Part shown: positions 1-64,000 of the stretch, in pieces
Layout of the letters: the number at the start of each line of letters is the position of its first letter
Numbering within the stretch: the stretch's first letter is position 1
Source of the DNA: an uncultured Granulosicoccaceae bacterium
GTDB lineage: Bacteria > Pseudomonadota > Gammaproteobacteria > Granulosicoccales > Granulosicoccaceae
Direction of reading: 5' to 3'
NCBI GenBank assembly: GCA_937931165.1
Contig: CALHCI010000009.1
Span: forward strand, 62,001 to 126,000
Length of the DNA: 64,000 nucleotides
Position numbers and translations under genes: made by a program
The notes under the pieces: model-generated
The model's database searches: none
The model's input: the letters and a program-made list of their open reading frames with translations, nothing else
What the model was told of the DNA's origin: nothing

Positions 1-286
1 GTATTGCTGGATTTTGATGAGTTCTAGCCTGGATTATACATGAGGATTCGCCAGTCAGAGGCAATAGTGCTAAACAGGTCGGTAAATCGGGCGAGAAACG
101 TGGCCCGCCACGTGCCGAGCCGGATTTGCCGAGATGTGACGCAATATTGCTCCTGATGGTGAATAGACACACTGCTAATTACCAGGCATACCAAATTTAA
201 GTATTTAATGCTGTATTTATAGCGGTTTCTCTTGTTTAAGGCTGTCGCCTCATGAATTATCCAGGCTGGGACAGACCCATGGACGC

Positions 287-1228
287 TTAAAGCGGTGTTG
301 TTTGTTCGAGTATCCCCGGAAATAAATAAGGCCAGATCTGTTCGGGATCTCGCATTTTAAGCGGCATACGGCTGCCAATCAGCAATACTTCTCCATGTGT
401 GTTGTGCTGATTCAGTTTCTCGTGATATTCCTTCACGGTTTCAAATGGCGTATCAAAACGCATAACGCCAAGTGTGCAGCGTGCGGAGGCTGCCAGTGCC
501 CGCACTGTGTCAGGGTCTTTGTTGATGTCCGGACTGTGGATGATCACAGAGTGGTTAAGTAAAGTGAGTTGTTTGCACAGTTTCCTTGCACCGAACTCGG
601 TCATCGGTTGATGATCACCGCCTTTGCTATTGCTGCCAATTGGCAAGAAACTGATGCCGTCTTGATATTGAATCAGGCACTGTTTAACGTGGCTGGTACC
701 TGCAACAATATCCGACACACCGGGCCGGTTGTGTGCTTTGAAGTGTTTGGTTAAATCACCATTCGAAGCATCAACCAGTATTCTCAGGTTTTTCTGCTTT
801 GACTTTAGCTGGTCGACTTCTGAAAGTCTGAGTTTTGGTGCAAGCCCTTCAGATTCAAACGATGTATTGATTTTTCGTTCGTGTAAGTGTGGCGCTTTTG
901 CAAGCCCTGTGCAGATATCCGCAGCTCTGGTGTTGTTGCCGCACGCGGTTACTTGAATAAGCCATTTGTTGCGATATCGGGTTTGCTGTTGTTCGGTGCG
1001 GTGTTTTGCTTCGGGTTCTTGTGCACGCTGAATTTTCGATGCGAGCTGAAGGAAGTTCTGCTGACCCAGTTGCAAAAGCGCAGGTGGCAGTCCCAACAGT
1101 TTGTACCAGTTGAGATGGTAATTTTCGGTCAGCATGTGGACACCTGAATTAAAGATGTGCTCTAAATGCTGCTGTCGTTTGACAATATTATTTGTTATGT
1201 CCGTAGATGATTGTGTGTTTCGATTCAT
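287..1228 (-). CDS. degenerate BY-kinase/ParA-like protein, probably non-catalytic
   Basis: 313 residues. The C-terminal two thirds resemble the cytoplasmic domain of bacterial tyrosine kinases (Wzc/CpsD/EpsG type), which control exopolysaccharide chain length. The order of landmarks is right: a strand-loop at residues 92-102 where Walker A should be, ILVDAS at 150-155 where Walker A' (LVDAD) sits, RPGVSDIVAG at 168-177, GISFLPIGS at 191-199, and VIIHSPD at 228-234 in the Walker B position. The P-loop reads ACGNNTRAAD and has no GKS/T. The A' and B motifs have also lost key acidic residues, and there is no tyrosine-rich tail. ATP binding is therefore doubtful and a pseudokinase or adaptor role is inferred. 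No polysaccharide operon is adjacent. The fold assignment rests on motif order only. Confidence 0.55.
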   Translation of the reverse strand: MNRNTQSSTDITNNIVKRQQHLEHIFNSGVHMLTENYHLNWYKLLGLPPALLQLGQQNFLQLASKIQRAQEPEAKHRTEQQQTRYRNKWLIQVTACGNNTRAADICTGLAKAPHLHERKINTSFESEGLAPKLRLSEVDQLKSKQKNLRILVDASNGDLTKHFKAHNRPGVSDIVAGTSHVKQCLIQYQDGISFLPIGSNSKGGDHQPMTEFGARKLCKQLTLLNHSVIIHSPDINKDPDTVRALAASARCTLGVMRFDTPFETVKEYHEKLNQHNTHGEVLLIGSRMPLKMRDPEQIWPYLFPGILEQTTPL

Positions 1229-1463
1229 TGCGGCAGGCGGCTGGTTTGACTCGGGACTTCGGTTGACTCTGTGTTCGCGACAATAAGCACTACATTATTG
1301 TGAATACTTTATAGTTGTTGATACGTTGCGAAGGTTAGTTTGGTGCATTGCCGGGAAATTGCGGTATGCCTTGGCTACCCGCTTGGATAACCAGTGAGTG
1401 CTATCCGTGCGGCGTCATTGTACCCTCGTCAGTAACTTAATTCATTGAACCGGATCAGGCATC

Positions 1464-3113
1464 ATGAAAAGCGGCGGTCAGTTATTAGTGGATTGTCTTG
1501 TCGAGCTCGGCTCAACAACAACCTTTGGCGTGCCCGGTGAAAGTTATCTCGCAGTGCTGGATGGACTTTACGAAGTGCGCGAACAAGTAAAGTTTGTTTT
1601 GTGCAGAAACGAAGGAGGTGCGGCATTGATGGCAGCCGCCTACGGTAAACTCACGGGGTTGCCGGGGTTATGTCTGGTTACGCGTGGTCCCGGCGCCACC
1701 AACGCTTCTATCGGTGTTCATACCGCTGCGCAGGACAGTGTGCCGATGATTTTGTTTGTCGGCCAGGTTGCGACACACATGCAGGGCAGGGAGGCTTTTC
1801 AAGAACTTGATTACCGCGCAGTGTTCGGCTCGGTGGCGAAGTGGGTAACCCAGATTGATTCGGCCGATCGTATTCCCGAAGTGATTGCACGTGCCTGGTC
1901 CACGGCAATCAGTGGCAGGCCCGGCCCGGTTGTTATTGCATTGCCCGAAGATAAATTAACGACCATGTCCAGTGCATCACCGGTAACAAATCAGGTATTG
2001 GTTCATGAACCGGCAGCGACAGCCGAAGCCGTGCAGCAAGTAAAGGAAATGTTGTCTACCGCTGAACGACCGTTGCTGTTGTATGGCGGGTGTCACTGGA
2101 GTGCCGAGGGTATGAACTGCTTGCAGCAATTTGCTGAAGCATCCCGAATGCCCGTGGTTTCCGCTTTTCGATATATTGATCAGTTTGATAACTTTTCCAG
2201 TGTCTATAGCGGTGAGGCGGGTGTCGGCATGTATCCGTATGTTAAGCAGCTCATAAGCACCGCTGATCTGATTCTTGCCATTAACGTTCGGTTTGGTGAA
2301 ATGACCACTGATGGTTATTCGTTGCTTAATGTACCTGAACCCTCACAGACGCTTATTCATGTGCATGCGTCTGACACCGAAATAGGGAAAATCTATCAAC
2401 CTGACCTCGGCATACAGGCCGGACCCAATGCCTTTGCAAAAGCATTGGTTGCTGTCAAAGGTGACTGGCAGGTCTGGTGCAATGATGCACGTAGTGCATA
2501 CGAGGAGGCTATAGCCAATGTGCCGCAGCAGCCGTCACCGGTAGATATGACTGCAGTATGTAAGCATCTTCGCAGTGTGTTACCGGATGATGCAATCATT
2601 ACTAATGGTGCGGGTAATTTTACGGTGTGGCCCGGCAAGTTTATACAGTACGGGCGTGCTGCGCGGTTGTTGGCGCCACAGTCGGGCGCCATGGGGTATG
2701 GATTACCTGCAGCCATTGCCGCGAAGATTGAACATCCTGATCGTACTGTGATCTGTTTTGCCGGTGATGGAGATTTTCAGATGAATTGTCAGGAGCTTGC
2801 CACTGCCATGCAGGCAGATGCACAGCCTGTGGTGCTGGTTATTAATAACGGTATCTACGGCACAATTCGCGCACACCAGGAAAAGCATTATCCGGCCAGA
2901 GTATTCGGTACAACCATGGAAAGCCCTGACTTTGTCGCGCTTGCCCGTGCCTACGGCTTTTATGCACAACGGGTTAATACTACTGCAGAGTTTGCTGATG
3001 CGTTTGATCGGGCAATGGCATCAGACTCCGGTGCATTGCTTGATCTGAATATTGCGGCCGAGGCGATAACACCATTTCAAACCATTGAGTCTGTCAGAAG
3101 TGGCAGAGACTAA
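1464..3113 (+). CDS. thiamine pyrophosphate-dependent acetolactate synthase-like enzyme
   Basis: 549 residues, full length for the acetohydroxyacid synthase/pyruvate oxidase superfamily. The N-terminal pyrimidine-binding domain carries the catalytic glutamate (CRNEGGAALMA, E50). It is followed by the central domain and a C-terminal TPP-diphosphate domain with GDGDF at 434-438 and the paired asparagines at 461-462. Family members with the opening GGQLLVD and FGVPGESYLAVLDGLY are common in proteobacteria as orphan thiamine pyrophosphate-binding proteins of unproven substrate. No ilvN-type regulatory subunit is next to it, so a role as the branched-chain amino acid AHAS is unlikely. The start is supported by an AGG element six bases upstream of the ATG. 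It stands alone on the plus strand, convergent with the propionate genes. Confidence 0.85.
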   Translation: MKSGGQLLVDCLVELGSTTTFGVPGESYLAVLDGLYEVREQVKFVLCRNEGGAALMAAAYGKLTGLPGLCLVTRGPGATNASIGVHTAAQDSVPMILFVGQVATHMQGREAFQELDYRAVFGSVAKWVTQIDSADRIPEVIARAWSTAISGRPGPVVIALPEDKLTTMSSASPVTNQVLVHEPAATAEAVQQVKEMLSTAERPLLLYGGCHWSAEGMNCLQQFAEASRMPVVSAFRYIDQFDNFSSVYSGEAGVGMYPYVKQLISTADLILAINVRFGEMTTDGYSLLNVPEPSQTLIHVHASDTEIGKIYQPDLGIQAGPNAFAKALVAVKGDWQVWCNDARSAYEEAIANVPQQPSPVDMTAVCKHLRSVLPDDAIITNGAGNFTVWPGKFIQYGRAARLLAPQSGAMGYGLPAAIAAKIEHPDRTVICFAGDGDFQMNCQELATAMQADAQPVVLVINNGIYGTIRAHQEKHYPARVFGTTMESPDFVALARAYGFYAQRVNTTAEFADAFDRAMASDSGALLDLNIAAEAITPFQTIESVRSGRD

Positions 3114-3229
3114 AAAGATAGCGGCCCTTAAGTTACATCGATAATGCGGGGTGCCTGCTGCATGGAAGATTTAAGCAGGTTGTGTAGACACAAAGTAAAC
3201 CCTTGTGGTAGCCCGCTTAACCAGCTTAC

Positions 3230-3628
3230 CTAAACCTGTTCAAGCTCCACCAGCGTTCCGCAAAAATCTTTCGGGTGCAAAAAAATCACAGGCTTGCCAT
3301 GCGCACCTGTTTTAGGCTCGCTGAGTATTCGAGCGCCTTCTGTTTGGAGCTTTGCAACAGCGGCATTGATATCTTCAACTTCGTAGCACAGGTGGTGAAT
3401 ACCGCCGTCACAGTTTTTCTCAAGAAACCGTGCAATCGGGCTGTTGTCCCCAAGTGGTTGCAACAGTTCGATTTTGGTGTTCGGCAGTTCTACAAAAACG
3501 GTTGTCACACCATGTTCAGGCAGATCAGTTTCTGCGCTGACATTCGCACCCAGCGTATCTCTATAAATAGCCGTTGCCGCCTTTAAGTCTGTGACCGCAA
3601 TAGCGACATGATTAAGCTTGCCTAGCAT
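3230..3628 (-). CDS. mce: methylmalonyl-CoA epimerase
   Basis: 132 residues, the usual size. It interconverts (2R)- and (2S)-methylmalonyl-CoA in the cytoplasm, linking propionyl-CoA carboxylation to methylmalonyl-CoA mutase. It is a vicinal-oxygen-chelate fold made of two repeats. The metal ligands are visible as LNHVAIAV (H7), GGIHHLCYEV (H78/H79) and the terminal TLVELEQV. HPKDFCGTLVELEQ is characteristic of the epimerase rather than of generic glyoxalases. It lies 69 bases downstream of prpE on the same strand, so the two genes probably share a transcript for propionate use. The carboxylase and mutase are not in this window. A GAGAA sequence eight bases upstream serves as ribosome-binding site. 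Confidence 0.92.
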   Translation of the reverse strand: MLGKLNHVAIAVTDLKAATAIYRDTLGANVSAETDLPEHGVTTVFVELPNTKIELLQPLGDNSPIARFLEKNCDGGIHHLCYEVEDINAAVAKLQTEGARILSEPKTGAHGKPVIFLHPKDFCGTLVELEQV

Positions 3629-3652
3629 AGCGATAAATTCTCATATGGTCGT

Positions 3653-3675
3653 GGTGCAGCAACTTGTGCTGCACC
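3653..3675. other. perfect hairpin between prpE and mce
   Basis: An inverted repeat of nine base pairs (GGTGCAGCA / TGCTGCACC) with a five-base loop fills much of the 69-base gap between prpE and mce. There is no run of T after it in the direction of transcription, so it is not a textbook intrinsic terminator. An mRNA-processing or 3'-end-stabilising element that sets unequal expression of the two genes is an inference. Confidence 0.6.
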
Positions 3676-3697
3676 ATTGGTGCAAAAAAATATTGCT

Positions 3698-5596
3698 TTA
3701 CTGGCTTCGCGGGTAACCGAGTGATGCCAATGCTTCGGTGACTTCGTCCAGTATCGCCGGATCATCGATAGTCGCAGGCATTTTATAGTCGGTACCGTCA
3801 GCGATCGAGCGCATGGTAGCTCTAAGAATTTTACCTGAGCGGGTTTTTGGCAGTCGTTTTACTACCACCACATTTTTAAAAGCGGCAACCGGTCCTATCT
3901 CTTCGCGTACACGTTTAATCACCTCGGTGCAGATGTCAGCGTCAGATTTTTCAGTGTTTGCGTTTAACACCAGCAAGCCAACCGGCAGTTGTCCTTTCAG
4001 TTCATCTGCAGCACCCATCACAGCACATTCTGCAACATCCGGATGCCCTGACAGTGCTTCTTCCATAGCACCGGTCGAAAGTCTGTGTCCGGCAACATTA
4101 ATCACATCGTCGGTACGGGCCATCACAAAAACATAGCCGTCCTCATCAATGTAGCCTGCATCGCCAGTTTCATAGTGACCGGGGAAGGTTTCGAAGTACG
4201 CGGATTCAAATCTTTCGGGGGCATTCCACAGTGTGGTAAACGATCCCGGTGGCAGTGGAGACTCGGCGACCAGTGCCCCGATTTCACCGGGCTGACATTC
4301 GTTGCCGTCGTTATCCAGAACTTTTAAGTGGTAGCCGGGTGCCGGTTTGGTGGGGGAGCCCGGCTTTATAGGCAATAGTTCTATGCCAGCGTAATTTGCA
4401 CAGATTGATGAGCCGGTTTCGGTTTGCCACCAGTGATCGATCACTGGAACGCCGAGGTGTTGTTGCGCCCAGGCCAGCGTGTCCGGGTCACAGCGCTCAC
4501 CGGCCAGAAACAATGTTTCGAGCCCGGAGAGATCGTACTTTTTAACGTATTCACCCGTTGGATCTTCTTTTTTGATGGCGCGGAAAGCGGTGGGTGCGGT
4601 GAACAGCGATTTGACGTTGTGCTCACTGATCACTCGCCAGAATGCGCCCGGGTCAGGTGTGCCAACCGGTTTGCCTTCATAGAGTACGGTCGTGTTGCCG
4701 TGAAACAGAGGTGCGTAAACAATGTACGAATGGCCGACCACCCAGCCTACATCTGAAGCTGCCCAGTACACATCACCCGGTTCTACCCCATAGATATTTT
4801 TCATTGTCCATTTGAGCGAGACAATGCCGCCTGCAGTATCTCTGACCACCCCTTTTGGCATACCGGTAGTCCCGGACGTATACAAGATATAGAGCGGGTG
4901 GTTGGCAGGTAGCTCTGCACAGTCTGCTTTAGGAGCAGCCGCGAAGGTGTCATGCCAGTCGAAATCTCTTCCTTCGATCATTGTGGCGGCTGCCTGTGGC
5001 CGTTGCAGAACGATGCAGGAATCCGGTTTGTGTTGGGCTAGTTCAATGGCCTTGTCGAGCAGCGGTTTGTATTCAACCGTGCGGCCCGGCTCCAGTCCAC
5101 AGGATGCAGCTATAATCATTTTCGGCGTGCAGTCGTCAATTCTTACTGCAAGCTCGTTTGCTGCAAAGCCACCGAAAACCACAGAGTGAACTGCACCGAT
5201 TCTCGCACATGCCAGCATAGACACGACTGCCTGCGGAATCATTGGCATATAAATGATGACGCGGTCGCCTGCGCTGACACCCTTTTCAGCCAGCATGCCT
5301 GCAACCTTGCTCACTTGTTCCAGCAGCTCGTGATAGGTGATCTGCTGTTTGGTGTCAGTGACCGGGCTGTCGTAAATAATGGCATTCTGCTCCCCGCGTC
5401 CTTCGTTAACGTGCAGGTCCAGTGCGTTGAAACAGGCGTTGGTGGTGCCGTCCGGAAACCATTTGAAAAACGGTGGTGTGCTGTCATCCAGCGCTGATGT
5501 TGGTGCTTGGTACCAGTGGATGTCCCGGGCAAGCTCAAGCCAGAAGTCGTTCCTGTCTGCAAGTGAGGACTCATAAATTGGTGTGTAGCGGGACAT
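3698..5596 (-). CDS. prpE: propionyl-CoA synthetase
   Basis: An acetyl-CoA synthetase-family ligase that activates propionate to propionyl-CoA with ATP through an acyl-AMP intermediate. The AMP-binding signature YTSGTTGMPKGV, the family-typical SCGLEPGRTVEYKPLLD block, the VGHSYIVYAPL region and the C-terminal lysine motif KTRSGKILRATMRS (site of the acyl-transfer lysine) are all present. PrpE-type features around SCGLEPGR separate it from Acs. The ATG at 5596 has AGGAG five bases upstream and gives the family N-terminus MSRYTPIYESSL, 632 residues. A further in-frame ATG at 5638 adds 14 polar residues and has no good ribosome-binding site. It is first in a probable two-gene unit with mce. Confidence 0.92.
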   Translation of the reverse strand: MSRYTPIYESSLADRNDFWLELARDIHWYQAPTSALDDSTPPFFKWFPDGTTNACFNALDLHVNEGRGEQNAIIYDSPVTDTKQQITYHELLEQVSKVAGMLAEKGVSAGDRVIIYMPMIPQAVVSMLACARIGAVHSVVFGGFAANELAVRIDDCTPKMIIAASCGLEPGRTVEYKPLLDKAIELAQHKPDSCIVLQRPQAAATMIEGRDFDWHDTFAAAPKADCAELPANHPLYILYTSGTTGMPKGVVRDTAGGIVSLKWTMKNIYGVEPGDVYWAASDVGWVVGHSYIVYAPLFHGNTTVLYEGKPVGTPDPGAFWRVISEHNVKSLFTAPTAFRAIKKEDPTGEYVKKYDLSGLETLFLAGERCDPDTLAWAQQHLGVPVIDHWWQTETGSSICANYAGIELLPIKPGSPTKPAPGYHLKVLDNDGNECQPGEIGALVAESPLPPGSFTTLWNAPERFESAYFETFPGHYETGDAGYIDEDGYVFVMARTDDVINVAGHRLSTGAMEEALSGHPDVAECAVMGAADELKGQLPVGLLVLNANTEKSDADICTEVIKRVREEIGPVAAFKNVVVVKRLPKTRSGKILRATMRSIADGTDYKMPATIDDPAILDEVTEALASLGYPRSQ

Positions 5597-5962
5597 TCTG
5601 GCTCCTGAATCAGGCTGATTTTGCTCGGATTCTGCCATTGTCTCGCAGATGCGCAGGCAACAGCAACGATTCCGGGCTGGCGGGGACCGGAAAATCTGCT
5701 AAAAAACGTGGACGGGGAGGGGCTGGAAGTCGTGTCGTTATGTTAATTTTTGTTAAGAATGCGCAGCGGTAATGACGTAACTTCTTGGACCTGCTATAAA
5801 AATTGACTTGGTGTTAACGTTAGGTAACAATTCGGGCTGCTCAGTATGGTCGGGGACCGGCAGTGAGAACGAGCGACGCTTTGAAGGTTACCCGGGTCAT
5901 TAACAATAAATAGCGCTCTGTCCTGCGGTTGCAGCGGAGTATAAAAACCAGGATCCAGACCA
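5597..5962. other. divergent intergenic region between prpE and hfq
   Basis: 366 bases without a supported gene. It must hold the prpE promoter on the minus strand and at least one hfq promoter on the plus strand. AT-rich stretches lie around 5735-5760 and 5795-5831. Apart from the candidate promoter listed separately I see no strong structure. Confidence 0.5.
5803..5831 (+). promoter_or_regulatory. candidate sigma-70 promoter upstream of hfq
   Basis: TTGACT is followed, 17 bases later, by AACAAT (or 16 bases later by TAACAA), about 130 bases before the hfq start. The -35 matches consensus at five of six positions and the -10 is weak. In E. coli hfq is served by several promoters including some inside miaA. 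Here miaA is absent, so a local promoter is required. Confidence 0.3.
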
Positions 5963-6214
5963 ATGGCTAAAGGGCAGTCTTTACAAGAACCCTTCTTAAA
6001 TACGCTCCGAAAAGAGCGCGTTCCTGTATCCATTTATCTCGTGAACGGCATCAAGCTGCAAGGCCAGATTGAGTCCTTCGACCAGTTTGTGGTGCTGCTT
6101 AAGAACACGGTCAGCCAAATGGTATACAAGCACGCTATTTCGACTATCGTGCCTGCACGAGCAGTCAAAATCACTCCACCTAATCTCGAGGATAACGATT
6201 CTGCCGCGAGCTAG
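5963..6214 (+). CDS. hfq: RNA chaperone Hfq
   Basis: 83 residues. Hexameric Sm-like protein that pairs small RNAs with mRNAs. Sm1 and Sm2 are intact: Q8, the FDQFVVLL core and the YKHAIST proximal-face motif at 55-61, where Y55, K56 and H57 contact U-rich 3' ends. The rim patch reads RKERVPV at residues 16-22. Residue 9 is Glu where E. coli has Asp. The acidic C-terminal tail is only about 15 residues, much shorter than in enterobacteria. AGGA sits upstream of the ATG. The usual upstream partner miaA is not here but about 44 kb away, while hflX follows 35 bases downstream as expected. Confidence 0.98.
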
Positions 6215-6249
6215 CACAACGAAAGGAAGCATCCGGGAAATGAAACAAG

Positions 6250-7530
6250 TTGTTTGATCGCCCGGATATTGGTAACGACTGTGTCGTAGTCAACATTGAT
6301 ATTCCCGGGGAAGACAAGCACCCCGGCGAGTTCGAAGAGCTGGTCAAGTCTACCGGCGCGAACATTGTCGATATCGTCGACGTCAAAATCACGAAACCCC
6401 ATCCAAGATATTTCTTCGGCGTCGGTAAAGCCGAAGAAATCGCTGTGGCTACTGCAGACAGCAAAGCCGATCTGGTGATCGTTGACCACTCTCTTGCGCC
6501 CAGCCAGGAGCGAAATCTTGAAGGTCTGGTGAAGTCGCGTGTGCTCGACCGCTCCGGATTGATCCTCGATATATTTGCACAGAGAGCCCAGTCCTTTGAG
6601 GGGAAGCTGCAGGTAGAGCTTGCACAACTGGCGCACCTGTCAACCAGGCTGGTCCGCGGCTGGACTCACCTCGAGAGACAAAAAGGCGGGATCGGCCTGC
6701 GTGGTCCGGGTGAAACCCAGCTCGAGACCGACCGTCGGTTGATTGGTGCCCGCATCAAACAAATCCAGAAACGCTTGCAAAAGGTTGACTCTCGCAGGGA
6801 GCAAGGCAGGCGCAACCGCAAAAAGAACGAGCTGCCAACCGCTTCACTGGTGGGCTACACCAATGCCGGCAAGTCGACGCTGTTTAACCGGCTGACAGAA
6901 TCCCGTGTGTATTCTGCGGATCAGTTGTTTGCAACACTTGACCCGACCATCCGCAAATTAGACCTTGGTGCCGGTGAACATGCGCTTATTGTTGATACTG
7001 TAGGTTTCATCAGTAATTTGCCACACGAGCTGATCGAGTCATTCAAATCAACATTGCAGGAAACCCGGGAGGCGACGGTATTGCTGCATATTATTGATGC
7101 ATCAGATCCTGCCAGGCAGGAGCGACGCCGTCAGGTTGAGGAGGTACTGGGTGATATTGGCGCGAACGTGCCGCAGATTCTCGTTTACAACAAGGCAGAC
7201 CTGCTGGATTCTGCTGCCCGTGATGAATTGCTTGATGCAATGATGGGTGAAAACAGCATTGCCGTGTCTGCTGAAACCGGTGAAGGCATCGACCGTCTGT
7301 TACAGAAGGTTGCTGAGAGTGTTCGGCCGAAGCGACGGGTGGGCTGGCTTACCTTGCCAGCACAACATGCGCGGGAGCGGGCCATGCTCTATGATCGCGA
7401 TGCGGTCAAAAACGAGCGCATCGGAGAGACCGGTGAATATATACTTCAGCTTGAAATAGCAGAACACGACTGGCAACGGTTTATCAAGCATACCGGGCTC
7501 ACTGCAGAGCTTGTAAATCATCCGGGGTGA
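6250..7530 (+). CDS. hflX: GTPase HflX, ribosome-associated
   Basis: 426 residues. A ribosome-splitting or rescuing GTPase of the Obg-HflX superfamily. The N-terminal HflX domain (PHPRYFFGVGKAEEI, DRSGLILDIFAQRA, GGIGLRGPGETQLE) is followed by a G domain with P-loop GYTNAGKSTLF, DTVGF and NKAD. The start is TTG: an in-frame TGA at 6241-6243 blocks any extension, and TTG-TTT-GAT gives the family N-terminus MFDRPD. A strong GAAAGGAAG ribosome-binding element at 6221-6229 is placed for the out-of-frame ATG at 6240, which opens a five-codon frame ending at 6257 inside hflX. Translation may therefore be coupled to that mini-frame. Confidence 0.95.
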   Translation: MFDRPDIGNDCVVVNIDIPGEDKHPGEFEELVKSTGANIVDIVDVKITKPHPRYFFGVGKAEEIAVATADSKADLVIVDHSLAPSQERNLEGLVKSRVLDRSGLILDIFAQRAQSFEGKLQVELAQLAHLSTRLVRGWTHLERQKGGIGLRGPGETQLETDRRLIGARIKQIQKRLQKVDSRREQGRRNRKKNELPTASLVGYTNAGKSTLFNRLTESRVYSADQLFATLDPTIRKLDLGAGEHALIVDTVGFISNLPHELIESFKSTLQETREATVLLHIIDASDPARQERRRQVEEVLGDIGANVPQILVYNKADLLDSAARDELLDAMMGENSIAVSAETGEGIDRLLQKVAESVRPKRRVGWLTLPAQHARERAMLYDRDAVKNERIGETGEYILQLEIAEHDWQRFIKHTGLTAELVNHPG

Positions 7531-7716
7531 CGCCATATCAAGCAGTCGTTGTGAAAAGCAGGCACTTTGTTGTTGATAGACCCCGACTCAACACCTAAAC
7601 TTCGCCGTTTGGTCGTGTTTTTGTGTCGGTGTTGAGTGCCGTGCCTTACAACTAATGATCAACCAGCTCTGAATTATCGTTCGGGGCGTTTTTACCTACA
7701 TATTATTGGAGTCGGC

Positions 7717-8910
7717 ATGGCTTGGAACGAACCTGGGGGCAACAACAATGACCCTTGGGGCAACAAAAAGAACGACGGTGGCCCGCCTGACCTTGACGAG
7801 GTGTTCCGCAATCTGCAAAAAAAGCTGGAAGGGCTTTTTGGCGGTAAGCGAAGCGGCGGGGGCGGCAGTTCCAGCGGCGGCAGCGGCATGGGATTCCCGG
7901 GCAAGCTCGGTTCAATCGGTATTCTTGCCTTGCTGGCGATTGGTGCGATCCTGTGGATTCTTAGTGGAATCTATATTATCCAGCCTGCTGAACGTGGCGT
8001 TGTGCAACAGTTTGGTCGCTACGTAAAAACCACTCTGCCTGGTCCGCACTGGCGGATACCCTGGCCGGTGCAGAAACACCAGCGCGTCAACGTCGATCAG
8101 AATCGCTCTGTTGAGTTGAAGTCTCAGGAGATCCTCACTAAAGACGAAAATATCGTCGAGATCGACCTGGCTGTTCAATACAATATCAGTGATGCTGCGC
8201 AGTATCTGTTCAGCGTGGTTGAGCCGGACAGCACCTTACGTCAGGCAGCTGAAAGTGCGCTGCGTGAAACGGTCGGTAACACCCTGATGGATCTGGTGAT
8301 CACCGAAGGTCGCGGAATTATCCAGACTGATACCAAAGAGAAAATTCAGGAAACCCTGGACAGCTACAACACAGGGATTCAGGTGACTGCTGTCAACCTG
8401 CAAAGTGCTCAGCCCCCTGAAGCCGTACAGGCTGCTTTCTCTGATGCCATCAAGGCGCGTGAGGATCAGGAGCGATTTATCAACGAATCCGAGGCGTACA
8501 AGAACGGTCTGTTACCTCAGGCTCGTGGTGACGCGGTTATCGCACTTGAAGAAGCACGCGCGTACAGGGCACAAACTGTTAACGCGGCACAAGGTGAAGC
8601 GGCACGATTTGAATCGCTGCTCACCGAATATACCAAAGCACCCGAGGTTACCAAGCAGCGACTGTATCTTGAGTCTCTTGAGTCTGTGCTGTCGAACAGC
8701 AGTAAGGTGATGGTCGATGTCGATGGCGGCAACAATCTTATGTATCTGCCAATAGACAAGCTTATGGGTAGTGGTGCTGATGCGGAAGCCAAGGCGACGC
8801 TTGAAAAACTCAGAAGCAGCCAGCCTACATTCACCAATTCTCAGTCGACCAGTGGTCTTACGCTGCCCCGGCAAAACGATAGCCGCTCACGTTCACGGGA
8901 GTCTAACTAA
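7717..8910 (+). CDS. hflK: FtsH protease regulator HflK
   Basis: 397 residues from the ATG at 7717, preceded by GGAG five bases upstream. A longer frame from a GTG at 7636 has no ribosome site. The protein begins MAWNEPGG as family members do. It has a Gly/Ser-rich cytoplasmic segment (residues 43-63), one transmembrane helix at about 66-88, then the periplasmic SPFH/band 7 domain and a coiled coil. With HflC it forms a large cage around FtsH and modulates membrane-protein degradation. Its last base is also the first base of hflC (TAATG), implying translational coupling. The C-terminal tail is Ser/Arg-rich. Confidence 0.96.
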   Translation: MAWNEPGGNNNDPWGNKKNDGGPPDLDEVFRNLQKKLEGLFGGKRSGGGGSSSGGSGMGFPGKLGSIGILALLAIGAILWILSGIYIIQPAERGVVQQFGRYVKTTLPGPHWRIPWPVQKHQRVNVDQNRSVELKSQEILTKDENIVEIDLAVQYNISDAAQYLFSVVEPDSTLRQAAESALRETVGNTLMDLVITEGRGIIQTDTKEKIQETLDSYNTGIQVTAVNLQSAQPPEAVQAAFSDAIKAREDQERFINESEAYKNGLLPQARGDAVIALEEARAYRAQTVNAAQGEAARFESLLTEYTKAPEVTKQRLYLESLESVLSNSSKVMVDVDGGNNLMYLPIDKLMGSGADAEAKATLEKLRSSQPTFTNSQSTSGLTLPRQNDSRSRSRESN

Positions 8911-9785
8911 TGTTTAGAATTGGATTAATCGCACTGGCCGTGATCGCGTTTCTGTTTTCTGTTAACAGTACTGTGGCGCCGTTTTTTGTCGTCGACGAGC
9001 GCGAGCGGGCTATCAAGCTGTTTCTTGGTGAAATCGAGGAAACTACGTACGACTCCGGGCTGCACTGGAAGCTGCCGTTCGTTAACACGATTCACAAGTT
9101 TGATAACCGCATCATGAACATCGATGCGATTCCCGAGCGGGTACTTACCAGTGAAAAGAAGAACGTTATCGTCTCTTCTTTTGTGAAGTGGCGAATCAAC
9201 AGCCCGCGTGAGTTTTTCAAAGCAACGGGTGGTGACAACGGTCGTGCAGAGCGATTACTTTCACAGTTTATCAACAAAGGCATTAAAGACGCGATTGGTA
9301 AGCGAACCATGCAGGATGTTATTGCCGGCCAGCGATTGGAGATCATGCAGGAAGTGGCGGTCGCCACTAACGAGCAGGCAAACCCGCTCGGTGTTGAGAT
9401 CGTGGATGTCCGTGTGAAGAAAGTTGAGTTACCTGAAGATGTCAGTGACTCGGTCTACCGCCGCATGGAGCAAGAGCGTGCAAAAGTGGCGAAAGACTTC
9501 CGTTCCAAAGGACAGGAGAAAGCTAAAGGGATTGTGGCCGACGCCGAAAGACAACGCTCCGAGTTGCTTGCCGAGGCTTACAACGAGTCACAACAAATTC
9601 GTGGTGAGGCGGATGCCGAGGCGGCAGAAATCTATGCCAAGGCGTATGGAAAAGACCCTGAATTTTATGCCATGTATCGCAGCCTGAACGCTTATAAATC
9701 AACGTTTAGTGGTAAAAACGATGTGCTGCTGATTAAGCCTGACTCGCAGTTTTTTAAATACTTCAATAGCGCAGACGGAAACTAG
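8910..9785 (+). CDS. hflC: FtsH protease regulator HflC
   Basis: 291 residues. A type II membrane protein with a helix at residues 4-22, then a band 7/SPFH domain in the periplasm (VVDERERAIKLFLGEI, DGLHWKLPF-like segment) and a long alpha-helical region rich in Ala, Glu and Arg. It partners with HflK to form the FtsH-associated cage. The start codon overlaps the hflK stop by one base. The length is a little below the E. coli protein (334), mainly because the middle insertion is shorter. Confidence 0.96.
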   Translation: MFRIGLIALAVIAFLFSVNSTVAPFFVVDERERAIKLFLGEIEETTYDSGLHWKLPFVNTIHKFDNRIMNIDAIPERVLTSEKKNVIVSSFVKWRINSPREFFKATGGDNGRAERLLSQFINKGIKDAIGKRTMQDVIAGQRLEIMQEVAVATNEQANPLGVEIVDVRVKKVELPEDVSDSVYRRMEQERAKVAKDFRSKGQEKAKGIVADAERQRSELLAEAYNESQQIRGEADAEAAEIYAKAYGKDPEFYAMYRSLNAYKSTFSGKNDVLLIKPDSQFFKYFNSADGN

Positions 9786-9794
9786 GCGCCATTA

Positions 9795-9980
9795 ATGGCC
9801 AGTGAAATTCTCACCGCATTGGCACTGGTAATCGTTATAGAAGGGTTACTGCCGGCGATCAGTCCGGCAGCTTACAAACGCGCTGTCACCCAACTTGCGG
9901 AGATGCCTGCCCGCACCATTCGTATCACCGGGTTGGTGCTAATGGTAGTGGGTGCACTGCTACTGCAATTCGTACACTGA
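9795..9980 (+). CDS. DUF2065 small inner-membrane protein (YjeT-like)
   Basis: 61 residues with two hydrophobic helices (residues 4-26 and 42-60) flanking a short polar loop with PARTIRITGL, the DUF2065 signature. It sits between hflC and hisZ/purA, exactly where yjeT or its equivalent sits in other gammaproteobacteria. The function is unknown. Its gene ends seven bases before the chosen hisZ start and overlaps a longer hisZ alternative. Confidence 0.88.
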   Translation: MASEILTALALVIVIEGLLPAISPAAYKRAVTQLAEMPARTIRITGLVLMVVGALLLQFVH

Positions 9981-9987
9981 ACCTCCA

Positions 9988-12491
<2,504 letters not shown>

Positions 12492-12657
12492 CAATTCATC
12501 CCTTGTTGTTCCCGATTATTAATCGTTAATGCATCGGGGAAAGGGAGAGGGCTAAAAGTAATGAACGGCTCAGATACGCCTTGACGAGTGACGGGCGCAA
12601 AATATTGCGGCCGCAACTGAACGCATGAACAATTCCCTGGACGGGATAACACTTAAA

Positions 12658-12744
12658 TGGTGCCGAGAAGAGGACTTGAACCTCCACGGGGTTACCCCCA
12701 CTAGCACCTGAAGCTAGCGCGTCTACCAATTCCGCCACCTCGGC
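12658..12744 (-). tRNA. tRNA-Leu, anticodon CAG
   Basis: 87 bases including an encoded CCA. The acceptor stem pairs GCCGAGG with TCTCGGC and the discriminator is A. The D region GGCGGAATTGGTAGACGC, anticodon stem CTAGC/GCTAG with loop TTCAGGT (anticodon CAG, reading CUG), a long class II variable arm and the GGTTCAAGTCC T-arm are all readable. It is transcribed opposite to purA and rnr. The CTG codon is heavily used in the surrounding genes, which fits. Confidence 0.97.
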
Positions 12745-12769
12745 ACGAGGTGCAAAACACGAGCGCGGA

Positions 12770-12798
12770 ACTATAGAAGTCTGCACCGTCGATGTCAA
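12770..12798 (-). promoter_or_regulatory. sigma-70 promoter for tRNA-Leu
   Basis: On the minus strand a perfect TTGACA is followed after 17 bases by TATAGT, five of six matches to the -10 consensus. The expected transcription start is about 18 bases before the mature tRNA 5' end. This is the best core promoter I see in the window and suits a stable RNA gene. It lies within the 129-base gap before rnr, so the divergent rnr promoter must overlap or adjoin it. Confidence 0.75.
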
Positions 12799-12873
12799 TT
12801 GACTTTATCGATATTCGGTCCATCAGGTCCGAATTGCACAAGAAATAAATTTGCTGTAACTATTTGAGAGACT

Positions 12874-15366
12874 ATGGCCAAGAAAAAGCCACGTAGCGGA
12901 AAGGCCGCTACAAAAAAATCACGTAACGTAGCTGATCGCAAACCGACTGGACAATATCAGTTTGAGATTGCCAGTCGCGAAGCGCTGATGGACCTGCTGC
13001 AAGAGGCAGGACGTCCGTTAACGCATGAGCAGGTCGCTGATGCACTGGAAATGTACCAGCGCGACGAAAAATTCGACGCGCTCGGCAAGCGGCTCGGAGC
13101 GATGACCCGCGACGGGCAGATTGTTCGCAACCGTCGTGGCGGATTTGTGCTGGTCGACGAACAACAACTGATACGCGGTCGGGTCTCCGCGCACCCTGAT
13201 GGCTACGGCTTTTTAATTAAAGAGCAGGGTGATGATGATATCTATCTGAGCGCGCGCCAAATGCGACGTGTACTCGATGGAGACCGCGTGGTGGTGCATA
13301 TCACTGGTACTGACAACAGAGGTCGTTCCGAAGGCGCGATTGTCGAAGTCGTAGAGCGGGCCAATAAAACGCTTGTTGGTAAAATAGAAATCAACCGGGG
13401 CGTTGCCGTATTGCATCCGGACAATAAACGTATTGGTGTCGAAATCCTGGTCAGTGATGCCGGCGCGGCGAAAAACGGTCAGATAGTGTTGGTGGAGATT
13501 GTTGAACAACCCACTAATCGTCGTCCGCCGATTGGTCAGGTGATCGAAGTGCTCGGTGAGCACATGGCGCCTGGTATGGAAATCGATATCGCTATCCGCT
13601 CGCGGGATATCCCGGATGAATGGCCACAGGAAGTGGTATCGCAAGCCGGAGCGATTGGTGTTGAAGTCAGTCAGTCAGCGATTGCAGAGCGCAGGGATAT
13701 TCGCTCTACACCGCTGGTCACTATTGATGGAGAAGATGCCAGGGACTTTGATGATGCCGTGTTTGCAGAAGCAAAACCCTATGGCTGGCGACTTGTGGTG
13801 GCGATCGCAGATGTATCACATTACGTAGAAGTGGATTCACCGTTAGATCGTGAGGCCTACAAGCGTGGTACCTCGGTGTACTTTCCACAGCGTGTGATAC
13901 CGATGCTGCCAGAGAGCCTTTCCAATGGGTTGTGTTCATTAAACCCCGATGTTAATCGGCTTTGTATGGTTTGTGATATGGGGATTACGCACGAAGGTAC
14001 TATTAAACGTGCGCGGTTTTACCCGGCCACGATGCGTTCTCATGCTCGCTTAACCTACACTGAAGTTGCGGCTTTTGTGCAGGGTGATAAAAAAGCCATC
14101 AAGAAGATAGGTACGCTTGGTAAACACATTAAAACCCTGCATGAACTTTATGTTGCGATGCGTGCTGCCAGAGCCGAACGTGGTGCTATTGACTTTGACA
14201 GTTCCGAAACACGCATTGTGTTTGATGATCAGGCAAAGATTCAGCAGCTGGTGCCGGTAGAACGCAACGATGCTCACATGATGATTGAAGAGTGCATGAT
14301 TGCGGCAAATATCAGTGCGGCAAAATTTATTGCACGAAACCGGATACCCGGTTTGTTTCGTGTTCATGAAGGGCCGGGCGAAGATAAGCTCGTCGATGTG
14401 CGCAAGTTTTTACAGCAGCGTGGACTATCGCTTGGTGGCGGAGATAAACCACAGGCAAAAGACTATGCGCAAACGCTGTATGCTGCGCGTGATAGAGCAG
14501 ACCTGCTGGTGATTCAAACGGTATTGTTACGTTCAATGAATCAGGCGGTATATACCACCCGTGACAGTGGGCACTTCGGATTAGCGCTTGAATACTATGC
14601 GCACTTTACTTCTCCGATACGTCGGTACCCCGATCTTATGGTCCACCGTGCTATCAAGCATGTGCTTAAGCACAGACATAAAGACGGGTTTCACTACGAC
14701 AGCACTGCAGTCGCAGAGATTGGTGATCATTGCTCCGTGACTGAAAGACGCGCAGAGGCTGCGGTGCGTGATGTCATCTCGTGGCTTAAATGTGAGTACA
14801 TGCAGGATCACATTGGCAGCTCACATGAAGGAGTTATCAGTGGCGTGACTTCGTTTGGTGTTTTTGTTGAGTTGCGCGGTGTGCATGTTGAAGGTCTTGT
14901 GCACATTACATCACTGCCAAAAGATTATTATGAATTTGATCCGGTCAGCCATCGCTTGCGCGGACGAGCCGGAGGGCGTGAGTTTGGTCTTGGCCAGGTG
15001 ATTCAGGTACTGGTGGCAGCGGTTAACGTTGATGAAAGAAAAATTGATTTTCAGATCGACTCCGACGCAGTGGTATCCGGCAACAAGCCAAAGCGCGGTA
15101 AAGGTAAGGCTGACAAAGGCAAGTTTGATAAAGGCAGATCTAACAAAGGCAAAGGTGTCAGCGCGAAGCAGGGTAATGATAAAAAAGGTAAGGATAAGAA
15201 ACGTAAATCGATAAAAGGCCGTAAGAAGAAAGATACCGAAGAAGCTTTGGATGGCAGTAAGACAGCTAAACAAACTTCAAAACGCAAAGCCAAGCCGAAT
15301 TCAAAAAAGAAAAAGAAGAAAGTCCGGCAGGCGGGCAAGAGAAAACGCCGGAATAGCAACCCGTGA
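12874..15366 (+). CDS. rnr: ribonuclease R
   Basis: 830 residues. A processive 3'-to-5' exoribonuclease that digests structured RNA. Domains in order: basic N-terminus and winged helix (about 30-90), cold-shock/OB domains (about 95-250), the RNB catalytic domain with the Asp cluster in TIDGEDARDFDDAV (around residue 285-295), an S1 domain beginning at GVISGVTSFGVFVEL, and a lysine-rich low-complexity tail from about residue 735 to the end. The tail is roughly 95 residues of Lys/Gly/Ser/Asp and ends in KKKKKK-type runs. It is divergent from tRNA-Leu and its stop overlaps the rlmB start by four bases, as in the conserved rnr-rlmB operon. Confidence 0.97.
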   Translation: MAKKKPRSGKAATKKSRNVADRKPTGQYQFEIASREALMDLLQEAGRPLTHEQVADALEMYQRDEKFDALGKRLGAMTRDGQIVRNRRGGFVLVDEQQLIRGRVSAHPDGYGFLIKEQGDDDIYLSARQMRRVLDGDRVVVHITGTDNRGRSEGAIVEVVERANKTLVGKIEINRGVAVLHPDNKRIGVEILVSDAGAAKNGQIVLVEIVEQPTNRRPPIGQVIEVLGEHMAPGMEIDIAIRSRDIPDEWPQEVVSQAGAIGVEVSQSAIAERRDIRSTPLVTIDGEDARDFDDAVFAEAKPYGWRLVVAIADVSHYVEVDSPLDREAYKRGTSVYFPQRVIPMLPESLSNGLCSLNPDVNRLCMVCDMGITHEGTIKRARFYPATMRSHARLTYTEVAAFVQGDKKAIKKIGTLGKHIKTLHELYVAMRAARAERGAIDFDSSETRIVFDDQAKIQQLVPVERNDAHMMIEECMIAANISAAKFIARNRIPGLFRVHEGPGEDKLVDVRKFLQQRGLSLGGGDKPQAKDYAQTLYAARDRADLLVIQTVLLRSMNQAVYTTRDSGHFGLALEYYAHFTSPIRRYPDLMVHRAIKHVLKHRHKDGFHYDSTAVAEIGDHCSVTERRAEAAVRDVISWLKCEYMQDHIGSSHEGVISGVTSFGVFVELRGVHVEGLVHITSLPKDYYEFDPVSHRLRGRAGGREFGLGQVIQVLVAAVNVDERKIDFQIDSDAVVSGNKPKRGKGKADKGKFDKGRSNKGKGVSAKQGNDKKGKDKKRKSIKGRKKKDTEEALDGSKTAKQTSKRKAKPNSKKKKKKVRQAGKRKRRNSNP

Positions 15367-16115
15367 AACTTGAATCGATTTGTGGCATTCATGCTGTTTC
15401 CGCGATTGTTCAAAGGCACCCCGGTCAAATAGACGCCGTGCATTTCAACAGCTCCCGCTCTGACCAGCGACTGCAGCAAGTACAGAAGCTGGTTGCAGCT
15501 GCCGGTGTAAAGGCCGCATCTCTCGACAGTGCTGATTTTCAAAAAAAGTACGGTGAAATGCAGCATCAGGGCGTGGTTGCATTATGCCGCCCGCGTGAAC
15601 CGTTAAGTGAGCCGGAAATGTTGGCAATGCTGGCCGCGCTGAAGGAGCCGGCGTTGGTGCTGGTGCTCGATCAGATTACTGACCCGCACAATTTTGGTGC
15701 TATTCTGCGTACCGCAGATGCCGCCGGAGTGCATTGTGTTATTGCACCGAAAAACGCCAGCGTTGGCATGACAGCAGTAGTACGCAAGGTGGCCAGCGGG
15801 GCTGCGGAAACGATGGCCTACTGTCGTGTAGCAAATCTGGCGCGAAGCCTTGCTGAGCTGAAGTCTCTCGGCATCTGGCTCTATGGTGCTGCCGGAGACG
15901 AGGGGTCAGAACCCTATGGGTCGGTAGATTTTACGGGTGCCGTGGCGCTGCTAATGGGGGCCGAAGGAAAAGGGCTGCGGCGACTGACCCGCGAAGCCTG
16001 CGACGGATTAATTGCTATTCCGATGAATGGCTCAGTAGAGAGTCTGAATGTGTCTGTGGCCACCGGCGTGTGCCTGTATGAGATTGTCAGGCAGCGAAAT
16101 AGCGCAAAACAATAA
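15363..16115 (+). CDS. rlmB: 23S rRNA (guanosine-2251-2'-O)-methyltransferase
   Basis: 250 residues. SpoU/TrmH-family enzyme that methylates G2251 in the ribosomal P-loop. It has an N-terminal substrate-binding domain (residues 1-75) and a trefoil-knot SPOUT domain with the three signature motifs: [30 protein letters not shown] and [15 protein letters not shown]. The GTG start overlaps the rnr stop (GTGA), so it is translationally coupled to RNase R. It is followed by a separate promoter region for the ribosomal protein genes. Confidence 0.96.
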
Positions 16116-16120
16116 AACCA

Positions 16121-16148
16121 TTCCGCAATGGCACAGCTGTGTTATAAT
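16121..16148 (+). promoter_or_regulatory. candidate promoter and leader of rpsF-rpsR
   Basis: A perfect TATAAT at 16143-16148, with a weak -35 (TTCCGC, spacer 16), lies 76 bases before the rpsF start. The leader contains a five-pair stem (GCACT at 16184-16188 with AGTGC at 16197-16201). The S6-S18 complex is known to bind the rpsF leader of many bacteria as an autogenous control. Whether this stem is that site cannot be settled by eye. Confidence 0.4.
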
Positions 16149-16224
16149 TGGCGGTTACCAACATTTCTTTCACTCCTTGTCCAGCACTCACCAAAAAGTG
16201 CGGGCAATACCCACAGGAGCAATA

Positions 16225-16731
16225 ATGCGACACTACGAAATTGTGTTTCTGGTTCACCCTGACCAGAGCGAACAAGTCCCTGCGATGGTAGAACGCTACC
16301 GCGGCATCATCGAAAACGCCAGTGGTACCGTACACCGCGAAGAAGACTGGGGGCGGCGTCAGCTTGCCTACCCGATCAACAAAGTCTACAAGGCACACTA
16401 CATTTTGCTCAACATCGAGTGTACCCACGAAACACTCGAAGAGCTGACCAGCGCGTTCCGCTTTAACGATGCGGTTATCCGTCATATGGTGCTCAAGCGT
16501 AAAGCGCCGGTGACTGCAGAATCACCACTTCTGAAGCGTGAAGAAGACGAAAAACGCAGTAGCAGTAGTAACGATGATCGTCCACGCCGCGATGACTCCG
16601 AAGACCGCCCGGCCTACGATGTCAACAAAGGCGAGCCGTCGATTGTAGAGACTGCGGCAACTGACAGTGCAGCCGGTGAAACTGCCGCTGCAGATACTGC
16701 CGAAACCACTGGTTCAGAGACTGGAGAATAA
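16225..16731 (+). CDS. rpsF: 30S ribosomal protein S6 with long acidic tail
   Basis: 168 residues, against about 130 in E. coli. The ATG at 16225 has AGGAG six bases upstream and gives the standard opening [15 protein letters not shown] longer frame starting inside rlmB is not used. Residues 1-95 are the S6 ferredoxin-like fold that binds S18 and 16S rRNA. Residues 96-168 are a low-complexity Ser/Asp/Glu tail followed by Ala/Thr/Glu repeats, ending SETGE. Acidic S6 tails occur in other gammaproteobacteria, where RimK adds glutamates. This one is unusually long. There are two bases between its stop and rpsR, with no priB between. Confidence 0.97.
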
Positions 16732-16733
16732 TC

Positions 16734-16958
16734 ATGGCCCGTTTTTTCCGCAGAAAGAAATACTGCCGATTTACCGCTGAAAACATCGAACACATCGATT
16801 ACAAAGACCTTGAGCTTCTGAAGGCTTATGTCACTGAAACCGGTAAAATTGTACCGAGCAGAATTACCGGTACCAGCGCCCGATATCAACGACAGTTGGC
16901 AACTGCAGTAAAGCGTGCGCGTTACCTGGCACTGCTGCCTTACAGTGATCACCACTAA
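16734..16958 (+). CDS. rpsR: 30S ribosomal protein S18
   Basis: 74 residues. Small basic protein of the 30S platform that binds 16S rRNA as a heterodimer with S6. The sequence [20 protein letters not shown] followed by SRITGT and [18 protein letters not shown] is diagnostic. It starts two bases after the rpsF stop and is certainly co-transcribed with it. Confidence 0.98.
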
Positions 16959-17004
16959 GCGTTTGTTTTACGTTTAACGCAGCAACAACAAAGCTGAAGG
17001 TGTA

Positions 17005-17934
17005 ATGTTTCAGGCGCTTGCGGGCTACGCAGTGCGTGGTCCGGTGCAAGGTGCAATAGTTGCGTCCAGCATGTTGGTGCTGTCGACAATACTGGCACCC
17101 CTGGTGGTAGTTAGCAGCGCCATAGTGGCGCTTGTCTGGCTCAGGCTAGGTCGCAAATCAGGGATAATAGCAGTGGGTATCTCGCTGCTCTTCTCAACGA
17201 CTATCGCACTGATGACTGCATTGCCGGCGCTGGCGCCTGCAGGCGTCATGCTTTCTTCATGGTTGCCGGTCATTGTGATGGCCTGGGTGCTCAGAGATAC
17301 GGTGAGACTGGATTTAGCCATTCTTGCCGGAGCAGTGTTGGTTGCTACGGTAGTGGTGGCGGTATTTGCGGCAGTACCGGATGTGTCCGGTAGCTGGCGC
17401 ACTTTGTTCGGGCGTGTGTTTGAAAACCCGCAGCTGTTGCCGGAACAATTGCGGCAGATGGATCCCGAGCTGCGGGCGCGATTACTTGACACAGCAAGCC
17501 GGTATATCACCGGCATGTATGCGGCGATGTGGTTATTTATTGCCGCACTGAGCTTACTGCTGGCAAGAGCATGGCAGGCCCGGTTGTTTAATCCGGGCGG
17601 GCTGCAACGCGAATTTCACGAGTTGCGGTTCGGGCTCGTGGCGAGCACCATTGGATTATTGATTGTGGTTGGCGCACTGGTGACGAGAGCAGAGTTGCTC
17701 ACTGCGCTGGCAATGGTGGTTTGTGCGATTTTCGTGTTGCAAGGCGTGGCGATTTTGCACGGTATTGTAAAACGTCGTGGCGGCAGTCTGGCCTGGCTGG
17801 TTGCCGCGTACGTGCTGATTCTGGTCACCATGCCGGAGTCACTGGTGTTTCTCGGGGTCTGTGGAATCGCAGATGCCTGGCTCGATTTCAGGAATAAAGC
17901 GGGGGGTGAGCCTCCCGATGAAGATCAACAATAG
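17005..17934 (+). CDS. DUF2232-like polytopic membrane protein
   Basis: 309 residues, strongly hydrophobic, with roughly seven or eight predicted membrane helices (first at about 12-50, last near 270-290). Many gammaproteobacteria, for example pseudomonads, have a conserved unknown membrane protein at this same point between rpsR and rplI, and the fold suggests the DUF2232/YybS group. The function is unknown. It is 46 bases after rpsR and 13 bases before rplI, so it is embedded in the ribosomal operon. The start ATG has an AAGGTG element just upstream. Confidence 0.8.
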   Translation: MFQALAGYAVRGPVQGAIVASSMLVLSTILAPLVVVSSAIVALVWLRLGRKSGIIAVGISLLFSTTIALMTALPALAPAGVMLSSWLPVIVMAWVLRDTVRLDLAILAGAVLVATVVVAVFAAVPDVSGSWRTLFGRVFENPQLLPEQLRQMDPELRARLLDTASRYITGMYAAMWLFIAALSLLLARAWQARLFNPGGLQREFHELRFGLVASTIGLLIVVGALVTRAELLTALAMVVCAIFVLQGVAILHGIVKRRGGSLAWLVAAYVLILVTMPESLVFLGVCGIADAWLDFRNKAGGEPPDEDQQ

Positions 17935-17947
17935 AAGGTGAAAGACT

Positions 17948-18400
17948 ATGCAAGTCATCTTGCTTGAAAAAATCAGCAACGTTGGCAACCTGGGTGACCT
18001 GGTTGAAGTAAAGCCCGGCTTTGCGCGAAACTTCCTGCTGCCAAGCGGTAAAGCCCAGATGGCCACCAAAGCCAACCTGGAAGAATTTGAAACCAAGCGT
18101 GCAGAGTACGAAGCACAGCAGGCTTCTCTGCTTGAAGCTGCAAAGCAACGTGCCGCTGCATTAGAAGGTGCGTCGGTAACTGTACTTGCTCGTTCCGGCA
18201 ACGAAGGCAAACTGTTTGGTTCAGTCGGTGGTGATGAGATTGCCGCAGCATTCACGGCGGCAAACAAGCCTGTTGAAAAGCGTGAGTTGCGGCTCCCGGA
18301 CGGACCATTGCGCAACACCGGTGAGCACGACATTGTGTTGCACATTCACCCCGAAATTGATGTCGCTGTAAAAGTCATTGTTGAAGGCGAAGAAGAGTAA
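17948..18400 (+). CDS. rplI: 50S ribosomal protein L9
   Basis: 150 residues, the normal length. It binds 23S rRNA near the L1 stalk base and extends from the ribosome. The N-terminal RNA-binding domain is clear (MQVILLEKISNVGNLGDLVEVK and the GFARNFLLPSGKA motif). A long connecting helix rich in Glu/Ala/Lys (about 45-80) leads to the C-terminal domain. A GAAGGTGAAAG sequence upstream is the ribosome-binding site. Confidence 0.98.
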   Translation: MQVILLEKISNVGNLGDLVEVKPGFARNFLLPSGKAQMATKANLEEFETKRAEYEAQQASLLEAAKQRAAALEGASVTVLARSGNEGKLFGSVGGDEIAAAFTAANKPVEKRELRLPDGPLRNTGEHDIVLHIHPEIDVAVKVIVEGEEE

Positions 18401-18774
18401 ACCCTCCGCTGAACATCACCGGACGGTTTGTCCGGCCGGTGACGCTCCCTGCCATGACGCGGCTTCGAGCGTTTACTGATTTTTTCCTGACTGGCAGTTA
18501 TTTCAAAACAGAAAGGTGAGACATCAATCATTGATGCTCGTTTGGGTGCGTTAACCAGCGCTATATAGCCGGATGTCAGACTCACACATCGCGCGCAATG
18601 TGCTTTGCCCGGTCGCTCCCTGTCATACACCCACTTTCTAAAAACGGCTCAATTCGTGGTCGATTAAGGGGGGCAGAATGCAGGCTGGTGGTCGACCAGC
18701 TAAAGCCGGTAGAATCACTGGTCATACAGAGTAAAGGCCCCGCATTGGCAACTCCATACCAGGCAGAGCGTGAC
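18401..18774. other. rplI-dnaB intergenic region with hairpin
   Basis: 374 bases with no supported gene. A six-pair hairpin (CCGGAC / GTCCGG at 18419-18435, alternative outer pairing with CCGGTG) follows rplI and may be a terminator, although no T-run follows. The remainder should contain the dnaB promoter. An in-frame upstream extension of dnaB from 18598 covers part of it but lacks homology to DnaB N-termini. Confidence 0.45.
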
Positions 18775-20160
18775 ATGAGCGAAATCCGCCTGCCCCCGCA
18801 TTCTATCGAGGCCGAGAGGTCCGTTATTGGTGCACTCATACTTAACCCTGAATCATGGGATAAGGTGGCCGACGTGGTCGCCGAAGATGATTTTTATCGC
18901 CATGACCACCGGCTCTTCTTTCGGGCAATTGAAGCACTTGCAGATAAAAATGCGCCACGCGACGCGGTAACCGTCACCGAACGCCTGGAGAGCACCGGTG
19001 ATTTGGGCGAAACCGGCGGTTTACCGTATCTGGTTGAACTTGCCGAACAAACGCCCAGCGCCACCAACATCGTGGCTTATGCGTCGATTGTTCGCGAAAG
19101 ATCTGTACTGCGGCAATTGATCTCGACCTGTAATTCAGTTGCTGATCTGGCCTTTCGACCGGATGGCCTGGGTGTTGCCGAAATCCTCGACTCTGCAGAG
19201 TCGCAGATGTTTGCCATTGCCGATCAGACAAACCGTGCCACTGCCGGTTTGACCAAAGTCGGTGACATCATGCAGGTAACCAAGGAAAAGCTCGAAGAGC
19301 TGGGTGCCAACCCCAGTTCGCTGACCGGTATCTCCACTGGCTACAAGGATCTGGACAAACTGACATCGGGTCTGCAAAAGTCAGATCTGATTATTATTGC
19401 CGGTCGTCCGTCGATGGGTAAAACCTCTTTCTCGATGAATATAGTTGAAAACGTGGCACTCAGTCAGGAGCTGCCGGTGGCGATGTTCAGTATGGAAATG
19501 CCGGGTGAGCAGCTGTGTATGAGAATGATTGCATCACTCAGCAAAATCGAACTAAACCGTGTGCGTAACGGACAGCTGAACGATGCAGACTGGGCGCGCA
19601 TTACCTCTGCGACCAATATTCTGCATCAGCACAGCCGCATCTATATCGATGAGACGCCTGCCATGTCACCGACTGAAGTGCGAGCGCGTTGCCGAAGGCT
19701 GGCGCGAGAACAGGGTGGCCTAGGGTTGGTAGTGATTGATTATCTGCAGCTGATGCAAACGGGTAACCGTACCGAGAATCGGGCCACTGAAATCTCTGAG
19801 ATATCGCGCTCTTTAAAGGCACTTGCAAAAGAATTATCAGTACCGGTAATAGCCTTATCGCAGCTTAATCGAAGTCTTGAAAACCGCCCTGATCGAAGAC
19901 CGATCATGTCTGATTTGCGTGAGTCAGGTGCGATTGAGCAGGACGCCGATGTCATTGCGTTTGTGTATCGCGATGAAGTGTACAATCCGGATTCACCTGA
20001 CAAAGGAACCGCGGAGATTCTTATCCGCAAACAGCGTAACGGACCAACCGGAAGCGTGCGACTGACATTTAATGGTCAGTGGACACGTTTCGATAATTAC
20101 GCGCCCGAACACTACGGTGCTCCGGAACACTATGGTGGAATTCAGGACTTAGATGAGTGA
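18775..20160 (+). CDS. dnaB: replicative DNA helicase DnaB
   Basis: 461 residues from the ATG at 18775, close to E. coli DnaB (471). The N-terminal domain begins EIRLPPHSIEAERSVIGALI. A linker helix follows, and the RecA-like C-terminal domain has Walker A AGRPSMGKTSF, Walker B VVIDYLQLM and the arginine-finger region RNGPTG. The hexamer unwinds the fork. The C-terminus carries a short duplicated EHYG-containing stretch (APEHYGAPEHYGG), which is a local oddity. Its stop overlaps the alr start by eight bases, so the two are translationally linked. Confidence 0.97.
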   Translation: MSEIRLPPHSIEAERSVIGALILNPESWDKVADVVAEDDFYRHDHRLFFRAIEALADKNAPRDAVTVTERLESTGDLGETGGLPYLVELAEQTPSATNIVAYASIVRERSVLRQLISTCNSVADLAFRPDGLGVAEILDSAESQMFAIADQTNRATAGLTKVGDIMQVTKEKLEELGANPSSLTGISTGYKDLDKLTSGLQKSDLIIIAGRPSMGKTSFSMNIVENVALSQELPVAMFSMEMPGEQLCMRMIASLSKIELNRVRNGQLNDADWARITSATNILHQHSRIYIDETPAMSPTEVRARCRRLAREQGGLGLVVIDYLQLMQTGNRTENRATEISEISRSLKALAKELSVPVIALSQLNRSLENRPDRRPIMSDLRESGAIEQDADVIAFVYRDEVYNPDSPDKGTAEILIRKQRNGPTGSVRLTFNGQWTRFDNYAPEHYGAPEHYGGIQDLDE

Positions 20161-21286
20161 CAGGGAAAACAGGCAGGTCAATATCAGTATTGATCTTGCT
20201 GCGATCAGACACAACCTGAAACGCGTGCGTGAAAGTGCCCCTGATAAAAAGATATTCAGCGTTATAAAAGCGGATGCCTACGGGCATGGAGCAACCAGAA
20301 TACTCCCGGCACTTGCTGATACAGATGCCTTTGCGGTTGCCAACGTTGCCGAAGGTAATGCGCTCCGTCATGCTAAAACCCAAAAGCCCATCCTGGTTTT
20401 GCAGGGCTTTCACTCAACCGAACAACTGTCTGATTGTCTTCGAGCCGGCTTGTGGCCTGTGATCCATCACATGGAACAGTTAGCGATGTTACCGGGTAAA
20501 TCCCGCGGGCCCGAATTGAGTTGTTGGGTAAAAGTCGATACGGGTATGGGCAGGCTCGGGTTTAAATCGGAGCAGGTTCAGCAGGTATGCAACAAGCTAC
20601 AAGCGGCGGGGGTTAAAGTTAAAGGGCTGCTGACGCATTTTGCCAGTGCCGACCGTCAGGCTGATATCTCAACTGACCGGCAGCTTAAAGTGTTTAAAAC
20701 CATACTGCTTAAAAACGTTGAGCATTCGGCGGCAAACTCGGCGGCATTGCTCAACAGACCCGATAGTCACTTTGACTGGGTTCGACCGGGGATTATGCTT
20801 TACGGTGCTAATCCAATGGAGTACCGGTCTGGCGAGAGTCAGGAGCAGAGTTTCTGCCTGCAGCCAGCCATGCGTGTTACTGCCCCGGTGATTGCAGTTC
20901 GCGAATTGAAACGTGGAGACAGGGTTGGTTACGGCGGCACGTACGAGTGTAGTGGGCCAACGCGGGTTGCTATCGTCGGCGCCGGCTACGGTGACGGATA
21001 TCCGAGAACTGTGGCTGCAGGTACGTGTGTGGTACTTGGCAACCGTCGTTGTCCTATTATCGGTCGGGTGTCTATGGATTCTATGAGTGTTGATATCTCT
21101 GCGCTGTCAGTCAACCCGCCAATTGATTATCCGGTGACACTTTGGGGGCATGTCAGTTTGCTGGTAGATGAAGTCGCCGATCGTGTCGGGACCATACCCT
21201 ACGAGCTGCTTTGTTCGATACGTGGCAAGCGTAGCTGGCACGACCCTGCGACCGAAGTGAATGTGCGCAAGATCAGTGATAATTAA
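20153..21286 (+). CDS. alr: alanine racemase
   Basis: 377 residues. PLP enzyme that makes D-alanine for peptidoglycan. It has an N-terminal TIM barrel with the PLP lysine in SVIKADAYGHG (K39) and a C-terminal beta domain with the second catalytic base in VGYGGTY (Y260), followed by GAGYGDGYPR and GRVSMDSMSVDI. The ATG lies inside the end of dnaB. The dnaB-alr pairing is conserved in gammaproteobacteria. Confidence 0.96.
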   Translation: MSDRENRQVNISIDLAAIRHNLKRVRESAPDKKIFSVIKADAYGHGATRILPALADTDAFAVANVAEGNALRHAKTQKPILVLQGFHSTEQLSDCLRAGLWPVIHHMEQLAMLPGKSRGPELSCWVKVDTGMGRLGFKSEQVQQVCNKLQAAGVKVKGLLTHFASADRQADISTDRQLKVFKTILLKNVEHSAANSAALLNRPDSHFDWVRPGIMLYGANPMEYRSGESQEQSFCLQPAMRVTAPVIAVRELKRGDRVGYGGTYECSGPTRVAIVGAGYGDGYPRTVAAGTCVVLGNRRCPIIGRVSMDSMSVDISALSVNPPIDYPVTLWGHVSLLVDEVADRVGTIPYELLCSIRGKRSWHDPATEVNVRKISDN

Positions 21287-21586
21287 GATTGATTCAGTGT
21301 GTGTTTAATCAGGTATGACCTGACAAAAACCGCTAAGACTATGGCTTCTGCTAGTGTCAAGCGTGTGACGTTACACAGTGTTTCAAAAGATTCATAAAAT
21401 GCAAATTCGCGGCAGTCACGGTTACTAATAAGTGAGTGCTGCGGTACAGTGATCATATCGGGCGGCGAAGTTGCCTGAAGCGGTTAACTGGCTGCAAATC
21501 ACAGACTCGTCGGATGGCATGAAGCGTGTCTGGTTTTTTAAATAGATCGAACCAAATACAGTGGTCTGGAACGTCACGGAAACAAA
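21287..21586. other. alr-galU intergenic region
   Basis: 300 bases without a supported gene. It contains short imperfect dyads such as CAGGTATGACCTG near 21310 but no clear terminator after alr. No convincing promoter is visible by eye, although galU must have one here or depend on read-through. Confidence 0.4.
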
Positions 21587-22495
21587 ATGAAGCCAATAAA
21601 AAAAGCGGTATTCCCCGTTGCAGGGATGGGAACAAGGTTTCTCCCGGCAACCAAAGCAAATCCCAAGGAAATGTTACCGGTGGTGGACAAGCCACTGATT
21701 CAGTATGCAGCCGAAGAAGCGGTTGCTGCGGGCATAGATACGCTGATTTTTGTCACTGGCAGAAATAAACGGTCTATCGAAGATCACTTCGACACCGCGT
21801 ATGAGCTTGAGCGCGAACTCGAAGAACGTAACAAAGAAAAGATGTTGCGCATTGTCAGAGAAATCCTGCCACCTGAAGTTAAGTGTGTTTTTATCCGTCA
21901 ATCAGAAGCACTCGGGCTTGGTCATGCGGTTCTGTGCGCAAAGCCAGTGGTAGGCGACGAGCCCTTTGCTGTTATCCTCGCAGACGATTTAATCACTTCC
22001 AGTGACAAGCCCGTACTCAGTCAGATGGTAGATGTTTACGACTATCAGCACTGCTCTGTACTCGGCGTACAGGAAGTGCCAATGGAAGAAGTCCATCAGT
22101 ATGGTGTGGTCGATGCACGTGATGCATCTGATCGTGTTTATGAAGTACGCGGTATGGTTGAGAAACCGGCGCAGGCTGATGCACCTTCGAATCTGGCTGT
22201 TGTTGGACGGTACATTCTGACGCCTAAACTGTTTGAACTGTTGGAAACACAAGAGCGTGGCGCAGGCAACGAAATTCAGTTGACTGATGCTATCGCAAGA
22301 TTACTTGGCAACCAGCGTGTGTTGGCTTATAACTTCAACGGCAAACGGTTTGATTGTGGCAGCAAGCTTGGTTATCTGCAGGCTCAGGTGGAATATGCAC
22401 TGGCCCATGACGAAGTCGGTGATGAGTTCAGAGAATACCTGCTCGGTCTGGATCTTGGACCAAGCATTGCAAGCAAGCGCGCAGCTAACGGCTAG
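21587..22495 (+). CDS. galU: UTP-glucose-1-phosphate uridylyltransferase
   Basis: 302 residues. It makes UDP-glucose for LPS, exopolysaccharide and glycogen-like pathways. The nucleotidyltransferase signature [20 protein letters not shown] lies at the N-terminus. The sugar-binding [15 protein letters not shown] and GNEIQLTDA segments, and the [16 protein letters not shown] block near the end, are typical of bacterial GalU. A shared terminator separates it from the convergent MttB-like gene. Confidence 0.96.
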
Positions 22496-22518
22496 TGAAG
22501 TCTTAAATAAAATGAATT

Positions 22519-22547
22519 AAAAAAGACGCCATAAGGCGTCTTTTTTA
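22519..22547. terminator. bidirectional intrinsic terminator between galU and MttB-like gene
   Basis: The stem GACGCC/GGCGTC with loop ATAA is flanked by A-runs on the left and a T-run (TTTTTTATTT) on the right. It therefore forms an extended hairpin with a U-tract when read from either strand. The stop codon of the minus-strand gene lies within the T-run. Confidence 0.88.
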
Positions 22548-24101
22548 TTTGGGCAGCATATTCTCTCTGGGTAACAGAATATTAAAGTTCTCACGGAGCT
22601 TTGCATCGAGATCATTGCCGATGTGATCGGGAAAGTGGCTGCCGAGAATTTCATTGACTCGCTTTGTTGATTCCTGCAGTAAGTCGGGGCGGTCTTTTTC
22701 ATACCACTCTTTAGGGCTGTTGCGATCCCCCAGTTCCGGGTAGAGGTACTCTTTCTGCATTAGCTGCATGGTTTGCTGGTGACCAAGATAATGCAACGGG
22801 CCGTCTACACAAACGTCACGCATGGTGTCAATTGACAGAGTTTCGTCATTGACGTCAATACCACGAACGGTTCGATTTATTGCGCCCAGCATATCGTTAT
22901 CAATAACGTAGCTTTCCAGGCAGGCGCCAAGCAGACTCGCATGCATGCCAGCAGATTCGTAGATCATGTTAGCGCCGGAGTGCGCCGCCAACGTTACTGT
23001 GTAACCTTTCTCGTAGCCTGACTGCGCGTCCGGCAGTTTCGCATCAGCCATGCCGGCGGCGACACCGGTAGGCAGGTCATAGTATCTTCCCATCTGCCCG
23101 CATGCGGCCATCAGAACGGCCTGTTCACCGCTTCCACCACTCATCGCACCGGTGCGCAGATCGGATACAAAGGGCCATGTGCCGAAAATAGCAGGGTGCT
23201 TTGGCTTGAGCATATTTACATAGACAAGCCCGGCCAGTACCTCTGCCACGGACTGGACCACAGATCCTGCAATCGCTGCCGGACTGGTAGCGCCTGCCTG
23301 TCCTGCGGAAAGCAGTAAGACTGGCATACCGCCATGTACTGCAGATTCCAGACAGGCACATGCGTCTTCAGCGAAGCGCAGTGGCGGTACCACAAAGCAA
23401 CATGACATCGATACGAAGGGTCTTGCCCGCCACGCTTCTTCAGAACCCGCTACCTGATGCAGCAGCTTCAGCGCCTGATCTACATGTTCTGGCAGTACCC
23501 AGCTCGATCCAACATGCTTTTTTGTACCACTAATAGAAGCATACAGCGTGTTGAGGTCGAGATCGTCCGGCTCTACCATGTCTCTTGCGACGATGGATCG
23601 CTGGAAGTAATGGATGTGATCCATCTTGTCTACGATACGGGCGATGTTGTACAGGTCAGCCAGGGTGGAATCACGGTATTCCCTGCCGTGTACATCAACG
23701 ATATGTACTGCCGCGCCTGCGGTGCCAAAGTACATTTTGGAATCGCTGATATCAATATCGTGAACGGGATCCTGTGCGTGCAACGTGAAGCCTCTTGCAC
23801 AGTTGGCAATGGTGTCTTCTACCAGTGAACGCGGGAAAAACAGGCGTCCGTCTTTATAGGTGCCGCCACCTTTGACGACTGCATCAACACAACTGGGAAT
23901 TGCCTGCGACAGCCCGATATTTTCGAGCACATTCATAACAGCGTCGTTGACTTTTTCTACATCAGTGCTGGAAAGCGGGGTGAAGCGTCCGCTTTGCATA
24001 CCCGGATTAACTGCTCTTTCTTCTGCCGTAAGCGGAGTAGCTCGTTGTGCTTTCTTTGCAGCTCTCGCACCGCGACGCGATCTTTTCTTGGGTTCAGTCA
24101 T
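22545..24101 (-). CDS. trimethylamine methyltransferase family (MttB-like) protein
   Basis: 518 residues from the ATG at 24101, with GGAG about 11 bases upstream. A TTG nine codons earlier is less likely. It is a full-length MttB-superfamily TIM-barrel protein. Pyrrolysine-containing members demethylate trimethylamine. This one has no in-frame amber codon, so it belongs to the large non-pyrrolysine group that includes glycine-betaine methyltransferases. Members transfer a methyl group from quaternary amines to a corrinoid protein. No corrinoid protein or reactivase gene is adjacent, so the substrate and partner are unknown. The N-terminus has a highly basic stretch (KKRSRRGARAAKK). It is downstream of the FKBP gene on the same strand and ends in the strong terminator. 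Confidence 0.88.
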   Translation of the reverse strand: MTEPKKRSRRGARAAKKAQRATPLTAEERAVNPGMQSGRFTPLSSTDVEKVNDAVMNVLENIGLSQAIPSCVDAVVKGGGTYKDGRLFFPRSLVEDTIANCARGFTLHAQDPVHDIDISDSKMYFGTAGAAVHIVDVHGREYRDSTLADLYNIARIVDKMDHIHYFQRSIVARDMVEPDDLDLNTLYASISGTKKHVGSSWVLPEHVDQALKLLHQVAGSEEAWRARPFVSMSCCFVVPPLRFAEDACACLESAVHGGMPVLLLSAGQAGATSPAAIAGSVVQSVAEVLAGLVYVNMLKPKHPAIFGTWPFVSDLRTGAMSGGSGEQAVLMAACGQMGRYYDLPTGVAAGMADAKLPDAQSGYEKGYTVTLAAHSGANMIYESAGMHASLLGACLESYVIDNDMLGAINRTVRGIDVNDETLSIDTMRDVCVDGPLHYLGHQQTMQLMQKEYLYPELGDRNSPKEWYEKDRPDLLQESTKRVNEILGSHFPDHIGNDLDAKLRENFNILLPRENMLPK

Positions 24102-24191
24102 AGTGAATCTAACTCCGCTGGAGCACAATTAGTATCACGCATTCCATCGATAGAATTGATCATTTACGACATACAGTGGGTGTTTTTCAGA

Positions 24192-24216
24192 CACAGGAGG
24201 AATGCCTCCTCCTGTG
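24192..24216. repeat. perfect 10-bp inverted repeat
   Basis: CACAGGAGGA and TCCTCCTGTG form a perfect ten-pair stem with a five-base loop, in the gap between the FKBP and MttB-like genes. No U-tract follows on either strand. The stem contains GGAGG, the core of a ribosome-binding site, so in RNA it would sequester an SD-like sequence, but no start codon follows at a useful distance. Confidence 0.7.
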
Positions 24217-24220
24217 CGCT

Positions 24221-24279
24221 GGCCGTGTACTCCGGCCGTGTACTCCGGCCGTGTACTGGCCGTGTATTGGCCGGGTATT
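24221..24279. repeat. short tandem repeat, about five units of GGCCGTGTACT
   Basis: Two exact 13-base units (GGCCGTGTACTCC) are followed by three 11-base units (GGCCGTGTACT, GGCCGTGTATT, GGCCGGGTATT). They decay in similarity towards the FKBP stop. The array is intergenic and sits immediately beside the inverted repeat. Slippage-generated expansion is the simplest explanation. Confidence 0.85.
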
Positions 24280-24295
24280 GGTAATATCTGATCTG

Positions 24296-24973
24296 CTACT
24301 TTATTTCGAGCAGTTCAACTTCAAAAATCAAAGTTGCGCCAGGAGGAATATCCGCCCCTGCGCCACGCTCGCCATAAGCCAGTTCTGAAGGAATGACAAA
24401 CCGGTACTTGCTGCCAACATTCATCAGCTGTAAGCCTTCAGTCCAACCGGGAATGACACCGTTGAGAGGGAATTCTGCCGGTTGTCCACGTGCGACCGAG
24501 CTGTCGAATTCCTTGCCGTTGATCAATGTACCAACATAATGGACGCTGACGGTATCCGTGGCTGCGGGTTTTTCACCTTCCCCCTCAGTCACGACTTCGT
24601 ATTGCAGGCCTGAATCGGTGACCATTACGCCGTCTTTCTCCATGTTCTCTTTAAGGTATTTCTCACCTTCGGCACGTGCTTCAGAGCTTGCTGCTTCGGC
24701 GGCTTTCTGTTCGAACTCTTGCAAAGCCGCCTGGGCTTCATCTATCGACATGGCGGTTTCAGCGCCTTCATGCTGTGCTCGAATGCCGTCCAGTAAGGCA
24801 TCGTAGTCCAGGTCTCCGTAACGTTTGGTAATGCGGTCTCCAATCATCATGCCCAGGCTATAGCTTTTTTTAGCGTCATCATTGCTGAGATCGGTCTCTG
24901 CGATTGCGGTATTGGTAAAGCTGAATGCCGCGATCAGGCCGACAGCCATCCCTGTTCGTAGGGTATTTTTCAT
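24296..24973 (-). CDS. FKBP-type peptidyl-prolyl isomerase, Mip/FkpA-like, exported
   Basis: 225 residues from the ATG at 24973, preceded by AAAGGAAAA; a longer upstream frame has no support. Residues 1-26 are a signal peptide (hydrophobic core, cleavage near AIA-ETD). An N-terminal dimerisation domain (KKSYSLGMMIGDRI) and a long charged helix follow, and the C-terminal FKBP domain carries VSVHYVGTLINGKEFDSS, FPLNGVIPGWTEGLQLM and AYGERGAG. It acts as a periplasmic folding chaperone and prolyl isomerase. It is first in a minus-strand pair with the MttB-like gene, separated by the repeat region. Confidence 0.93.
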   Translation of the reverse strand: MKNTLRTGMAVGLIAAFSFTNTAIAETDLSNDDAKKSYSLGMMIGDRITKRYGDLDYDALLDGIRAQHEGAETAMSIDEAQAALQEFEQKAAEAASSEARAEGEKYLKENMEKDGVMVTDSGLQYEVVTEGEGEKPAATDTVSVHYVGTLINGKEFDSSVARGQPAEFPLNGVIPGWTEGLQLMNVGSKYRFVIPSELAYGERGAGADIPPGATLIFEVELLEIK

Positions 24974-25156
24974 GATTTTCCTTTGGGTGATATTTTGACT
25001 AAATGGAGCTTTTACTAAGTGTAGCAGTATGCCGTTTACTCGCCATTCAACGCCACATAACAGCATAAAAAGGCAAGGGTCCGTTGCCTGTTTGATTCGT
25101 CACAGACAATCAGGTTCAATGATAGTGTCTTCCTTCTTTAACTAAAGAGCCGGTGA

Positions 25157-25786
25157 ATGAAGTTCTACGATTGTTTAACCGCGCCCAGTCCGCGCAGAGT
25201 GAGGATGTTTATTGCTGAAAAAGGGCTCGAAATACCTGTGGTCGAGGTCGATCTGTCGAACCGTGAGCAGCATTCCGAAGCATATCAGCAGCTAAATCCT
25301 CATAGAACCGTGCCGGCGCTGGTATTTGATGATGGAAATTGTCTGACCAGCAGTCACGGCATTATCCATTATCTGGAGCATGCCTATCCAGACCCGCCCT
25401 TGTTGGGCAACAATCCGTTGCAGCGTGGAGAGATTGCCGATCTCGACTGGCGCATTGAACAAGAAGGTTTTCTGGCGGTTGGCGAGGCGTTTCGCAACCG
25501 CGCCAAATCATTTGCAAAGCACGCACTACCTGGTAAAACTGAATATGCGCAAATACCGCAACTGGTCGATCGTGGAAAACAGCGGACAGCCGGGTTTTTT
25601 ACCTGGCTTGATCAGGTATTGCAGGACAGAGAGTATGTTGCCGGGGCAGAGTTCAGCGTGGCTGATATTACAGCGTTTGTAACGGTGGAGTTTGCGCAGT
25701 GGATTAAGCAACAACCATCAGACGTTCACAATAATCTGAATCGCTGGCGCCGCGCAGTGTCTGACCGGGCCAGCGCGAAGTTATAG
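25157..25786 (+). CDS. glutathione S-transferase family protein
   Basis: 209 residues. An N-terminal thioredoxin-like domain starts KFYDCLTAPSPRRVRMFIAEKG. It has the conserved cis-proline in RTVPALVFDDG (about residues 51-61) and the glutathione-binding LTSSHGIIHYLE. An all-helical C-terminal domain contains the N-capping box motif FSVADITAF. The substrate is unknown. It is convergent with the thioesterase gene, 23 bases apart, with no obvious terminator. Confidence 0.88.
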   Translation: MKFYDCLTAPSPRRVRMFIAEKGLEIPVVEVDLSNREQHSEAYQQLNPHRTVPALVFDDGNCLTSSHGIIHYLEHAYPDPPLLGNNPLQRGEIADLDWRIEQEGFLAVGEAFRNRAKSFAKHALPGKTEYAQIPQLVDRGKQRTAGFFTWLDQVLQDREYVAGAEFSVADITAFVTVEFAQWIKQQPSDVHNNLNRWRRAVSDRASAKL

Positions 25787-25809
25787 CGCAGGACAGGGGT
25801 AATCCGTGT

Positions 25810-26229
25810 TTATGGCAACACGGCATAAGTTAACGTGGCGTGGCAGATTGATTTGGTGTTCTTGTCTTCAAGCAATACTTCCCCGAATACCAGCGTTCTG
25901 CCAGACTTCACCAGCTTGCCGGTGGCGATGATGTCAGTGTCGATTGCTGGTCTGAGAAAGCTGGTATTCTGATTAACCGTCGCGCAGTTAATGAATTTGT
26001 TGTGACCGATAAAACATACATACACCATGCAGGTGTCAATCAAAGCCATCAATGACTGACCGCAGACAATCCCGCCTATCCGACAAAGCCGATCGTTATA
26101 GGGCAGCTTCATGGTGACTTCTTCGTCGCTTATTTGCTCTATGGATATGTTTAAATCCTGAATCCACGGGGCGAATATCGTCGGGTAGTATTCTCTTGCT
26201 GCATCCAGAGTAAGAGTTTTATCGTTCAT
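25810..26229 (-). CDS. PaaI-family hotdog thioesterase
   Basis: 139 residues with a single hotdog fold. The helix-containing segment GGIVCGQSLMALIDTCM replaces the more common GGxxxxLADxA, followed by QNTSFLRPAI and a C-terminal strand pair. Family members hydrolyse acyl-CoA thioesters. GGAG lies seven bases before the ATG. It is next to a FAH-type hydratase on the same strand, so both may serve a catabolic pathway, which is inference only. Confidence 0.82.
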   Translation of the reverse strand: MNDKTLTLDAAREYYPTIFAPWIQDLNISIEQISDEEVTMKLPYNDRLCRIGGIVCGQSLMALIDTCMVYVCFIGHNKFINCATVNQNTSFLRPAIDTDIIATGKLVKSGRTLVFGEVLLEDKNTKSICHATLTYAVLP

Positions 26230-26295
26230 AGGTTTGCTCCGGGTAACTGCGGTTGAGCTGTAGATGTGTGACTCTCATCGAATATCGACAATGTA

Positions 26296-27096
26296 TCAGG
26301 ACGCTCGCAACTCGTAGCTCACCTGGCCACAACCTGCAAAGTCAATCTCTACGGTTGAATCTGGTACCACTGCAATGACACCAAGGCAGGTTCCGGTACT
26401 GATCCAATCACCTGCACACAAGCCTTTTCTGTTAGCAATTTTATCCTGAGTAATCTTTCCCTGGTCAATCAGCCTGTTATGCAGCCACAACAATGAATTT
26501 AGCGGATGACCCATGACTGCAGCTCCGTTGCCTGCGTTGGTTTCCTTGCCATTGGTTTTTGCAACCACCGCCACTGCTGAGAGATCTTTGGTTTGCCAGC
26601 CTTCAATGGCTCTACCTTTGACAAAACCTGAATTTCCGCCAAAGTCTGCGATTGCTGCAAACAGTGAAGGTAAACCGGCACCGCTTGTGCGACGACCGAT
26701 GAGCTCAACGGATACATTGGCACTGGCAATAAACTCTGGCAGATCATCAATAGTCAATGATGTATCGGTTGGCAGGTCTTTGGCTATTTGAAAAGCGAAT
26801 TCTGCCTCACCACCTAACATACCTGGTGGTATGGATATTGTGGTCGACGACTGATAGCACTCGTTTTCAAAAAGAGGTCCATAGAACGGCTCGTTACAGT
26901 CAAACTTTTTTTGAGTTTCAGCATTGGTTGCCGCAACTTTATAGCCGATCTGTGTTGACAGAAACGCGGCAATAGCTTTTTCCTGTACGGCATAAGCATC
27001 TGTTGTATTGTTGATCCCGTTCAGTAAGTCAGGATTGACCAGTGAGTTATTACGGCGGGCATCAGCGAGCGTGACTGCGACTTCGTTTAAATTCAT
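26296..27096 (-). CDS. 2-keto-4-pentenoate hydratase-like (FAH superfamily) enzyme
   Basis: 266 residues from the ATG at 27096, which has AGGA six bases upstream. MhpD/DmpE-like: it hydrates 2-hydroxypenta-2,4-dienoate or decarboxylates oxalocrotonate in meta-cleavage pathways. The metal-binding block GGEAEFAFQIAKDLP, the ASANVSVELIGRR segment, HPLNSLLWLHNRL and the C-terminal GDWISTGTCLG are family features. No ring-cleavage genes are nearby, so an aromatic role is unproven; many orphan members exist. Confidence 0.85.
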   Translation of the reverse strand: MNLNEVAVTLADARRNNSLVNPDLLNGINNTTDAYAVQEKAIAAFLSTQIGYKVAATNAETQKKFDCNEPFYGPLFENECYQSSTTISIPPGMLGGEAEFAFQIAKDLPTDTSLTIDDLPEFIASANVSVELIGRRTSGAGLPSLFAAIADFGGNSGFVKGRAIEGWQTKDLSAVAVVAKTNGKETNAGNGAAVMGHPLNSLLWLHNRLIDQGKITQDKIANRKGLCAGDWISTGTCLGVIAVVPDSTVEIDFAGCGQVSYELRAS

Positions 27097-27226
27097 CGGG
27101 AATCCTGTGATCAAAGTGTCTGCGACTATCGTAGTAATTTGCAACCATCCAGGCAAGTGACTTGGCAAGTAACATATGGCAGCCAGGAGTTTTAATGATT
27201 AACGCACAAACAGTACGGCTGATAAC

Positions 27227-28231
27227 ATGGATTCAGTAACACAGTTAGCCCTTGGGGCAGCGGTTGGTGGATTGGTGGCTGGTCGGCAAATAGGGCCGAA
27301 AGCCATGATCGCAGGCGCGATTGCCGGAAGCCTGCCTGACTTCGATGTGTTTGTACCGTTTGCGGGTGCGGTTGAATCATTCACTTATCACCGAAGTTTC
27401 AGCCACAGTCTGCTGGTGTTAACGGTAATCTCGCCATTAATCGGCTGGCTGTTTCACAAAGTGTTTGCTGACAGGCTTTCACTTAAAAGAGGCTGGTTGC
27501 TCGCCTGGCTTGCACTGGTGACCCATCCATTGCTTGATAGCTTCACGGTCTACGGCACTCAGTTGTTCTGGCCGGTGTCAGATTATCCGGTATCGATTTC
27601 AAGCGTTTTTATTATTGATCCGCTGTATACATTAATATTGCTTGCGGGATTGGTCGCATTTTACAGACAACGAACGAAGGCACATCTTATCAATACCGTT
27701 TGTCTGTTGCTGGCATCTGCCTACCTGTGTTGGTCCGTGATGGCAAAATCCATGGTACAGAATACTGTGGAAGCATCACTGGCGGCGCAGGGGACAAGTT
27801 ATCAGGCATTGCTAACCACCCCAATGCCCTTTAATACACTAGGCTGGAGATTTGTTGCCATGCAGGACAACGGCTATCTGGAAGGCTATGCTTCTGTGTT
27901 TGACTCAGAAAAGCATATCTATCAGTACAATGAATATCCAAGTGATACTTCGCTACTGAACGAGCTTGAATCACATTGGCCCGTAGCACGGCTGCAGAAA
28001 TTTACCCACGGCTTTTATAAAGTGCAGCAGCGAAATTCTGAAATTCAAATGGTCGATTTGCGCATGGGTGTAGAGGGTGCTTATATTTTTGCTTTTGTGG
28101 TTGGTGAGAAGACTGCAAGTGGCAACGTGCCGGTGCCTAACAAAGAGGCGGAAACAACTCGTGATTTTTCCGGTTTATCGAAGCTGTTCCAGCGTATCTT
28201 TGATAGCAGTATTGAGTTGCCTGCAACGTAA
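27227..28231 (+). CDS. DUF457/YdjM-like membrane-bound metal-dependent hydrolase
   Basis: 334 residues. N-terminal helices carry the family histidine/aspartate motifs: GSLPDFDVF, TYHRSFSHSLL and THPLLDSFTVYG. In the related YdjM/YfhO group these line a metal site in the membrane. About four helices are seen in residues 1-170, followed by a soluble C-terminal domain of about 140 residues that probably faces the periplasm. The substrate is unknown. It is convergent with the DUF1501 gene, eight bases apart. Confidence 0.85.
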   Translation: MDSVTQLALGAAVGGLVAGRQIGPKAMIAGAIAGSLPDFDVFVPFAGAVESFTYHRSFSHSLLVLTVISPLIGWLFHKVFADRLSLKRGWLLAWLALVTHPLLDSFTVYGTQLFWPVSDYPVSISSVFIIDPLYTLILLAGLVAFYRQRTKAHLINTVCLLLASAYLCWSVMAKSMVQNTVEASLAAQGTSYQALLTTPMPFNTLGWRFVAMQDNGYLEGYASVFDSEKHIYQYNEYPSDTSLLNELESHWPVARLQKFTHGFYKVQQRNSEIQMVDLRMGVEGAYIFAFVVGEKTASGNVPVPNKEAETTRDFSGLSKLFQRIFDSSIELPAT

Positions 28232-28239
28232 AGAGGTGC

Positions 28240-29418
28240 TCAGCTACGCTGTTGAATTATATTGTCGAGTGCGCTGTGGTGGTATTCGCTAAATGAATTT
28301 TTCTTTATGTCAAACCAGCTATTCAGTATTTCACCATACAGTGCCCGATAATCGGTGGTGAAGTCGGGGTCTTGTCCGGGCTTTAAGGCGTCGAGTGGTG
28401 GTGCGTTGCCGTACAGTCCGCCGTTGATATTGCCGCCAATAACAAAATGTGGTGCCGCTGTTCCATGATCGGTACCCTGCGATTTGTTCTCCCATACCCG
28501 TCTGCCGAATTCGGAATAAGTGACGACTAATGTGTTGCGCCATTCTCCATCTGACTCTAAAGCTTTTTGAAAACCGTTCAGCCCGTTTGCGAGTTGCGAT
28601 AATAATCCGCTGTGCCGGTAAAGCTGATACTCATGAGTGTCGAATCCATCGAGTCTGACCCGATAGACGGGGGTATCGAGCCCCGCTCTGATTAAACGTA
28701 CCACCTGTTGCAGTTGGTAACCGAACTCACCACCGGGAATTGCAGTGGTGCCACCGGTTTCCTCGAGCTTTGACGAAATACCATGCAGTGACTGCTCGAG
28801 CTCGGTGATTCTCTGCGCAACCATGGCGATCGATTCGTTGGCCACGGTAATGTTGGCACTGGCAGTTGAGCGAACGGTGTCGAACTGTTCCGGAGAGGTC
28901 ATGCTAAGCCAGCGCCCTCCGTCGCTTGAGAAAAGGTTCATATCCTCCGCGAAGCTAATGCCATGTGCGTCGTTTACTCTTCTTTTAAGTTTGTGTTCAA
29001 TGTCATGAGTCAGCCAGCCTGAACGGCGTTGTTTGTTGCCGTCGCCACCGGTTTCCCACAATGCTATTGATTTGAAGTGTGATCGATTCGGGTTGGGATA
29101 CCCCAGACCGTGTATCCAGGCCATTTGTCCGCGGTCCCACAGTCGCATGAGTGGTTGCAACGCATTGTGCAGTGCATAGTCATCTGTCAGTGCAATAGTT
29201 TGCGGACGCGGCAGTGCTATGGTTGGTCGCAGGCTTCGGTAGTAGTTGTTGCTGTAAGGTACCAGTGTATTCATGCCGTCGTTAGCGCCAGCGAGCTCTA
29301 CCAGAACCAGTCTTTTGCCGGTGGTGCTTCCTGCCTGCAACTGATTGGCGAAGGATTGGTGATAACTGGTTGAAGCCAGTGCAGCTAAAGTTAGCTGTAG
29401 CAGTTGTCGTCGATTCAC
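28240..29418 (-). CDS. DUF1501 family exported protein
   Basis: 392 residues from a GTG start with GGGAG upstream. The N-terminus MNRRQLLQLTLAALAST is a twin-arginine-like signal. DUF1501 proteins have an alkaline-phosphatase/sulfatase-like fold. Here LVLVELAGANDGMNTLVPY, HNALQPLMRLWDRGQMAWIHGLGYPNPNRSH (split across 94-125) and TYSEFGRRVWENKSQGTDHGTA are diagnostic. The function is unknown. The gene lies 60 bases downstream of the DUF1800 gene, and the two families almost always occur as a pair in planctomycetes and proteobacteria. Confidence 0.9.
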   Translation of the reverse strand: MNRRQLLQLTLAALASTSYHQSFANQLQAGSTTGKRLVLVELAGANDGMNTLVPYSNNYYRSLRPTIALPRPQTIALTDDYALHNALQPLMRLWDRGQMAWIHGLGYPNPNRSHFKSIALWETGGDGNKQRRSGWLTHDIEHKLKRRVNDAHGISFAEDMNLFSSDGGRWLSMTSPEQFDTVRSTASANITVANESIAMVAQRITELEQSLHGISSKLEETGGTTAIPGGEFGYQLQQVVRLIRAGLDTPVYRVRLDGFDTHEYQLYRHSGLLSQLANGLNGFQKALESDGEWRNTLVVTYSEFGRRVWENKSQGTDHGTAAPHFVIGGNINGGLYGNAPPLDALKPGQDPDFTTDYRALYGEILNSWFDIKKNSFSEYHHSALDNIIQQRS

Positions 29419-29478
29419 TGGAGTGTTCTCCCTGATTCTAGAAAAACCAGTGGTGTTGAAAACTTAACTGATTATAAA

Positions 29479-31974
29479 TCACTGAAGCTGAAATACCGGG
29501 TGTTCGAAAATAAGCCGCAGCTGTTCAATGGCGGGGTGACTCTCTATTCCTGTGAGTTCCGGAAACTGTTGTGGTGAAATACCCGGTAACAGCAGCTGTG
29601 TAAAAGACAGGTTCGCCAGTGCCAGCTTTTCTTCTGCCTGGTTTGCGGAAGTAACATGGGGTGTGAATTGTACTGCAGGTTGAAGTGGCGGCTCGGTTCT
29701 TCGTACCTGCGAATCTACTGAAACATTCAAACCATCTGTAAACTGTTGCTGAATGGACGGTTGCAGGTTTCTGAGCGATTCTGCCCATCGCTCCAGTGCC
29801 TTTGACTGTTCCTGATTGAACTCACGTGGTGATTCGCGAGCCTCTGTCAGAAGTTTTTCAGCGTTTAAAAACAGACTATGAATAATTAATCTTTCCGCAC
29901 TTTTCAGTGATTGATTATGACACTGCATAGTGTCATTGCTTGATGTGCTGTCGAGTGGGAATGCAAGCGTTTTGCGCGCTGGATTGATGTCGTTTGTCCA
30001 GGCGCACTCAGGCCAGATAGCAACGCAATCCGGCCAGCAACCGAAGTTATTAATCTCTAAACGCGGTGCATTACCATTAGTGGAATGCAAATGAAATGAA
30101 TAAGTCGGGTAGTGCTTGTTGTAGGCATAAAAATCCTGCAAGGTCAGTGTGAGGTCCAATTGATCAGCCTCTGCTCTGACCCAGTTTATATGTGCAGATG
30201 CTGCAAAAAACTGTTTGCTACTTTCGGGAATCGCAGCAGGATTTTTCGTGATGGGCAGACTGACATGGCCCTGACAATACAGTCTTCCGGCATTAAGGGC
30301 TGACCGTGGGGGACACTTGCTGGTTTGAGTGCCGGCAGCGGCATCGTGCCAGGTTGTACCAATTGTCGCGCCGCGTACAAACAGATTCCGGTCACCATCT
30401 TGTCCACCGTCGTCATTTAAAAAATGCACGCGCATAGACTGTGCTTTTTTCAGTGTGTTCTGTGTTATCGGAAAGCGGACTACCTGCCATGGCAGATCGG
30501 CCACATCGTTTACCCTGCCGTACTTTGTGGTTTCATGCCCACCAGCCAGCGCACGCTTTCCACTATCCCAAAGCAGTTCGTTTTTTTGGCTTAACAGCTC
30601 GACACGGTAGTCGGCAGATCCGCGGTACTCTTCCGCCGCGACATGCAGCTCCAGTTGTGCAGAATCTGATGTTGTAGCCATCATATTGGCCATTGAGTTG
30701 CCATTCATTGATGGATGCTGTTGGTGCGTTTTATGTGGTTCTGACAATGCAATTTTTTCGATGGCAGCATAGCGGTTTAAGAGCCTGCCCGAGGTAATCC
30801 AGTTATTTCCGCCGTTCCAGCCAGCGACGTTAGGCGGTGCGAAAAGATTCATCCCGCCTCTGGCCAACAGCGATGGGATTTGCTGGTTAAATAGCTTTGG
30901 GTAGTCAAGCGAGCGCGCTGTACCAACCAGTAGTTGTACAGGAGACTTTATAATGGAAGCTCTCGATTCGGCTGACCAGAAAGCATTCTGCTCAAGCAGG
31001 GTGCGGTACAGCACGTGAATATCAAAATCACTTGCGACAAATGCCGAAACCAATGGTGTTAGTTGCTCGCGGGTAGCAGGCCGGTCTGAGACAAATGCCT
31101 GCCAGAATCTGTCGGCAATGTGATAGGCGCTTGCGGGTTGCTGTAAAATCAGATCAATCAGGTTGTCGCCATTAAAGTCACCGGACTGCCCGAATAGCGT
31201 TTTGTCGGTGTTGTCGACTTTCCAGCTTTGCAATTCGAATGATAGATTTTTGTTTTGCGAAATACCATATCCGGTCAGTGCCCGCGCGGCCTCACGTACC
31301 GTGTGTTCGCTAAAATTTCCTTCACCCAGTGTAAAAAGTTCGAGCAGCTCACGAGCCAGATTCTCGTTGGGCGCACCTTTGCGATTGCTTAAATTGTCGA
31401 GAAAATTAAGCAACGCCGGGTCACGCAACATGGCCTTGAGCAATACTCGGAAGTTGCCGACCGCGTGTTGTCGAAAGGTGGCATTTTGCATCGCCATGGC
31501 TATTGATTGCCGGTTGACGCCGTCGTAACTTGTCGCAAAATGGTTGTGCCAGAACAACACCATTCTCTCGGTTTGTGGAGAGGTTGTGGTGAGCAGATTA
31601 TCAACCCACCATTGTCTTAATTCGGTTAGTTCTGCATCACGACGTCGATCAAACGTTCTTTTGTCATCTGACTGCAGATCTTGTCTGGTCCAATATAGCG
31701 GGGCGGCGTGGCGAGTCCAGGCTGGCATTGGCAATGCCGGGCTTTGGGTAAAACCGTCCATGATGTAATCGATGGCTTCAGACCGGGACTTTCCGGTCAG
31801 GTGTTGAAGTTCTTCGATGGTGGCACCAAGCCCGGTACGCGAGATCAGGTGCCGGGCATCAGCCAATGAAAGCCTGGACTCGAGCGCGTTGTTTGCAGCG
31901 GCCTGTGCGGCGCTGGTCAGGGTAACAAACAGCAGAATGGAACATTGCCAAATTATTGCGTGTCTTATGCGCAT
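29479..31974 (-). CDS. DUF1800 family exported protein with carbohydrate-binding-like insert
   Basis: 831 residues, well above the usual 450-600 of DUF1800. It has an N-terminal signal peptide (residues 1-26, cleavage near AQA-AAN). The DUF1800 core is recognisable: ARHLISRTGLGAT, MVLFWHNHFATS, NENLARELLELFTLGEGNF, PNVAGWNGGNNW. Between the core and the C-terminal helix, residues about 430-555 form a beta-rich insert containing VHFLNDDGGQDGDRNLFVRG. That segment resembles the calcium/sugar site of CBM60/CBM36 xylan-binding modules. A second beta-rich segment with Cys pairs follows (about 590-700). This insert suggests polysaccharide contact at the cell surface or in the periplasm. It is first in the pair with DUF1501. 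Confidence 0.88.
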   Translation of the reverse strand: MRIRHAIIWQCSILLFVTLTSAAQAAANNALESRLSLADARHLISRTGLGATIEELQHLTGKSRSEAIDYIMDGFTQSPALPMPAWTRHAAPLYWTRQDLQSDDKRTFDRRRDAELTELRQWWVDNLLTTTSPQTERMVLFWHNHFATSYDGVNRQSIAMAMQNATFRQHAVGNFRVLLKAMLRDPALLNFLDNLSNRKGAPNENLARELLELFTLGEGNFSEHTVREAARALTGYGISQNKNLSFELQSWKVDNTDKTLFGQSGDFNGDNLIDLILQQPASAYHIADRFWQAFVSDRPATREQLTPLVSAFVASDFDIHVLYRTLLEQNAFWSAESRASIIKSPVQLLVGTARSLDYPKLFNQQIPSLLARGGMNLFAPPNVAGWNGGNNWITSGRLLNRYAAIEKIALSEPHKTHQQHPSMNGNSMANMMATTSDSAQLELHVAAEEYRGSADYRVELLSQKNELLWDSGKRALAGGHETTKYGRVNDVADLPWQVVRFPITQNTLKKAQSMRVHFLNDDGGQDGDRNLFVRGATIGTTWHDAAAGTQTSKCPPRSALNAGRLYCQGHVSLPITKNPAAIPESSKQFFAASAHINWVRAEADQLDLTLTLQDFYAYNKHYPTYSFHLHSTNGNAPRLEINNFGCWPDCVAIWPECAWTNDINPARKTLAFPLDSTSSNDTMQCHNQSLKSAERLIIHSLFLNAEKLLTEARESPREFNQEQSKALERWAESLRNLQPSIQQQFTDGLNVSVDSQVRRTEPPLQPAVQFTPHVTSANQAEEKLALANLSFTQLLLPGISPQQFPELTGIESHPAIEQLRLIFEHPVFQLQ

Positions 31975-32161
31975 GGTGATAGCAGATCCTGCCAGTCATT
32001 TCAGTCCGGAACGAGTAGTAAGCGTACGCTAAAGTTTATTGTCCTGACAGTACTGTTGAACAGTTGCCCGCTTAAAAAAACGGATATTAGGCTTATTGTT
32101 CAATGATCCGGGCTTAAGGCCTGTTACAATTGCAGCGCATTTTCCGCGGAGACACACCTAC

Positions 32162-32857
32162 ATGGCTGAGGACTGGGGTTACCAGAGCGATACCGACGTT
32201 ATTGACGGACTGGTTCAAGTACGTAACCGGTTTGTGATTGATGCCGGTTGTGGTGCCGGAAAGTTGTGTTTTGCTCTGGCGGAACGTGGCGCAAGGGTAC
32301 TTGGCATCGAGCCAGATCCTGTACAGGCGGAGAAAAATAAAAAGGCAGCGACCGTTGCAAACGTAGGGTTTGCACGGGCTGGTGCGGGTGATATTCCAGT
32401 AGAATCTGGTTCAGTTGATGGTGTGGTATTCGCCAACTCGTTGCATCATGTGCCGTCTGCGGATTACCCGCTGGTATTCGACGAACTGATGCGGATTCTG
32501 CGGGAAGATGCGTTTCTGTATGTGATGGAACCGGTGGCCAATGGCAGCTGTCAGTATGTGATGGAGTTATTTCACGATGAAACAGCGGTCCGGTTGAGCG
32601 CCTACAATGCGCTGGTTGAGTATGCGGCGCCGAGGTTTCAGTCAATGCGAGAAGTGTACTACGATGTAGACCACACCTATCGTAACTTTGATGAGTTTGT
32701 CAGTCGGTTCACAGGCCTGAGCTACAACAGGTACAGCGAAGAAGCTGTTCGCAGCAACGAGGTCAGACAACGATTCGAGGCGCAGCAGGACAGCTACGGT
32801 TCTTACACGCTGACCCAGCCGATGCGAGTCAACTTCTATACGCTTCCGCGTCTGTAA
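32162..32857 (+). CDS. class I SAM-dependent methyltransferase
   Basis: 231 residues from the ATG at 32162, with GGAG ten bases upstream; an in-frame TTG at 32096 is less supported. Motif I is VIDAGCGAGKLCFAL, the acidic residue after strand 2 is in LGIEPDP, and motif IV is DGVVFANSLHHVP, typical of UbiE/Coq5-type Methyltransf_11 proteins. The C-terminal part is unlike known rRNA or quinone methyltransferases. The substrate is unknown. It is divergent from the DUF1800 gene. Confidence 0.85.
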   Translation: MAEDWGYQSDTDVIDGLVQVRNRFVIDAGCGAGKLCFALAERGARVLGIEPDPVQAEKNKKAATVANVGFARAGAGDIPVESGSVDGVVFANSLHHVPSADYPLVFDELMRILREDAFLYVMEPVANGSCQYVMELFHDETAVRLSAYNALVEYAAPRFQSMREVYYDVDHTYRNFDEFVSRFTGLSYNRYSEEAVRSNEVRQRFEAQQDSYGSYTLTQPMRVNFYTLPRL

Positions 32858-32992
32858 AAGTGTGGTTGGTCAGTTGTTAACATTGACAGTTTCCCGATCT
32901 CGTCACGATGGTGGCACCAATCCACTGTTAGAAATCCAGATACGCAATGTATCGTTAATTTTCACGAAAATCGCAGGCCCAATTTCTTTGTT

Positions 32993-33976
32993 ATGAAAAC
33001 CATTCTTACTGGAGATATCGGGGGGACGAACGCCCGTTTTGTGCTTTTTCAGGATGGTGTGTACCAATCAGAAACGTTTCGCGCCATTCCCGTCGGTGAG
33101 TACACCGAGCTTGCCGATGCGATTGATGAGTATTTACGCCAGATAAATTGCAGCGATATTGAGCAGGCCTCGTTTTCATTTGCCAGTACTCACGAATACC
33201 AGGACAACATGGAGTTGACCAACAGTGATTTGACAGTTTCTGTTTCCGGCCTTGTTGAACGTTTTGGATTAAAAAGAGCTCGTGTGGTTAACGATTTTAC
33301 CGCTGCTGCTGTTGGTGTGCTTTCTCTGCCGGACGAGTGTTTGTCAGTAATAAACGAGGGTAAGCCGGAAACGTACGGGCCGAAAGCGGTCATTGGTCCC
33401 GGAACCGGTTTGGGGGTCTCCGGGCTCATCTATACCGGGGAATACTGGTTGCCACTGCAGAGTCAGGGGGGGCATGTATCAATGGCTGCGCAAACCCCGC
33501 GCGAGTTGCAGATCTATGCTGAGCTTGAAAAAAAATACGGTCATGTATCGGCAGAGCGGTACTTATCGGGTATCGGCACGGTTGACGTTTACCGGGCAAT
33601 ATGTGCAGTTGATTCCCGTGAAGCGGTGTTTGATCGGGCTGAGCAGATCAGTTCAGCGGCGATAGACAATCGCTGTGATGCAAGCAGTGAAGCCATGCAA
33701 ATGTTTTGTAAGTGGCTGGGTGTTATTGCCGGTAATCTGGCCGTCACACTGGGTGCCACCGGGGGCATTTATATTGCCGGTGGAATCGTGCCCAGGCTCG
33801 GGGAATACTTCCTAAACTCTTCATTTAAGCGCTGGTTGTTTCACAAGGGCCGGTTTGAAGAATTCGTTGAAGACATGCCCGTGTCATTGGTGAAAAGCGG
33901 AGAACCGGCGCTGTATGGCACTTATACCTGCCTTCAAAAACACTACGACTTATTCGGCTACACGGCCTCGCGGTAG
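32993..33976 (+). CDS. glk: glucokinase (Glk family)
   Basis: 327 residues. ATP-dependent phosphorylation of glucose to glucose-6-phosphate. The phosphate-1 motif GDIGGTNARF lies at residues 7-16, the catalytic Asp in RVVNDFTAAA, GPGTGLGVSG is the glycine-rich turn, and the C-terminal AGGIVPRLGEYF is the adenosine motif. The EGGHVSMA-type signature appears here as QGGHVSMAAQ. There is no strong ribosome site. The gene stands alone on the plus strand; a hairpin separates it from the convergent OmpA-like gene. Confidence 0.92.
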   Translation: MKTILTGDIGGTNARFVLFQDGVYQSETFRAIPVGEYTELADAIDEYLRQINCSDIEQASFSFASTHEYQDNMELTNSDLTVSVSGLVERFGLKRARVVNDFTAAAVGVLSLPDECLSVINEGKPETYGPKAVIGPGTGLGVSGLIYTGEYWLPLQSQGGHVSMAAQTPRELQIYAELEKKYGHVSAERYLSGIGTVDVYRAICAVDSREAVFDRAEQISSAAIDNRCDASSEAMQMFCKWLGVIAGNLAVTLGATGGIYIAGGIVPRLGEYFLNSSFKRWLFHKGRFEEFVEDMPVSLVKSGEPALYGTYTCLQKHYDLFGYTASR

Positions 33977-34033
33977 TGGTTCGGCGGGAAGTTTGCAAAC
34001 AAACTCTAAGCCTGAACACGTAACGATAAGTTA

Positions 34034-34062
34034 GCAGAGCCTGTGCAATTCACTGGCTCTGC
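34034..34062. terminator. hairpin between convergent glk and OmpA-like gene
   Basis: GCAGAGCC and GGCTCTGC pair perfectly over eight bases, and the 13-base loop can extend with GTG/CAC. It lies midway between two convergent stop codons, as expected for a shared terminator. There is no good T-run on either side, so termination may be weak or the structure may protect mRNA 3' ends. Confidence 0.55.
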
Positions 34063-34075
34063 AGGTTGACAATGT

Positions 34076-35374
34076 TTACAGAGTCGGTGTCAGTATAATT
34101 TCGACCCGGCGGTTAGCGAGTTGCCCTTCATCGGTGTCATTCGAAGCGATCGGGTAGGCTTCACCCACACCTGCTGCAGAGATGCGCTCTGCCGGGACCC
34201 CAACCGTGGTGAGGTAGGAAAGTGCCGAAGTTGCTCTAGCCAGCGATAGTTCGGTGTTGTTTGCGTAGCGGCTGCCGCTACCCGTCGGAATGTTATCGGT
34301 ATGGCCAACTACTTTAACCTGGGCATCATCCTGCGAGGCGAGCTTCTGGCCGATTTCACTTAGAAGCACCTCGCCGTTGTCACTAAGAATCGTGCTGCCC
34401 GGTCGGAACAGCCCGGTATTGCCGACTTTGATCGCAACGCTGTTGTTGGACAATGCCGTCACTTCTGTGCTGCTTTGAGCACCAAAGCTTTCTGTAAGTG
34501 AAGCACTCAGGCTGTCAGCCCATTCTGTGCTGGTGGCCTGTTCGAGTGCTGCATCCCGCTCGCCGATCGCACTGCTGATCTGAGCAAAAGAAACGGAAGC
34601 CAGCTCATCCATTTCTTTTTCGCGTTCTTTTACCTGCGCTTCTGTTTTGCGCAACTGACCGGTGAGAAAGTCTCGTCCCGCCAGTGCTCGCTCAAGTGCG
34701 ACAGTGAGCTTCTCATTTTCAGCTTGGAGAGACTCATTTTGTCCTGCGCTGGCTGCACTATCGGCTTTCAGTTGCTTTAGCTCACTGAGGTTTGTCAGGT
34801 ACTTGCTGCTGAGAAACTTGCGCCCCTTTTTAGTTTTCTCAAGTGTTGCCTGAAGTTCGGCGGTTTCGGCTCGGGCCTGCACCAGGCTTTCGCGGCTCTT
34901 CTGGTATCTCTCTCGAAGAAACGTGCGGCCTTTTGTGGCGCGGTCGAGTGCAACAGCCATCTTGGCGCTGTCTGCTTCCATCGCTTCGCTGGCTTCGTCT
35001 TGCGCTTCGCTCTTCATCGCCATCTCGTCGACCAGGTAATCGCGGTTATCTGTCATGAAGCGCAGCGATTTCAATAGATCTGTATTTTCCATCTCCATGG
35101 CGGAGAGTGACTCAGTCTTTGCTTTTGAGTCGCTTAGGACTTCCTGGAGTCGTGTTACCAGGAACTGACGGCCGGTCTCGGTATTGGCCTGTTTTGTTTT
35201 TAGTGCTTCCAGTTCGGCTTTTAAGGATTCAATACTTTCGTGGCCGCCGGCCGCTGTGCCGGATGCCGTAACGGGTTGCGAAAATTGTGTCTCAGTGGTT
35301 GTGCCGGAAATTGCCGGGCTCCCACTGGCGAGCAAGAGTAGCGTTGCACCGGATGTTGCAATCAGTTTTCCCAT
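34076..35374 (-). CDS. OmpA-domain protein with repeated GRxFL coiled coil
   Basis: 432 residues from the ATG at 35374 (GGGGAATA upstream). A signal peptide covers about residues 1-23. Residues 45-285 are predicted coiled coil, rich in Glu, Lys, Ala and Leu. Inside it a short motif recurs five times: GRQFL (68), NRDYL (110), GRTFL (149), GRKFL (184) and GRDFL (233). Residues 310-432 form an OmpA C-terminal peptidoglycan-binding domain (VVGHTDNIP, ELSLARATSALSYL, ISAAGVGEAYPIASN, NRRVEI). There is no beta-barrel, so it probably spans the periplasm from a membrane anchor to the wall. The function is unknown. Confidence 0.88.
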   Translation of the reverse strand: MGKLIATSGATLLLLASGSPAISGTTTETQFSQPVTASGTAAGGHESIESLKAELEALKTKQANTETGRQFLVTRLQEVLSDSKAKTESLSAMEMENTDLLKSLRFMTDNRDYLVDEMAMKSEAQDEASEAMEADSAKMAVALDRATKGRTFLRERYQKSRESLVQARAETAELQATLEKTKKGRKFLSSKYLTNLSELKQLKADSAASAGQNESLQAENEKLTVALERALAGRDFLTGQLRKTEAQVKEREKEMDELASVSFAQISSAIGERDAALEQATSTEWADSLSASLTESFGAQSSTEVTALSNNSVAIKVGNTGLFRPGSTILSDNGEVLLSEIGQKLASQDDAQVKVVGHTDNIPTGSGSRYANNTELSLARATSALSYLTTVGVPAERISAAGVGEAYPIASNDTDEGQLANRRVEIILTPTL

Positions 35375-35748
35375 GAGTATTCCCCGCAATAGAAAGTTAA
35401 GCGTTAAGTTGAAGAAAAAGGGTCCTGTACAAGACCTTGAACAAAATACCGAACGCCCGATTCTAACCATCCCGGCCATTTAGCTCAATCTGTCATTTGC
35501 TCTTTGGCGCAAACTGATGTACCCGATGAGTGAGCGACTGTTGCGTAATAATAATCCGTCAATCAGTCACGGCGGCAGTCATGTTCTGGCATTGCCGGCC
35601 TGACGCCATTAAACTGCACGGTGGGCGGGTCTCGGGTAGCAGGTAAGCTTGCTCTAAGGAACCCGGGCTGAAAATACCATTGCATTATCCAATTTGCGAG
35701 ACCATCAGTGCGTCGCAACTCTCGGCAACCGGGACTACCAGGTAAAAC
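35375..35748. other. divergent intergenic region, OmpA-like / LpxO-like
   Basis: 374 bases with no supported gene. It should carry divergent promoters. A small dyad GGTC-N8-GACC lies near 35427. I see no clear core promoter match, operator repeat or RNA structure. Confidence 0.4.
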
Positions 35749-36735
35749 ATGACACCGCTATCTATTGCTCTAGTTTGCTTCATTCTTTTTCCTGTCGCCT
35801 CACTGATGTACGTGTACCGGTTTCGCGGTGAGCAGCGATTCACCGGGCCGGTCGAGTATTTCCGGAAAGGCTGGCCGATATTCGCACCACTGAATGTGCT
35901 GCTGTACGGGTTTTCGTCCAGCAAGGCAAAAAGCCCGATTCTGGATCTCAAATCCTATCCTGAACTGCAAGTGCTGGAGGACAACTGGGAAGTGCTGCAG
36001 CATGAAGCGCTCGAACTCTACAAAAACGGGTACTTTGATTCGACCACAGACAAGAACAACCAGAGTTACTACGATGTCGGGTTCCGTACCTTTTATAAGT
36101 ATGGTTGGAGCAAGTTCTACTGCAAGTGGTACGGTACGGTGCACAACTCAGCCAAAGAGCACTGCCCGAAGACGGTTGAACTACTGGAACGGATTGATTC
36201 GGTAAACGGTGCAATGTTTACACTGCTGCCTCCGGGATCAAAACTGACCCGCCATCTCGATCCTATTGCCTGTTCTCTGCGTTACCATCTCGGGCTAAGT
36301 ACACCGAATGATGATGGCTGTTTTATTTCTATTGATGGCAATGTGCATTCCTGGCGCGACGGTAAGCCATTGTTGTTTGATGAAACTTATCTGCACTATG
36401 CTCGCAACGATACTGACACACCCAGACTCATCCTGATGTGTGATGTTGAACGTCCGATGTTTTTTCTGGGCAGAGGCTTCAATTTTCTGTACAAGAAAAT
36501 TCTCAGTATGATGCTGGTACCCAACCTGGCCGGTGACAAAGCCGGATTGTTTAGCAGAGTGTTTCATGGAGTATCACCAATACTGGCGAAAGGCAAAGCG
36601 CTTAAGAAAACTAACCGATCGCTGTATTTGGTAATAAAGTGGGCGCTAAACGCACTAATTATACTGGCGCTGCTTGCTGTGGTTGTGCTGGTGACTACCG
36701 GATTGTTTGCGCTGGTAAAAAATCTCCTGGCGTAG
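35749..36735 (+). CDS. aspartyl/asparaginyl beta-hydroxylase family protein, LpxO-like
   Basis: 328 residues. An Fe(II)/2-oxoglutarate dioxygenase of the AspH/LpxO group. LpxO hydroxylates the secondary acyl chain of lipid A at the inner membrane. A transmembrane helix lies at residues 3-22 and a second hydrophobic helix at about 300-322. The iron site reads TRHLD (H169, D171) with the distal histidine in TYLHYARN (H216) and the 2-oxoglutarate arginine in TPRLIL (R226). Membrane anchoring at both ends favours a lipid A substrate over a soluble protein, but that is inference. AGGT lies just upstream of the ATG. Confidence 0.85.
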   Translation: MTPLSIALVCFILFPVASLMYVYRFRGEQRFTGPVEYFRKGWPIFAPLNVLLYGFSSSKAKSPILDLKSYPELQVLEDNWEVLQHEALELYKNGYFDSTTDKNNQSYYDVGFRTFYKYGWSKFYCKWYGTVHNSAKEHCPKTVELLERIDSVNGAMFTLLPPGSKLTRHLDPIACSLRYHLGLSTPNDDGCFISIDGNVHSWRDGKPLLFDETYLHYARNDTDTPRLILMCDVERPMFFLGRGFNFLYKKILSMMLVPNLAGDKAGLFSRVFHGVSPILAKGKALKKTNRSLYLVIKWALNALIILALLAVVVLVTTGLFALVKNLLA

Positions 36736-36767
36736 TTGCCCCGTGAGCGCTTAATTACGCTCTGATA

Positions 36768-37391
36768 CTACAGTCCTTTAAGATCCTTGTTCGCCTGGTT
36801 GACATAGCGCTGTCTGCCAGTGACAAGTCTCCAGCGTGTACCGCCGCACTGACGCCACAGAACTGCTGAACGCAATCCTGCCAGCAGACAGGCTCTAATA
36901 CTGTCTGCACAGGTTTCTTTTTTCAGGTAGTCCTCGTTGCCATGCACCATCACCTGCGGGGAAAGCGGGCTGATGTTGTCGCTGTAAATTTTAGCCAGCA
37001 TTTGAATAACTTTGCTATCAAGCGTGTCGTAGTGCATTCGAAGCTTATCTGCTTCGAGCAGTCCCCTGCGCATCCGGTCCATGGTTGCCGAGCCCTGTTG
37101 CAGTTTACTTTCTATTTTTAGAAGCGTAAGTGCGTAACGGGTGATCTGCATGTCCGGGTTGGTGTCTGAGCCAGAGAGCTGTGCAATCAGCCGCTGCAAT
37201 CCGGGCTTTAGATTTTGTTTTCCACCAAATACAGCAGGTACACTCTCGGCGTCTAGGGCGAACAGTGATTCGAGCGATATTCGCATGACGCTCTCATTGT
37301 AGTCACCGGTATTGGCCAGTTTCTGAACCAGTTCCGCAGCCATAAAGAGGCCGCTAAGTGCGGTGGTTTGATGATCCAGAGAGGAGGGCAT
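36768..37391 (-). CDS. hflD: high-frequency lysogenization protein HflD homologue
   Basis: 207 residues, the family size. An all-helical, membrane-associated protein; in E. coli it binds phage lambda CII. Family blocks are visible: AGLFMAAELVQKLA-like N-terminus, VFGGKQNLKPGLQRL, RYALTLLKIESKL and the C-terminal RACLLAGLRSAVLWRQCGGTRWRL. It lies 42 bases downstream of mnmA, the conserved arrangement. Its cellular role outside lambda is unclear. Confidence 0.92.
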   Translation of the reverse strand: MPSSLDHQTTALSGLFMAAELVQKLANTGDYNESVMRISLESLFALDAESVPAVFGGKQNLKPGLQRLIAQLSGSDTNPDMQITRYALTLLKIESKLQQGSATMDRMRRGLLEADKLRMHYDTLDSKVIQMLAKIYSDNISPLSPQVMVHGNEDYLKKETCADSIRACLLAGLRSAVLWRQCGGTRWRLVTGRQRYVNQANKDLKGL

Positions 37392-37433
37392 AGTTGCGTT
37401 TACGATTAACCAGGGTTAGTGAGTGATCGGAAA

Positions 37434-38534
37434 TTATCTGGCGTATTCAATAATACCGCCACCAAGGCATTCTTCGCCGTCATAAAATACTACTGACTGC
37501 CCCGGTGTTATTGCACGAACACTGTCAGTGAACTCGACAACGACTTGGTCGTTTTCCATTAACCGAATTGTACAGTCACAGTCGTGTTGCCGGTAGCGAA
37601 CTTTTGCGGTGCACTTGAAATCCAGGTCGGGAACTTCTCTAATCCAGTGAACCTCATTGGCAAATAGTGAATTTTTATGCAGCTTTGGATTGTCATGCCC
37701 CTGACCTACAACAAGTATGTTGGTGTCTACCTGTTTTTCAATAACGTACCAGGGTTCAGCGGAATGATGCGCGCTGCCGCCAATGCCTAATCCTTTGCGT
37801 TGTCCTATAGTATAGAACGCAATCCCCTGATGACGACCTATGGTATCGCCATCTTCGGTTTGAATCACACCGGGTTTGGCCGCGACATATTCGCTGAGAA
37901 ATTCCTGAAACTGTCTTTCACCAATAAAGCAGATACCGGTGCTGTCTTTTTTATTGTGAACCTGCAGGTTCAGATCCTGAGCGATGGATCTTAAGTCTGA
38001 CTTCAGCAGATCACCGACCGGGAAGCACGCATGAGACAACTGATGTTGATCGAGGGTGTGCAGAAAATATGATTGATCTTTACTTTCGTCAGCACCTCTG
38101 AGCAACCGATAGCGTCCTTCTGCATCTTGATCGCTGCGAACATAGTGACCGGTGGCAATTTTATTTGCACCCTGATTTTTTGCATAATCAAGAAACGCTT
38201 TAAATTTGATTTCCTTGTTGCACAGGATATCCGGGTTCGGCGTTCGACCGGCATTGTATTCGTCGAGAAAACCGGCAAATACCGATTGCCAGTATTCTGC
38301 AGAGAAATTAACACTCGACAGAGGGATGCCAAGTTGTGAACAAACCCCCGCCGCGTCGCGAAAATCTTCGATAGCTGTACAGTGATCGCCCTCATCCTCT
38401 TCCCAGTTTTGCATAAATACCGCATCGAGCTGTGTATGCTTCTCCTGCATGAGCAGGTAGGCGGCAACTGAGGAGTCGACACCGCCGGACATACCGATAA
38501 TGATGTGGTTTCTGGTGGAATCAGTCACTTTCAA
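37434..38534 (-). CDS. mnmA: tRNA-specific 2-thiouridylase MnmA
   Basis: 366 residues. It thiolates U34 of tRNA-Glu, -Gln and -Lys. The PP-loop ATP motif is GMSGGVDSSVAAYLL. The first catalytic cysteine is in RTPNPDILCNKEI (C105) and the second in DSTGICFIGER (C202), with the TGHYVR and GLGIGG landmarks. The chosen TTG start overlaps the end of the upstream Nudix gene by 14 bases; a GTG two codons later is also possible. It is part of a nudJ-mnmA-hflD operon. Confidence 0.96.
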   Translation of the reverse strand: MKVTDSTRNHIIIGMSGGVDSSVAAYLLMQEKHTQLDAVFMQNWEEDEGDHCTAIEDFRDAAGVCSQLGIPLSSVNFSAEYWQSVFAGFLDEYNAGRTPNPDILCNKEIKFKAFLDYAKNQGANKIATGHYVRSDQDAEGRYRLLRGADESKDQSYFLHTLDQHQLSHACFPVGDLLKSDLRSIAQDLNLQVHNKKDSTGICFIGERQFQEFLSEYVAAKPGVIQTEDGDTIGRHQGIAFYTIGQRKGLGIGGSAHHSAEPWYVIEKQVDTNILVVGQGHDNPKLHKNSLFANEVHWIREVPDLDFKCTAKVRYRQHDCDCTIRLMENDQVVVEFTDSVRAITPGQSVVFYDGEECLGGGIIEYAR

Positions 38535-38988
38535 TGTCTTGCAGAATACTTAGTGGGTATTGAGCGCCTGCCAGATAATCATCTACACATTTTACTACCA
38601 GCGGGCTTCTGAGTTGCTTACTGCTGCGGAGTTCTGTGATTGATTTCCAGTCTGCTTTGATTATCCCGTCGAACAACTCCTGCTCAGCGTCGTGGTCAGA
38701 GACGCTTCCACAGAAGGTGGTACGAATGTGCGTTTTACCGGTTTCGGTGCTACGCCATCGGTAGATACCGACAATGTATTCTGGGCTGAACGTCCATGCT
38801 GTCTCTTCCTTTACTTCTCGAATAATGGCTGAGATCAGGCTTTCATCATCTTCCAGATGACCAGCCGGTTGATTGAATACGATGCCTTGCTCACGCGGTT
38901 GTTCAACGATCAGGAAATTTCCGTCACGCTCAACGACCGCAGCAACGGTGGCGCTTGGATTCCAGGTGCGTTCATTGTTAACACTCAT
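38521..38988 (-). CDS. nudJ: Nudix hydrolase, NudJ-like
   Basis: 155 residues. Phosphatase of nucleoside and thiamine-pyrophosphate-type diphosphates in the NudJ (YmfB) group. The Nudix box runs from G43 to about W65 with REVKEET at 57-63 as the metal-binding core; EETAW is the group-specific ending. Position immediately upstream of mnmA, with overlapping reading frames, matches E. coli and supports the NudJ assignment. Confidence 0.88.
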   Translation of the reverse strand: MSVNNERTWNPSATVAAVVERDGNFLIVEQPREQGIVFNQPAGHLEDDESLISAIIREVKEETAWTFSPEYIVGIYRWRSTETGKTHIRTTFCGSVSDHDAEQELFDGIIKADWKSITELRSSKQLRSPLVVKCVDDYLAGAQYPLSILQDIESD

Positions 38989-39047
38989 AATGTTGCTGGT
39001 TGTCCGAAGTTAAGTGTGATCGGGTAAAGTGCATATTGCGGCTGTGA

Positions 39048-40097
39048 TTATTCGATGGTTTGCGGATCAGTTGTCGTTTTGGTGTTTTTGCCGGACGTTT
39101 GCAGCGCCGAGGTATGTAGCTGGTGCTTTAGCCGGGATAACGCTGCAAATTCGATGTTGCTGCCGGTTTCGGGTTTGCCGTAAGCATCGTGACTGGAAAA
39201 GAAATCTTCATCCATAAACTCAAGGAAAGCTTTCGCCTGCGGCGACAGGAATTTTCCCCGTCGTAAAACCACACCAAAACTGCGGCTTGGGAAAAACTGT
39301 CCGACCGGGATTTTCCTGACTCTTTCGTGTCCTCGCAAACAAAAGCTGGTAACGATACTGATGCCAAGGCCGAGTTCGACATAGCGTTTGATCACTTCCC
39401 AGCCACCGACTTCAAGCACCACCTGGCAGCTAAGATCATGTTCTTTGAATACCGCATCGATCTGGTTGAGCGTACTGAGGCTTCTCGGTGGCAGGATAAA
39501 GCCATGAGGGCTGATGTCTTTAAGAGTGACGGTTTCCTTGTCTGCCAATGGATGATCCAGCGGTACGATCAGTATCGGATCATAGTTGTAAATCGGGTAG
39601 TAAGTGAGGTCTTCGGGGACTTCATCCATTGCGCCAATAGCAAAATCGACAGAATCGTCGCGCATTTTGATCATCCCATCGCGGCCAGTCACGTTGTGCA
39701 GGCGCACAGATATCGCTGGAAACTTATCCATAAAACGCTTGGTCAGTTCCGGCAATATATAAAGCAGGGTAGATTCGCCTGCAGCAATATCCAGTGGCCC
39801 TGACGTAACGTCGCTGACGGCAGAGCAAAAAGAATCAACCAGGTTGTCCATTCCTTCGACGAGTGGTTCAGCCATTTCCAGCAGTAGTTGGCCGGCCGGG
39901 GTGAGTCTGATTCTGGGGCCGCGTCGTTCGAACAGTAAGATGTTCAGCTCTTTTTCAAGCGCCTGGATGTGCAGAGACACAGAAGGCTGACTTAACTGCA
40001 GTCTCGCAGCACCTTTTGAGATGCTGCCAGCCTTTGCTGTCTGACAAAAAGCGCGCAGTTGCCGGTATCGGTTTTGGTTTGACTGGTTCGGGTGCAT
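39048..40097 (-). CDS. LysR-family transcriptional regulator
   Basis: 349 residues. An N-terminal winged helix-turn-helix (about residues 11-70: AGSISKGAARLQLSQPSVSLHI) is followed by a periplasmic-binding-like effector domain (90-300). Sequence style such as FERRGPRIRLTPAG and GWEVIKRYVELGLGISIV resembles CysB/Cbl-like regulators. The last 40 residues are a polar, Thr/Lys-rich tail beyond the usual fold. It is divergent from the porin gene, and a dyad with the LysR half-site form lies just before its start codon. The porin is a plausible but unproven target. Confidence 0.9.
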   Translation of the reverse strand: MHPNQSNQNRYRQLRAFCQTAKAGSISKGAARLQLSQPSVSLHIQALEKELNILLFERRGPRIRLTPAGQLLLEMAEPLVEGMDNLVDSFCSAVSDVTSGPLDIAAGESTLLYILPELTKRFMDKFPAISVRLHNVTGRDGMIKMRDDSVDFAIGAMDEVPEDLTYYPIYNYDPILIVPLDHPLADKETVTLKDISPHGFILPPRSLSTLNQIDAVFKEHDLSCQVVLEVGGWEVIKRYVELGLGISIVTSFCLRGHERVRKIPVGQFFPSRSFGVVLRRGKFLSPQAKAFLEFMDEDFFSSHDAYGKPETGSNIEFAALSRLKHQLHTSALQTSGKNTKTTTDPQTIE

Positions 40098-40513
40098 TTA
40101 ACTATTGGCTATTCCAATAATTGTTTGAGAATAGCATTAATCTTTGGGAGAAATTTTGTAGATGCCGGTGCATATCAGGTTGGTTTCGTATCTTTCCAGT
40201 TTGTAGCAAATTCGCAACATCCAGTTTGTAAATGTGGTAAATGGCGGAATTATCTAGGGTTTTTGCTACAAACTTTGACAATTGAACCGAAAATTACCAT
40301 TTAAGTCACAAATTAATGTTGTTTTTATGCAAATCTATGGTTAGCATTTCAATCACGCACTGTGTCGCGGCGGATTTTATCCGGATGAGGGTCGCAGTGG
40401 TCGTTGTCGTCGCTTTTGCATCGGCAGCGTAGGTCGCCTCCCTCGGAGCGGCATAAGAGTAATAAAAAAAAACTTGTTTATAAAATCAGAATACCTGACT
40501 GGAGACACACTAA
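40098..40513. other. LysR-porin divergent control region
   Basis: 416 bases, no supported gene. Besides the dyad near the regulator it has a consensus -35 TTGACA at 40275-40280 with a weak -10 (CATTTA) 17 bases later on the plus strand. It also has several short G/C-rich dyads between 40370 and 40455 and an A-run just before the porin ribosome site. A long untranslated leader for the porin mRNA, a common target of Hfq-dependent sRNAs, is possible. Confidence 0.4.
40103..40119. promoter_or_regulatory. candidate LysR-type operator
   Basis: TATTGG-CTATT-CCAATA is a perfect 6-5-6 dyad containing the T-N11-A form of LysR boxes. It lies five bases upstream of the regulator start codon. The position suits autorepression. 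It is too far from the porin start (about 395 bases) to be its only control site. Confidence 0.45.
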
Positions 40514-41425
40514 ATGAAAATGACTAAGACAGCAGCGGCACTGGCACTGGCAGGTATTGCTGCAGCACCAATCGCTCAAGCGGAAGTAACTCTTACTGGA
40601 TATGTCGGAGTTATCCTCGGTGGAAGCGACGCCGACGATATCGCAACAGTCCCAGCGGTGCTTGATCCGGCAACGGCTGAGGTGATCACTGAAGCGATCC
40701 CGGGGAGTTCACCTGGCGACCTGCAATTCTCTTCTGACGATTCAACTCTCAACATCGCCGCTGAGCATGAGATGAACAACGGGCTGACCGCTTACGGAAA
40801 CTACCGTACAGATTTCGGGCTGACAGGGTCAGCTGGTGCAGGCGATAACATTTATGTTGGTGTTAAGGGCGATTTCGGTGACCTGCGTATGGGTGAAGTG
40901 CCTGATGCGCTTGAGTATGGTCAGGTAGCGAATGATATTTTGACAGATATCGGTGGTGAAAATGCCGGACTCAGCTACACAGGGTCTTTCGGGTCGGCTA
41001 CCGTAGGCCTCAACTGGTCTCCTGCCAACAACAGTGACAAGATAGCAGCGGGTGTCAAATTTAACGCTGGTGGTTTCGGCATTGGGCTGGGCTTCGCTGA
41101 CGCTGACGACACGACTCGTTTCTCAGCTGGTGCGACCTTCTCTTTTGCTGGTGCTTCAGTCGGTGTTGCGATGAAAGACTTCGATAACGACGCCAGTGCG
41201 ATAAGTGCGCAGGCGAGCTGGAGTGCGGGTGATGTCAGCCTGGGCTTGACCTACGAGGTGGAAGACGGTGATGCAAACGGTTCAAATGGCGCTGACGAGA
41301 GTAAGATCCGCTTCGACGCAGGGTATGATCTTGGCGGTGATATGAACATCAGTACTCGTGTCAACGTGCTCGACGGCGACGCTGACGTCACTGACTACCG
41401 CGTGTTGTTGTCTAAATCCTTCTAA
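40514..41425 (+). CDS. outer-membrane porin
   Basis: 303 residues. A signal peptide (residues 1-23, cleavage at AQA-EVT) is followed by an all-beta sequence of alternating hydrophobic residues with Gly/Asp-rich turns, and it ends in LLSKSF, the C-terminal Phe needed for barrel assembly. There are no cysteines in the mature part. It resembles small general porins of the Porin_4/OmpC-like group. The abundance of Asp in loops suggests cation preference, which is inference. GGAG lies upstream and two hairpins follow the stop. Confidence 0.88.
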   Translation: MKMTKTAAALALAGIAAAPIAQAEVTLTGYVGVILGGSDADDIATVPAVLDPATAEVITEAIPGSSPGDLQFSSDDSTLNIAAEHEMNNGLTAYGNYRTDFGLTGSAGAGDNIYVGVKGDFGDLRMGEVPDALEYGQVANDILTDIGGENAGLSYTGSFGSATVGLNWSPANNSDKIAAGVKFNAGGFGIGLGFADADDTTRFSAGATFSFAGASVGVAMKDFDNDASAISAQASWSAGDVSLGLTYEVEDGDANGSNGADESKIRFDAGYDLGGDMNISTRVNVLDGDADVTDYRVLLSKSF

Positions 41426-41443
41426 GCAGTCCAAGTAATATCG

Positions 41444-41465
41444 GCGGGGCAGGAAACTGCCCCGC
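41444..41465 (+). terminator. GC-rich hairpin after porin
   Basis: GCGGGGCAG and CTGCCCCGC form a perfect nine-pair stem with a GAAA tetraloop, 19 bases after the porin stop. It is followed by TGACTGTTTG, a poor U-tract. A very stable 3' stem suits a highly expressed, long-lived mRNA. Confidence 0.75.
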
Positions 41466-41523
41466 TGACTGTTTGTAGTGGTTCCCATGGAAGGAAATAG
41501 AAAAAAGTATGTAGTGTTTTTGT

Positions 41524-41547
41524 GGCCGATTTTTTATCGGCCTTTTC
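41524..41547 (+). terminator. second, U-tailed terminator after porin
   Basis: GGCCGAT and ATCGGCC pair over seven bases with a T5 loop and are followed by TTTTCATTTT. This is the conventional intrinsic terminator behind the first hairpin. Confidence 0.8.
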
Positions 41548-41586
41548 ATTTTCTGCAGCGCGTTTACGGCAGATAGAAAAATCTGG

Positions 41587-42594
41587 TTAGACCTTGTAGT
41601 ACCCTCTATACCAGTCAACAAATGCAGAGATCCCTTCTTCAACAGATGTTGAAGGTCGGTAACCAACATCTTTGACAAGATCGGTAACGTCCGCGTAGGT
41701 GTCAGGTACATCACCCGGTTGCAGCGGTAGCAGGTTATATTCTGCTTTGACACCGAGGCACTTCTCCAGCACCTCAATGTAGTGCATCAGATTCACCGGT
41801 TCACTATTTCCAATGTTGTACAAACGGTACGGAGCGGAACTGGTCGCTGAATCTGGTGCGTCACTTTGCCAGTGCGGGTCTGGCTCGGCAACTTTATCCA
41901 GCGCCCTTACAACACCTTCGACAATATCATCAATGTACGTGAAATCCCGTTTGTGATTACCGTGGTTAAACACGTCAATAGGTTCTCCGGCCAGCATTTT
42001 TCTGGTGAACATAAACAGCGCCATATCCGGTCTTCCCCATGGGCCATACACGGTAAAAAACCGCAGTCCTGTGGTTGGAATGTCGAACAGATGGGCATAA
42101 GTATGAGCCATGAGTTCATTGGATTTTTTGGTTGCTGCGTACAGGCTGACCGGGTGGTCTACGTGGTCATGAATTGAAAACGGCATATTGGTGTGTGCAC
42201 CGTACACGGAACTGGTGGATGCGTACACCAGATGCTCGATACCGCAATGACGGCAATTTTCCAGAATATTCAGAAAACCGTAGACGTTGGAATCAACATA
42301 CGCATACGGATTTTCAAGTGAGTAGCGAACGCCTGCCTGTGCTGCCAGATTGACAACGCGATCGGGTTTGTGTTCCCTGAACACCGCATCCATCGCGGCT
42401 TTGTCTTCGATCGATATTCTGGCTTCGGTGAAATTGCTCTGAGCGGTAAGTTTTTCAAGCCTCGCCAGCTTCAGAGAAGGGTCATAGTAATCGTTCAGGT
42501 TATCGATACCGATAACATGGTCACCCCGATTCAGGAGTTTGGTTGCAAGTGCAGAGCCGATAAAGCCCGCTGTGCCGGTAACCAGAATTTTCAT
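41587..42594 (-). CDS. NAD-dependent epimerase, UDP-glucuronate 4-epimerase-like
   Basis: 335 residues from the ATG at 42594, the size and opening ([17 protein letters not shown]) of UDP-glucuronate 4-epimerases. The Rossmann glycine motif is at 7-13, the catalytic Ser/Thr in ASTSSVYG (about 127-128), and Tyr152 and Lys156 in [15 protein letters not shown]. The [20 protein letters not shown] block is characteristic of the UDP-GlcA to UDP-GalA branch. It would supply galacturonate for surface glycans, together with GalU. An ATG at 42627 with an extra 11 residues is an alternative start. Confidence 0.88.
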
Positions 42595-42739
42595 TAAGGT
42601 GCTCGAGTCAGGTGTTGCTGCTGCCATTATAACGACAGAAGGCTGGTGTCGGGATAATTCCCCAGTTTTGAAAAAGTTATCGGCATAATGCCGGAATTCT
42701 TGGCTGTATCTGCGAAATCGATAACTTGCTGTCAAACGC

Positions 42740-43558
42740 TTAAAATTTACGTCGCAGTGCTGCTTTGTGAATGATGTGGGCACCTATTTCTTCAACGGAT
42801 TTTTTTGTCGTATTCACAAACGGGACTTTCGCCGAGCGATACATCGCTTCGGCTTGTGCCACCTCGTACTGACAGGTTTTTGCGGCTGCGTACAGGTCGC
42901 CGGCATATCTTTCCTGCCGTATCTGCTGGAGCCTGAACGGGTCGATGGTCAGCCCGAACAGTTTTTCACGGTAGAGTTGCAGCGATTCGGGCAATTCGGT
43001 GGTGTGAAGATCGGAGTCAGTTAATGGATAGTTGGCCGCGAAAATACCGAATTGAAGTGAGAGATACAGGCAGGTTGGTGTTTTTCCGGTTCTTGATGCG
43101 CCGATAACCACCACATCTGCTCTTGCGTAGTGGTCCAGTTCCATGCCGTCGTCGGTGGTCATGGCAAAATTAACGGCGCTCATCCGCGCCGAGTACTGGG
43201 CAAAATCCAGCACACCATGTGACTTACCTACCGAGTGTGACGACTCGACATCAAGTTCTTTTTCGAGCGGTTCGATAAAAGTATCGAATAAATCGAAAAA
43301 TACCACATTGGCGTTCGAGATAATTTCGCGCATTTCGTCGTTAACCAGGGTGGCAAACACCAATGGTTTGACGCCGGCACTGTCTGCCATGCTGTTTAAC
43401 ACTTCCGCTGTTTGATGCGCCTTCTCTGGTGTGTCGATAAATGGCAGGTTTTCGATGTCGAATTGCACGCTCGGAAACTGGCTGAGCAGGCTGTGACTCA
43501 GGGTTTCTGCGGTGAGCCCTGTACGGTCAGAGATAACGAAGGTGGGTCTTTTTTGCAT
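42740..43558 (-). CDS. ppsR: phosphoenolpyruvate synthase regulatory protein
   Basis: 272 residues. DUF299 bifunctional kinase/pyrophosphorylase that inactivates PEP synthase with ADP and reactivates it with phosphate. The opening [12 protein letters not shown] and the P-loop GASRTGKTP (153-161) are family signatures, and [22 protein letters not shown]-type residues near the end match. The start is placed at [10 protein letters not shown] by homology; there is no good ribosome site. It is divergent from ppsA with 94 bases between, the usual regulator-target pairing. Confidence 0.94.
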
Positions 43559-43652
43559 TTGCAATGCAGTTGTCCTTTTTGTTCCGGCAGGCACTACAAT
43601 AAATAGCTGATTTGGTTGCTCATCATTTTAGCTCAATAAAGCGAGAATCCAT

Positions 43653-46010
43653 TTGAATAACTACGTACTCTTTTTTGATCAGTTAGGAATGGCTGATGTG
43701 CCTGTGGTGGGTGGAAAGAATGCCTCGCTTGGCGAAATGATCAGTAACCTTGCCGGCGCGGGCATTTCTGTTCCTGGAGGCTTTGCGACCACTGCTGAGG
43801 CTTTCAGACATTTTTTGTCGCATGAGGCGCTTGATCAAAAAATCAATGGACTGCTTGACGGCTTTGACATCGATGACGTCGACGAACTCGCTAAATTGGG
43901 CAGCCAAATAAGAACGGCTGTGTTGCAAACGCCGTTTCCCGCAGAACTCGAACAGGCAGTGCGGGAAGCCTATGCCACGCTACAAGGTGGTGCGGAAATC
44001 TCTGTTGCGGTGCGTTCGTCTGCGACAGCGGAAGATCTGCCTGAAGCTTCATTTGCCGGTCAGCAGGAAACTTTCCTTAACGTCAACGGCATTGACGATG
44101 TGCTGTTGCGTATAAAAGAAGTCTTTGCATCGCTCTACAATGATCGGGCAATTTCTTATCGAGTACATCAGGGGTTTGACCACGCAGAGGTGGCGTTGTC
44201 TGCCGGAATTCAGCGGATGGTGAGAAGTGACATCGGTGCCAGTGGTGTGATGTTTTCCATGGACACGGAAACGGGTTTTGACCAGGTTGTTTTTATTACG
44301 TCCTCATGGGGGCTGGGTGAGTGCGTTGTGCAGGGCTCTGTTAATCCGGATGAGTTTTATGTTCATAAGCCCACGCTTGCAAAGGCAAAGCCTGCCACTA
44401 TTCGACGTAACCGCGGCAGTAAGCTGATAAAAATGGTGTACGGTGATGATGTAGCGGTAGAGACAATCGACACCTCCGAACAGGAAAGAATGCAGTTCTC
44501 ACTAAACGAAGCGGATGTGCAACAGCTCGCTTCAATGGCGGTGACTATCGAACAGCACTATGGCCGACCGATGGATATCGAATGGGGGAAGGATGGCGCT
44601 GACGGCAATCTCTACATTCTGCAGGCGCGACCTGAAACGGTTGAATCACGATCGGATAAAAATGTGATTCGTCGTTATGAGCTTGATCAGCAGGCATCGA
44701 AGGTTCTGGTGACCGGCCGCAGCATTGGTCAGCGTATTGGTGCTGGTAAGGTAAGAAATATCCCGAATATAGATCAGCTGTCGCGAGTACAGGATGGCGA
44801 CATCCTGGTTACTGACATGACCGACCCGGACTGGGAGCCGGTAATGAAGCGCGCTGCTGCGATTGTGACAAACCGCGGAGGAAGAACCTGTCATGCCGCC
44901 ATTATCGCACGCGAGCTGGGTGTGCCTGCGGTGGTCGGATGTAATAACGCCACTGAGTTGTTAACAGAAGGGCTGGACGTTACCGTTTCCTGTGCGGAAG
45001 GAGATACCGGTAAAGTCTACGATGGTCAGCTGCAATACAAGGTAAATGAAATAAAGCTTGATACGCTGCCTGACCTGCCATTTAAAATTACCATGAACGT
45101 AGGCAACCCTGAGCGGGCCTTTGATTTTCAGCGCCTGCCCAATCATGGGGTAGGTTTGTTGCGCCTTGAGTTCATGATCAGTAACTCGATAGGTGTACAT
45201 CCTAAAGCGCTGCTGAATTATGAAATGATGGAGGCGCCATTGCAGGCACAGATTGCAGAGCGTTTTGCCGGCTATGAATCACCGGTAGAATTCTATGTCG
45301 AAAAACTGGTTGAAGGTGTGTCTACCCTGGCTGGTGCATTTGCTCCGCATCCGGTGATTGTGCGGTTAAGTGATTTTAAATCGAATGAATACGCCAACAT
45401 GATCGGCGGTGAACTGTTTGAGCCCGAGGAAGAAAACCCGATGATCGGCTTTCGAGGTGCATCGCGCTACATTTCTTCTTCTTTCCGCGAATGTTTTGAG
45501 CTTGAGTGTCGTGCTTTGAAGAAAGTGCGCGACGAAATGGATCTGACCAATGTCTGGATTATGATTCCTTTTGTACGAACGCTGCACGAAGCCGATGAAG
45601 TGCTGGCGTTGCTAAAAGAGAATGGTCTTGAGCGTGGCAAAAACGGATTGAACATCGTGATGATGTGTGAAGTACCGAGTAATGCGATTCTGGCCGATGA
45701 GTTTCTTGAGAAGTTTGACGGATTCTCTATCGGATCTAATGATCTGACTCAACTTACACTTGGCCTTGATCGTGACTCGGGGCTGATTGCGCACCTGTTT
45801 GATGAGCGAGATGAAGCGGTGAAGAAAATGCTGGCTTCTGCGATTGCTGCTGCCAATAAAGCCGGTAAGTACGTTGGTATTTGCGGACAGGGGCCATCAG
45901 ATCATCCTGATTTGGCAAAGTGGCTGATGGAGCAGGGCATTTCAAGCGTATCACTCAATCCGGATACTGTGATTGAAACGTGGTTGTTCCTTGCCGGTCA
46001 GGAGGTCTGA
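43653..46010 (+). CDS. ppsA: phosphoenolpyruvate synthase
   Basis: 785 residues. It converts pyruvate, ATP and water to PEP, AMP and phosphate for gluconeogenesis. It has an N-terminal ATP-grasp-like domain ([31 protein letters not shown]), then the swivelling phosphohistidine domain with [14 protein letters not shown] (H414) and the C-terminal PEP/pyruvate TIM barrel with [16 protein letters not shown] and GICGQGPSD carrying the catalytic Cys. The start is TTG, giving [13 protein letters not shown]. The target threonine for PpsR lies two residues before His414 (T412). Confidence 0.96.
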
Positions 46011-46027
46011 CGGCGCACTGCCGCCCG

Positions 46028-46486
46028 TCACTTGTTTTCGGCTTCTTTGCTCTGAAAATAGGCTGCAGTGCGGCGGGTAATTTCTTCGTTAGTGAGCTTC
46101 TCTAACTCCTGAGAGATGATCCAGATGTGCCCGAACGGATCAATCAACCGCCCTGACCGGTGGCCATAGAACTGATCTTCGATCGGGGCTTCGAGCTTTG
46201 CACCGGCCGTTTGTGCACGACTGGCGGTGCCATGTGCGTCATCGACCTGAAGGTTAATACGCACGCTCGTACCGCGCAGTGATTTCGGCCCCTTGTTACC
46301 GAACTTTGGCATTTCTTCTGACAGCATAATGGTGCGGTCGCCAAGCTTCAGTTCGGTGTGGATAATGTTGCCTTGCGCATCTTCCAGTCGAGGGCCAATC
46401 TCTTCAAAACCGAATGCGGCTTCGTAAAAGGTAATCGCCTCGTCTGCTCTGTTGACAGTCAGGTAGGGGGTAATAAGCGCAGGCAT
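46028..46486 (-). CDS. VOC family (PhnB-like glyoxalase fold) protein
   Basis: 152 residues from the ATG at 46486, which has GGAG six bases upstream; a longer frame into the neighbouring gene is not supported. It opens PALITPYLTVNRADEAITFYEAAFGF, the PhnB/glyoxalase-bleomycin-resistance style, with the second half ending LIDPFGHIWIISQ. Metal-ligand positions are partly replaced, so an enzymatic role is uncertain. It is convergent with ppsA, 17 bases apart. Confidence 0.85.
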   Translation of the reverse strand: MPALITPYLTVNRADEAITFYEAAFGFEEIGPRLEDAQGNIIHTELKLGDRTIMLSEEMPKFGNKGPKSLRGTSVRINLQVDDAHGTASRAQTAGAKLEAPIEDQFYGHRSGRLIDPFGHIWIISQELEKLTNEEITRRTAAYFQSKEAENK

Positions 46487-46589
46487 AGCGAACTCCGATT
46501 GTGCGTTGCTGGTGGCAAATAGTATACGAACCCATTGCGCAGGTAAATTTAGCGTTTGCGCCTGGGTCAAATATTTGTGTGTAAAATTG

Positions 46590-47789
46590 TTAGTCGAGCT
46601 CGCTATCGATTGACATCGCCTGTGTAACAAAGTGGACCGGAACTTCAAGGCTTACGGCAATATCCCTGATCACACGGGCGCCGGTGTTGGTGTCGCTGTG
46701 GTCGGCGCGAGCCACGGTGCACAAATCGCGGATGATCTGCATTCGCTGTGCAATGGTTGTCAGGCTTTTGGTTTGTTCGATACGGTCCGGCAGATTGGCG
46801 CTGAGTTTTTCAATGTTCAGTTCATCGCTAAAAGATCGCTCACCAAAAAATTTCTCGAACACGGCAATTTCTTTTTCAGAAATTTCGTTGTCAGCATTGG
46901 CTACTGCTACCGCACCAGCAAATAACAGTCGTCGCATGGCTTCTGCCGAATCGGTGCGTCCTTCCAGATAACTCGGTTCCATCATGGTCATCAGTACCTG
47001 AACACCGGCCTCTAATTCATCTATAGTTGCGCCGTCAGGCTTTGACAAAATAGAGTTGTCGAACAGTCGCAATGCACGTACCCGCAACGGACTGAACGGG
47101 TGAGTCATGAACCAGTCTTCCGGTGCTGAGCCTTGCCCGGGTGTAGCGTCTTCAAGCTGCATCTCGTCAACTTGCTGTACGAAATCGTCAATGTTGAATT
47201 GAATGAGTTTGCTGCTGAGCCCGGAAGCGAGCTTAAACAGCGAACGTGCAACTCCCTCCGGATCTTTTGCGCAGTGAGCGCCGGCACGATCTGCCGAAAT
47301 CTCGGCGTAGCGGGACCAGGTAGTGAGTTCCAGTGCCAGTTTCGGGTTTGGGCGACTGCGACCGTTGAGCAGGTAACCGATGGGAATATCGTGGTGTCCG
47401 TACAAGTAGTGACCGAGCTCGTGTCCCAGCACAAAGCGTAACTCTGACCCTTCAAAAGATTCCAGCAAACTTGAAGAGAACATAATGAACAGTCTGCCGT
47501 CTTCGGGTTTTACACAAGCGGCGTTGTAGCTCGGGCTTGCATAGACGTACAACTCAAGCGGTATCGTCACACCGAGTTGTTTAATGCAATCGTCAGCCAT
47601 GTCGTGCAACCAGGGCGCCATGCCTTTGCTGAGGCGAACAGAAGTTGCGAGCAGTCTGCGACGTGTGCCCATCGGGCCTTTTTCCTCGCGCTTCTCGATC
47701 ATCTCGTTGATGCGTTTGACTTCAGTGGCCTGCATCAGTTTGTTGGCAATTTCAAGATCCTGGCGGGAGCGGAGTTCGTCTGCGTTCAT
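46590..47789 (-). CDS. M48-family metallopeptidase with C-terminal TerB-like domain
   Basis: 399 residues. The zinc-protease motif HELGH is at residues 123-127 and the third ligand Glu163 is in [10 protein letters not shown], typical of M48 (HtpX/Ste24-like). Unlike HtpX it has no clear transmembrane helices or signal peptide, so it is probably cytoplasmic. Residues about 285-399 are helical and resemble TerB/tellurite-resistance-like domains ([32 protein letters not shown]). That domain often accompanies stress and membrane-surveillance proteins. The substrate is unknown. Confidence 0.87.
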
Positions 47790-47884
47790 GGGATTTCAGC
47801 TCTGGAAAATGTCTGGCAATGTTTAGTATTGTCTGGGCGGCAATTGACGCATTCGCATTGTACCTTTGCTGATGAGCTACGCGC

Positions 47885-47890
47885 TATAAT
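47885..47890 (+). promoter_or_regulatory. perfect -10 box upstream of queF
   Basis: TATAAT matches consensus exactly and lies 26 bases before the chosen queF GTG. A clear -35 at the right spacing is not seen (TTGCTG is only 13 bases away). If this is the promoter, transcription starts near 47897, after the ATG at 47889, which rules out that ATG as the queF start. Confidence 0.4.
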
Positions 47891-47915
47891 GCGCAATACG
47901 CAAAAGGGGCGCAGT

Positions 47916-48386
47916 GTGAGCGACAATCAATCAATTTACAGTAACCTGAAACAGCTTGGCGGTAACGTTGAACAACCGCAATCTCCAGAGGAGGCAGTGC
48001 TGGAGACCGTACGGAATCCGCAGGCAGACGTTGACTATTGTGTCCGTTTTACCGCTCCTGAATTCACTTCTCTTTGCCCCATGACCGGTCAACCCGACTT
48101 TGCTCATCTGGTTCTGGATTATGTGCCGGGAGACAAACTGGTTGAAAGCAAATCGTTGAAGCTGTACCTGACGTCTTTCAGGAATCACGGTGCTTTTCAT
48201 GAAGACTGCACAGTGAGTATTGCGCGCCGGCTGATCGACGAATTGAATCCCAAGTGGCTTCGCATTGGTGGTTACTGGTATCCGCGAGGTGGTATTCCTA
48301 TTGATGTGTTTTTTCAGCACGGTGAGTTGCCAGCGGGAGTCTGGGTGGCAGAGCAGGCGGTACCCGGCTACCGTGGCAGAGGCTAA
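47916..48386 (+). CDS. queF: NADPH-dependent 7-cyano-7-deazaguanine reductase
   Basis: 156 residues, the short unimodular QueF type. It reduces preQ0 to preQ1 in queuosine synthesis. The nucleophile is in [13 protein letters not shown] (C54), the general acid is D61, and the QueF signature [16 protein letters not shown] covers about 77-92, followed by HEDC. GTG at 47916 has AAGGGG six bases upstream and gives [11 protein letters not shown]. An ATG nine codons earlier overlaps a -10 box. It is divergent from the M48 gene and nine bases upstream of mutL. Confidence 0.94.
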
Positions 48387-48394
48387 TAACCGCT

Positions 48395-50218
48395 ATGCCG
48401 ATTCAGCAACTCCCTGATCATCTGATTAATCAAATCGCCGCTGGTGAGGTGATTGACCGGCCGTCGTCAATAGTCAAAGAGCTGCTCGAAAACTGTATCG
48501 ATGCCGGTGCTACACGCGTTGAGATAGAACTCGAATCAGGTGGTATCAGGCTGATAAAAATTCGCGATAACGGTTGTGGCATCAGTGCGGATGAATTACC
48601 TGTTGCACTGCAAAGACATGCCACCAGCAAAATCGAATCACTTGATGATCTCACTTCAGTGATGACAATGGGTTTTCGCGGTGAGGCGTTGTCGAGTATT
48701 GCCTCTGTGTCCCGCATGACAATAGCCTCCAAACCACAGGGGCAGGCACATGCATGCGAAGTCTCGTATGACAGTGCCAGTGGAAAGCTTGATTCAAAGC
48801 CGGCATCCCATGCGACTGGTACCACAGTCACCGTCGCCGATCTGTTTTTTAATGTGCCGGCCAGAAGAAAATTTCTTCGCACCGACAGAACAGAGTTTGC
48901 ACATATAGAGAGCGCTGTTCGAAAAATAGCGCTTGCGGCGTGGCATGTCGCAATTACTGTCACGCATAATGGCAAGCAGGTATTAGATTTACCGGTAATA
49001 GATGACTCTGGTGAAAGCCGGTTGCAAGGCGTACTCGGGCAGGAGTTTATTGCCCATGCTCACAGCTTTAACCGTGAGGCAGATCAACTGACGCTGCGCG
49101 GCTGGTTGGCGAAAGCAACGTTCAGTCGCAGCCAGCCGGACATGCAATATTTTTACGTTAACCAGCGTATGGTCAGAGATAAAACCGTCATGCATGCGGT
49201 AAAACGGGCCTATTCAGATTTGTTGTATCACAACAGACATCCGGCCTATGTCATGTACCTCGATATGGACCCGAGGCAAGTAGATGTGAATGTGCATCCC
49301 GGTAAACTCGAAGTCAGATTTCGTGATGGCCGTGCCATTCATGGTTTTATATCAAGCACGGTGTCCAAAGTACTGGCAGCAGTTCCCGATGATGCTGAAG
49401 AGGCGCGAAGATCAGAGTCGTCTGCAACGGCAACTAATTACTCCGACGCACATCAGCCGACACAAACACCGATGAACCTCTCGGTGCGTGACGAATCACC
49501 TGCCAATAAACCTGATTATCAATACCCGTCACCTGGAAATGCCGGCAGGCCCCCGGTATCGTCCGGGCAACAAACAGCGTTGTACAAAAAGCTGGTTGGT
49601 GAGCGGCCTGCCAAAGAGACGGATGCCACGCAAGTACCAAGGCTCGGTTATGCCGTAGCGCATGTGCACGGCGCGTTTGTGTTGTCCCAAAGTACTGAAG
49701 GTTTAATTTTAGTTGATGCACATGCTGCTCACGAACGAATCTCGTATGAACGATTAAAGCGTGAGTACGATAGTGGTTCCGTGCGTTCTCAGCCTTTGCT
49801 GCTGCCATTGACAGTGCATGTCAGTGAAGCTGAGGCTGAGCTTGCAGAAAAGAACCATGAATTGTTTGCAGGAGTCGGGTTACAGGTTGATCGTCGCGGG
49901 CTTTCACAACTGATCGTACGTTCGGTGCCGGTTGAACTTCAATCTGCCGATGCTGAACAATTACTCCGCGATGTACTGTCAGACATCAGTGAGAACGGTT
50001 ATAGCTTCCGGATTCGTGAAGAGATCAACAAGTTACTATCAACGATGGCGTGTCACGGTTCGGTGCGTGCCAACCGTGCGCTGACAACGACAGAAATGAA
50101 TGCGTTGTTACGCCAAATGGAAAGCACGCCTAACAGTGATCAGTGCAATCATGGTCGGCCCACCTGGGTTGAGCTCGATATGAAACAACTCGATGGGTTG
50201 TTCCTTCGTGGTCGGTAG
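48395..50218 (+). CDS. mutL: DNA mismatch repair protein MutL, endonuclease-type
   Basis: 607 residues. The N-terminal GHKL ATPase has IAAGEVIDRPSS, DNGCGI, GFRGEAL and ATSKIES. A disordered linker spans about 335-400. The C-terminal dimerisation domain carries D-A-H-A-x2-E-x4-E at 441-452, the metal-binding endonuclease motif form, plus ACHGSVRA and CNHGRPT near the end. E. coli-type MutL lacks this motif and relies on MutH. Here MutL itself is predicted to nick DNA. It is nine bases after queF and ten before miaA. Confidence 0.96.
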   Translation: MPIQQLPDHLINQIAAGEVIDRPSSIVKELLENCIDAGATRVEIELESGGIRLIKIRDNGCGISADELPVALQRHATSKIESLDDLTSVMTMGFRGEALSSIASVSRMTIASKPQGQAHACEVSYDSASGKLDSKPASHATGTTVTVADLFFNVPARRKFLRTDRTEFAHIESAVRKIALAAWHVAITVTHNGKQVLDLPVIDDSGESRLQGVLGQEFIAHAHSFNREADQLTLRGWLAKATFSRSQPDMQYFYVNQRMVRDKTVMHAVKRAYSDLLYHNRHPAYVMYLDMDPRQVDVNVHPGKLEVRFRDGRAIHGFISSTVSKVLAAVPDDAEEARRSESSATATNYSDAHQPTQTPMNLSVRDESPANKPDYQYPSPGNAGRPPVSSGQQTALYKKLVGERPAKETDATQVPRLGYAVAHVHGAFVLSQSTEGLILVDAHAAHERISYERLKREYDSGSVRSQPLLLPLTVHVSEAEAELAEKNHELFAGVGLQVDRRGLSQLIVRSVPVELQSADAEQLLRDVLSDISENGYSFRIREEINKLLSTMACHGSVRANRALTTTEMNALLRQMESTPNSDQCNHGRPTWVELDMKQLDGLFLRGR

Positions 50219-50227
50219 TTCGTAGCC

Positions 50228-51178
50228 TTGGCTGCTGAATCGCGCCCGGTGCTGTGTTTGCTCGGGCCAACAGCATCTGGTAAGACCGGTCTTGCTGTTG
50301 AGCTTCGTCAGCGCTACAACGTCGATATAATAAGCGTTGATTCGGCGCTGGTGTACAAACGCATGGATATAGGCACTGCAAAACCCGATGCTCAAACATT
50401 ACAAGATGCACCTCATGCGCTAATCAATCTAATTGAACCATGGGAGTCTTACTCGGTTTCAACTTTTCTTGAAGATGTAAATGACGCAATAGATGGGTCG
50501 CACCGCGCCGGTCGAATACCGGTGCTTGCTGGCGGGACGATGTTGTATTTCAATGCGCTGTGGAACGGGTTATCAAAACTGCCACCGTCACAACCGGCTA
50601 TTCGCGAAAAACTCGAGCAACAGGCAGCAGATCTTGGTTTGCAACAGTTGCACGATCAGCTCGCTTCAGTGGATAGTGTTTCAGCGTCGCGTATCAATCG
50701 AAATGATCCACAACGAGTGTTGAGAGCGCTTGAGGTTTTCGAGATTACCGGAGAGCCTTTATCGACACTACAAAATCATAGATCAAGCTCAGGTAATTAT
50801 GATTTTCTCAATATCGGTTTGTTTCCGCAGGATCGTGCGTTGTTGCACAGCAGGATTGAACTGCGATTTCACCAGATGCTCGAAGCCGGATTTGAAGCTG
50901 AAGTCAAACACTTGCTGGCTGATCCGCGTATGTCACACGATGTGCCTGCCATGCGATGCGTCGGATACAGACAGATGCTGGCTTATCTTGATGGTGCGTA
51001 TGGATATGATGAGATGATTTCACGCGGTGTCGCGGCGACCAGACAACTGGCAAAAAGGCAATTGACCTGGATGCGAAAAATGCCTGACTTACAGTTGTTT
51101 GATATCACCATAGACATTGATCAAATGTTGTCGGCGGAGTGTGTGATTTCCTGGGCGGTAAAACACCGGCTTGCGTGA
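50228..51178 (+). CDS. miaA: tRNA dimethylallyltransferase
   Basis: 316 residues. It adds a dimethylallyl group to A37 of tRNAs reading UNN codons. The P-loop is GPTASGKTGLAVEL, followed by SVDSALVYKRMDIGTAKP, AGGTMLYFNAL and RNDPQRVLRALEVFE, all family motifs. The start is TTG ten bases after mutL. Normally hfq follows miaA; here a cysM gene follows 99 bases later and hfq is far away. Confidence 0.95.
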   Translation: MAAESRPVLCLLGPTASGKTGLAVELRQRYNVDIISVDSALVYKRMDIGTAKPDAQTLQDAPHALINLIEPWESYSVSTFLEDVNDAIDGSHRAGRIPVLAGGTMLYFNALWNGLSKLPPSQPAIREKLEQQAADLGLQQLHDQLASVDSVSASRINRNDPQRVLRALEVFEITGEPLSTLQNHRSSSGNYDFLNIGLFPQDRALLHSRIELRFHQMLEAGFEAEVKHLLADPRMSHDVPAMRCVGYRQMLAYLDGAYGYDEMISRGVAATRQLAKRQLTWMRKMPDLQLFDITIDIDQMLSAECVISWAVKHRLA

Positions 51179-51277
51179 TGGTTTCCGGTCAATGCGATCG
51201 TTCATTCCAACAAGCCCTGTGAAAACGAATCGCTACGCGATATGCTGATGTCAAACTTTACAGATTGATCAAATATT

Positions 51278-52168
51278 ATGATTAGAACTCTGGCAGAGCA
51301 GATTGGTAATACCCGCTTGTGCACGTTGCAACGGCTTTCAGAGAATTCCCGTGGCAATACCATCGCGGTGAAGCTTGAAGGGGATAATCCTGCGGGTTCA
51401 GTAAAAGATCGGCCAGCGGTCAATATGATACAGGCCGCTGAAAAACGTGGGGAAATCTCACCGGGTGACACGCTGATTGAAGCTACCAGTGGCAATACCG
51501 GTATTGCACTGGCGATGGCCGCTGCGATCAGTGGCTACAAAATGAAGCTGATCATGCCTGAAAATCTCAGTGAAGAACGCAAGCAAACCATGACGGTCTA
51601 CGGTGCTGAGTTAATTCAGGTCACTCGTGAACAAGGTATGGAGTATGCGCGTGATTTAGCACTGGACATGCAAGAACAGGGGTTGGGTAAGGTGCTTGAT
51701 CAGTTCAGTAACCCGGACAATCCCGAGGCGCATTATTTATCTACCGGGCCGGAAATCTGGCATGCAACCAACAAGAAAATAACCCACTTTGTTTCTTCCA
51801 TGGGAACGACCGGAACCATAATGGGTACTTCGCGTTACCTGAAAGAACAGAACGCCGATATCCAGATCGTCGGGGTACAACCAAAAGAGAATTCAGATAT
51901 ACCTGGCATCAGACGCTGGCCTCAGGCCTACCTGCCAAAGATTTTTGAGCCGGATCGCGTCGATACGATTATTGATATCAGTCAGGACGAGGCAGAGCAC
52001 TATGCACGCGAGTTAGCACGTAAAGAAGGCATTTTTTGTGGCATTTCTTCCGGTGGTTCGATAGCTGCTGCACTACAATTGAGTGCAACAGTAACTGACA
52101 GTCTTATTGTCTCTATTATATGTGATCGAGGTGATCGTTATTTATCTACCGGTGTGTTCAGCAAGTAG
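51278..52168 (+). CDS. cysM: cysteine synthase B
   Basis: 296 residues. O-acetylserine sulfhydrylase isozyme that can also use thiosulfate. The PLP lysine is in DNPAGSVKDRPA (K43), the substrate loop in EATSGNTGIALA, and the phosphate-binding loop in SSMGTTGTIMG. RRWPQAYLPKIFEPDRVD is the CysM-type segment that distinguishes it from CysK. Its last 27 bases overlap the end of the convergent SPOR-domain gene. Confidence 0.93.
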   Translation: MIRTLAEQIGNTRLCTLQRLSENSRGNTIAVKLEGDNPAGSVKDRPAVNMIQAAEKRGEISPGDTLIEATSGNTGIALAMAAAISGYKMKLIMPENLSEERKQTMTVYGAELIQVTREQGMEYARDLALDMQEQGLGKVLDQFSNPDNPEAHYLSTGPEIWHATNKKITHFVSSMGTTGTIMGTSRYLKEQNADIQIVGVQPKENSDIPGIRRWPQAYLPKIFEPDRVDTIIDISQDEAEHYARELARKEGIFCGISSGGSIAAALQLSATVTDSLIVSIICDRGDRYLSTGVFSK

Positions 52169-52795
52169 ATTGCGCTCTACCTGCTTTTGCAACTTACTGA
52201 TTGGTCGGATCCATGGATCGTTTACCACGGCATCTGCCGGCATATTGTCGATTGCACGCAACGCAGATGATACTGAGGTATAGAGTCCACTTGAAACACC
52301 ATATAGTGTTTGATCGTTACTGGTTCGCTTGAACGGATAAATAACGGCGCCGTTGGTGAGGTGTTCATAAGCAAAATCGATTAACTCGCCTTTGTTAACA
52401 GAAGCGCCAAATTGAATGGTGTATCCGTCTTGCGGTTGGCTCTGCACCCAACGTATTGCGTATTTTCCATCCAGCAGATGACTTGGTTCATCACGTTCCA
52501 GTGGCTCGACAGGCAATATTTCAATTATCTCGGTAGTGACTGTAGATGATGCCGTTACGATGGCGGTTTGGATTGGGGAGATAGAATCTTCTGCAACTGC
52601 TTTCATTACCTGATCGGATTCGACATCAGTTGCATTCCAGTTATTCAGTGAATAGTAACCACCGTAGGCAATCGCACCAACCAGAGCGAATTGAAGACAG
52701 CTGTTAGTACAGTCCACAACAAAAAACAGCAGTGGGTGAGTGTATGGATTATTTCTGCGATATCTCGTTACTGCACGTGGTACGAAACTGAACAT
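52142..52795 (-). CDS. membrane-anchored SPOR-domain protein (first of tandem pair)
   Basis: 217 residues from the ATG at 52795 (AGGATG upstream). A short basic cytoplasmic N-terminus (RAVTRYRRNNPYTHPLLFF) is followed by one transmembrane helix at about 32-49, a polar linker, and a C-terminal SPOR domain (115-207: DGYTIQFGASVNKGELIDF, YGVSSGLYTSVSSALRAI, DPWIRPISKLQKQ). The ending matches the DamX-type SPOR pattern of LP, PW.RP and .QKQ. SPOR domains bind denuded septal peptidoglycan. It is paralogous to the next gene along its entire length. Its stop lies inside cysM. Confidence 0.82.
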   Translation of the reverse strand: MFSFVPRAVTRYRRNNPYTHPLLFFVVDCTNSCLQFALVGAIAYGGYYSLNNWNATDVESDQVMKAVAEDSISPIQTAIVTASSTVTTEIIEILPVEPLERDEPSHLLDGKYAIRWVQSQPQDGYTIQFGASVNKGELIDFAYEHLTNGAVIYPFKRTSNDQTLYGVSSGLYTSVSSALRAIDNMPADAVVNDPWIRPISKLQKQVERNLLAEHTGR

Positions 52796-53015
52796 GTTGA
52801 TACATCCTGAGTCCATTAGATGAGGGCGCGAAGTGTATCGTTTTAGTAACACGTGCAAAGAGCAAATGATCACATAACAGGGGGTTTTATCTTTTTATGG
52901 CAAACAACGTGATGCCTGTTGCAAAAAGCATGGTTAGTCCGATCTCGTAGCAACGAGCGTCACATGCATCTTGTGTGTTGATCGGTGCTGGCAGCTCCCG
53001 GGTCGGGCGTGCCGT

Positions 53016-53663
53016 TTAGTTGAGAGTTCTGGTGATTTCGGTCTGCAGTTGACCCAGTGGTCTGATCCATGGTTCCTGACTTTGCAGTGCTTGCGGTAGC
53101 CGGGTAATCGATTGTTGTGCAGAGTCAAGCGACGGATGAACACCGCTCGCGAGTCCATAGACCGGTCGATTGCTCGGCGTGCGTTTGTAGGGGTACAAAA
53201 CGGCCACTGTCTGGATGTTTAAGCGGGCAAACTCAAGCAACGCTTCCCTGTCGGGCGAGCTTGCAAACTGTATTAAATAGTCTGAGTTTTGTTGCTGATT
53301 AATCCATTTGACGGCATCCGACCCCTCAAGTACGACCGATGCTGACAAATCGATCTTCCTTTGGTCTTCTGGTGTCAGAATAGATTTCTCTACCGGGACG
53401 TTGGAAGCGACAGGTTGCAAGTCGATGCTGGATGTTTCTACCAGTGTGGGTGTTTCCAGGTTGGCGGGCAGGGTAGGGATGCCAGAGTCAGCCAGCGGTT
53501 GGCTGTAATGCTTGTAGCCCAGGTAGCCTCCCAGCAGCAGCAGACCAACAATGGCAAGTTGAGCGACTGAGTCAGCCAGTTCCAAAAAGAAAAAAAGTAC
53601 CGGGTATGAGTAGGGGTACTCTCTTTTGTATCGCTTTATCTTCCGTGGAATCAGGCTAGGCAT
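53016..53663 (-). CDS. membrane-anchored SPOR-domain protein (second of tandem pair)
   Basis: 215 residues with the same plan as its neighbour: N-terminus RKIKRYKREYPYSYPVLFFF, helix at about 33-50, variable linker, SPOR domain at 119-211 (SDYLIQFASSPDREALLEF, VYGLASGVHPSLDSAQQSI, EPWIRPLGQLQTEI). The RY.R..PY..P.LFF block and the SPOR domain are conserved between the two while the linkers differ, so this is an old duplication. Both read in the same direction with 220 bases between. A role in cell division is inferred from the domain only. Confidence 0.82.
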   Translation of the reverse strand: MPSLIPRKIKRYKREYPYSYPVLFFFLELADSVAQLAIVGLLLLGGYLGYKHYSQPLADSGIPTLPANLETPTLVETSSIDLQPVASNVPVEKSILTPEDQRKIDLSASVVLEGSDAVKWINQQQNSDYLIQFASSPDREALLEFARLNIQTVAVLYPYKRTPSNRPVYGLASGVHPSLDSAQQSITRLPQALQSQEPWIRPLGQLQTEITRTLN

Positions 53664-53863
53664 ATCAGTAAGTTAACGAACGAAATAACGGTCGAGACGA
53701 TACACTTTTCCTGGGAATCGTGAAGGGATTCAGTTCACAGTAAAGTTACGGGGGACACGATAGGGGGCGTCGTATCACTGGTTGGAGTTTCCGGCCTTGC
53801 GGTTAAGGATGCCCGTGCCATGAGGAGGTTAACGCCGACAACCGTTGCATCGACACTGTGAAA

Positions 53864-53891
53864 CAAAAAAAGCGCGGATATCCGCGCTTTT
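53864..53891 (-). terminator. strong intrinsic terminator after glycine-rich gene
   Basis: AAAAGCGCGG-ATAT-CCGCGC-TTTT is a 24-base perfect palindrome (53868-53891). Read on the minus strand the hairpin is followed by seven T, then GTTT. It closes the transcript of the small glycine-rich gene and would also work to some extent in the other direction. Confidence 0.9.
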
Positions 53892-53933
53892 CTGTACTGC
53901 GTTTACTCTGACTACGTTACAACTGGTTGGTAA

Positions 53934-54242
53934 TCAAGCGCCTAGCAGTGGTCCCAGGATGCCCTGGCCGATTGCGCCGGCGCCGGCGCCACCAAGCAAA
54001 CCACCGATGACTTGCTTAGGGTTGATTGATCCACCTGCTGCTGCTGCACCTGCTGCTGCTGCATCGCCGCCGCGACCCATCAGACCACCGAGTGCGCCTC
54101 CGCCGAGCAGTCCGCTAACGATACCGATGAGTGGGCTTCCGCCACCAAGGCCGCCGCCAGACAGCATACCAAGCAGCTGACCGCCACCGAAACCGCCGCC
54201 GCCGCCAATAAGTGCTGAAATGATTGTACCGAGCATATTCAA
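53934..54242 (-). CDS. glycine-rich hydrophobic small protein
   Basis: 102 residues, 39 of them glycine, most of the rest Ala, Leu and Ile. Hydrophobic Gly-zipper-like segments (LGTIISALIGGGGG, SPLIGIVSGLLGGG, GGLLGGAGAGAIGQGILG) alternate with a short polar part SINPKQVIGG. It has only one Arg and one Lys. AGGAT lies seven bases before the ATG and a strong terminator follows, so this is a real monocistronic gene. Similar Gly/Ala-rich unknown proteins occur widely. Membrane or amyloid-like association is possible. No function can be assigned. Confidence 0.75.
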   Translation of the reverse strand: MNMLGTIISALIGGGGGFGGGQLLGMLSGGGLGGGSPLIGIVSGLLGGGALGGLMGRGGDAAAAGAAAAGGSINPKQVIGGLLGGAGAGAIGQGILGPLLGA

Positions 54243-54401
54243 GATCCTGCTTAATGTTTTTTAGTCCTTTCGGACTCAGAAATCGCCGCGAGACTCCACG
54301 ACGGGTGATGCAGCAAGTATAGCCCGCCGTGCGCGCTATGCTATTGATTGTTTGATGAAAAACTGTGACAAGTTGGATGAGATTGCAACTTAAATCCGTA
54401 A

Positions 54402-55562
54402 CTAGACGGTGAATTCAGTGAGTCGAGCTGCGATTTCCGGCATTTTTTCCGATGCTACGTTAGCGAATGCAACGCGCAGAAATTCTTCTTGTCCTGGACC
54501 GAACATCCCTCCAGGCAGAGTTAACAGGTTAGCGTGTTCCGCGAGATGCCGTGCAACTCTACGTGAATCAGATTCAAACGGATGTCGCAGATAAGCGAAG
54601 TAGGCGCCGATAGCAGCAATGGAATAGCCGTGATTGTGATTGCTCAATGCAGATTGAAATGCCTCTGCTCTTTCGTGCATTAGTTGCTTTTTTTGCGCTT
54701 TCCAATTGGCTGCGTGCTGAAGGCCGTACAGGGCGGCGTGCTGTGACACCTGCGGTGCACAGATTGCCACGCAGTCGAGCACCTTGGTCACCTCGGTCAG
54801 TACCTGAGGGGAGGCGACCAGCGCGCCAACGCGATACCCCGCCAATGCATAGGCCTTTGAAAAGCTATAAAGATGAATAGCGTGGCCGGACCAGTCGGGA
54901 TCGTCAAATACGCTGTGTGGGCGCTTATCGGTGTCATCTCTAAAATCGCAATAAGTCTCATCCAGTATCAACGGCACTCCGGTCTGACGGCTCAATTGAT
55001 AAAAAGCGTCAATCGTTTCTTGCGGATACACCTGACCGGTTGGGTTGTTCGGCGTTATTAGAACAATGCCCCGGGTTCTTTTGGTGATTAATTGCTTTGC
55101 AACTTCCGGATCCGGGAGTAATTGATTAGCCGGATCACAGGGAAGTGGTGTTGCTTCGACGCCAAGCATATCCAGAGACATTTTATGATTGAAGTACCAG
55201 GGGAGAGGCAACAGCATTGAATCCCCCGGCTGACATAGTGCCGCCGCCGCGACATAAAATGCCTGGTTGCAACCCGCAGTGATTGCCACGTTGTCCACAC
55301 CCACATAGCGCGATTGTAGCTCAGCGGCATACTGCTCACGCAATGGGGTTAGCCCGAGTGCGTGTCCGTATTTGCTGACCTGGGGTTGTTTTATGGCTTC
55401 TGCCAGATGATTCAGGATTTCTGGTGAAGTCGAGTAGCCGGGTACTGCCTGCGATACATCGATGAGAGGAAAATCTTTGGGAAAGTTGCGGCCGGAAACC
55501 CACCCGGCAGCTTCAGTGACAGGTGGAAATTCCGTATCGATAACATTTTGGTTGAATTGCAT
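54402..55562 (-). CDS. class I/II PLP-dependent aminotransferase
   Basis: 386 residues. A fold type I aminotransferase. The substrate-binding NNPTGQVYP block (172-180), DETYCDF (Asp201, Tyr204) and the PLP lysine in LYSFSKAYALAGYRVGA (K236) are in place, with the C-terminal arginine near EEFLRVAFAN. It resembles aspartate/aromatic aminotransferase-like proteins of unknown specificity. AGGA lies six bases before the ATG. The gene stands between the glycine-rich gene and the GT87-like gene, all on the minus strand, without obvious linkage. Confidence 0.9.
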   Translation of the reverse strand: MQFNQNVIDTEFPPVTEAAGWVSGRNFPKDFPLIDVSQAVPGYSTSPEILNHLAEAIKQPQVSKYGHALGLTPLREQYAAELQSRYVGVDNVAITAGCNQAFYVAAAALCQPGDSMLLPLPWYFNHKMSLDMLGVEATPLPCDPANQLLPDPEVAKQLITKRTRGIVLITPNNPTGQVYPQETIDAFYQLSRQTGVPLILDETYCDFRDDTDKRPHSVFDDPDWSGHAIHLYSFSKAYALAGYRVGALVASPQVLTEVTKVLDCVAICAPQVSQHAALYGLQHAANWKAQKKQLMHERAEAFQSALSNHNHGYSIAAIGAYFAYLRHPFESDSRRVARHLAEHANLLTLPGGMFGPGQEEFLRVAFANVASEKMPEIAARLTEFTV

Positions 55563-55608
55563 GCGGGTCCTGACTGGATAGGCTCAGGACTTTGTAATGC
55601 GTAGGCTT

Positions 55609-56928
55609 TTAAAACGCAAGCACCCTGTTGGGAGATAGTTTGGCGTGCCTTCGTGGCCGTGTATCTTTAGCCAGCAAAAACAGTGTCGAATAAAATGCCG
55701 CGACCATTAACACTTCGGTTACGGTGACAAGGATATCTCCGGTGATGCCCAGTGCCGGTTGTACTTCTGAAGCCAGCCACAACCCACCCCACGACAAAGT
55801 GATTAGCGCTGTTGAAGCAATAGCAGCGGAAACGGATAGTTGCCGTCTGGCGATGCACCATGCCAACAGAATCAGTACGACAAAATCGTATTCGTGATGA
55901 TAGAAAACAGCGTATGAAAAAAGTGCCAGCAACGCCAGCATAGGAAGCGGGTCTGCATTGGACAGTCGCGAGATATGAATGCCTGTCGCGAGCATGATGG
56001 TGCCGATTGTAAACAAGGCAACCACTGTGGGCAGGTGCAGCTTCATCGCCAGTGCTGACAGATTGAGAAAGCCGGTGCCGCTTCCCATCAGTACCACTTC
56101 CACTGAACTGAAGAAAAACTGTTGTGGCCAGAGATTTAACTGTAGTGCAGCAATAACGGTCAGTACACTGTGGATAGCAATCGCAATACACAGCGGACGC
56201 CAGTTTTTCTGGTTAATAAAAATGAGGCTGAGCGGAAATGTCAGTGAATATTTTACCCAGGCCACTGCCAGTAGCATGCCTGACAACCTGGCGTTGCCGA
56301 CACCCTGCTTTTGTGCGAAATGATACGACCACAGGAACGCTGCAATACTGAGCAGATTAATCTGCCCGGCGCCCAGGCTTGCGCGCAGAGGAGTGGAGCA
56401 GAGAAAAATGGCGACAACAGTAAAAAGTACTATTGGACTTTGTATAGGAAAAGTGCGCTGCAGCCCTGCAATGATAAGCGCGATTAGTCCAAGGTTGAAC
56501 ACCAGCCATGTCAGTTTGGCTAACGGCCAGTCCAGTAAAGCGACAGGTGACAGAAGGACGTACACCGAAGCCGGGTAACTGGGTGACTGATTGAGAAAGT
56601 GCGGTGGCGTGAGTTCGTTGCCGTCGTTTTTCCACTGCAGAAAATTATGGTAGGGATTAACGCCTGCGACAAGGTCACGGCTTGGGGTCCACTGCAGATC
56701 ATGACTTCCGGACGGCAGCAAAGCGTTTCTGGCTCCGATACCAACAAACGTAGTGGCGCAGATCGTTAGCACCAGTGCCACGATCAATAAAACAGTACGA
56801 TTAGCATACCAGGGTCGCGCACCTGTCAACAGATTGGCGCGCAAGACTGCAAATGACTGCCGGAATTGCTCTATGTTCAAGATACACTCGGACAAGAGCA
56901 ATGACTTAGAGAAAATTCTATGCATCAT
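55609..56928 (-). CDS. GT87/DUF2029-type polytopic glycosyltransferase
   Basis: 439 residues with about ten to twelve membrane helices starting at residue 47. The first periplasmic loop contains SRDLVAGVNPYHNF, typical of DUF2029/GT87 (mycobacterial mannosyl- or arabinofuranosyl-transferase-like, using polyprenyl-phosphate sugars). GQINLLSI in a later loop is a second family landmark. The first 45 residues are a cytoplasmic extension. The sugar and acceptor are unknown; there is no accompanying polysaccharide cluster. Confidence 0.82.
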   Translation of the reverse strand: MMHRIFSKSLLLSECILNIEQFRQSFAVLRANLLTGARPWYANRTVLLIVALVLTICATTFVGIGARNALLPSGSHDLQWTPSRDLVAGVNPYHNFLQWKNDGNELTPPHFLNQSPSYPASVYVLLSPVALLDWPLAKLTWLVFNLGLIALIIAGLQRTFPIQSPIVLFTVVAIFLCSTPLRASLGAGQINLLSIAAFLWSYHFAQKQGVGNARLSGMLLAVAWVKYSLTFPLSLIFINQKNWRPLCIAIAIHSVLTVIAALQLNLWPQQFFFSSVEVVLMGSGTGFLNLSALAMKLHLPTVVALFTIGTIMLATGIHISRLSNADPLPMLALLALFSYAVFYHHEYDFVVLILLAWCIARRQLSVSAAIASTALITLSWGGLWLASEVQPALGITGDILVTVTEVLMVAAFYSTLFLLAKDTRPRRHAKLSPNRVLAF

Positions 56929-57332
56929 GCCTATTTACCGCAGGGCTGGTGTACGGGATACACCCGTCCTGATTGTAGTATAACTGCGTTTTTTGCCGGG
57001 ATGAAAGTCACCCATATTTACGATTGTGAAAATTAACCAAACCGAAAATCTATTCGTCATGACGTTATATCGTACAACCTCCCTGGTACCTTTGCAATTG
57101 TCATGACAAAATAAGTTGCCCCGGTGGTTATCGACAAAAATTAACAAATGTCGACACTGTCTTCAGGTGTGGAAACAAGGGACCGGGTCGGCTGGCTGGA
57201 GCGACGAGCCTTGCAACGGCAGTGCGGTAAAGTCGATGAATACGTAGCAGCTGTTCTGTCGCGCTACGTTTTAAGCGGCTGCTGCAAATCCGTGCTCAGT
57301 GGCGTGTAAGACACGACTGAACCGAGCAGACT
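56929..57332. other. intergenic region without recognised gene
   Basis: 404 bases between two minus-strand genes. Features seen: a six-pair dyad GGTGTA-CGGGA-TACACC near 56947, an AT-rich stretch at 57029-57150 that could hold the promoter of the GT87-like gene, and ACGTAGC/GCTACGT (seven pairs, 14-base loop, then TTTT) near 57241-57272, which could be a weak terminator for an unannotated short plus-strand transcript. No reading frame here has a start site and homology. Confidence 0.35.
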
Positions 57333-57941
57333 CTACGGTTGTTTGGGAATGATGACTATTTTTGGAAACGGGCGACGGGAAGTATCAGCCGCGATAAATT
57401 CATTAAGATCTATCGGCCTGGCAAAGTCCTCTTCGGGCGGGCTTGCCAGTACATTCAGATCTCCTTCGAGTAACTGACCCTCCATTCTGCCATCGTCGTT
57501 TAGTGTCAGTTGGTAGTACAGACCATTCCACGCATCGATGCCAAACTCAGTCGGCGTTTTTTTTATGAACAGTAGCTGATACTCAAGATCAGCCAGATCA
57601 CTGGCACTGACGATTGACCTGGTGTTGTAGGGATATGGCAAATGACAAAACCATTCAGACGCACTTTCAATGCACTTAAAAGGTCGCATAGAAAGAAAGT
57701 GATCATTAAACGCCGTGTAGTCCATGGTGACAGCCAGAGCGGTTTGCTCAACCGTGGAATCGGTGACAGCTGAAAAAGCAAGGTCTGCGATTTTGACTTG
57801 TTGCTGTTGTTGGTCAATAAGAAAGACCTCGGCAAGTTCCGGAAACCCGGTGGCCAGGCTGTATTGACTCACCGGAGTGATCGTAAACCCGATTGCAATG
57901 GTGGTCAGTGTTCGCATTAACCTCGACGCCCTGTTACTCAT
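57333..57941 (-). CDS. hypothetical exported protein coupled to DUF1028
   Basis: 202 residues from the ATG at 57941, with GGAG nine bases upstream. I do not recognise the family. The N-terminus (MSNRASRLMRTLTTIAIGFTI, cut here) looks like a signal peptide with cleavage near residue 30. The mature part has two cysteines in FKCIESASEWFCHLPY, which could form a disulfide, and mixed alpha/beta character. The start codon overlaps the stop of the DUF1028 gene by eight bases, so translation of the two is coupled. A periplasmic location is inferred. Confidence 0.75.
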   Translation of the reverse strand: MSNRASRLMRTLTTIAIGFTITPVSQYSLATGFPELAEVFLIDQQQQQVKIADLAFSAVTDSTVEQTALAVTMDYTAFNDHFLSMRPFKCIESASEWFCHLPYPYNTRSIVSASDLADLEYQLLFIKKTPTEFGIDAWNGLYYQLTLNDDGRMEGQLLEGDLNVLASPPEEDFARPIDLNEFIAADTSRRPFPKIVIIPKQP

Positions 57942-58611
57942 CTCCGGGTACTCCGTAGCTCGGTGCGGCAGTCGGGTTTTCGGCGCGTTGCAGGTAGTCT
58001 TCCAGTTGCGGTTTATAGATCGTCCAGGCGGTAGCAATGTTTTCGATAGGACAACCGTTTTCAAGCCAGTCGCAGCGCAGTTCGGCAGCCGGCCATGAGA
58101 CCCGGTCAACAATTAACAGTCCTGCCGAGTGAACCGGGCCCGCTTCACCACCTGCGCTGAGTCCGGCTTTCAGGGCGGCCATCAGTCGATCTCCAAGGTG
58201 CCCTGCAGTACGTTCAAAACACTCTACTATTGCACCCGGTATGTTTGTATTTTTAAGCAGATTGCCAGCACTTACCACGTTGTCGCCACTGGCTTCTGCG
58301 AACACACCGAGTGAGTTCCGCCCTGAATGGATCGCGGTTGCGCCGTGACCATCAACCACCAGAACCTGCCGGTATTCCATATGGTCTGCCGAAGCCTTTA
58401 GCACTTCTATTGACTGAGTGGCTGATGCACCTGATTGCATCAAATCCAGCGCCCGGGTGCCTAGTGAAGGGTCGGTAATATTCTGGCTCGCCACTGCGCC
58501 GATACTCGTGCGCGCAAAAGCGCATCGTGCGGCAACTGCCGGTGACGAAGAGGAAATGGCAACGCCAAACATCCCACTGGTTTTACATCGTGCAACAACT
58601 GAAAATGTCAT
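57934..58611 (-). CDS. DUF1028 family protein (Ntn-hydrolase-like)
   Basis: 225 residues. DUF1028 members adopt an Ntn-hydrolase fold and are often annotated as putative peptidoglycan-binding or fimbrial-assembly proteins without experimental support. The opening TFSVVARCKTSGMFGVAISSSSPAVAARC, the SQNITDPSLGTRALDLM block, GDNVVSAGNLL and AGGEAGPVHSAGLLIV are typical. TTGGAG lies six bases before the ATG. It is first of a coupled pair with the hypothetical exported protein. The enzymatic activity is unknown. Confidence 0.9.
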   Translation of the reverse strand: MTFSVVARCKTSGMFGVAISSSSPAVAARCAFARTSIGAVASQNITDPSLGTRALDLMQSGASATQSIEVLKASADHMEYRQVLVVDGHGATAIHSGRNSLGVFAEASGDNVVSAGNLLKNTNIPGAIVECFERTAGHLGDRLMAALKAGLSAGGEAGPVHSAGLLIVDRVSWPAAELRCDWLENGCPIENIATAWTIYKPQLEDYLQRAENPTAAPSYGVPGDE

Positions 58612-58802
58612 CGTGGCTCCAATAAAACGCTGGTTTCGATTTTATAAGTATGCAGTCATCGGACGTTAACTTGAGTGGCTGGCATCCTATCACAGCGCGA
58701 CTGAAGTCATTCCAGGTCAGATTCGGTTGTGAAGTTGAAAGCGGTATCGGTGCGGCCGCGCCACGATAAGGTGCGACGTTCGAAAAATCGTCTGCACCAG
58801 GC

Positions 58803-59588
58803 TTACGTGGTTTCGCTTTCGGAGCTCGCCTCAACAATTTGGCCGTTTATTCCGGCTGATTCATCGCTGAGTAAAAACAAGTAGGTTTGCAGTTTGTTTT
58901 GTGCTGTTGGCACGGTTAGCGGATCTTCTCCCGGGTAGGCAGAGCTTCTCAGCATAGAGCGCATTTTCACCGGGTTAACTGCATTGCATCGGACTCGCAG
59001 TTGATTGGCGTCGTCGCGATCACCATCAAGTTCATCGGCCAGTGAATCCACTACGGCGTGCAGTGCCGCTTTAGCAGCAGCGTAGCTAGCCCAGTAGGCT
59101 CTGCGTTTGTTGTCCAGCGTGAATATTATGCTGCCGACACCAGCAGATGACTGCATGAGTGGCAGTAATGCCGAAGTCAGAAAAACCGGGCCATGCAGGT
59201 TGGTGGTGAAGCACTTCTGCCATTCAGCTGCGTCTGTTTGCAGGAACGGCGCAAGCTGCCCGATGCTTGCAGCGCAGTGCACCAGGCCTGTAAGTCGACC
59301 GAATTCATTTTCAACAGTGCGCGCCAGTTGTTCGTAGTCATCTACGGTAGCGCCCGCGAGATCAAGCGGGTAGAGCCCGGGCAACGCGCCGGTCTGTGCT
59401 TCAATGTCATCGTATACTTTATTAATTGCACGTTCGTTCTTATCCAGAAGAATCAACTCACAACCCAGTGTTGCTGCGCGCATTGCCAGAGCGCTTCCCA
59501 ACGCGCCGGCGGCACCGGTAACCAGGATGGTTTTACCGTTAAGGGCTGTTGCGGCAGGTGCGTATTGAGTAATTTGGTCTTGCAGCAC
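58803..59588 (-). CDS. short-chain dehydrogenase/reductase, YciK-like
   Basis: 261 residues from a GTG start. The NAD(P)-binding glycine motif is TGAAGALGSALA, the NAG-equivalent reads VHCAASIG, and the catalytic YxxxK is in SYAAAKAALHAV. ILVTGAAGALGSALAMRAATLG and the VNPVKMRSMLRSSAYPGEDP segment near the end resemble YciK-type SDRs of unknown substrate. It lies 29 bases downstream of the photolyase gene and is probably co-transcribed with it. Confidence 0.87.
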   Translation of the reverse strand: MLQDQITQYAPAATALNGKTILVTGAAGALGSALAMRAATLGCELILLDKNERAINKVYDDIEAQTGALPGLYPLDLAGATVDDYEQLARTVENEFGRLTGLVHCAASIGQLAPFLQTDAAEWQKCFTTNLHGPVFLTSALLPLMQSSAGVGSIIFTLDNKRRAYWASYAAAKAALHAVVDSLADELDGDRDDANQLRVRCNAVNPVKMRSMLRSSAYPGEDPLTVPTAQNKLQTYLFLLSDESAGINGQIVEASSESETT

Positions 59589-59617
59589 AATCAGTTCTTC
59601 TTGTGTTGAGTGGTCGA

Positions 59618-61072
59618 TTACTTCGGTTGCTTGATCTTTTCAAATCGCTCCAGCGCCGCGATTCGACTACCAGAGAGTTCCACAATGGGTTCCGGATACG
59701 TTTCCCCTAACACAATACCAGCTTCTGACAGCTCAGCTTCGGTCGCTGTCCAGGGTGCATGAATTCTTTTTTTGCCCAGTTTTGCAATTTCCGGCACCCA
59801 TGTACGCACATAGGTACCTTCCGGGTCAAAGCGCTCTCCCTGTCGCACCGGATTGAATACGCGGAAATAAGGGGCGGCATCTGCGCCGCTGCCGGCAACC
59901 CATTGCCAACCCATGGAGTTGCTGGCCAGATCGGCATCGACAAGCGTGTCCCAAAACCATTCGGCACCTTCCCGCCAGTGATACCCGAGGTTCTTGACCA
60001 GCAGAGAGCCGACAACCATTCGCACACGGTTATGCATCCACCCGGTTTGCCAGAGTTGTCGCATGCCTGCGTCCACCAGTGGAATGCCGGTGTCACCCTG
60101 TTGCCAGCGAGATAGCGTTTCCGGTTTTATTTTTTTCCATGGAAATTTTTCAAATCGCTGATCAAGCGGTTTATCGGTCGTGTGCGGGAAGTGATAGATC
60201 AGATGATGGGCAAATTCCCTCCAGCCGATCTCTCGCAGAAAAGTCTCGGTGTTGTCGTCATCAGCTATTTTCTTTTTTAACAGAGCATCACGAACCGTCG
60301 CATTGATGTAGCGCGGACTGATCTCCCCGAAGGCGAGATGCGGCGACAATCGTGACGTGCCTTGTACAGACGGGAGGTCTCTGGCGGTCTGATAGTCAGA
60401 GAGTGTTGTTGCCAGCAGAGTTTTGAGGTTTTTTTTCGCACCTGCTTCACCGGGCTGCCAGTTTCTCGGGAACGCTTCGGCCCACGCGATGGTTGGCAGC
60501 AATGCTAATTCTTCGAGACTTGTTTCATGATCTGGCAAGCTGATGCACTGATCGAGCTTTTTTACTGACCTGGTGAGCGCCAGGCTTTCCGTCTTTAGTG
60601 ATGCCCGCCAATAGGCGGTGAAAACCTTGTACGGATGTTTGCCGGCCCGTTGAACCTGCCAGGGCTCATGGCAGAGGTTTCCTGCAAATGACTTTACGTC
60701 GATGCCCTTTTTTAACAAGTGTCTTTTAAGGTTGCTGTCGCTTTCAATAGCAGCGGGTTCATAGCGACGATTCCAGGCGATGGTGTCTGCACCGGTTTCT
60801 TTGATCAGTGCTTCCAATACGTTCTTTGTTTTGCCGCGCAACAGACACAGATGACCGCTAGCTTTTTCTACTGAAGCGGTTAAAGCACCAAGGGAATGGT
60901 GAAGCCACCAGCATGACGCAGCGCCTATTTGCCATGCGGTGTCTGAATCGTCGTGAATATAAGCGAGCACTATTGGTCGTTTTTCCGTCGTAGCAAAGTG
61001 CAATGAAGGGTTATCTGTTAAACGCAGGTCGCGACGCAGCCAAACGATGATTGGGGATTTTGTGTTGGTCAC
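59618..61072 (-). CDS. phrB: deoxyribodipyrimidine photo-lyase
   Basis: About 484 residues. Light-driven repair of cyclobutane pyrimidine dimers. The N-terminal alpha/beta antenna domain opens IIVWLRRDLRLTDNPSL. The FAD domain carries TSRLSPHLAFGEISPR, WREFAHHLIYHFPH, GIPLVDAGMRQLWQTGWMHN and the WQWVAGSGADAAPYFRVFNP block. The start is uncertain: GTG at 61072 fits the family N-terminus, while ATGs at 61162 and 61186 would add 30 or 38 residues without homology, and none has a good ribosome site. It is first in an operon with the SDR gene. Confidence 0.94.
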   Translation of the reverse strand: MTNTKSPIIVWLRRDLRLTDNPSLHFATTEKRPIVLAYIHDDSDTAWQIGAASCWWLHHSLGALTASVEKASGHLCLLRGKTKNVLEALIKETGADTIAWNRRYEPAAIESDSNLKRHLLKKGIDVKSFAGNLCHEPWQVQRAGKHPYKVFTAYWRASLKTESLALTRSVKKLDQCISLPDHETSLEELALLPTIAWAEAFPRNWQPGEAGAKKNLKTLLATTLSDYQTARDLPSVQGTSRLSPHLAFGEISPRYINATVRDALLKKKIADDDNTETFLREIGWREFAHHLIYHFPHTTDKPLDQRFEKFPWKKIKPETLSRWQQGDTGIPLVDAGMRQLWQTGWMHNRVRMVVGSLLVKNLGYHWREGAEWFWDTLVDADLASNSMGWQWVAGSGADAAPYFRVFNPVRQGERFDPEGTYVRTWVPEIAKLGKKRIHAPWTATEAELSEAGIVLGETYPEPIVELSGSRIAALERFEKIKQPK

Positions 61073-61290
61073 TGATAGAGATCGAGAACGGGTAGTCAGA
61101 TTGTACTGATTCCCCTCGATTGTGTCACGAATACCGAATCTTGTGCTGGTTTGCAAAAACATAGGTGAACGTTGAAGCGTGCACATTTCGAATCATTCGA
61201 TTCTTGCTGGTAATAGATTGGGTATATGGGTTGCATCCGACCCTTGACTGATAACCACATGAACCTAATGACTTAAAAATGGTGCTCCCA

Positions 61291-61776
61291 ATGAAAAGAC
61301 TGATCAGTGCGGTAGTTGTTGGACTAGGACTGTCACTAATTTCCAGTGTACAGGCACAAGCACCGGTACAGGGGACGATGGAAGCCTATGTGGTTGAAAT
61401 CAAGAACGACAAAGAGGTGCTAAAAGCGGCGGACGATGTAGAGCCGAATCAGCTCGTTGAATATCACCTGACTTATGTGAACAAGAGCACATCAGGAATT
61501 AACGGATTGACCGTTGTCGGACCGGTGCCTGATGGGACTGCTTATGTTTCTGATACGGCGGTAGCTGATGCTGCGGCAAATATGAAGGTCAGTATCGATG
61601 GTGGTATTACGTTTGAAAGCGAGCCTGTGACCAGAGAGATAGTGAAAGACAATGGTGAGGTGATTGAAACAATCATTCCACCAGAACAGTACACACATAT
61701 TCAGTGGCAAGCGAAAAGCGAACTTCCCGGTGAAGGTGGCAAGCAGTTTTATCGCTACCGGGTACGAGTTAAATAA
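61291..61776 (+). CDS. small secreted DUF11-type (Ig-like) protein
   Basis: 161 residues from the ATG at 61291 (an ATG four codons earlier is equally possible). A signal peptide covers residues 1-23 (VVGLGLSLISSVQAQA). The mature part is one beta-sandwich of the DUF11 type: NQLVEYHLTYVNKSTSGINGL, PVPDGTAYVSDTAVAD and a C-terminal strand FYRYRVRVK. DUF11 repeats are found in bacterial surface and fimbria-like proteins. It lies 128 bases upstream of a large protein with related domains, so the two probably function together. Confidence 0.78.
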   Translation: MKRLISAVVVGLGLSLISSVQAQAPVQGTMEAYVVEIKNDKEVLKAADDVEPNQLVEYHLTYVNKSTSGINGLTVVGPVPDGTAYVSDTAVADAAANMKVSIDGGITFESEPVTREIVKDNGEVIETIIPPEQYTHIQWQAKSELPGEGGKQFYRYRVRVK

Positions 61777-61904
61777 GAATTTCTTGGTTACCGGCTGAGG
61801 TCGGAAGAAATAGCTGTATACAAAAATAAAAAAGTTGTGGATGTAAGGTGTTACGGAATGATGCCGCGTGGGAACTAGCAAACAGTTAATAAGAGACCTA
61901 ACAA

Positions 61905-64000
61905 ATGATAAGCAAAGTCTATAGGCGTGGCTGGCGGTTACTGCCGGTTGCATTCGCACTTGGTGCGTCGTTGGCAGCCGGGGGTGTATACGCTGCCACT
62001 GCCGCCGGAACACAGATTAAGAACCTTGCAACGGTTACGTATGAAGATGCTGCCGGAAATGTTTATTCGGCACAGTCTAACGAGGCAGTAGTCACTGTAG
62101 CACAAGTGTACTCTGCGACTCTTGGTCAGGACCTCGCCGTAGATGGTGCACCCGGCCAGCCGGTTTACCTGCCTTTTGTGCTTGAGAATACCGGTAATGG
62201 TGCTGATATCTTCGAGTTAAGTGCAGTTGACGGTATTAGCGGTGGCGACCTGATTGACGCTGACAGTATAAAGATCTACGAAGATATCAATGGGGACGGT
62301 GAGGCGAGCTCGGGCGAGCCGGAAATCACCTCAGTATCGCTAACTGCTAATGCACCCGGCAATATCAAGAGTATTGTTGTCGAGGTACTGGTGCCGTCAA
62401 CCGCTCAGGCCGGTGACACACTGGGTATTACTCTGACAGCTGCAGCGCAGGAAGGCACCGGTGCTGCAGTGGTTGGCAGCGTTACCGATACTTCTGCCGG
62501 CAAAGGTCTGGATGGTCTTGATGGTACAAACGAGTCCAAGATTACCGTAACCGGTAATGCAGTGATTGTTGCCACCAAGCAGGCTAATCACAATGCCTCG
62601 ACCTCAGAGATCACTTACGAAATTAAAGTCAGAAACAACGGTAATGCACCAGCGCAGGATGTCATCATCAATGATGCATTTCCAGCCAATACAACCTATG
62701 TGGCTAACAGTGCCACGGTTGCCGGATTACTGGTATCAAATGGCGATGTGCTTCCAGTCGTTACTGTGCTTGACGAAGTTGTTGACGGCGTAGACTACAA
62801 CGGTGATGGCGATGAGCTCGATACCGGTTTGGCGGGTTTGTCTGCAACCGATGCGATTCTGGGTGGTTCTGAAATATCGATAACCTACACGGTAAGCTAC
62901 GATCCGAACACCGTTGCCGGTGGTACGGTGATCGCCAATACTGCATTTGTTTTTCCGGATGTTGACAGTGACGGCACTACCGATGAACCTGTCTCTACCA
63001 ACCTGGTGTACAGCACCATTGCTAATACCTACGGTATCACTGTCGCCGACACAGGTGAGGATACCGGTGGTGATCAGATTAACGACGGTCAGGATGATGA
63101 TGGCCTGAACCAGGTGCAGTTGGTTGATGAGGTTGCCGCAGGGGCAACTGTGTCTTTCAAAAACGTTTTGACCAATACCGGCAACACCGATGACATCATT
63201 GAACTTAACGTGTCTAACGGTACCGCATTGCCGTTTCCTTTGGGAACTGTATTTACGTTCTGGGATGATACCGGTCTGGTGCAGTTGACTGATAGTAATG
63301 GTCTTGCCGGAGTCGACGCAGGTTTAGTTGCCCCGGGCCAGTCTGTCACTATTACTGTGAAGGCGAGTTTACCGGCATCTACCAGTGGTACCGCCGGCTA
63401 TGAAGCTGTTCTTGTGGCAAGTTCCTCCGCAGATCCGGACGTTAACGATACCGTGACGGAACGGCTTAACAGCATTGTGACGCCAACAGTCGATATTCAT
63501 AATGCCAGTGGTGGTGCTTTGGATAGCGATGAAAATCCATTGGGCTCGCCTGACTATGCTGCAGTCAACACCACGGTTGCAGACACTGGTGACACCGTTC
63601 AGATTCCATTGTGGATTGATAACGATGGTGACGCTGCGAGTTCTTATCAACTTGGTGTCGGTGCAAGCTATGACGAAGCGACTAATGCGCTGGGTGCATT
63701 GCCTGCCGGGTGGATAGTTGAGTACTTTCTTGCAGACGGTACTGGCGCGCCAACCGGTAACGCCATCACCAGCACACCGGTAATACCAGGTCGTACGGCT
63801 GATTTTCCGATTGTCGCCGTAGTAACCATACCAAACGACAAAACCGAAGCGCTGTTTGATTATGTCAGCGATAATGATGTGGATGCTGCAAACGAAATAC
63901 TCGATGGCAACAATGATGGTGATGGTGATTATCCATTATTTTTCGAAGTGACATCCACCGCCACTGGTGCCACTGACGTGACACTTGAAGCTATTGATGT
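61905..64000 (+). CDS. large secreted multi-domain DUF11/Ig-like protein, truncated by window end
   Basis: At least 698 residues with no stop before the window ends. The ATG at 61905 follows an AAGAGA element. A signal peptide with a long basic n-region (MISKVYRRGWRLLP) ends near AAG-GVYA/ATA. The rest is a string of beta domains rich in Asp, Thr, Gly, Val and Asn, without Cys. A motif recurs: LENTGNGADIFEL (about 93-105), LTNTGNTDDIIEL (about 421-433) and WIDNDGDAASSYQL (about 570). A DUF11 unit with YVANSATVAG lies at about 222-275. DxDxD-like loops (DVDSDGTTDE, DGNNDGDGDY) suggest calcium binding. A surface or extracellular structural role is inferred. Confidence 0.82.
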   Translation, partial: MISKVYRRGWRLLPVAFALGASLAAGGVYAATAAGTQIKNLATVTYEDAAGNVYSAQSNEAVVTVAQVYSATLGQDLAVDGAPGQPVYLPFVLENTGNGADIFELSAVDGISGGDLIDADSIKIYEDINGDGEASSGEPEITSVSLTANAPGNIKSIVVEVLVPSTAQAGDTLGITLTAAAQEGTGAAVVGSVTDTSAGKGLDGLDGTNESKITVTGNAVIVATKQANHNASTSEITYEIKVRNNGNAPAQDVIINDAFPANTTYVANSATVAGLLVSNGDVLPVVTVLDEVVDGVDYNGDGDELDTGLAGLSATDAILGGSEISITYTVSYDPNTVAGGTVIANTAFVFPDVDSDGTTDEPVSTNLVYSTIANTYGITVADTGEDTGGDQINDGQDDDGLNQVQLVDEVAAGATVSFKNVLTNTGNTDDIIELNVSNGTALPFPLGTVFTFWDDTGLVQLTDSNGLAGVDAGLVAPGQSVTITVKASLPASTSGTAGYEAVLVASSSADPDVNDTVTERLNSIVTPTVDIHNASGGALDSDENPLGSPDYAAVNTTVADTGDTVQIPLWIDNDGDAASSYQLGVGASYDEATNALGALPAGWIVEYFLADGTGAPTGNAITSTPVIPGRTADFPIVAVVTIPNDKTEALFDYVSDNDVDAANEILDGNNDGDGDYPLFFEVTSTATGATDVTLEAID

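Follow-up and report, generated by a model that had tools for sequence, protein, structure and literature searches.

Introduction

Among solved structures, the protein segment considered here finds its best match in vCBM60 (PDB 2xfd, 2xfe, 2xhh, 2xhj), the family 60 carbohydrate-binding module (CBM60) of a Cellvibrio japonicus xylanase. The figure panels of PMC4444583, which include 2XFD, depict adjacent equatorial hydroxyls bonding to Ca2+, and the legend gives 2XFD as the CBM60 of a xylanase. The other system relevant to this work is the gene pair DUF1800-DUF1501. In the accessible passages of PMC5122149, these genes are described as co-located and co-transferred with bacterial chitin synthases in lineages other than the one analyzed here; this is the same gene pair, and those passages make no mention of CBM60. 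A 2015 paper (PMC4452313), in its accessible part, describes DUF1501 as devoid of any characterization. In the portions of the open-licence literature available to us, we came across no paper that assigns DUF1800 or DUF1501 a biochemical function and no mention of a CBM60 inside a DUF1800 protein, an architecture that may be published elsewhere.

We analyzed a stretch of 64,000 nucleotides (hereafter, the window) from a contig of an uncultured Granulosicoccaceae bacterium, in which such a gene pair includes a DUF1800 protein with an internal insert. The first part of this insert resembles vCBM60 in its predicted fold (105 of 109 residues), in a loop of the ND...RD/DRN type and in a Cys-x-Gly motif preceding the final strand. 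It differs from vCBM60 in sequence (~16% identity), in an invariant Gln that aligns, in an uncertain register, with Trp85 and in a longer ligand loop; furthermore, the insert sits inside a DUF1800 protein, whereas vCBM60 is appended to a glycoside hydrolase.

Results

The DUF1800 gene of the window (29479..31974, on the minus strand like all features below), recognized from its open reading frame and Pfam, starts with ATG and encodes 831 amino acids. Residues 1-26 (...SAAQA-A; 31897..31974) look by eye like a probable Sec signal peptide, a region where the full-length structural model has a low-confidence helix (residues 3-31), and the protein is probably secreted. The DUF1800 core spans approximately residues 42-412 (30739..31851), as delimited by the Pfam match (PF08811, residues 42-433, profile positions 1-362 of 419, E 1.5e-95, 321 bits) and by model helices that extend up to residue 409. 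Neither the DUF1800 protein nor its DUF1501 partner matched any NCBIfam family, and a search of the single DUF1800 sequence against solved structures returned nothing up to E 10.

The boundaries of the insert emerge from a by-eye comparison with three insert-free relatives (L103, L181, L182). In insert-free DUF1800 proteins, the landmark PPNVxGW...LLxR (LTRR in L103) precedes the insert position, which is occupied by 30-50 residues in these three, and an LLP/LLL stretch followed by a final PxFQL/PVYQL comes after it. In the window protein, the first landmark is found at residues 380-401 and the second at 794-831. Because the same two ends are ~390 residues apart here compared to 30-50 in the relatives, the loop must contain ~350 extra residues, so that the segment was correctly described as embedded in the original prediction. 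The insert occupies approximately residues 430-780, directly before the DUF1800 C-terminus, which resumes as residues 794-831 (LLLPG...HPVFQLQ; 29482..29595), assigned by their likeness, judged by eye, to insert-free proteins. The predicted structure is also in line with a beta-rich insert, but the proposed size of 120 residues was too small: the CBM60-like part alone is ~140 residues long (residues 436-577) and the whole insert ~350.

The CBM60-like module (30244..30669), which includes Cys554 and Cys567, was delimited from a profile match and the predicted structure. In the window protein, the Pfam CBM60 profile (PF16841) matches residues 483-547 with E 3e-4 and 21.7 bits, under the cut-off of 28.2, whereas in 19 of the order's 48 genomes the insert passes the curated cut-off at one or more places; thus, a check by profile supports the assignment for the order and is suggestive for the window protein itself. 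At E<=0.01, the profile matches 21 of the 25 sequences scanned, the window's included (best 1.5e-8), and 28 of the 48 genomes. Taken together, these sequence and genome counts place the match beyond chance. Among the 33 CBM60 places listed, 31 are the insert, and the other two fall in a single protein of G042 (L077) that is unrelated to it. Comparison of 28 inserts with 7 other CBM60 domains by hhalign yielded a probability of 95.5% and E 1.6e-8, pairing Asp521 with the Asp of TND in vCBM60, DRN530 with GRD, and Cys567-x-Gly with CNG. The module matches CBM60 colinearly; in CBM36, the order of the strands is circularly permuted relative to CBM60. Against PDB sequences, the profile of the CBM60 part retrieved, up to E 10, two vCBM60 chains only, both weak (E 0.22-0.23), and the whole insert retrieved a telomerase protein alone (E 0.51-0.59). 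For these comparisons, alignments A1 and A8 omit L024 and L033 (partial) and L004 (the same gene as the window's), and alignment A2, with 25 rows, omits L007, L010, L017, L024 and L033 (cut or partial).

Structure prediction, which had been proposed as a check, produced a beta-sandwich with vCBM60 as the best PDB match. In the full-length model (a template-free prediction from 13 sequences, mean pLDDT 77.6), vCBM60 ranks first in Foldseek (probability 1.00, E 4.7e-3) and attains a VIA Z score of 10.9 (rmsd 2.4, 104 residues aligned), compared to 6.4 for the next family. The insert modelled alone gives a Foldseek E of 5.8e-4 and, for 2xfd, a VIA Z score of 12.1, with 105 residues aligned at an rmsd of 2.4 and the next family at 7.2. 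Next in structural similarity come PLAT domains, from pancreatic lipase and from lipoxygenase, and C2-like domains of toxins, which are also beta-sandwiches and would suit a domain that binds membranes or lipids rather than sugar. Their Z scores of 6-7 are clearly lower, with vCBM60 4-5 units above these PLAT/C2-type sandwiches, and the profiles favour CBM60 among the families searched, in which no sequence support for a PLAT domain was found; we accordingly assign very little probability to a lipid-binding domain. The first part of the insert is very probably a CBM60-type module in terms of its fold family.

The remainder of the insert includes a Cys-rich beta region (residues 587-690, 29905..30216; CWPDC..WPxCAW..CH), with C646, C650, C657 and C685 invariant. 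A second beta-rich part had been anticipated, and strands are indeed present there in the full-length model, with block means of confidence at 62-84; in the insert-only model, the confidence is low (31-64, compared to 68-96 for the CBM60 part). The searches with the insert matched this second part to no family and no fold. As a separate observation, bearing on a possible relationship between DUF1800 and Planctomycete PSD1, one of the 25 members scanned gave one PSD1 match.

The candidate Ca2+/sugar loop, residues 520-533 (NDDGGQDGDRNLFV; 30376..30417), was located from conservation and from alignment with the vCBM60 loop; with two more residues, the stretch 520-535 reads NDDGGQDGDRNLFVRG. The counterpart of the vCBM60 Ca2+ loop is among the most conserved parts of the insert. 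Conserved Asp/Asn ligand candidates had been expected in homologues, and such candidates are invariant: D521, D528, R529 and N530, along with W469, Q550, C554 and C567, are identical in all 28 aligned inserts, N520 is present in 27 of the 28, and position 481 is Asp or Glu in 27 and Asn in one. The Ca2+ ligands of vCBM60 include Asp55 and Asp60, and its Trp85 stacks on the sugar. In the alignment of the insert with CBM60, Asp55 corresponds to Asp521 and Asp60 to Asn530, and Trp85 falls on the invariant Gln550. The register there may be off by one or two residues, as Cys554 misses the first Cys of vCBM60 by one column. Given that Asp521 and Asn530 align with the Ca2+ ligands and Gln550 with Trp85, it appears likely that the Ca2+ site has been kept and the sugar platform changed. 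Binding of a sugar in a Ca2+-dependent manner by this module is, in our estimate, likely.

The same substitution could be read differently, with the CBM60 fold serving as a structural or protein-docking domain that holds DUF1501 or orients DUF1800, and with Ca2+ stabilizing the loop while no sugar is bound. Such a role would be in line with an unconserved stacking Trp and an invariant Gln in the alignment, and with the better confidence at which the second beta part is modelled alongside the DUF1800 core; conservation of the Ca2+-type loop argues against it. The gene neighbourhood also bears on this issue. The DUF1501 gene (28240..29418, 392 amino acids, GTG start, PF07394 at 2.9e-32) lies 60 bases downstream of the DUF1800 gene, and DUF1501 adjoins the insert-bearing DUF1800 at 27 of 29 distinct loci, the window included. 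These 29 loci are what is left of 33 stretches after setting aside L057 and L058 (no insert), L059 (the same stretch as L052) and L060 (no DUF1800); the two exceptions are L046, at a contig end, and L048, which has no DUF1501 match even though the contig continues. A partner that is nearly always there is what docking would predict. However, DUF1800-DUF1501 pairs without the insert (L057, L058) exist in the same genome, so that the module is unnecessary for pairing in general, and we regard a purely structural or docking role as unlikely.

DUF1501 is the sole constant neighbour, and the other neighbours vary between sub-clades. Recurrent within sub-clades are a glucokinase, FolD, an aminotransferase-like protein (identified by eye) and a sensor kinase with a response regulator; the latter two resemble the marine sortase type at scores under the cut-offs (371.6 vs 612.2 and 323.9 vs 335.7, respectively). 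The window's DUF1501 has a twin-Arg N-terminus, NRRQLLQLT, and R3-R4 are invariant in all 29 aligned DUF1501 rows, in agreement with the Tat motif reported for the pair in the accessible passages of PMC5122149.

Profile comparison detected weak similarity between DUF1501 and sulfatases over a DNT..SDNG segment (probability 42.7%, P 2.5e-4), which maps to 28462..28536 in the window (NTLVVTYSEFGRR...GTDHG). In the same comparison, sulfatases and phosphodiesterases scored 55.7% against each other, and all other pairings, that is, DUF1501 with phosphodiesterases (Phosphodiest, 0.15%), DUF1800 with sulfatases (0.09%), DUF1501 with DUF1800, and DUF1800 with phosphodiesterases, remained at 0.04-0.15%; length and motif filters had retained 19 of the 30 loci for sulfatases and 9 of the 16 for phosphodiesterases. 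Pfam assigns DUF1501 to the alkaline-phosphatase clan. When the DUF1501 sequence was searched against the PDB, only viral nucleoproteins were retrieved, at E 0.045 or worse, which we read as chance, and the DUF1501 profile found nothing significant there, mainly coiled coils; the insignificant matches included a lipoteichoic acid primase (E 0.35), a sulfatase-like enzyme. The profile similarity to sulfatases weakly suggests that DUF1501 may be an enzyme of the alkaline-phosphatase type.

Insert searches covering the 48 genomes of the order matched 32, two of which (G004, G024) match in the Cys-rich part only, leaving the CBM60 part in 30 of 48. Thus, the suggested census places the CBM60-bearing insert in more than half of the order's genomes and shows it to be rare in the other samples. 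DUF1800 itself yields 191 matches in 47 of the 48 genomes, and therefore the majority of the order's DUF1800 proteins are without the insert; the window's genome encodes three DUF1800 proteins, one of them with the insert, and in the window's genus, 12 of 14 genomes have it. The closest named relatives, obtained by a contig scan with one pattern from the Cys-rich part, which is blind to proteins with the CBM60 part alone, comprise 12 loci, 11 in Granulosicoccaceae and one in Chromatiales. In a sample of 369 genomes of the class, of which 48 carry DUF1800 at E<=1e-10, the insert profile matched five: two of the order, G236 (matched in full), and G107 and G068, where the match sits in proteins other than DUF1800. 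CBM60 was found in six of these 369 genomes and in five of 398 sampled from the phylum; the class matches include two DUF1800 cases, G026 (within the order) and G236. A further 14 CBM60 loci come from G042, a member of the order, and from 10 genomes outside it; in the DNA examined, mostly the match with 1.5 kb flanks, the DUF1800 core profile detected nothing.

Some CBM60 domains in other hosts are close to the insert. The EF-hand-like/coiled-coil protein L037 of G107, which is not a DUF1800 protein, contains the same subtype (GESYRGAPxYxV, GDRNLFV, the Cys pair and LYCGGTV). Three subtilisin-like proteins (L039, L040, L041; type assigned by eye) share an ND...EDRNLIV loop and score ~60 bits with the Pfam CBM60 profile; unlike the insert, their CBM60 is C-terminal to the protease-like part and lacks the Cys pair.

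The tree of 50 DUF1800 core rows (the short rows of L017, L090, L092, L093 and L095 were dropped) was labelled by motif, with the GADRN type included; the label of L084, which stops within the CBM60 region, rests on the first half of that region. The 32 CBM60 rows require two label changes, a number as low as which was reached in none of 500 shuffles (mean 15.0; bootstrap range 2-3). The CBM60 clade has support of 83/82 and includes L078, which has the Cys-rich part but not the module; in the sister row L079, the Cys-rich part is likewise present and CBM60 absent. This pattern fits acquisition of the Cys-rich region followed by a single gain of CBM60 and a single later loss, and L079 may have lost the module as well. 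With its nearly single-clade distribution, the CBM60 module is an accessory of a single lineage, and for this reason what it tells us about the DUF1800 family is indirect.

Other DUF1800 proteins carry other modules. Among 24 scanned (mostly picked by length, and leaving out L097, L103 and L179), one protein of the class (L087) has three CBM96 domains and four (L090, L091, L171, L174) have a glucuronyl-epimerase-type beta-sandwich; in the remainder, the domains are of the Ig, cadherin, PKD, Calx-beta or bMG3 type, or no named domain was matched. Like the insert-bearing protein, these five combine a DUF1800 core with a carbohydrate-related beta-sandwich, but their modules are N-terminal and of other families, in contrast to the internally inserted CBM60.

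Xylan, mentioned in the original prediction as bound by CBM36/60 modules, is not supported as the ligand here. In favour of a module that binds xylan, and of a pair that acts in xylan degradation, 2XFD belongs to a xylanase according to the legend in PMC4444583, Pfam names CBM60 xylan-binding, and GH10, the sole xylanase family tested, has matches in 31 of the 48 genomes of the order. The pattern of GH10 does not track the insert, however: it is found in none of the 14 genomes of the window's genus (drafts 77-98% complete), 12 of which have the insert. Combined with the alignment of the stacking Trp, in an uncertain register, with an invariant Gln, this leaves xylan unsupported; the ligand is probably not xylan, and involvement of the pair in xylan degradation is very unlikely. 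Sulfatases are matched 10 times in the genome of the window, which fits the use of sulfated polysaccharides, and in the accessible parts of kelp and macroalgal studies, e.g. PMC9238374, Granulosicoccus is prominent.

Discussion

The results presented here are best explained, in our view, by an exported DUF1800-DUF1501 pair that is docked on a glycan, an explanation that we consider about evenly balanced between right and wrong. Under this model, the CBM60-family beta-sandwich would bind a glycan via a Ca2+ ion held by the NDxxG..GDRN loop, having entered a DUF1800 protein through a single insertion in the Granulosicoccaceae lineage. This DUF1800 protein and DUF1501, encoded in the same operon, would be exported jointly; DUF1501 would probably be a sulfatase-like enzyme within the alkaline-phosphatase superfamily and leave the cell by the Tat route. 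By means of the module, the pair would dock on a polysaccharide, either at the cell surface or on an alga that serves as host. There, DUF1501, possibly with the participation of DUF1800, might remove or transfer an acidic group, either sulfate or phosphate. Action of the pair on a polysaccharide is a working model that, in our judgment, could equally hold or fail.

A variant of this explanation, compatible with it rather than exclusive, is that the pair serves to make, alter or export a surface polysaccharide of the bacterium itself instead of attacking an algal one. The link of the pair to chitin synthase genes in other lineages, as described in the accessible part of PMC5122149, points in this direction, as do the retention of the pair in genera with and without GH10 and the pair of ABC-2-type exporter genes downstream at L049, L050, L068, L070 and L071 (one sub-clade, recognized by eye). 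That link is not seen in this order, where PF03142, the sole chitin synthase family searched, is found in none of the 48 genomes, and no synthesis gene was recognized among the recurrent neighbour clusters examined. We consider an own-polysaccharide role possible but less than likely.

More broadly, the glycan-docking explanation prompts a tentative generalization, under which the DUF1800-DUF1501 pair, widespread and exported, would modify polysaccharides, would include a sulfatase-like subunit, and would be directed at a different glycan in each lineage by lineage-specific, plug-in modules: CBM60, placed internally, in Granulosicoccaceae, and CBM96 or epimerase-type sandwiches, placed N-terminally, elsewhere. 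We would not call this probable on the present comparisons.

The original prediction held that a glycan-binding insert would be a direct clue to the substrate of the pair. A CBM60-type module is such a clue, but a limited one, being an add-on of one lineage for which xylan is unsupported. The convergence of profiles, the predicted vCBM60 fold and the conserved loop on a CBM60-like segment in the DUF1800 protein nevertheless puts a CBM60 in a setting other than the usual carbohydrate-degrading enzymes, with a binding site that apparently has changed, in a host group of a marine lineage related to associates of kelp and macroalgae. Because the module, ~140 residues long and predicted with good confidence by itself, should be expressible alone and is suited to glycan arrays, it offers an experimental way into the substrate of the pair and a testable hint that the DUF1800 family and its partner may act on polysaccharides.

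Composition of the insert and gene neighborhood

Downstream of the DUF1800-DUF1501 gene pair at L067, L071 and related loci, a sensor kinase and a response regulator are encoded on the same strand. These proteins resemble those of the proteobacterial dedicated sortase system, and the two that were scanned (L071, L068) have scores below the curated cut-offs. At L048, a draft-genome locus with an intact CBM60-type DUF1800 gene, no DUF1501 match was detected beside this gene past position 6472.

Other carbohydrate-related modules also occur on DUF1800 proteins. A 1375-amino acid protein of genome G412 (L087:4341-8465, minus strand) contains three CBM96 matches, all N-terminal of the DUF1800 core, and long DUF1800 proteins at L090, L091, L171 and L174 carry a glucuronyl C5-epimerase-type beta-sandwich together with PKD domains.

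The Cys-rich beta region of the insert (CWPDC..WPxC..C; window positions 29905-30216, minus strand) may be its older portion because two relatives, L078 and L079, possess this region without the CBM60 module.

Outside the DUF1800 proteins, a CBM60-like domain was identified in a 752-amino acid protein of genome G107 (L037:532-2787, minus strand), which also contains a coiled coil and, as judged by eye, EF-hand-like repeats. The domain belongs to the same subtype as the DUF1800 insert, with the GDRNLFV motif and the Cys pair; this shared sequence subtype suggests that such domains transfer among unrelated proteins.
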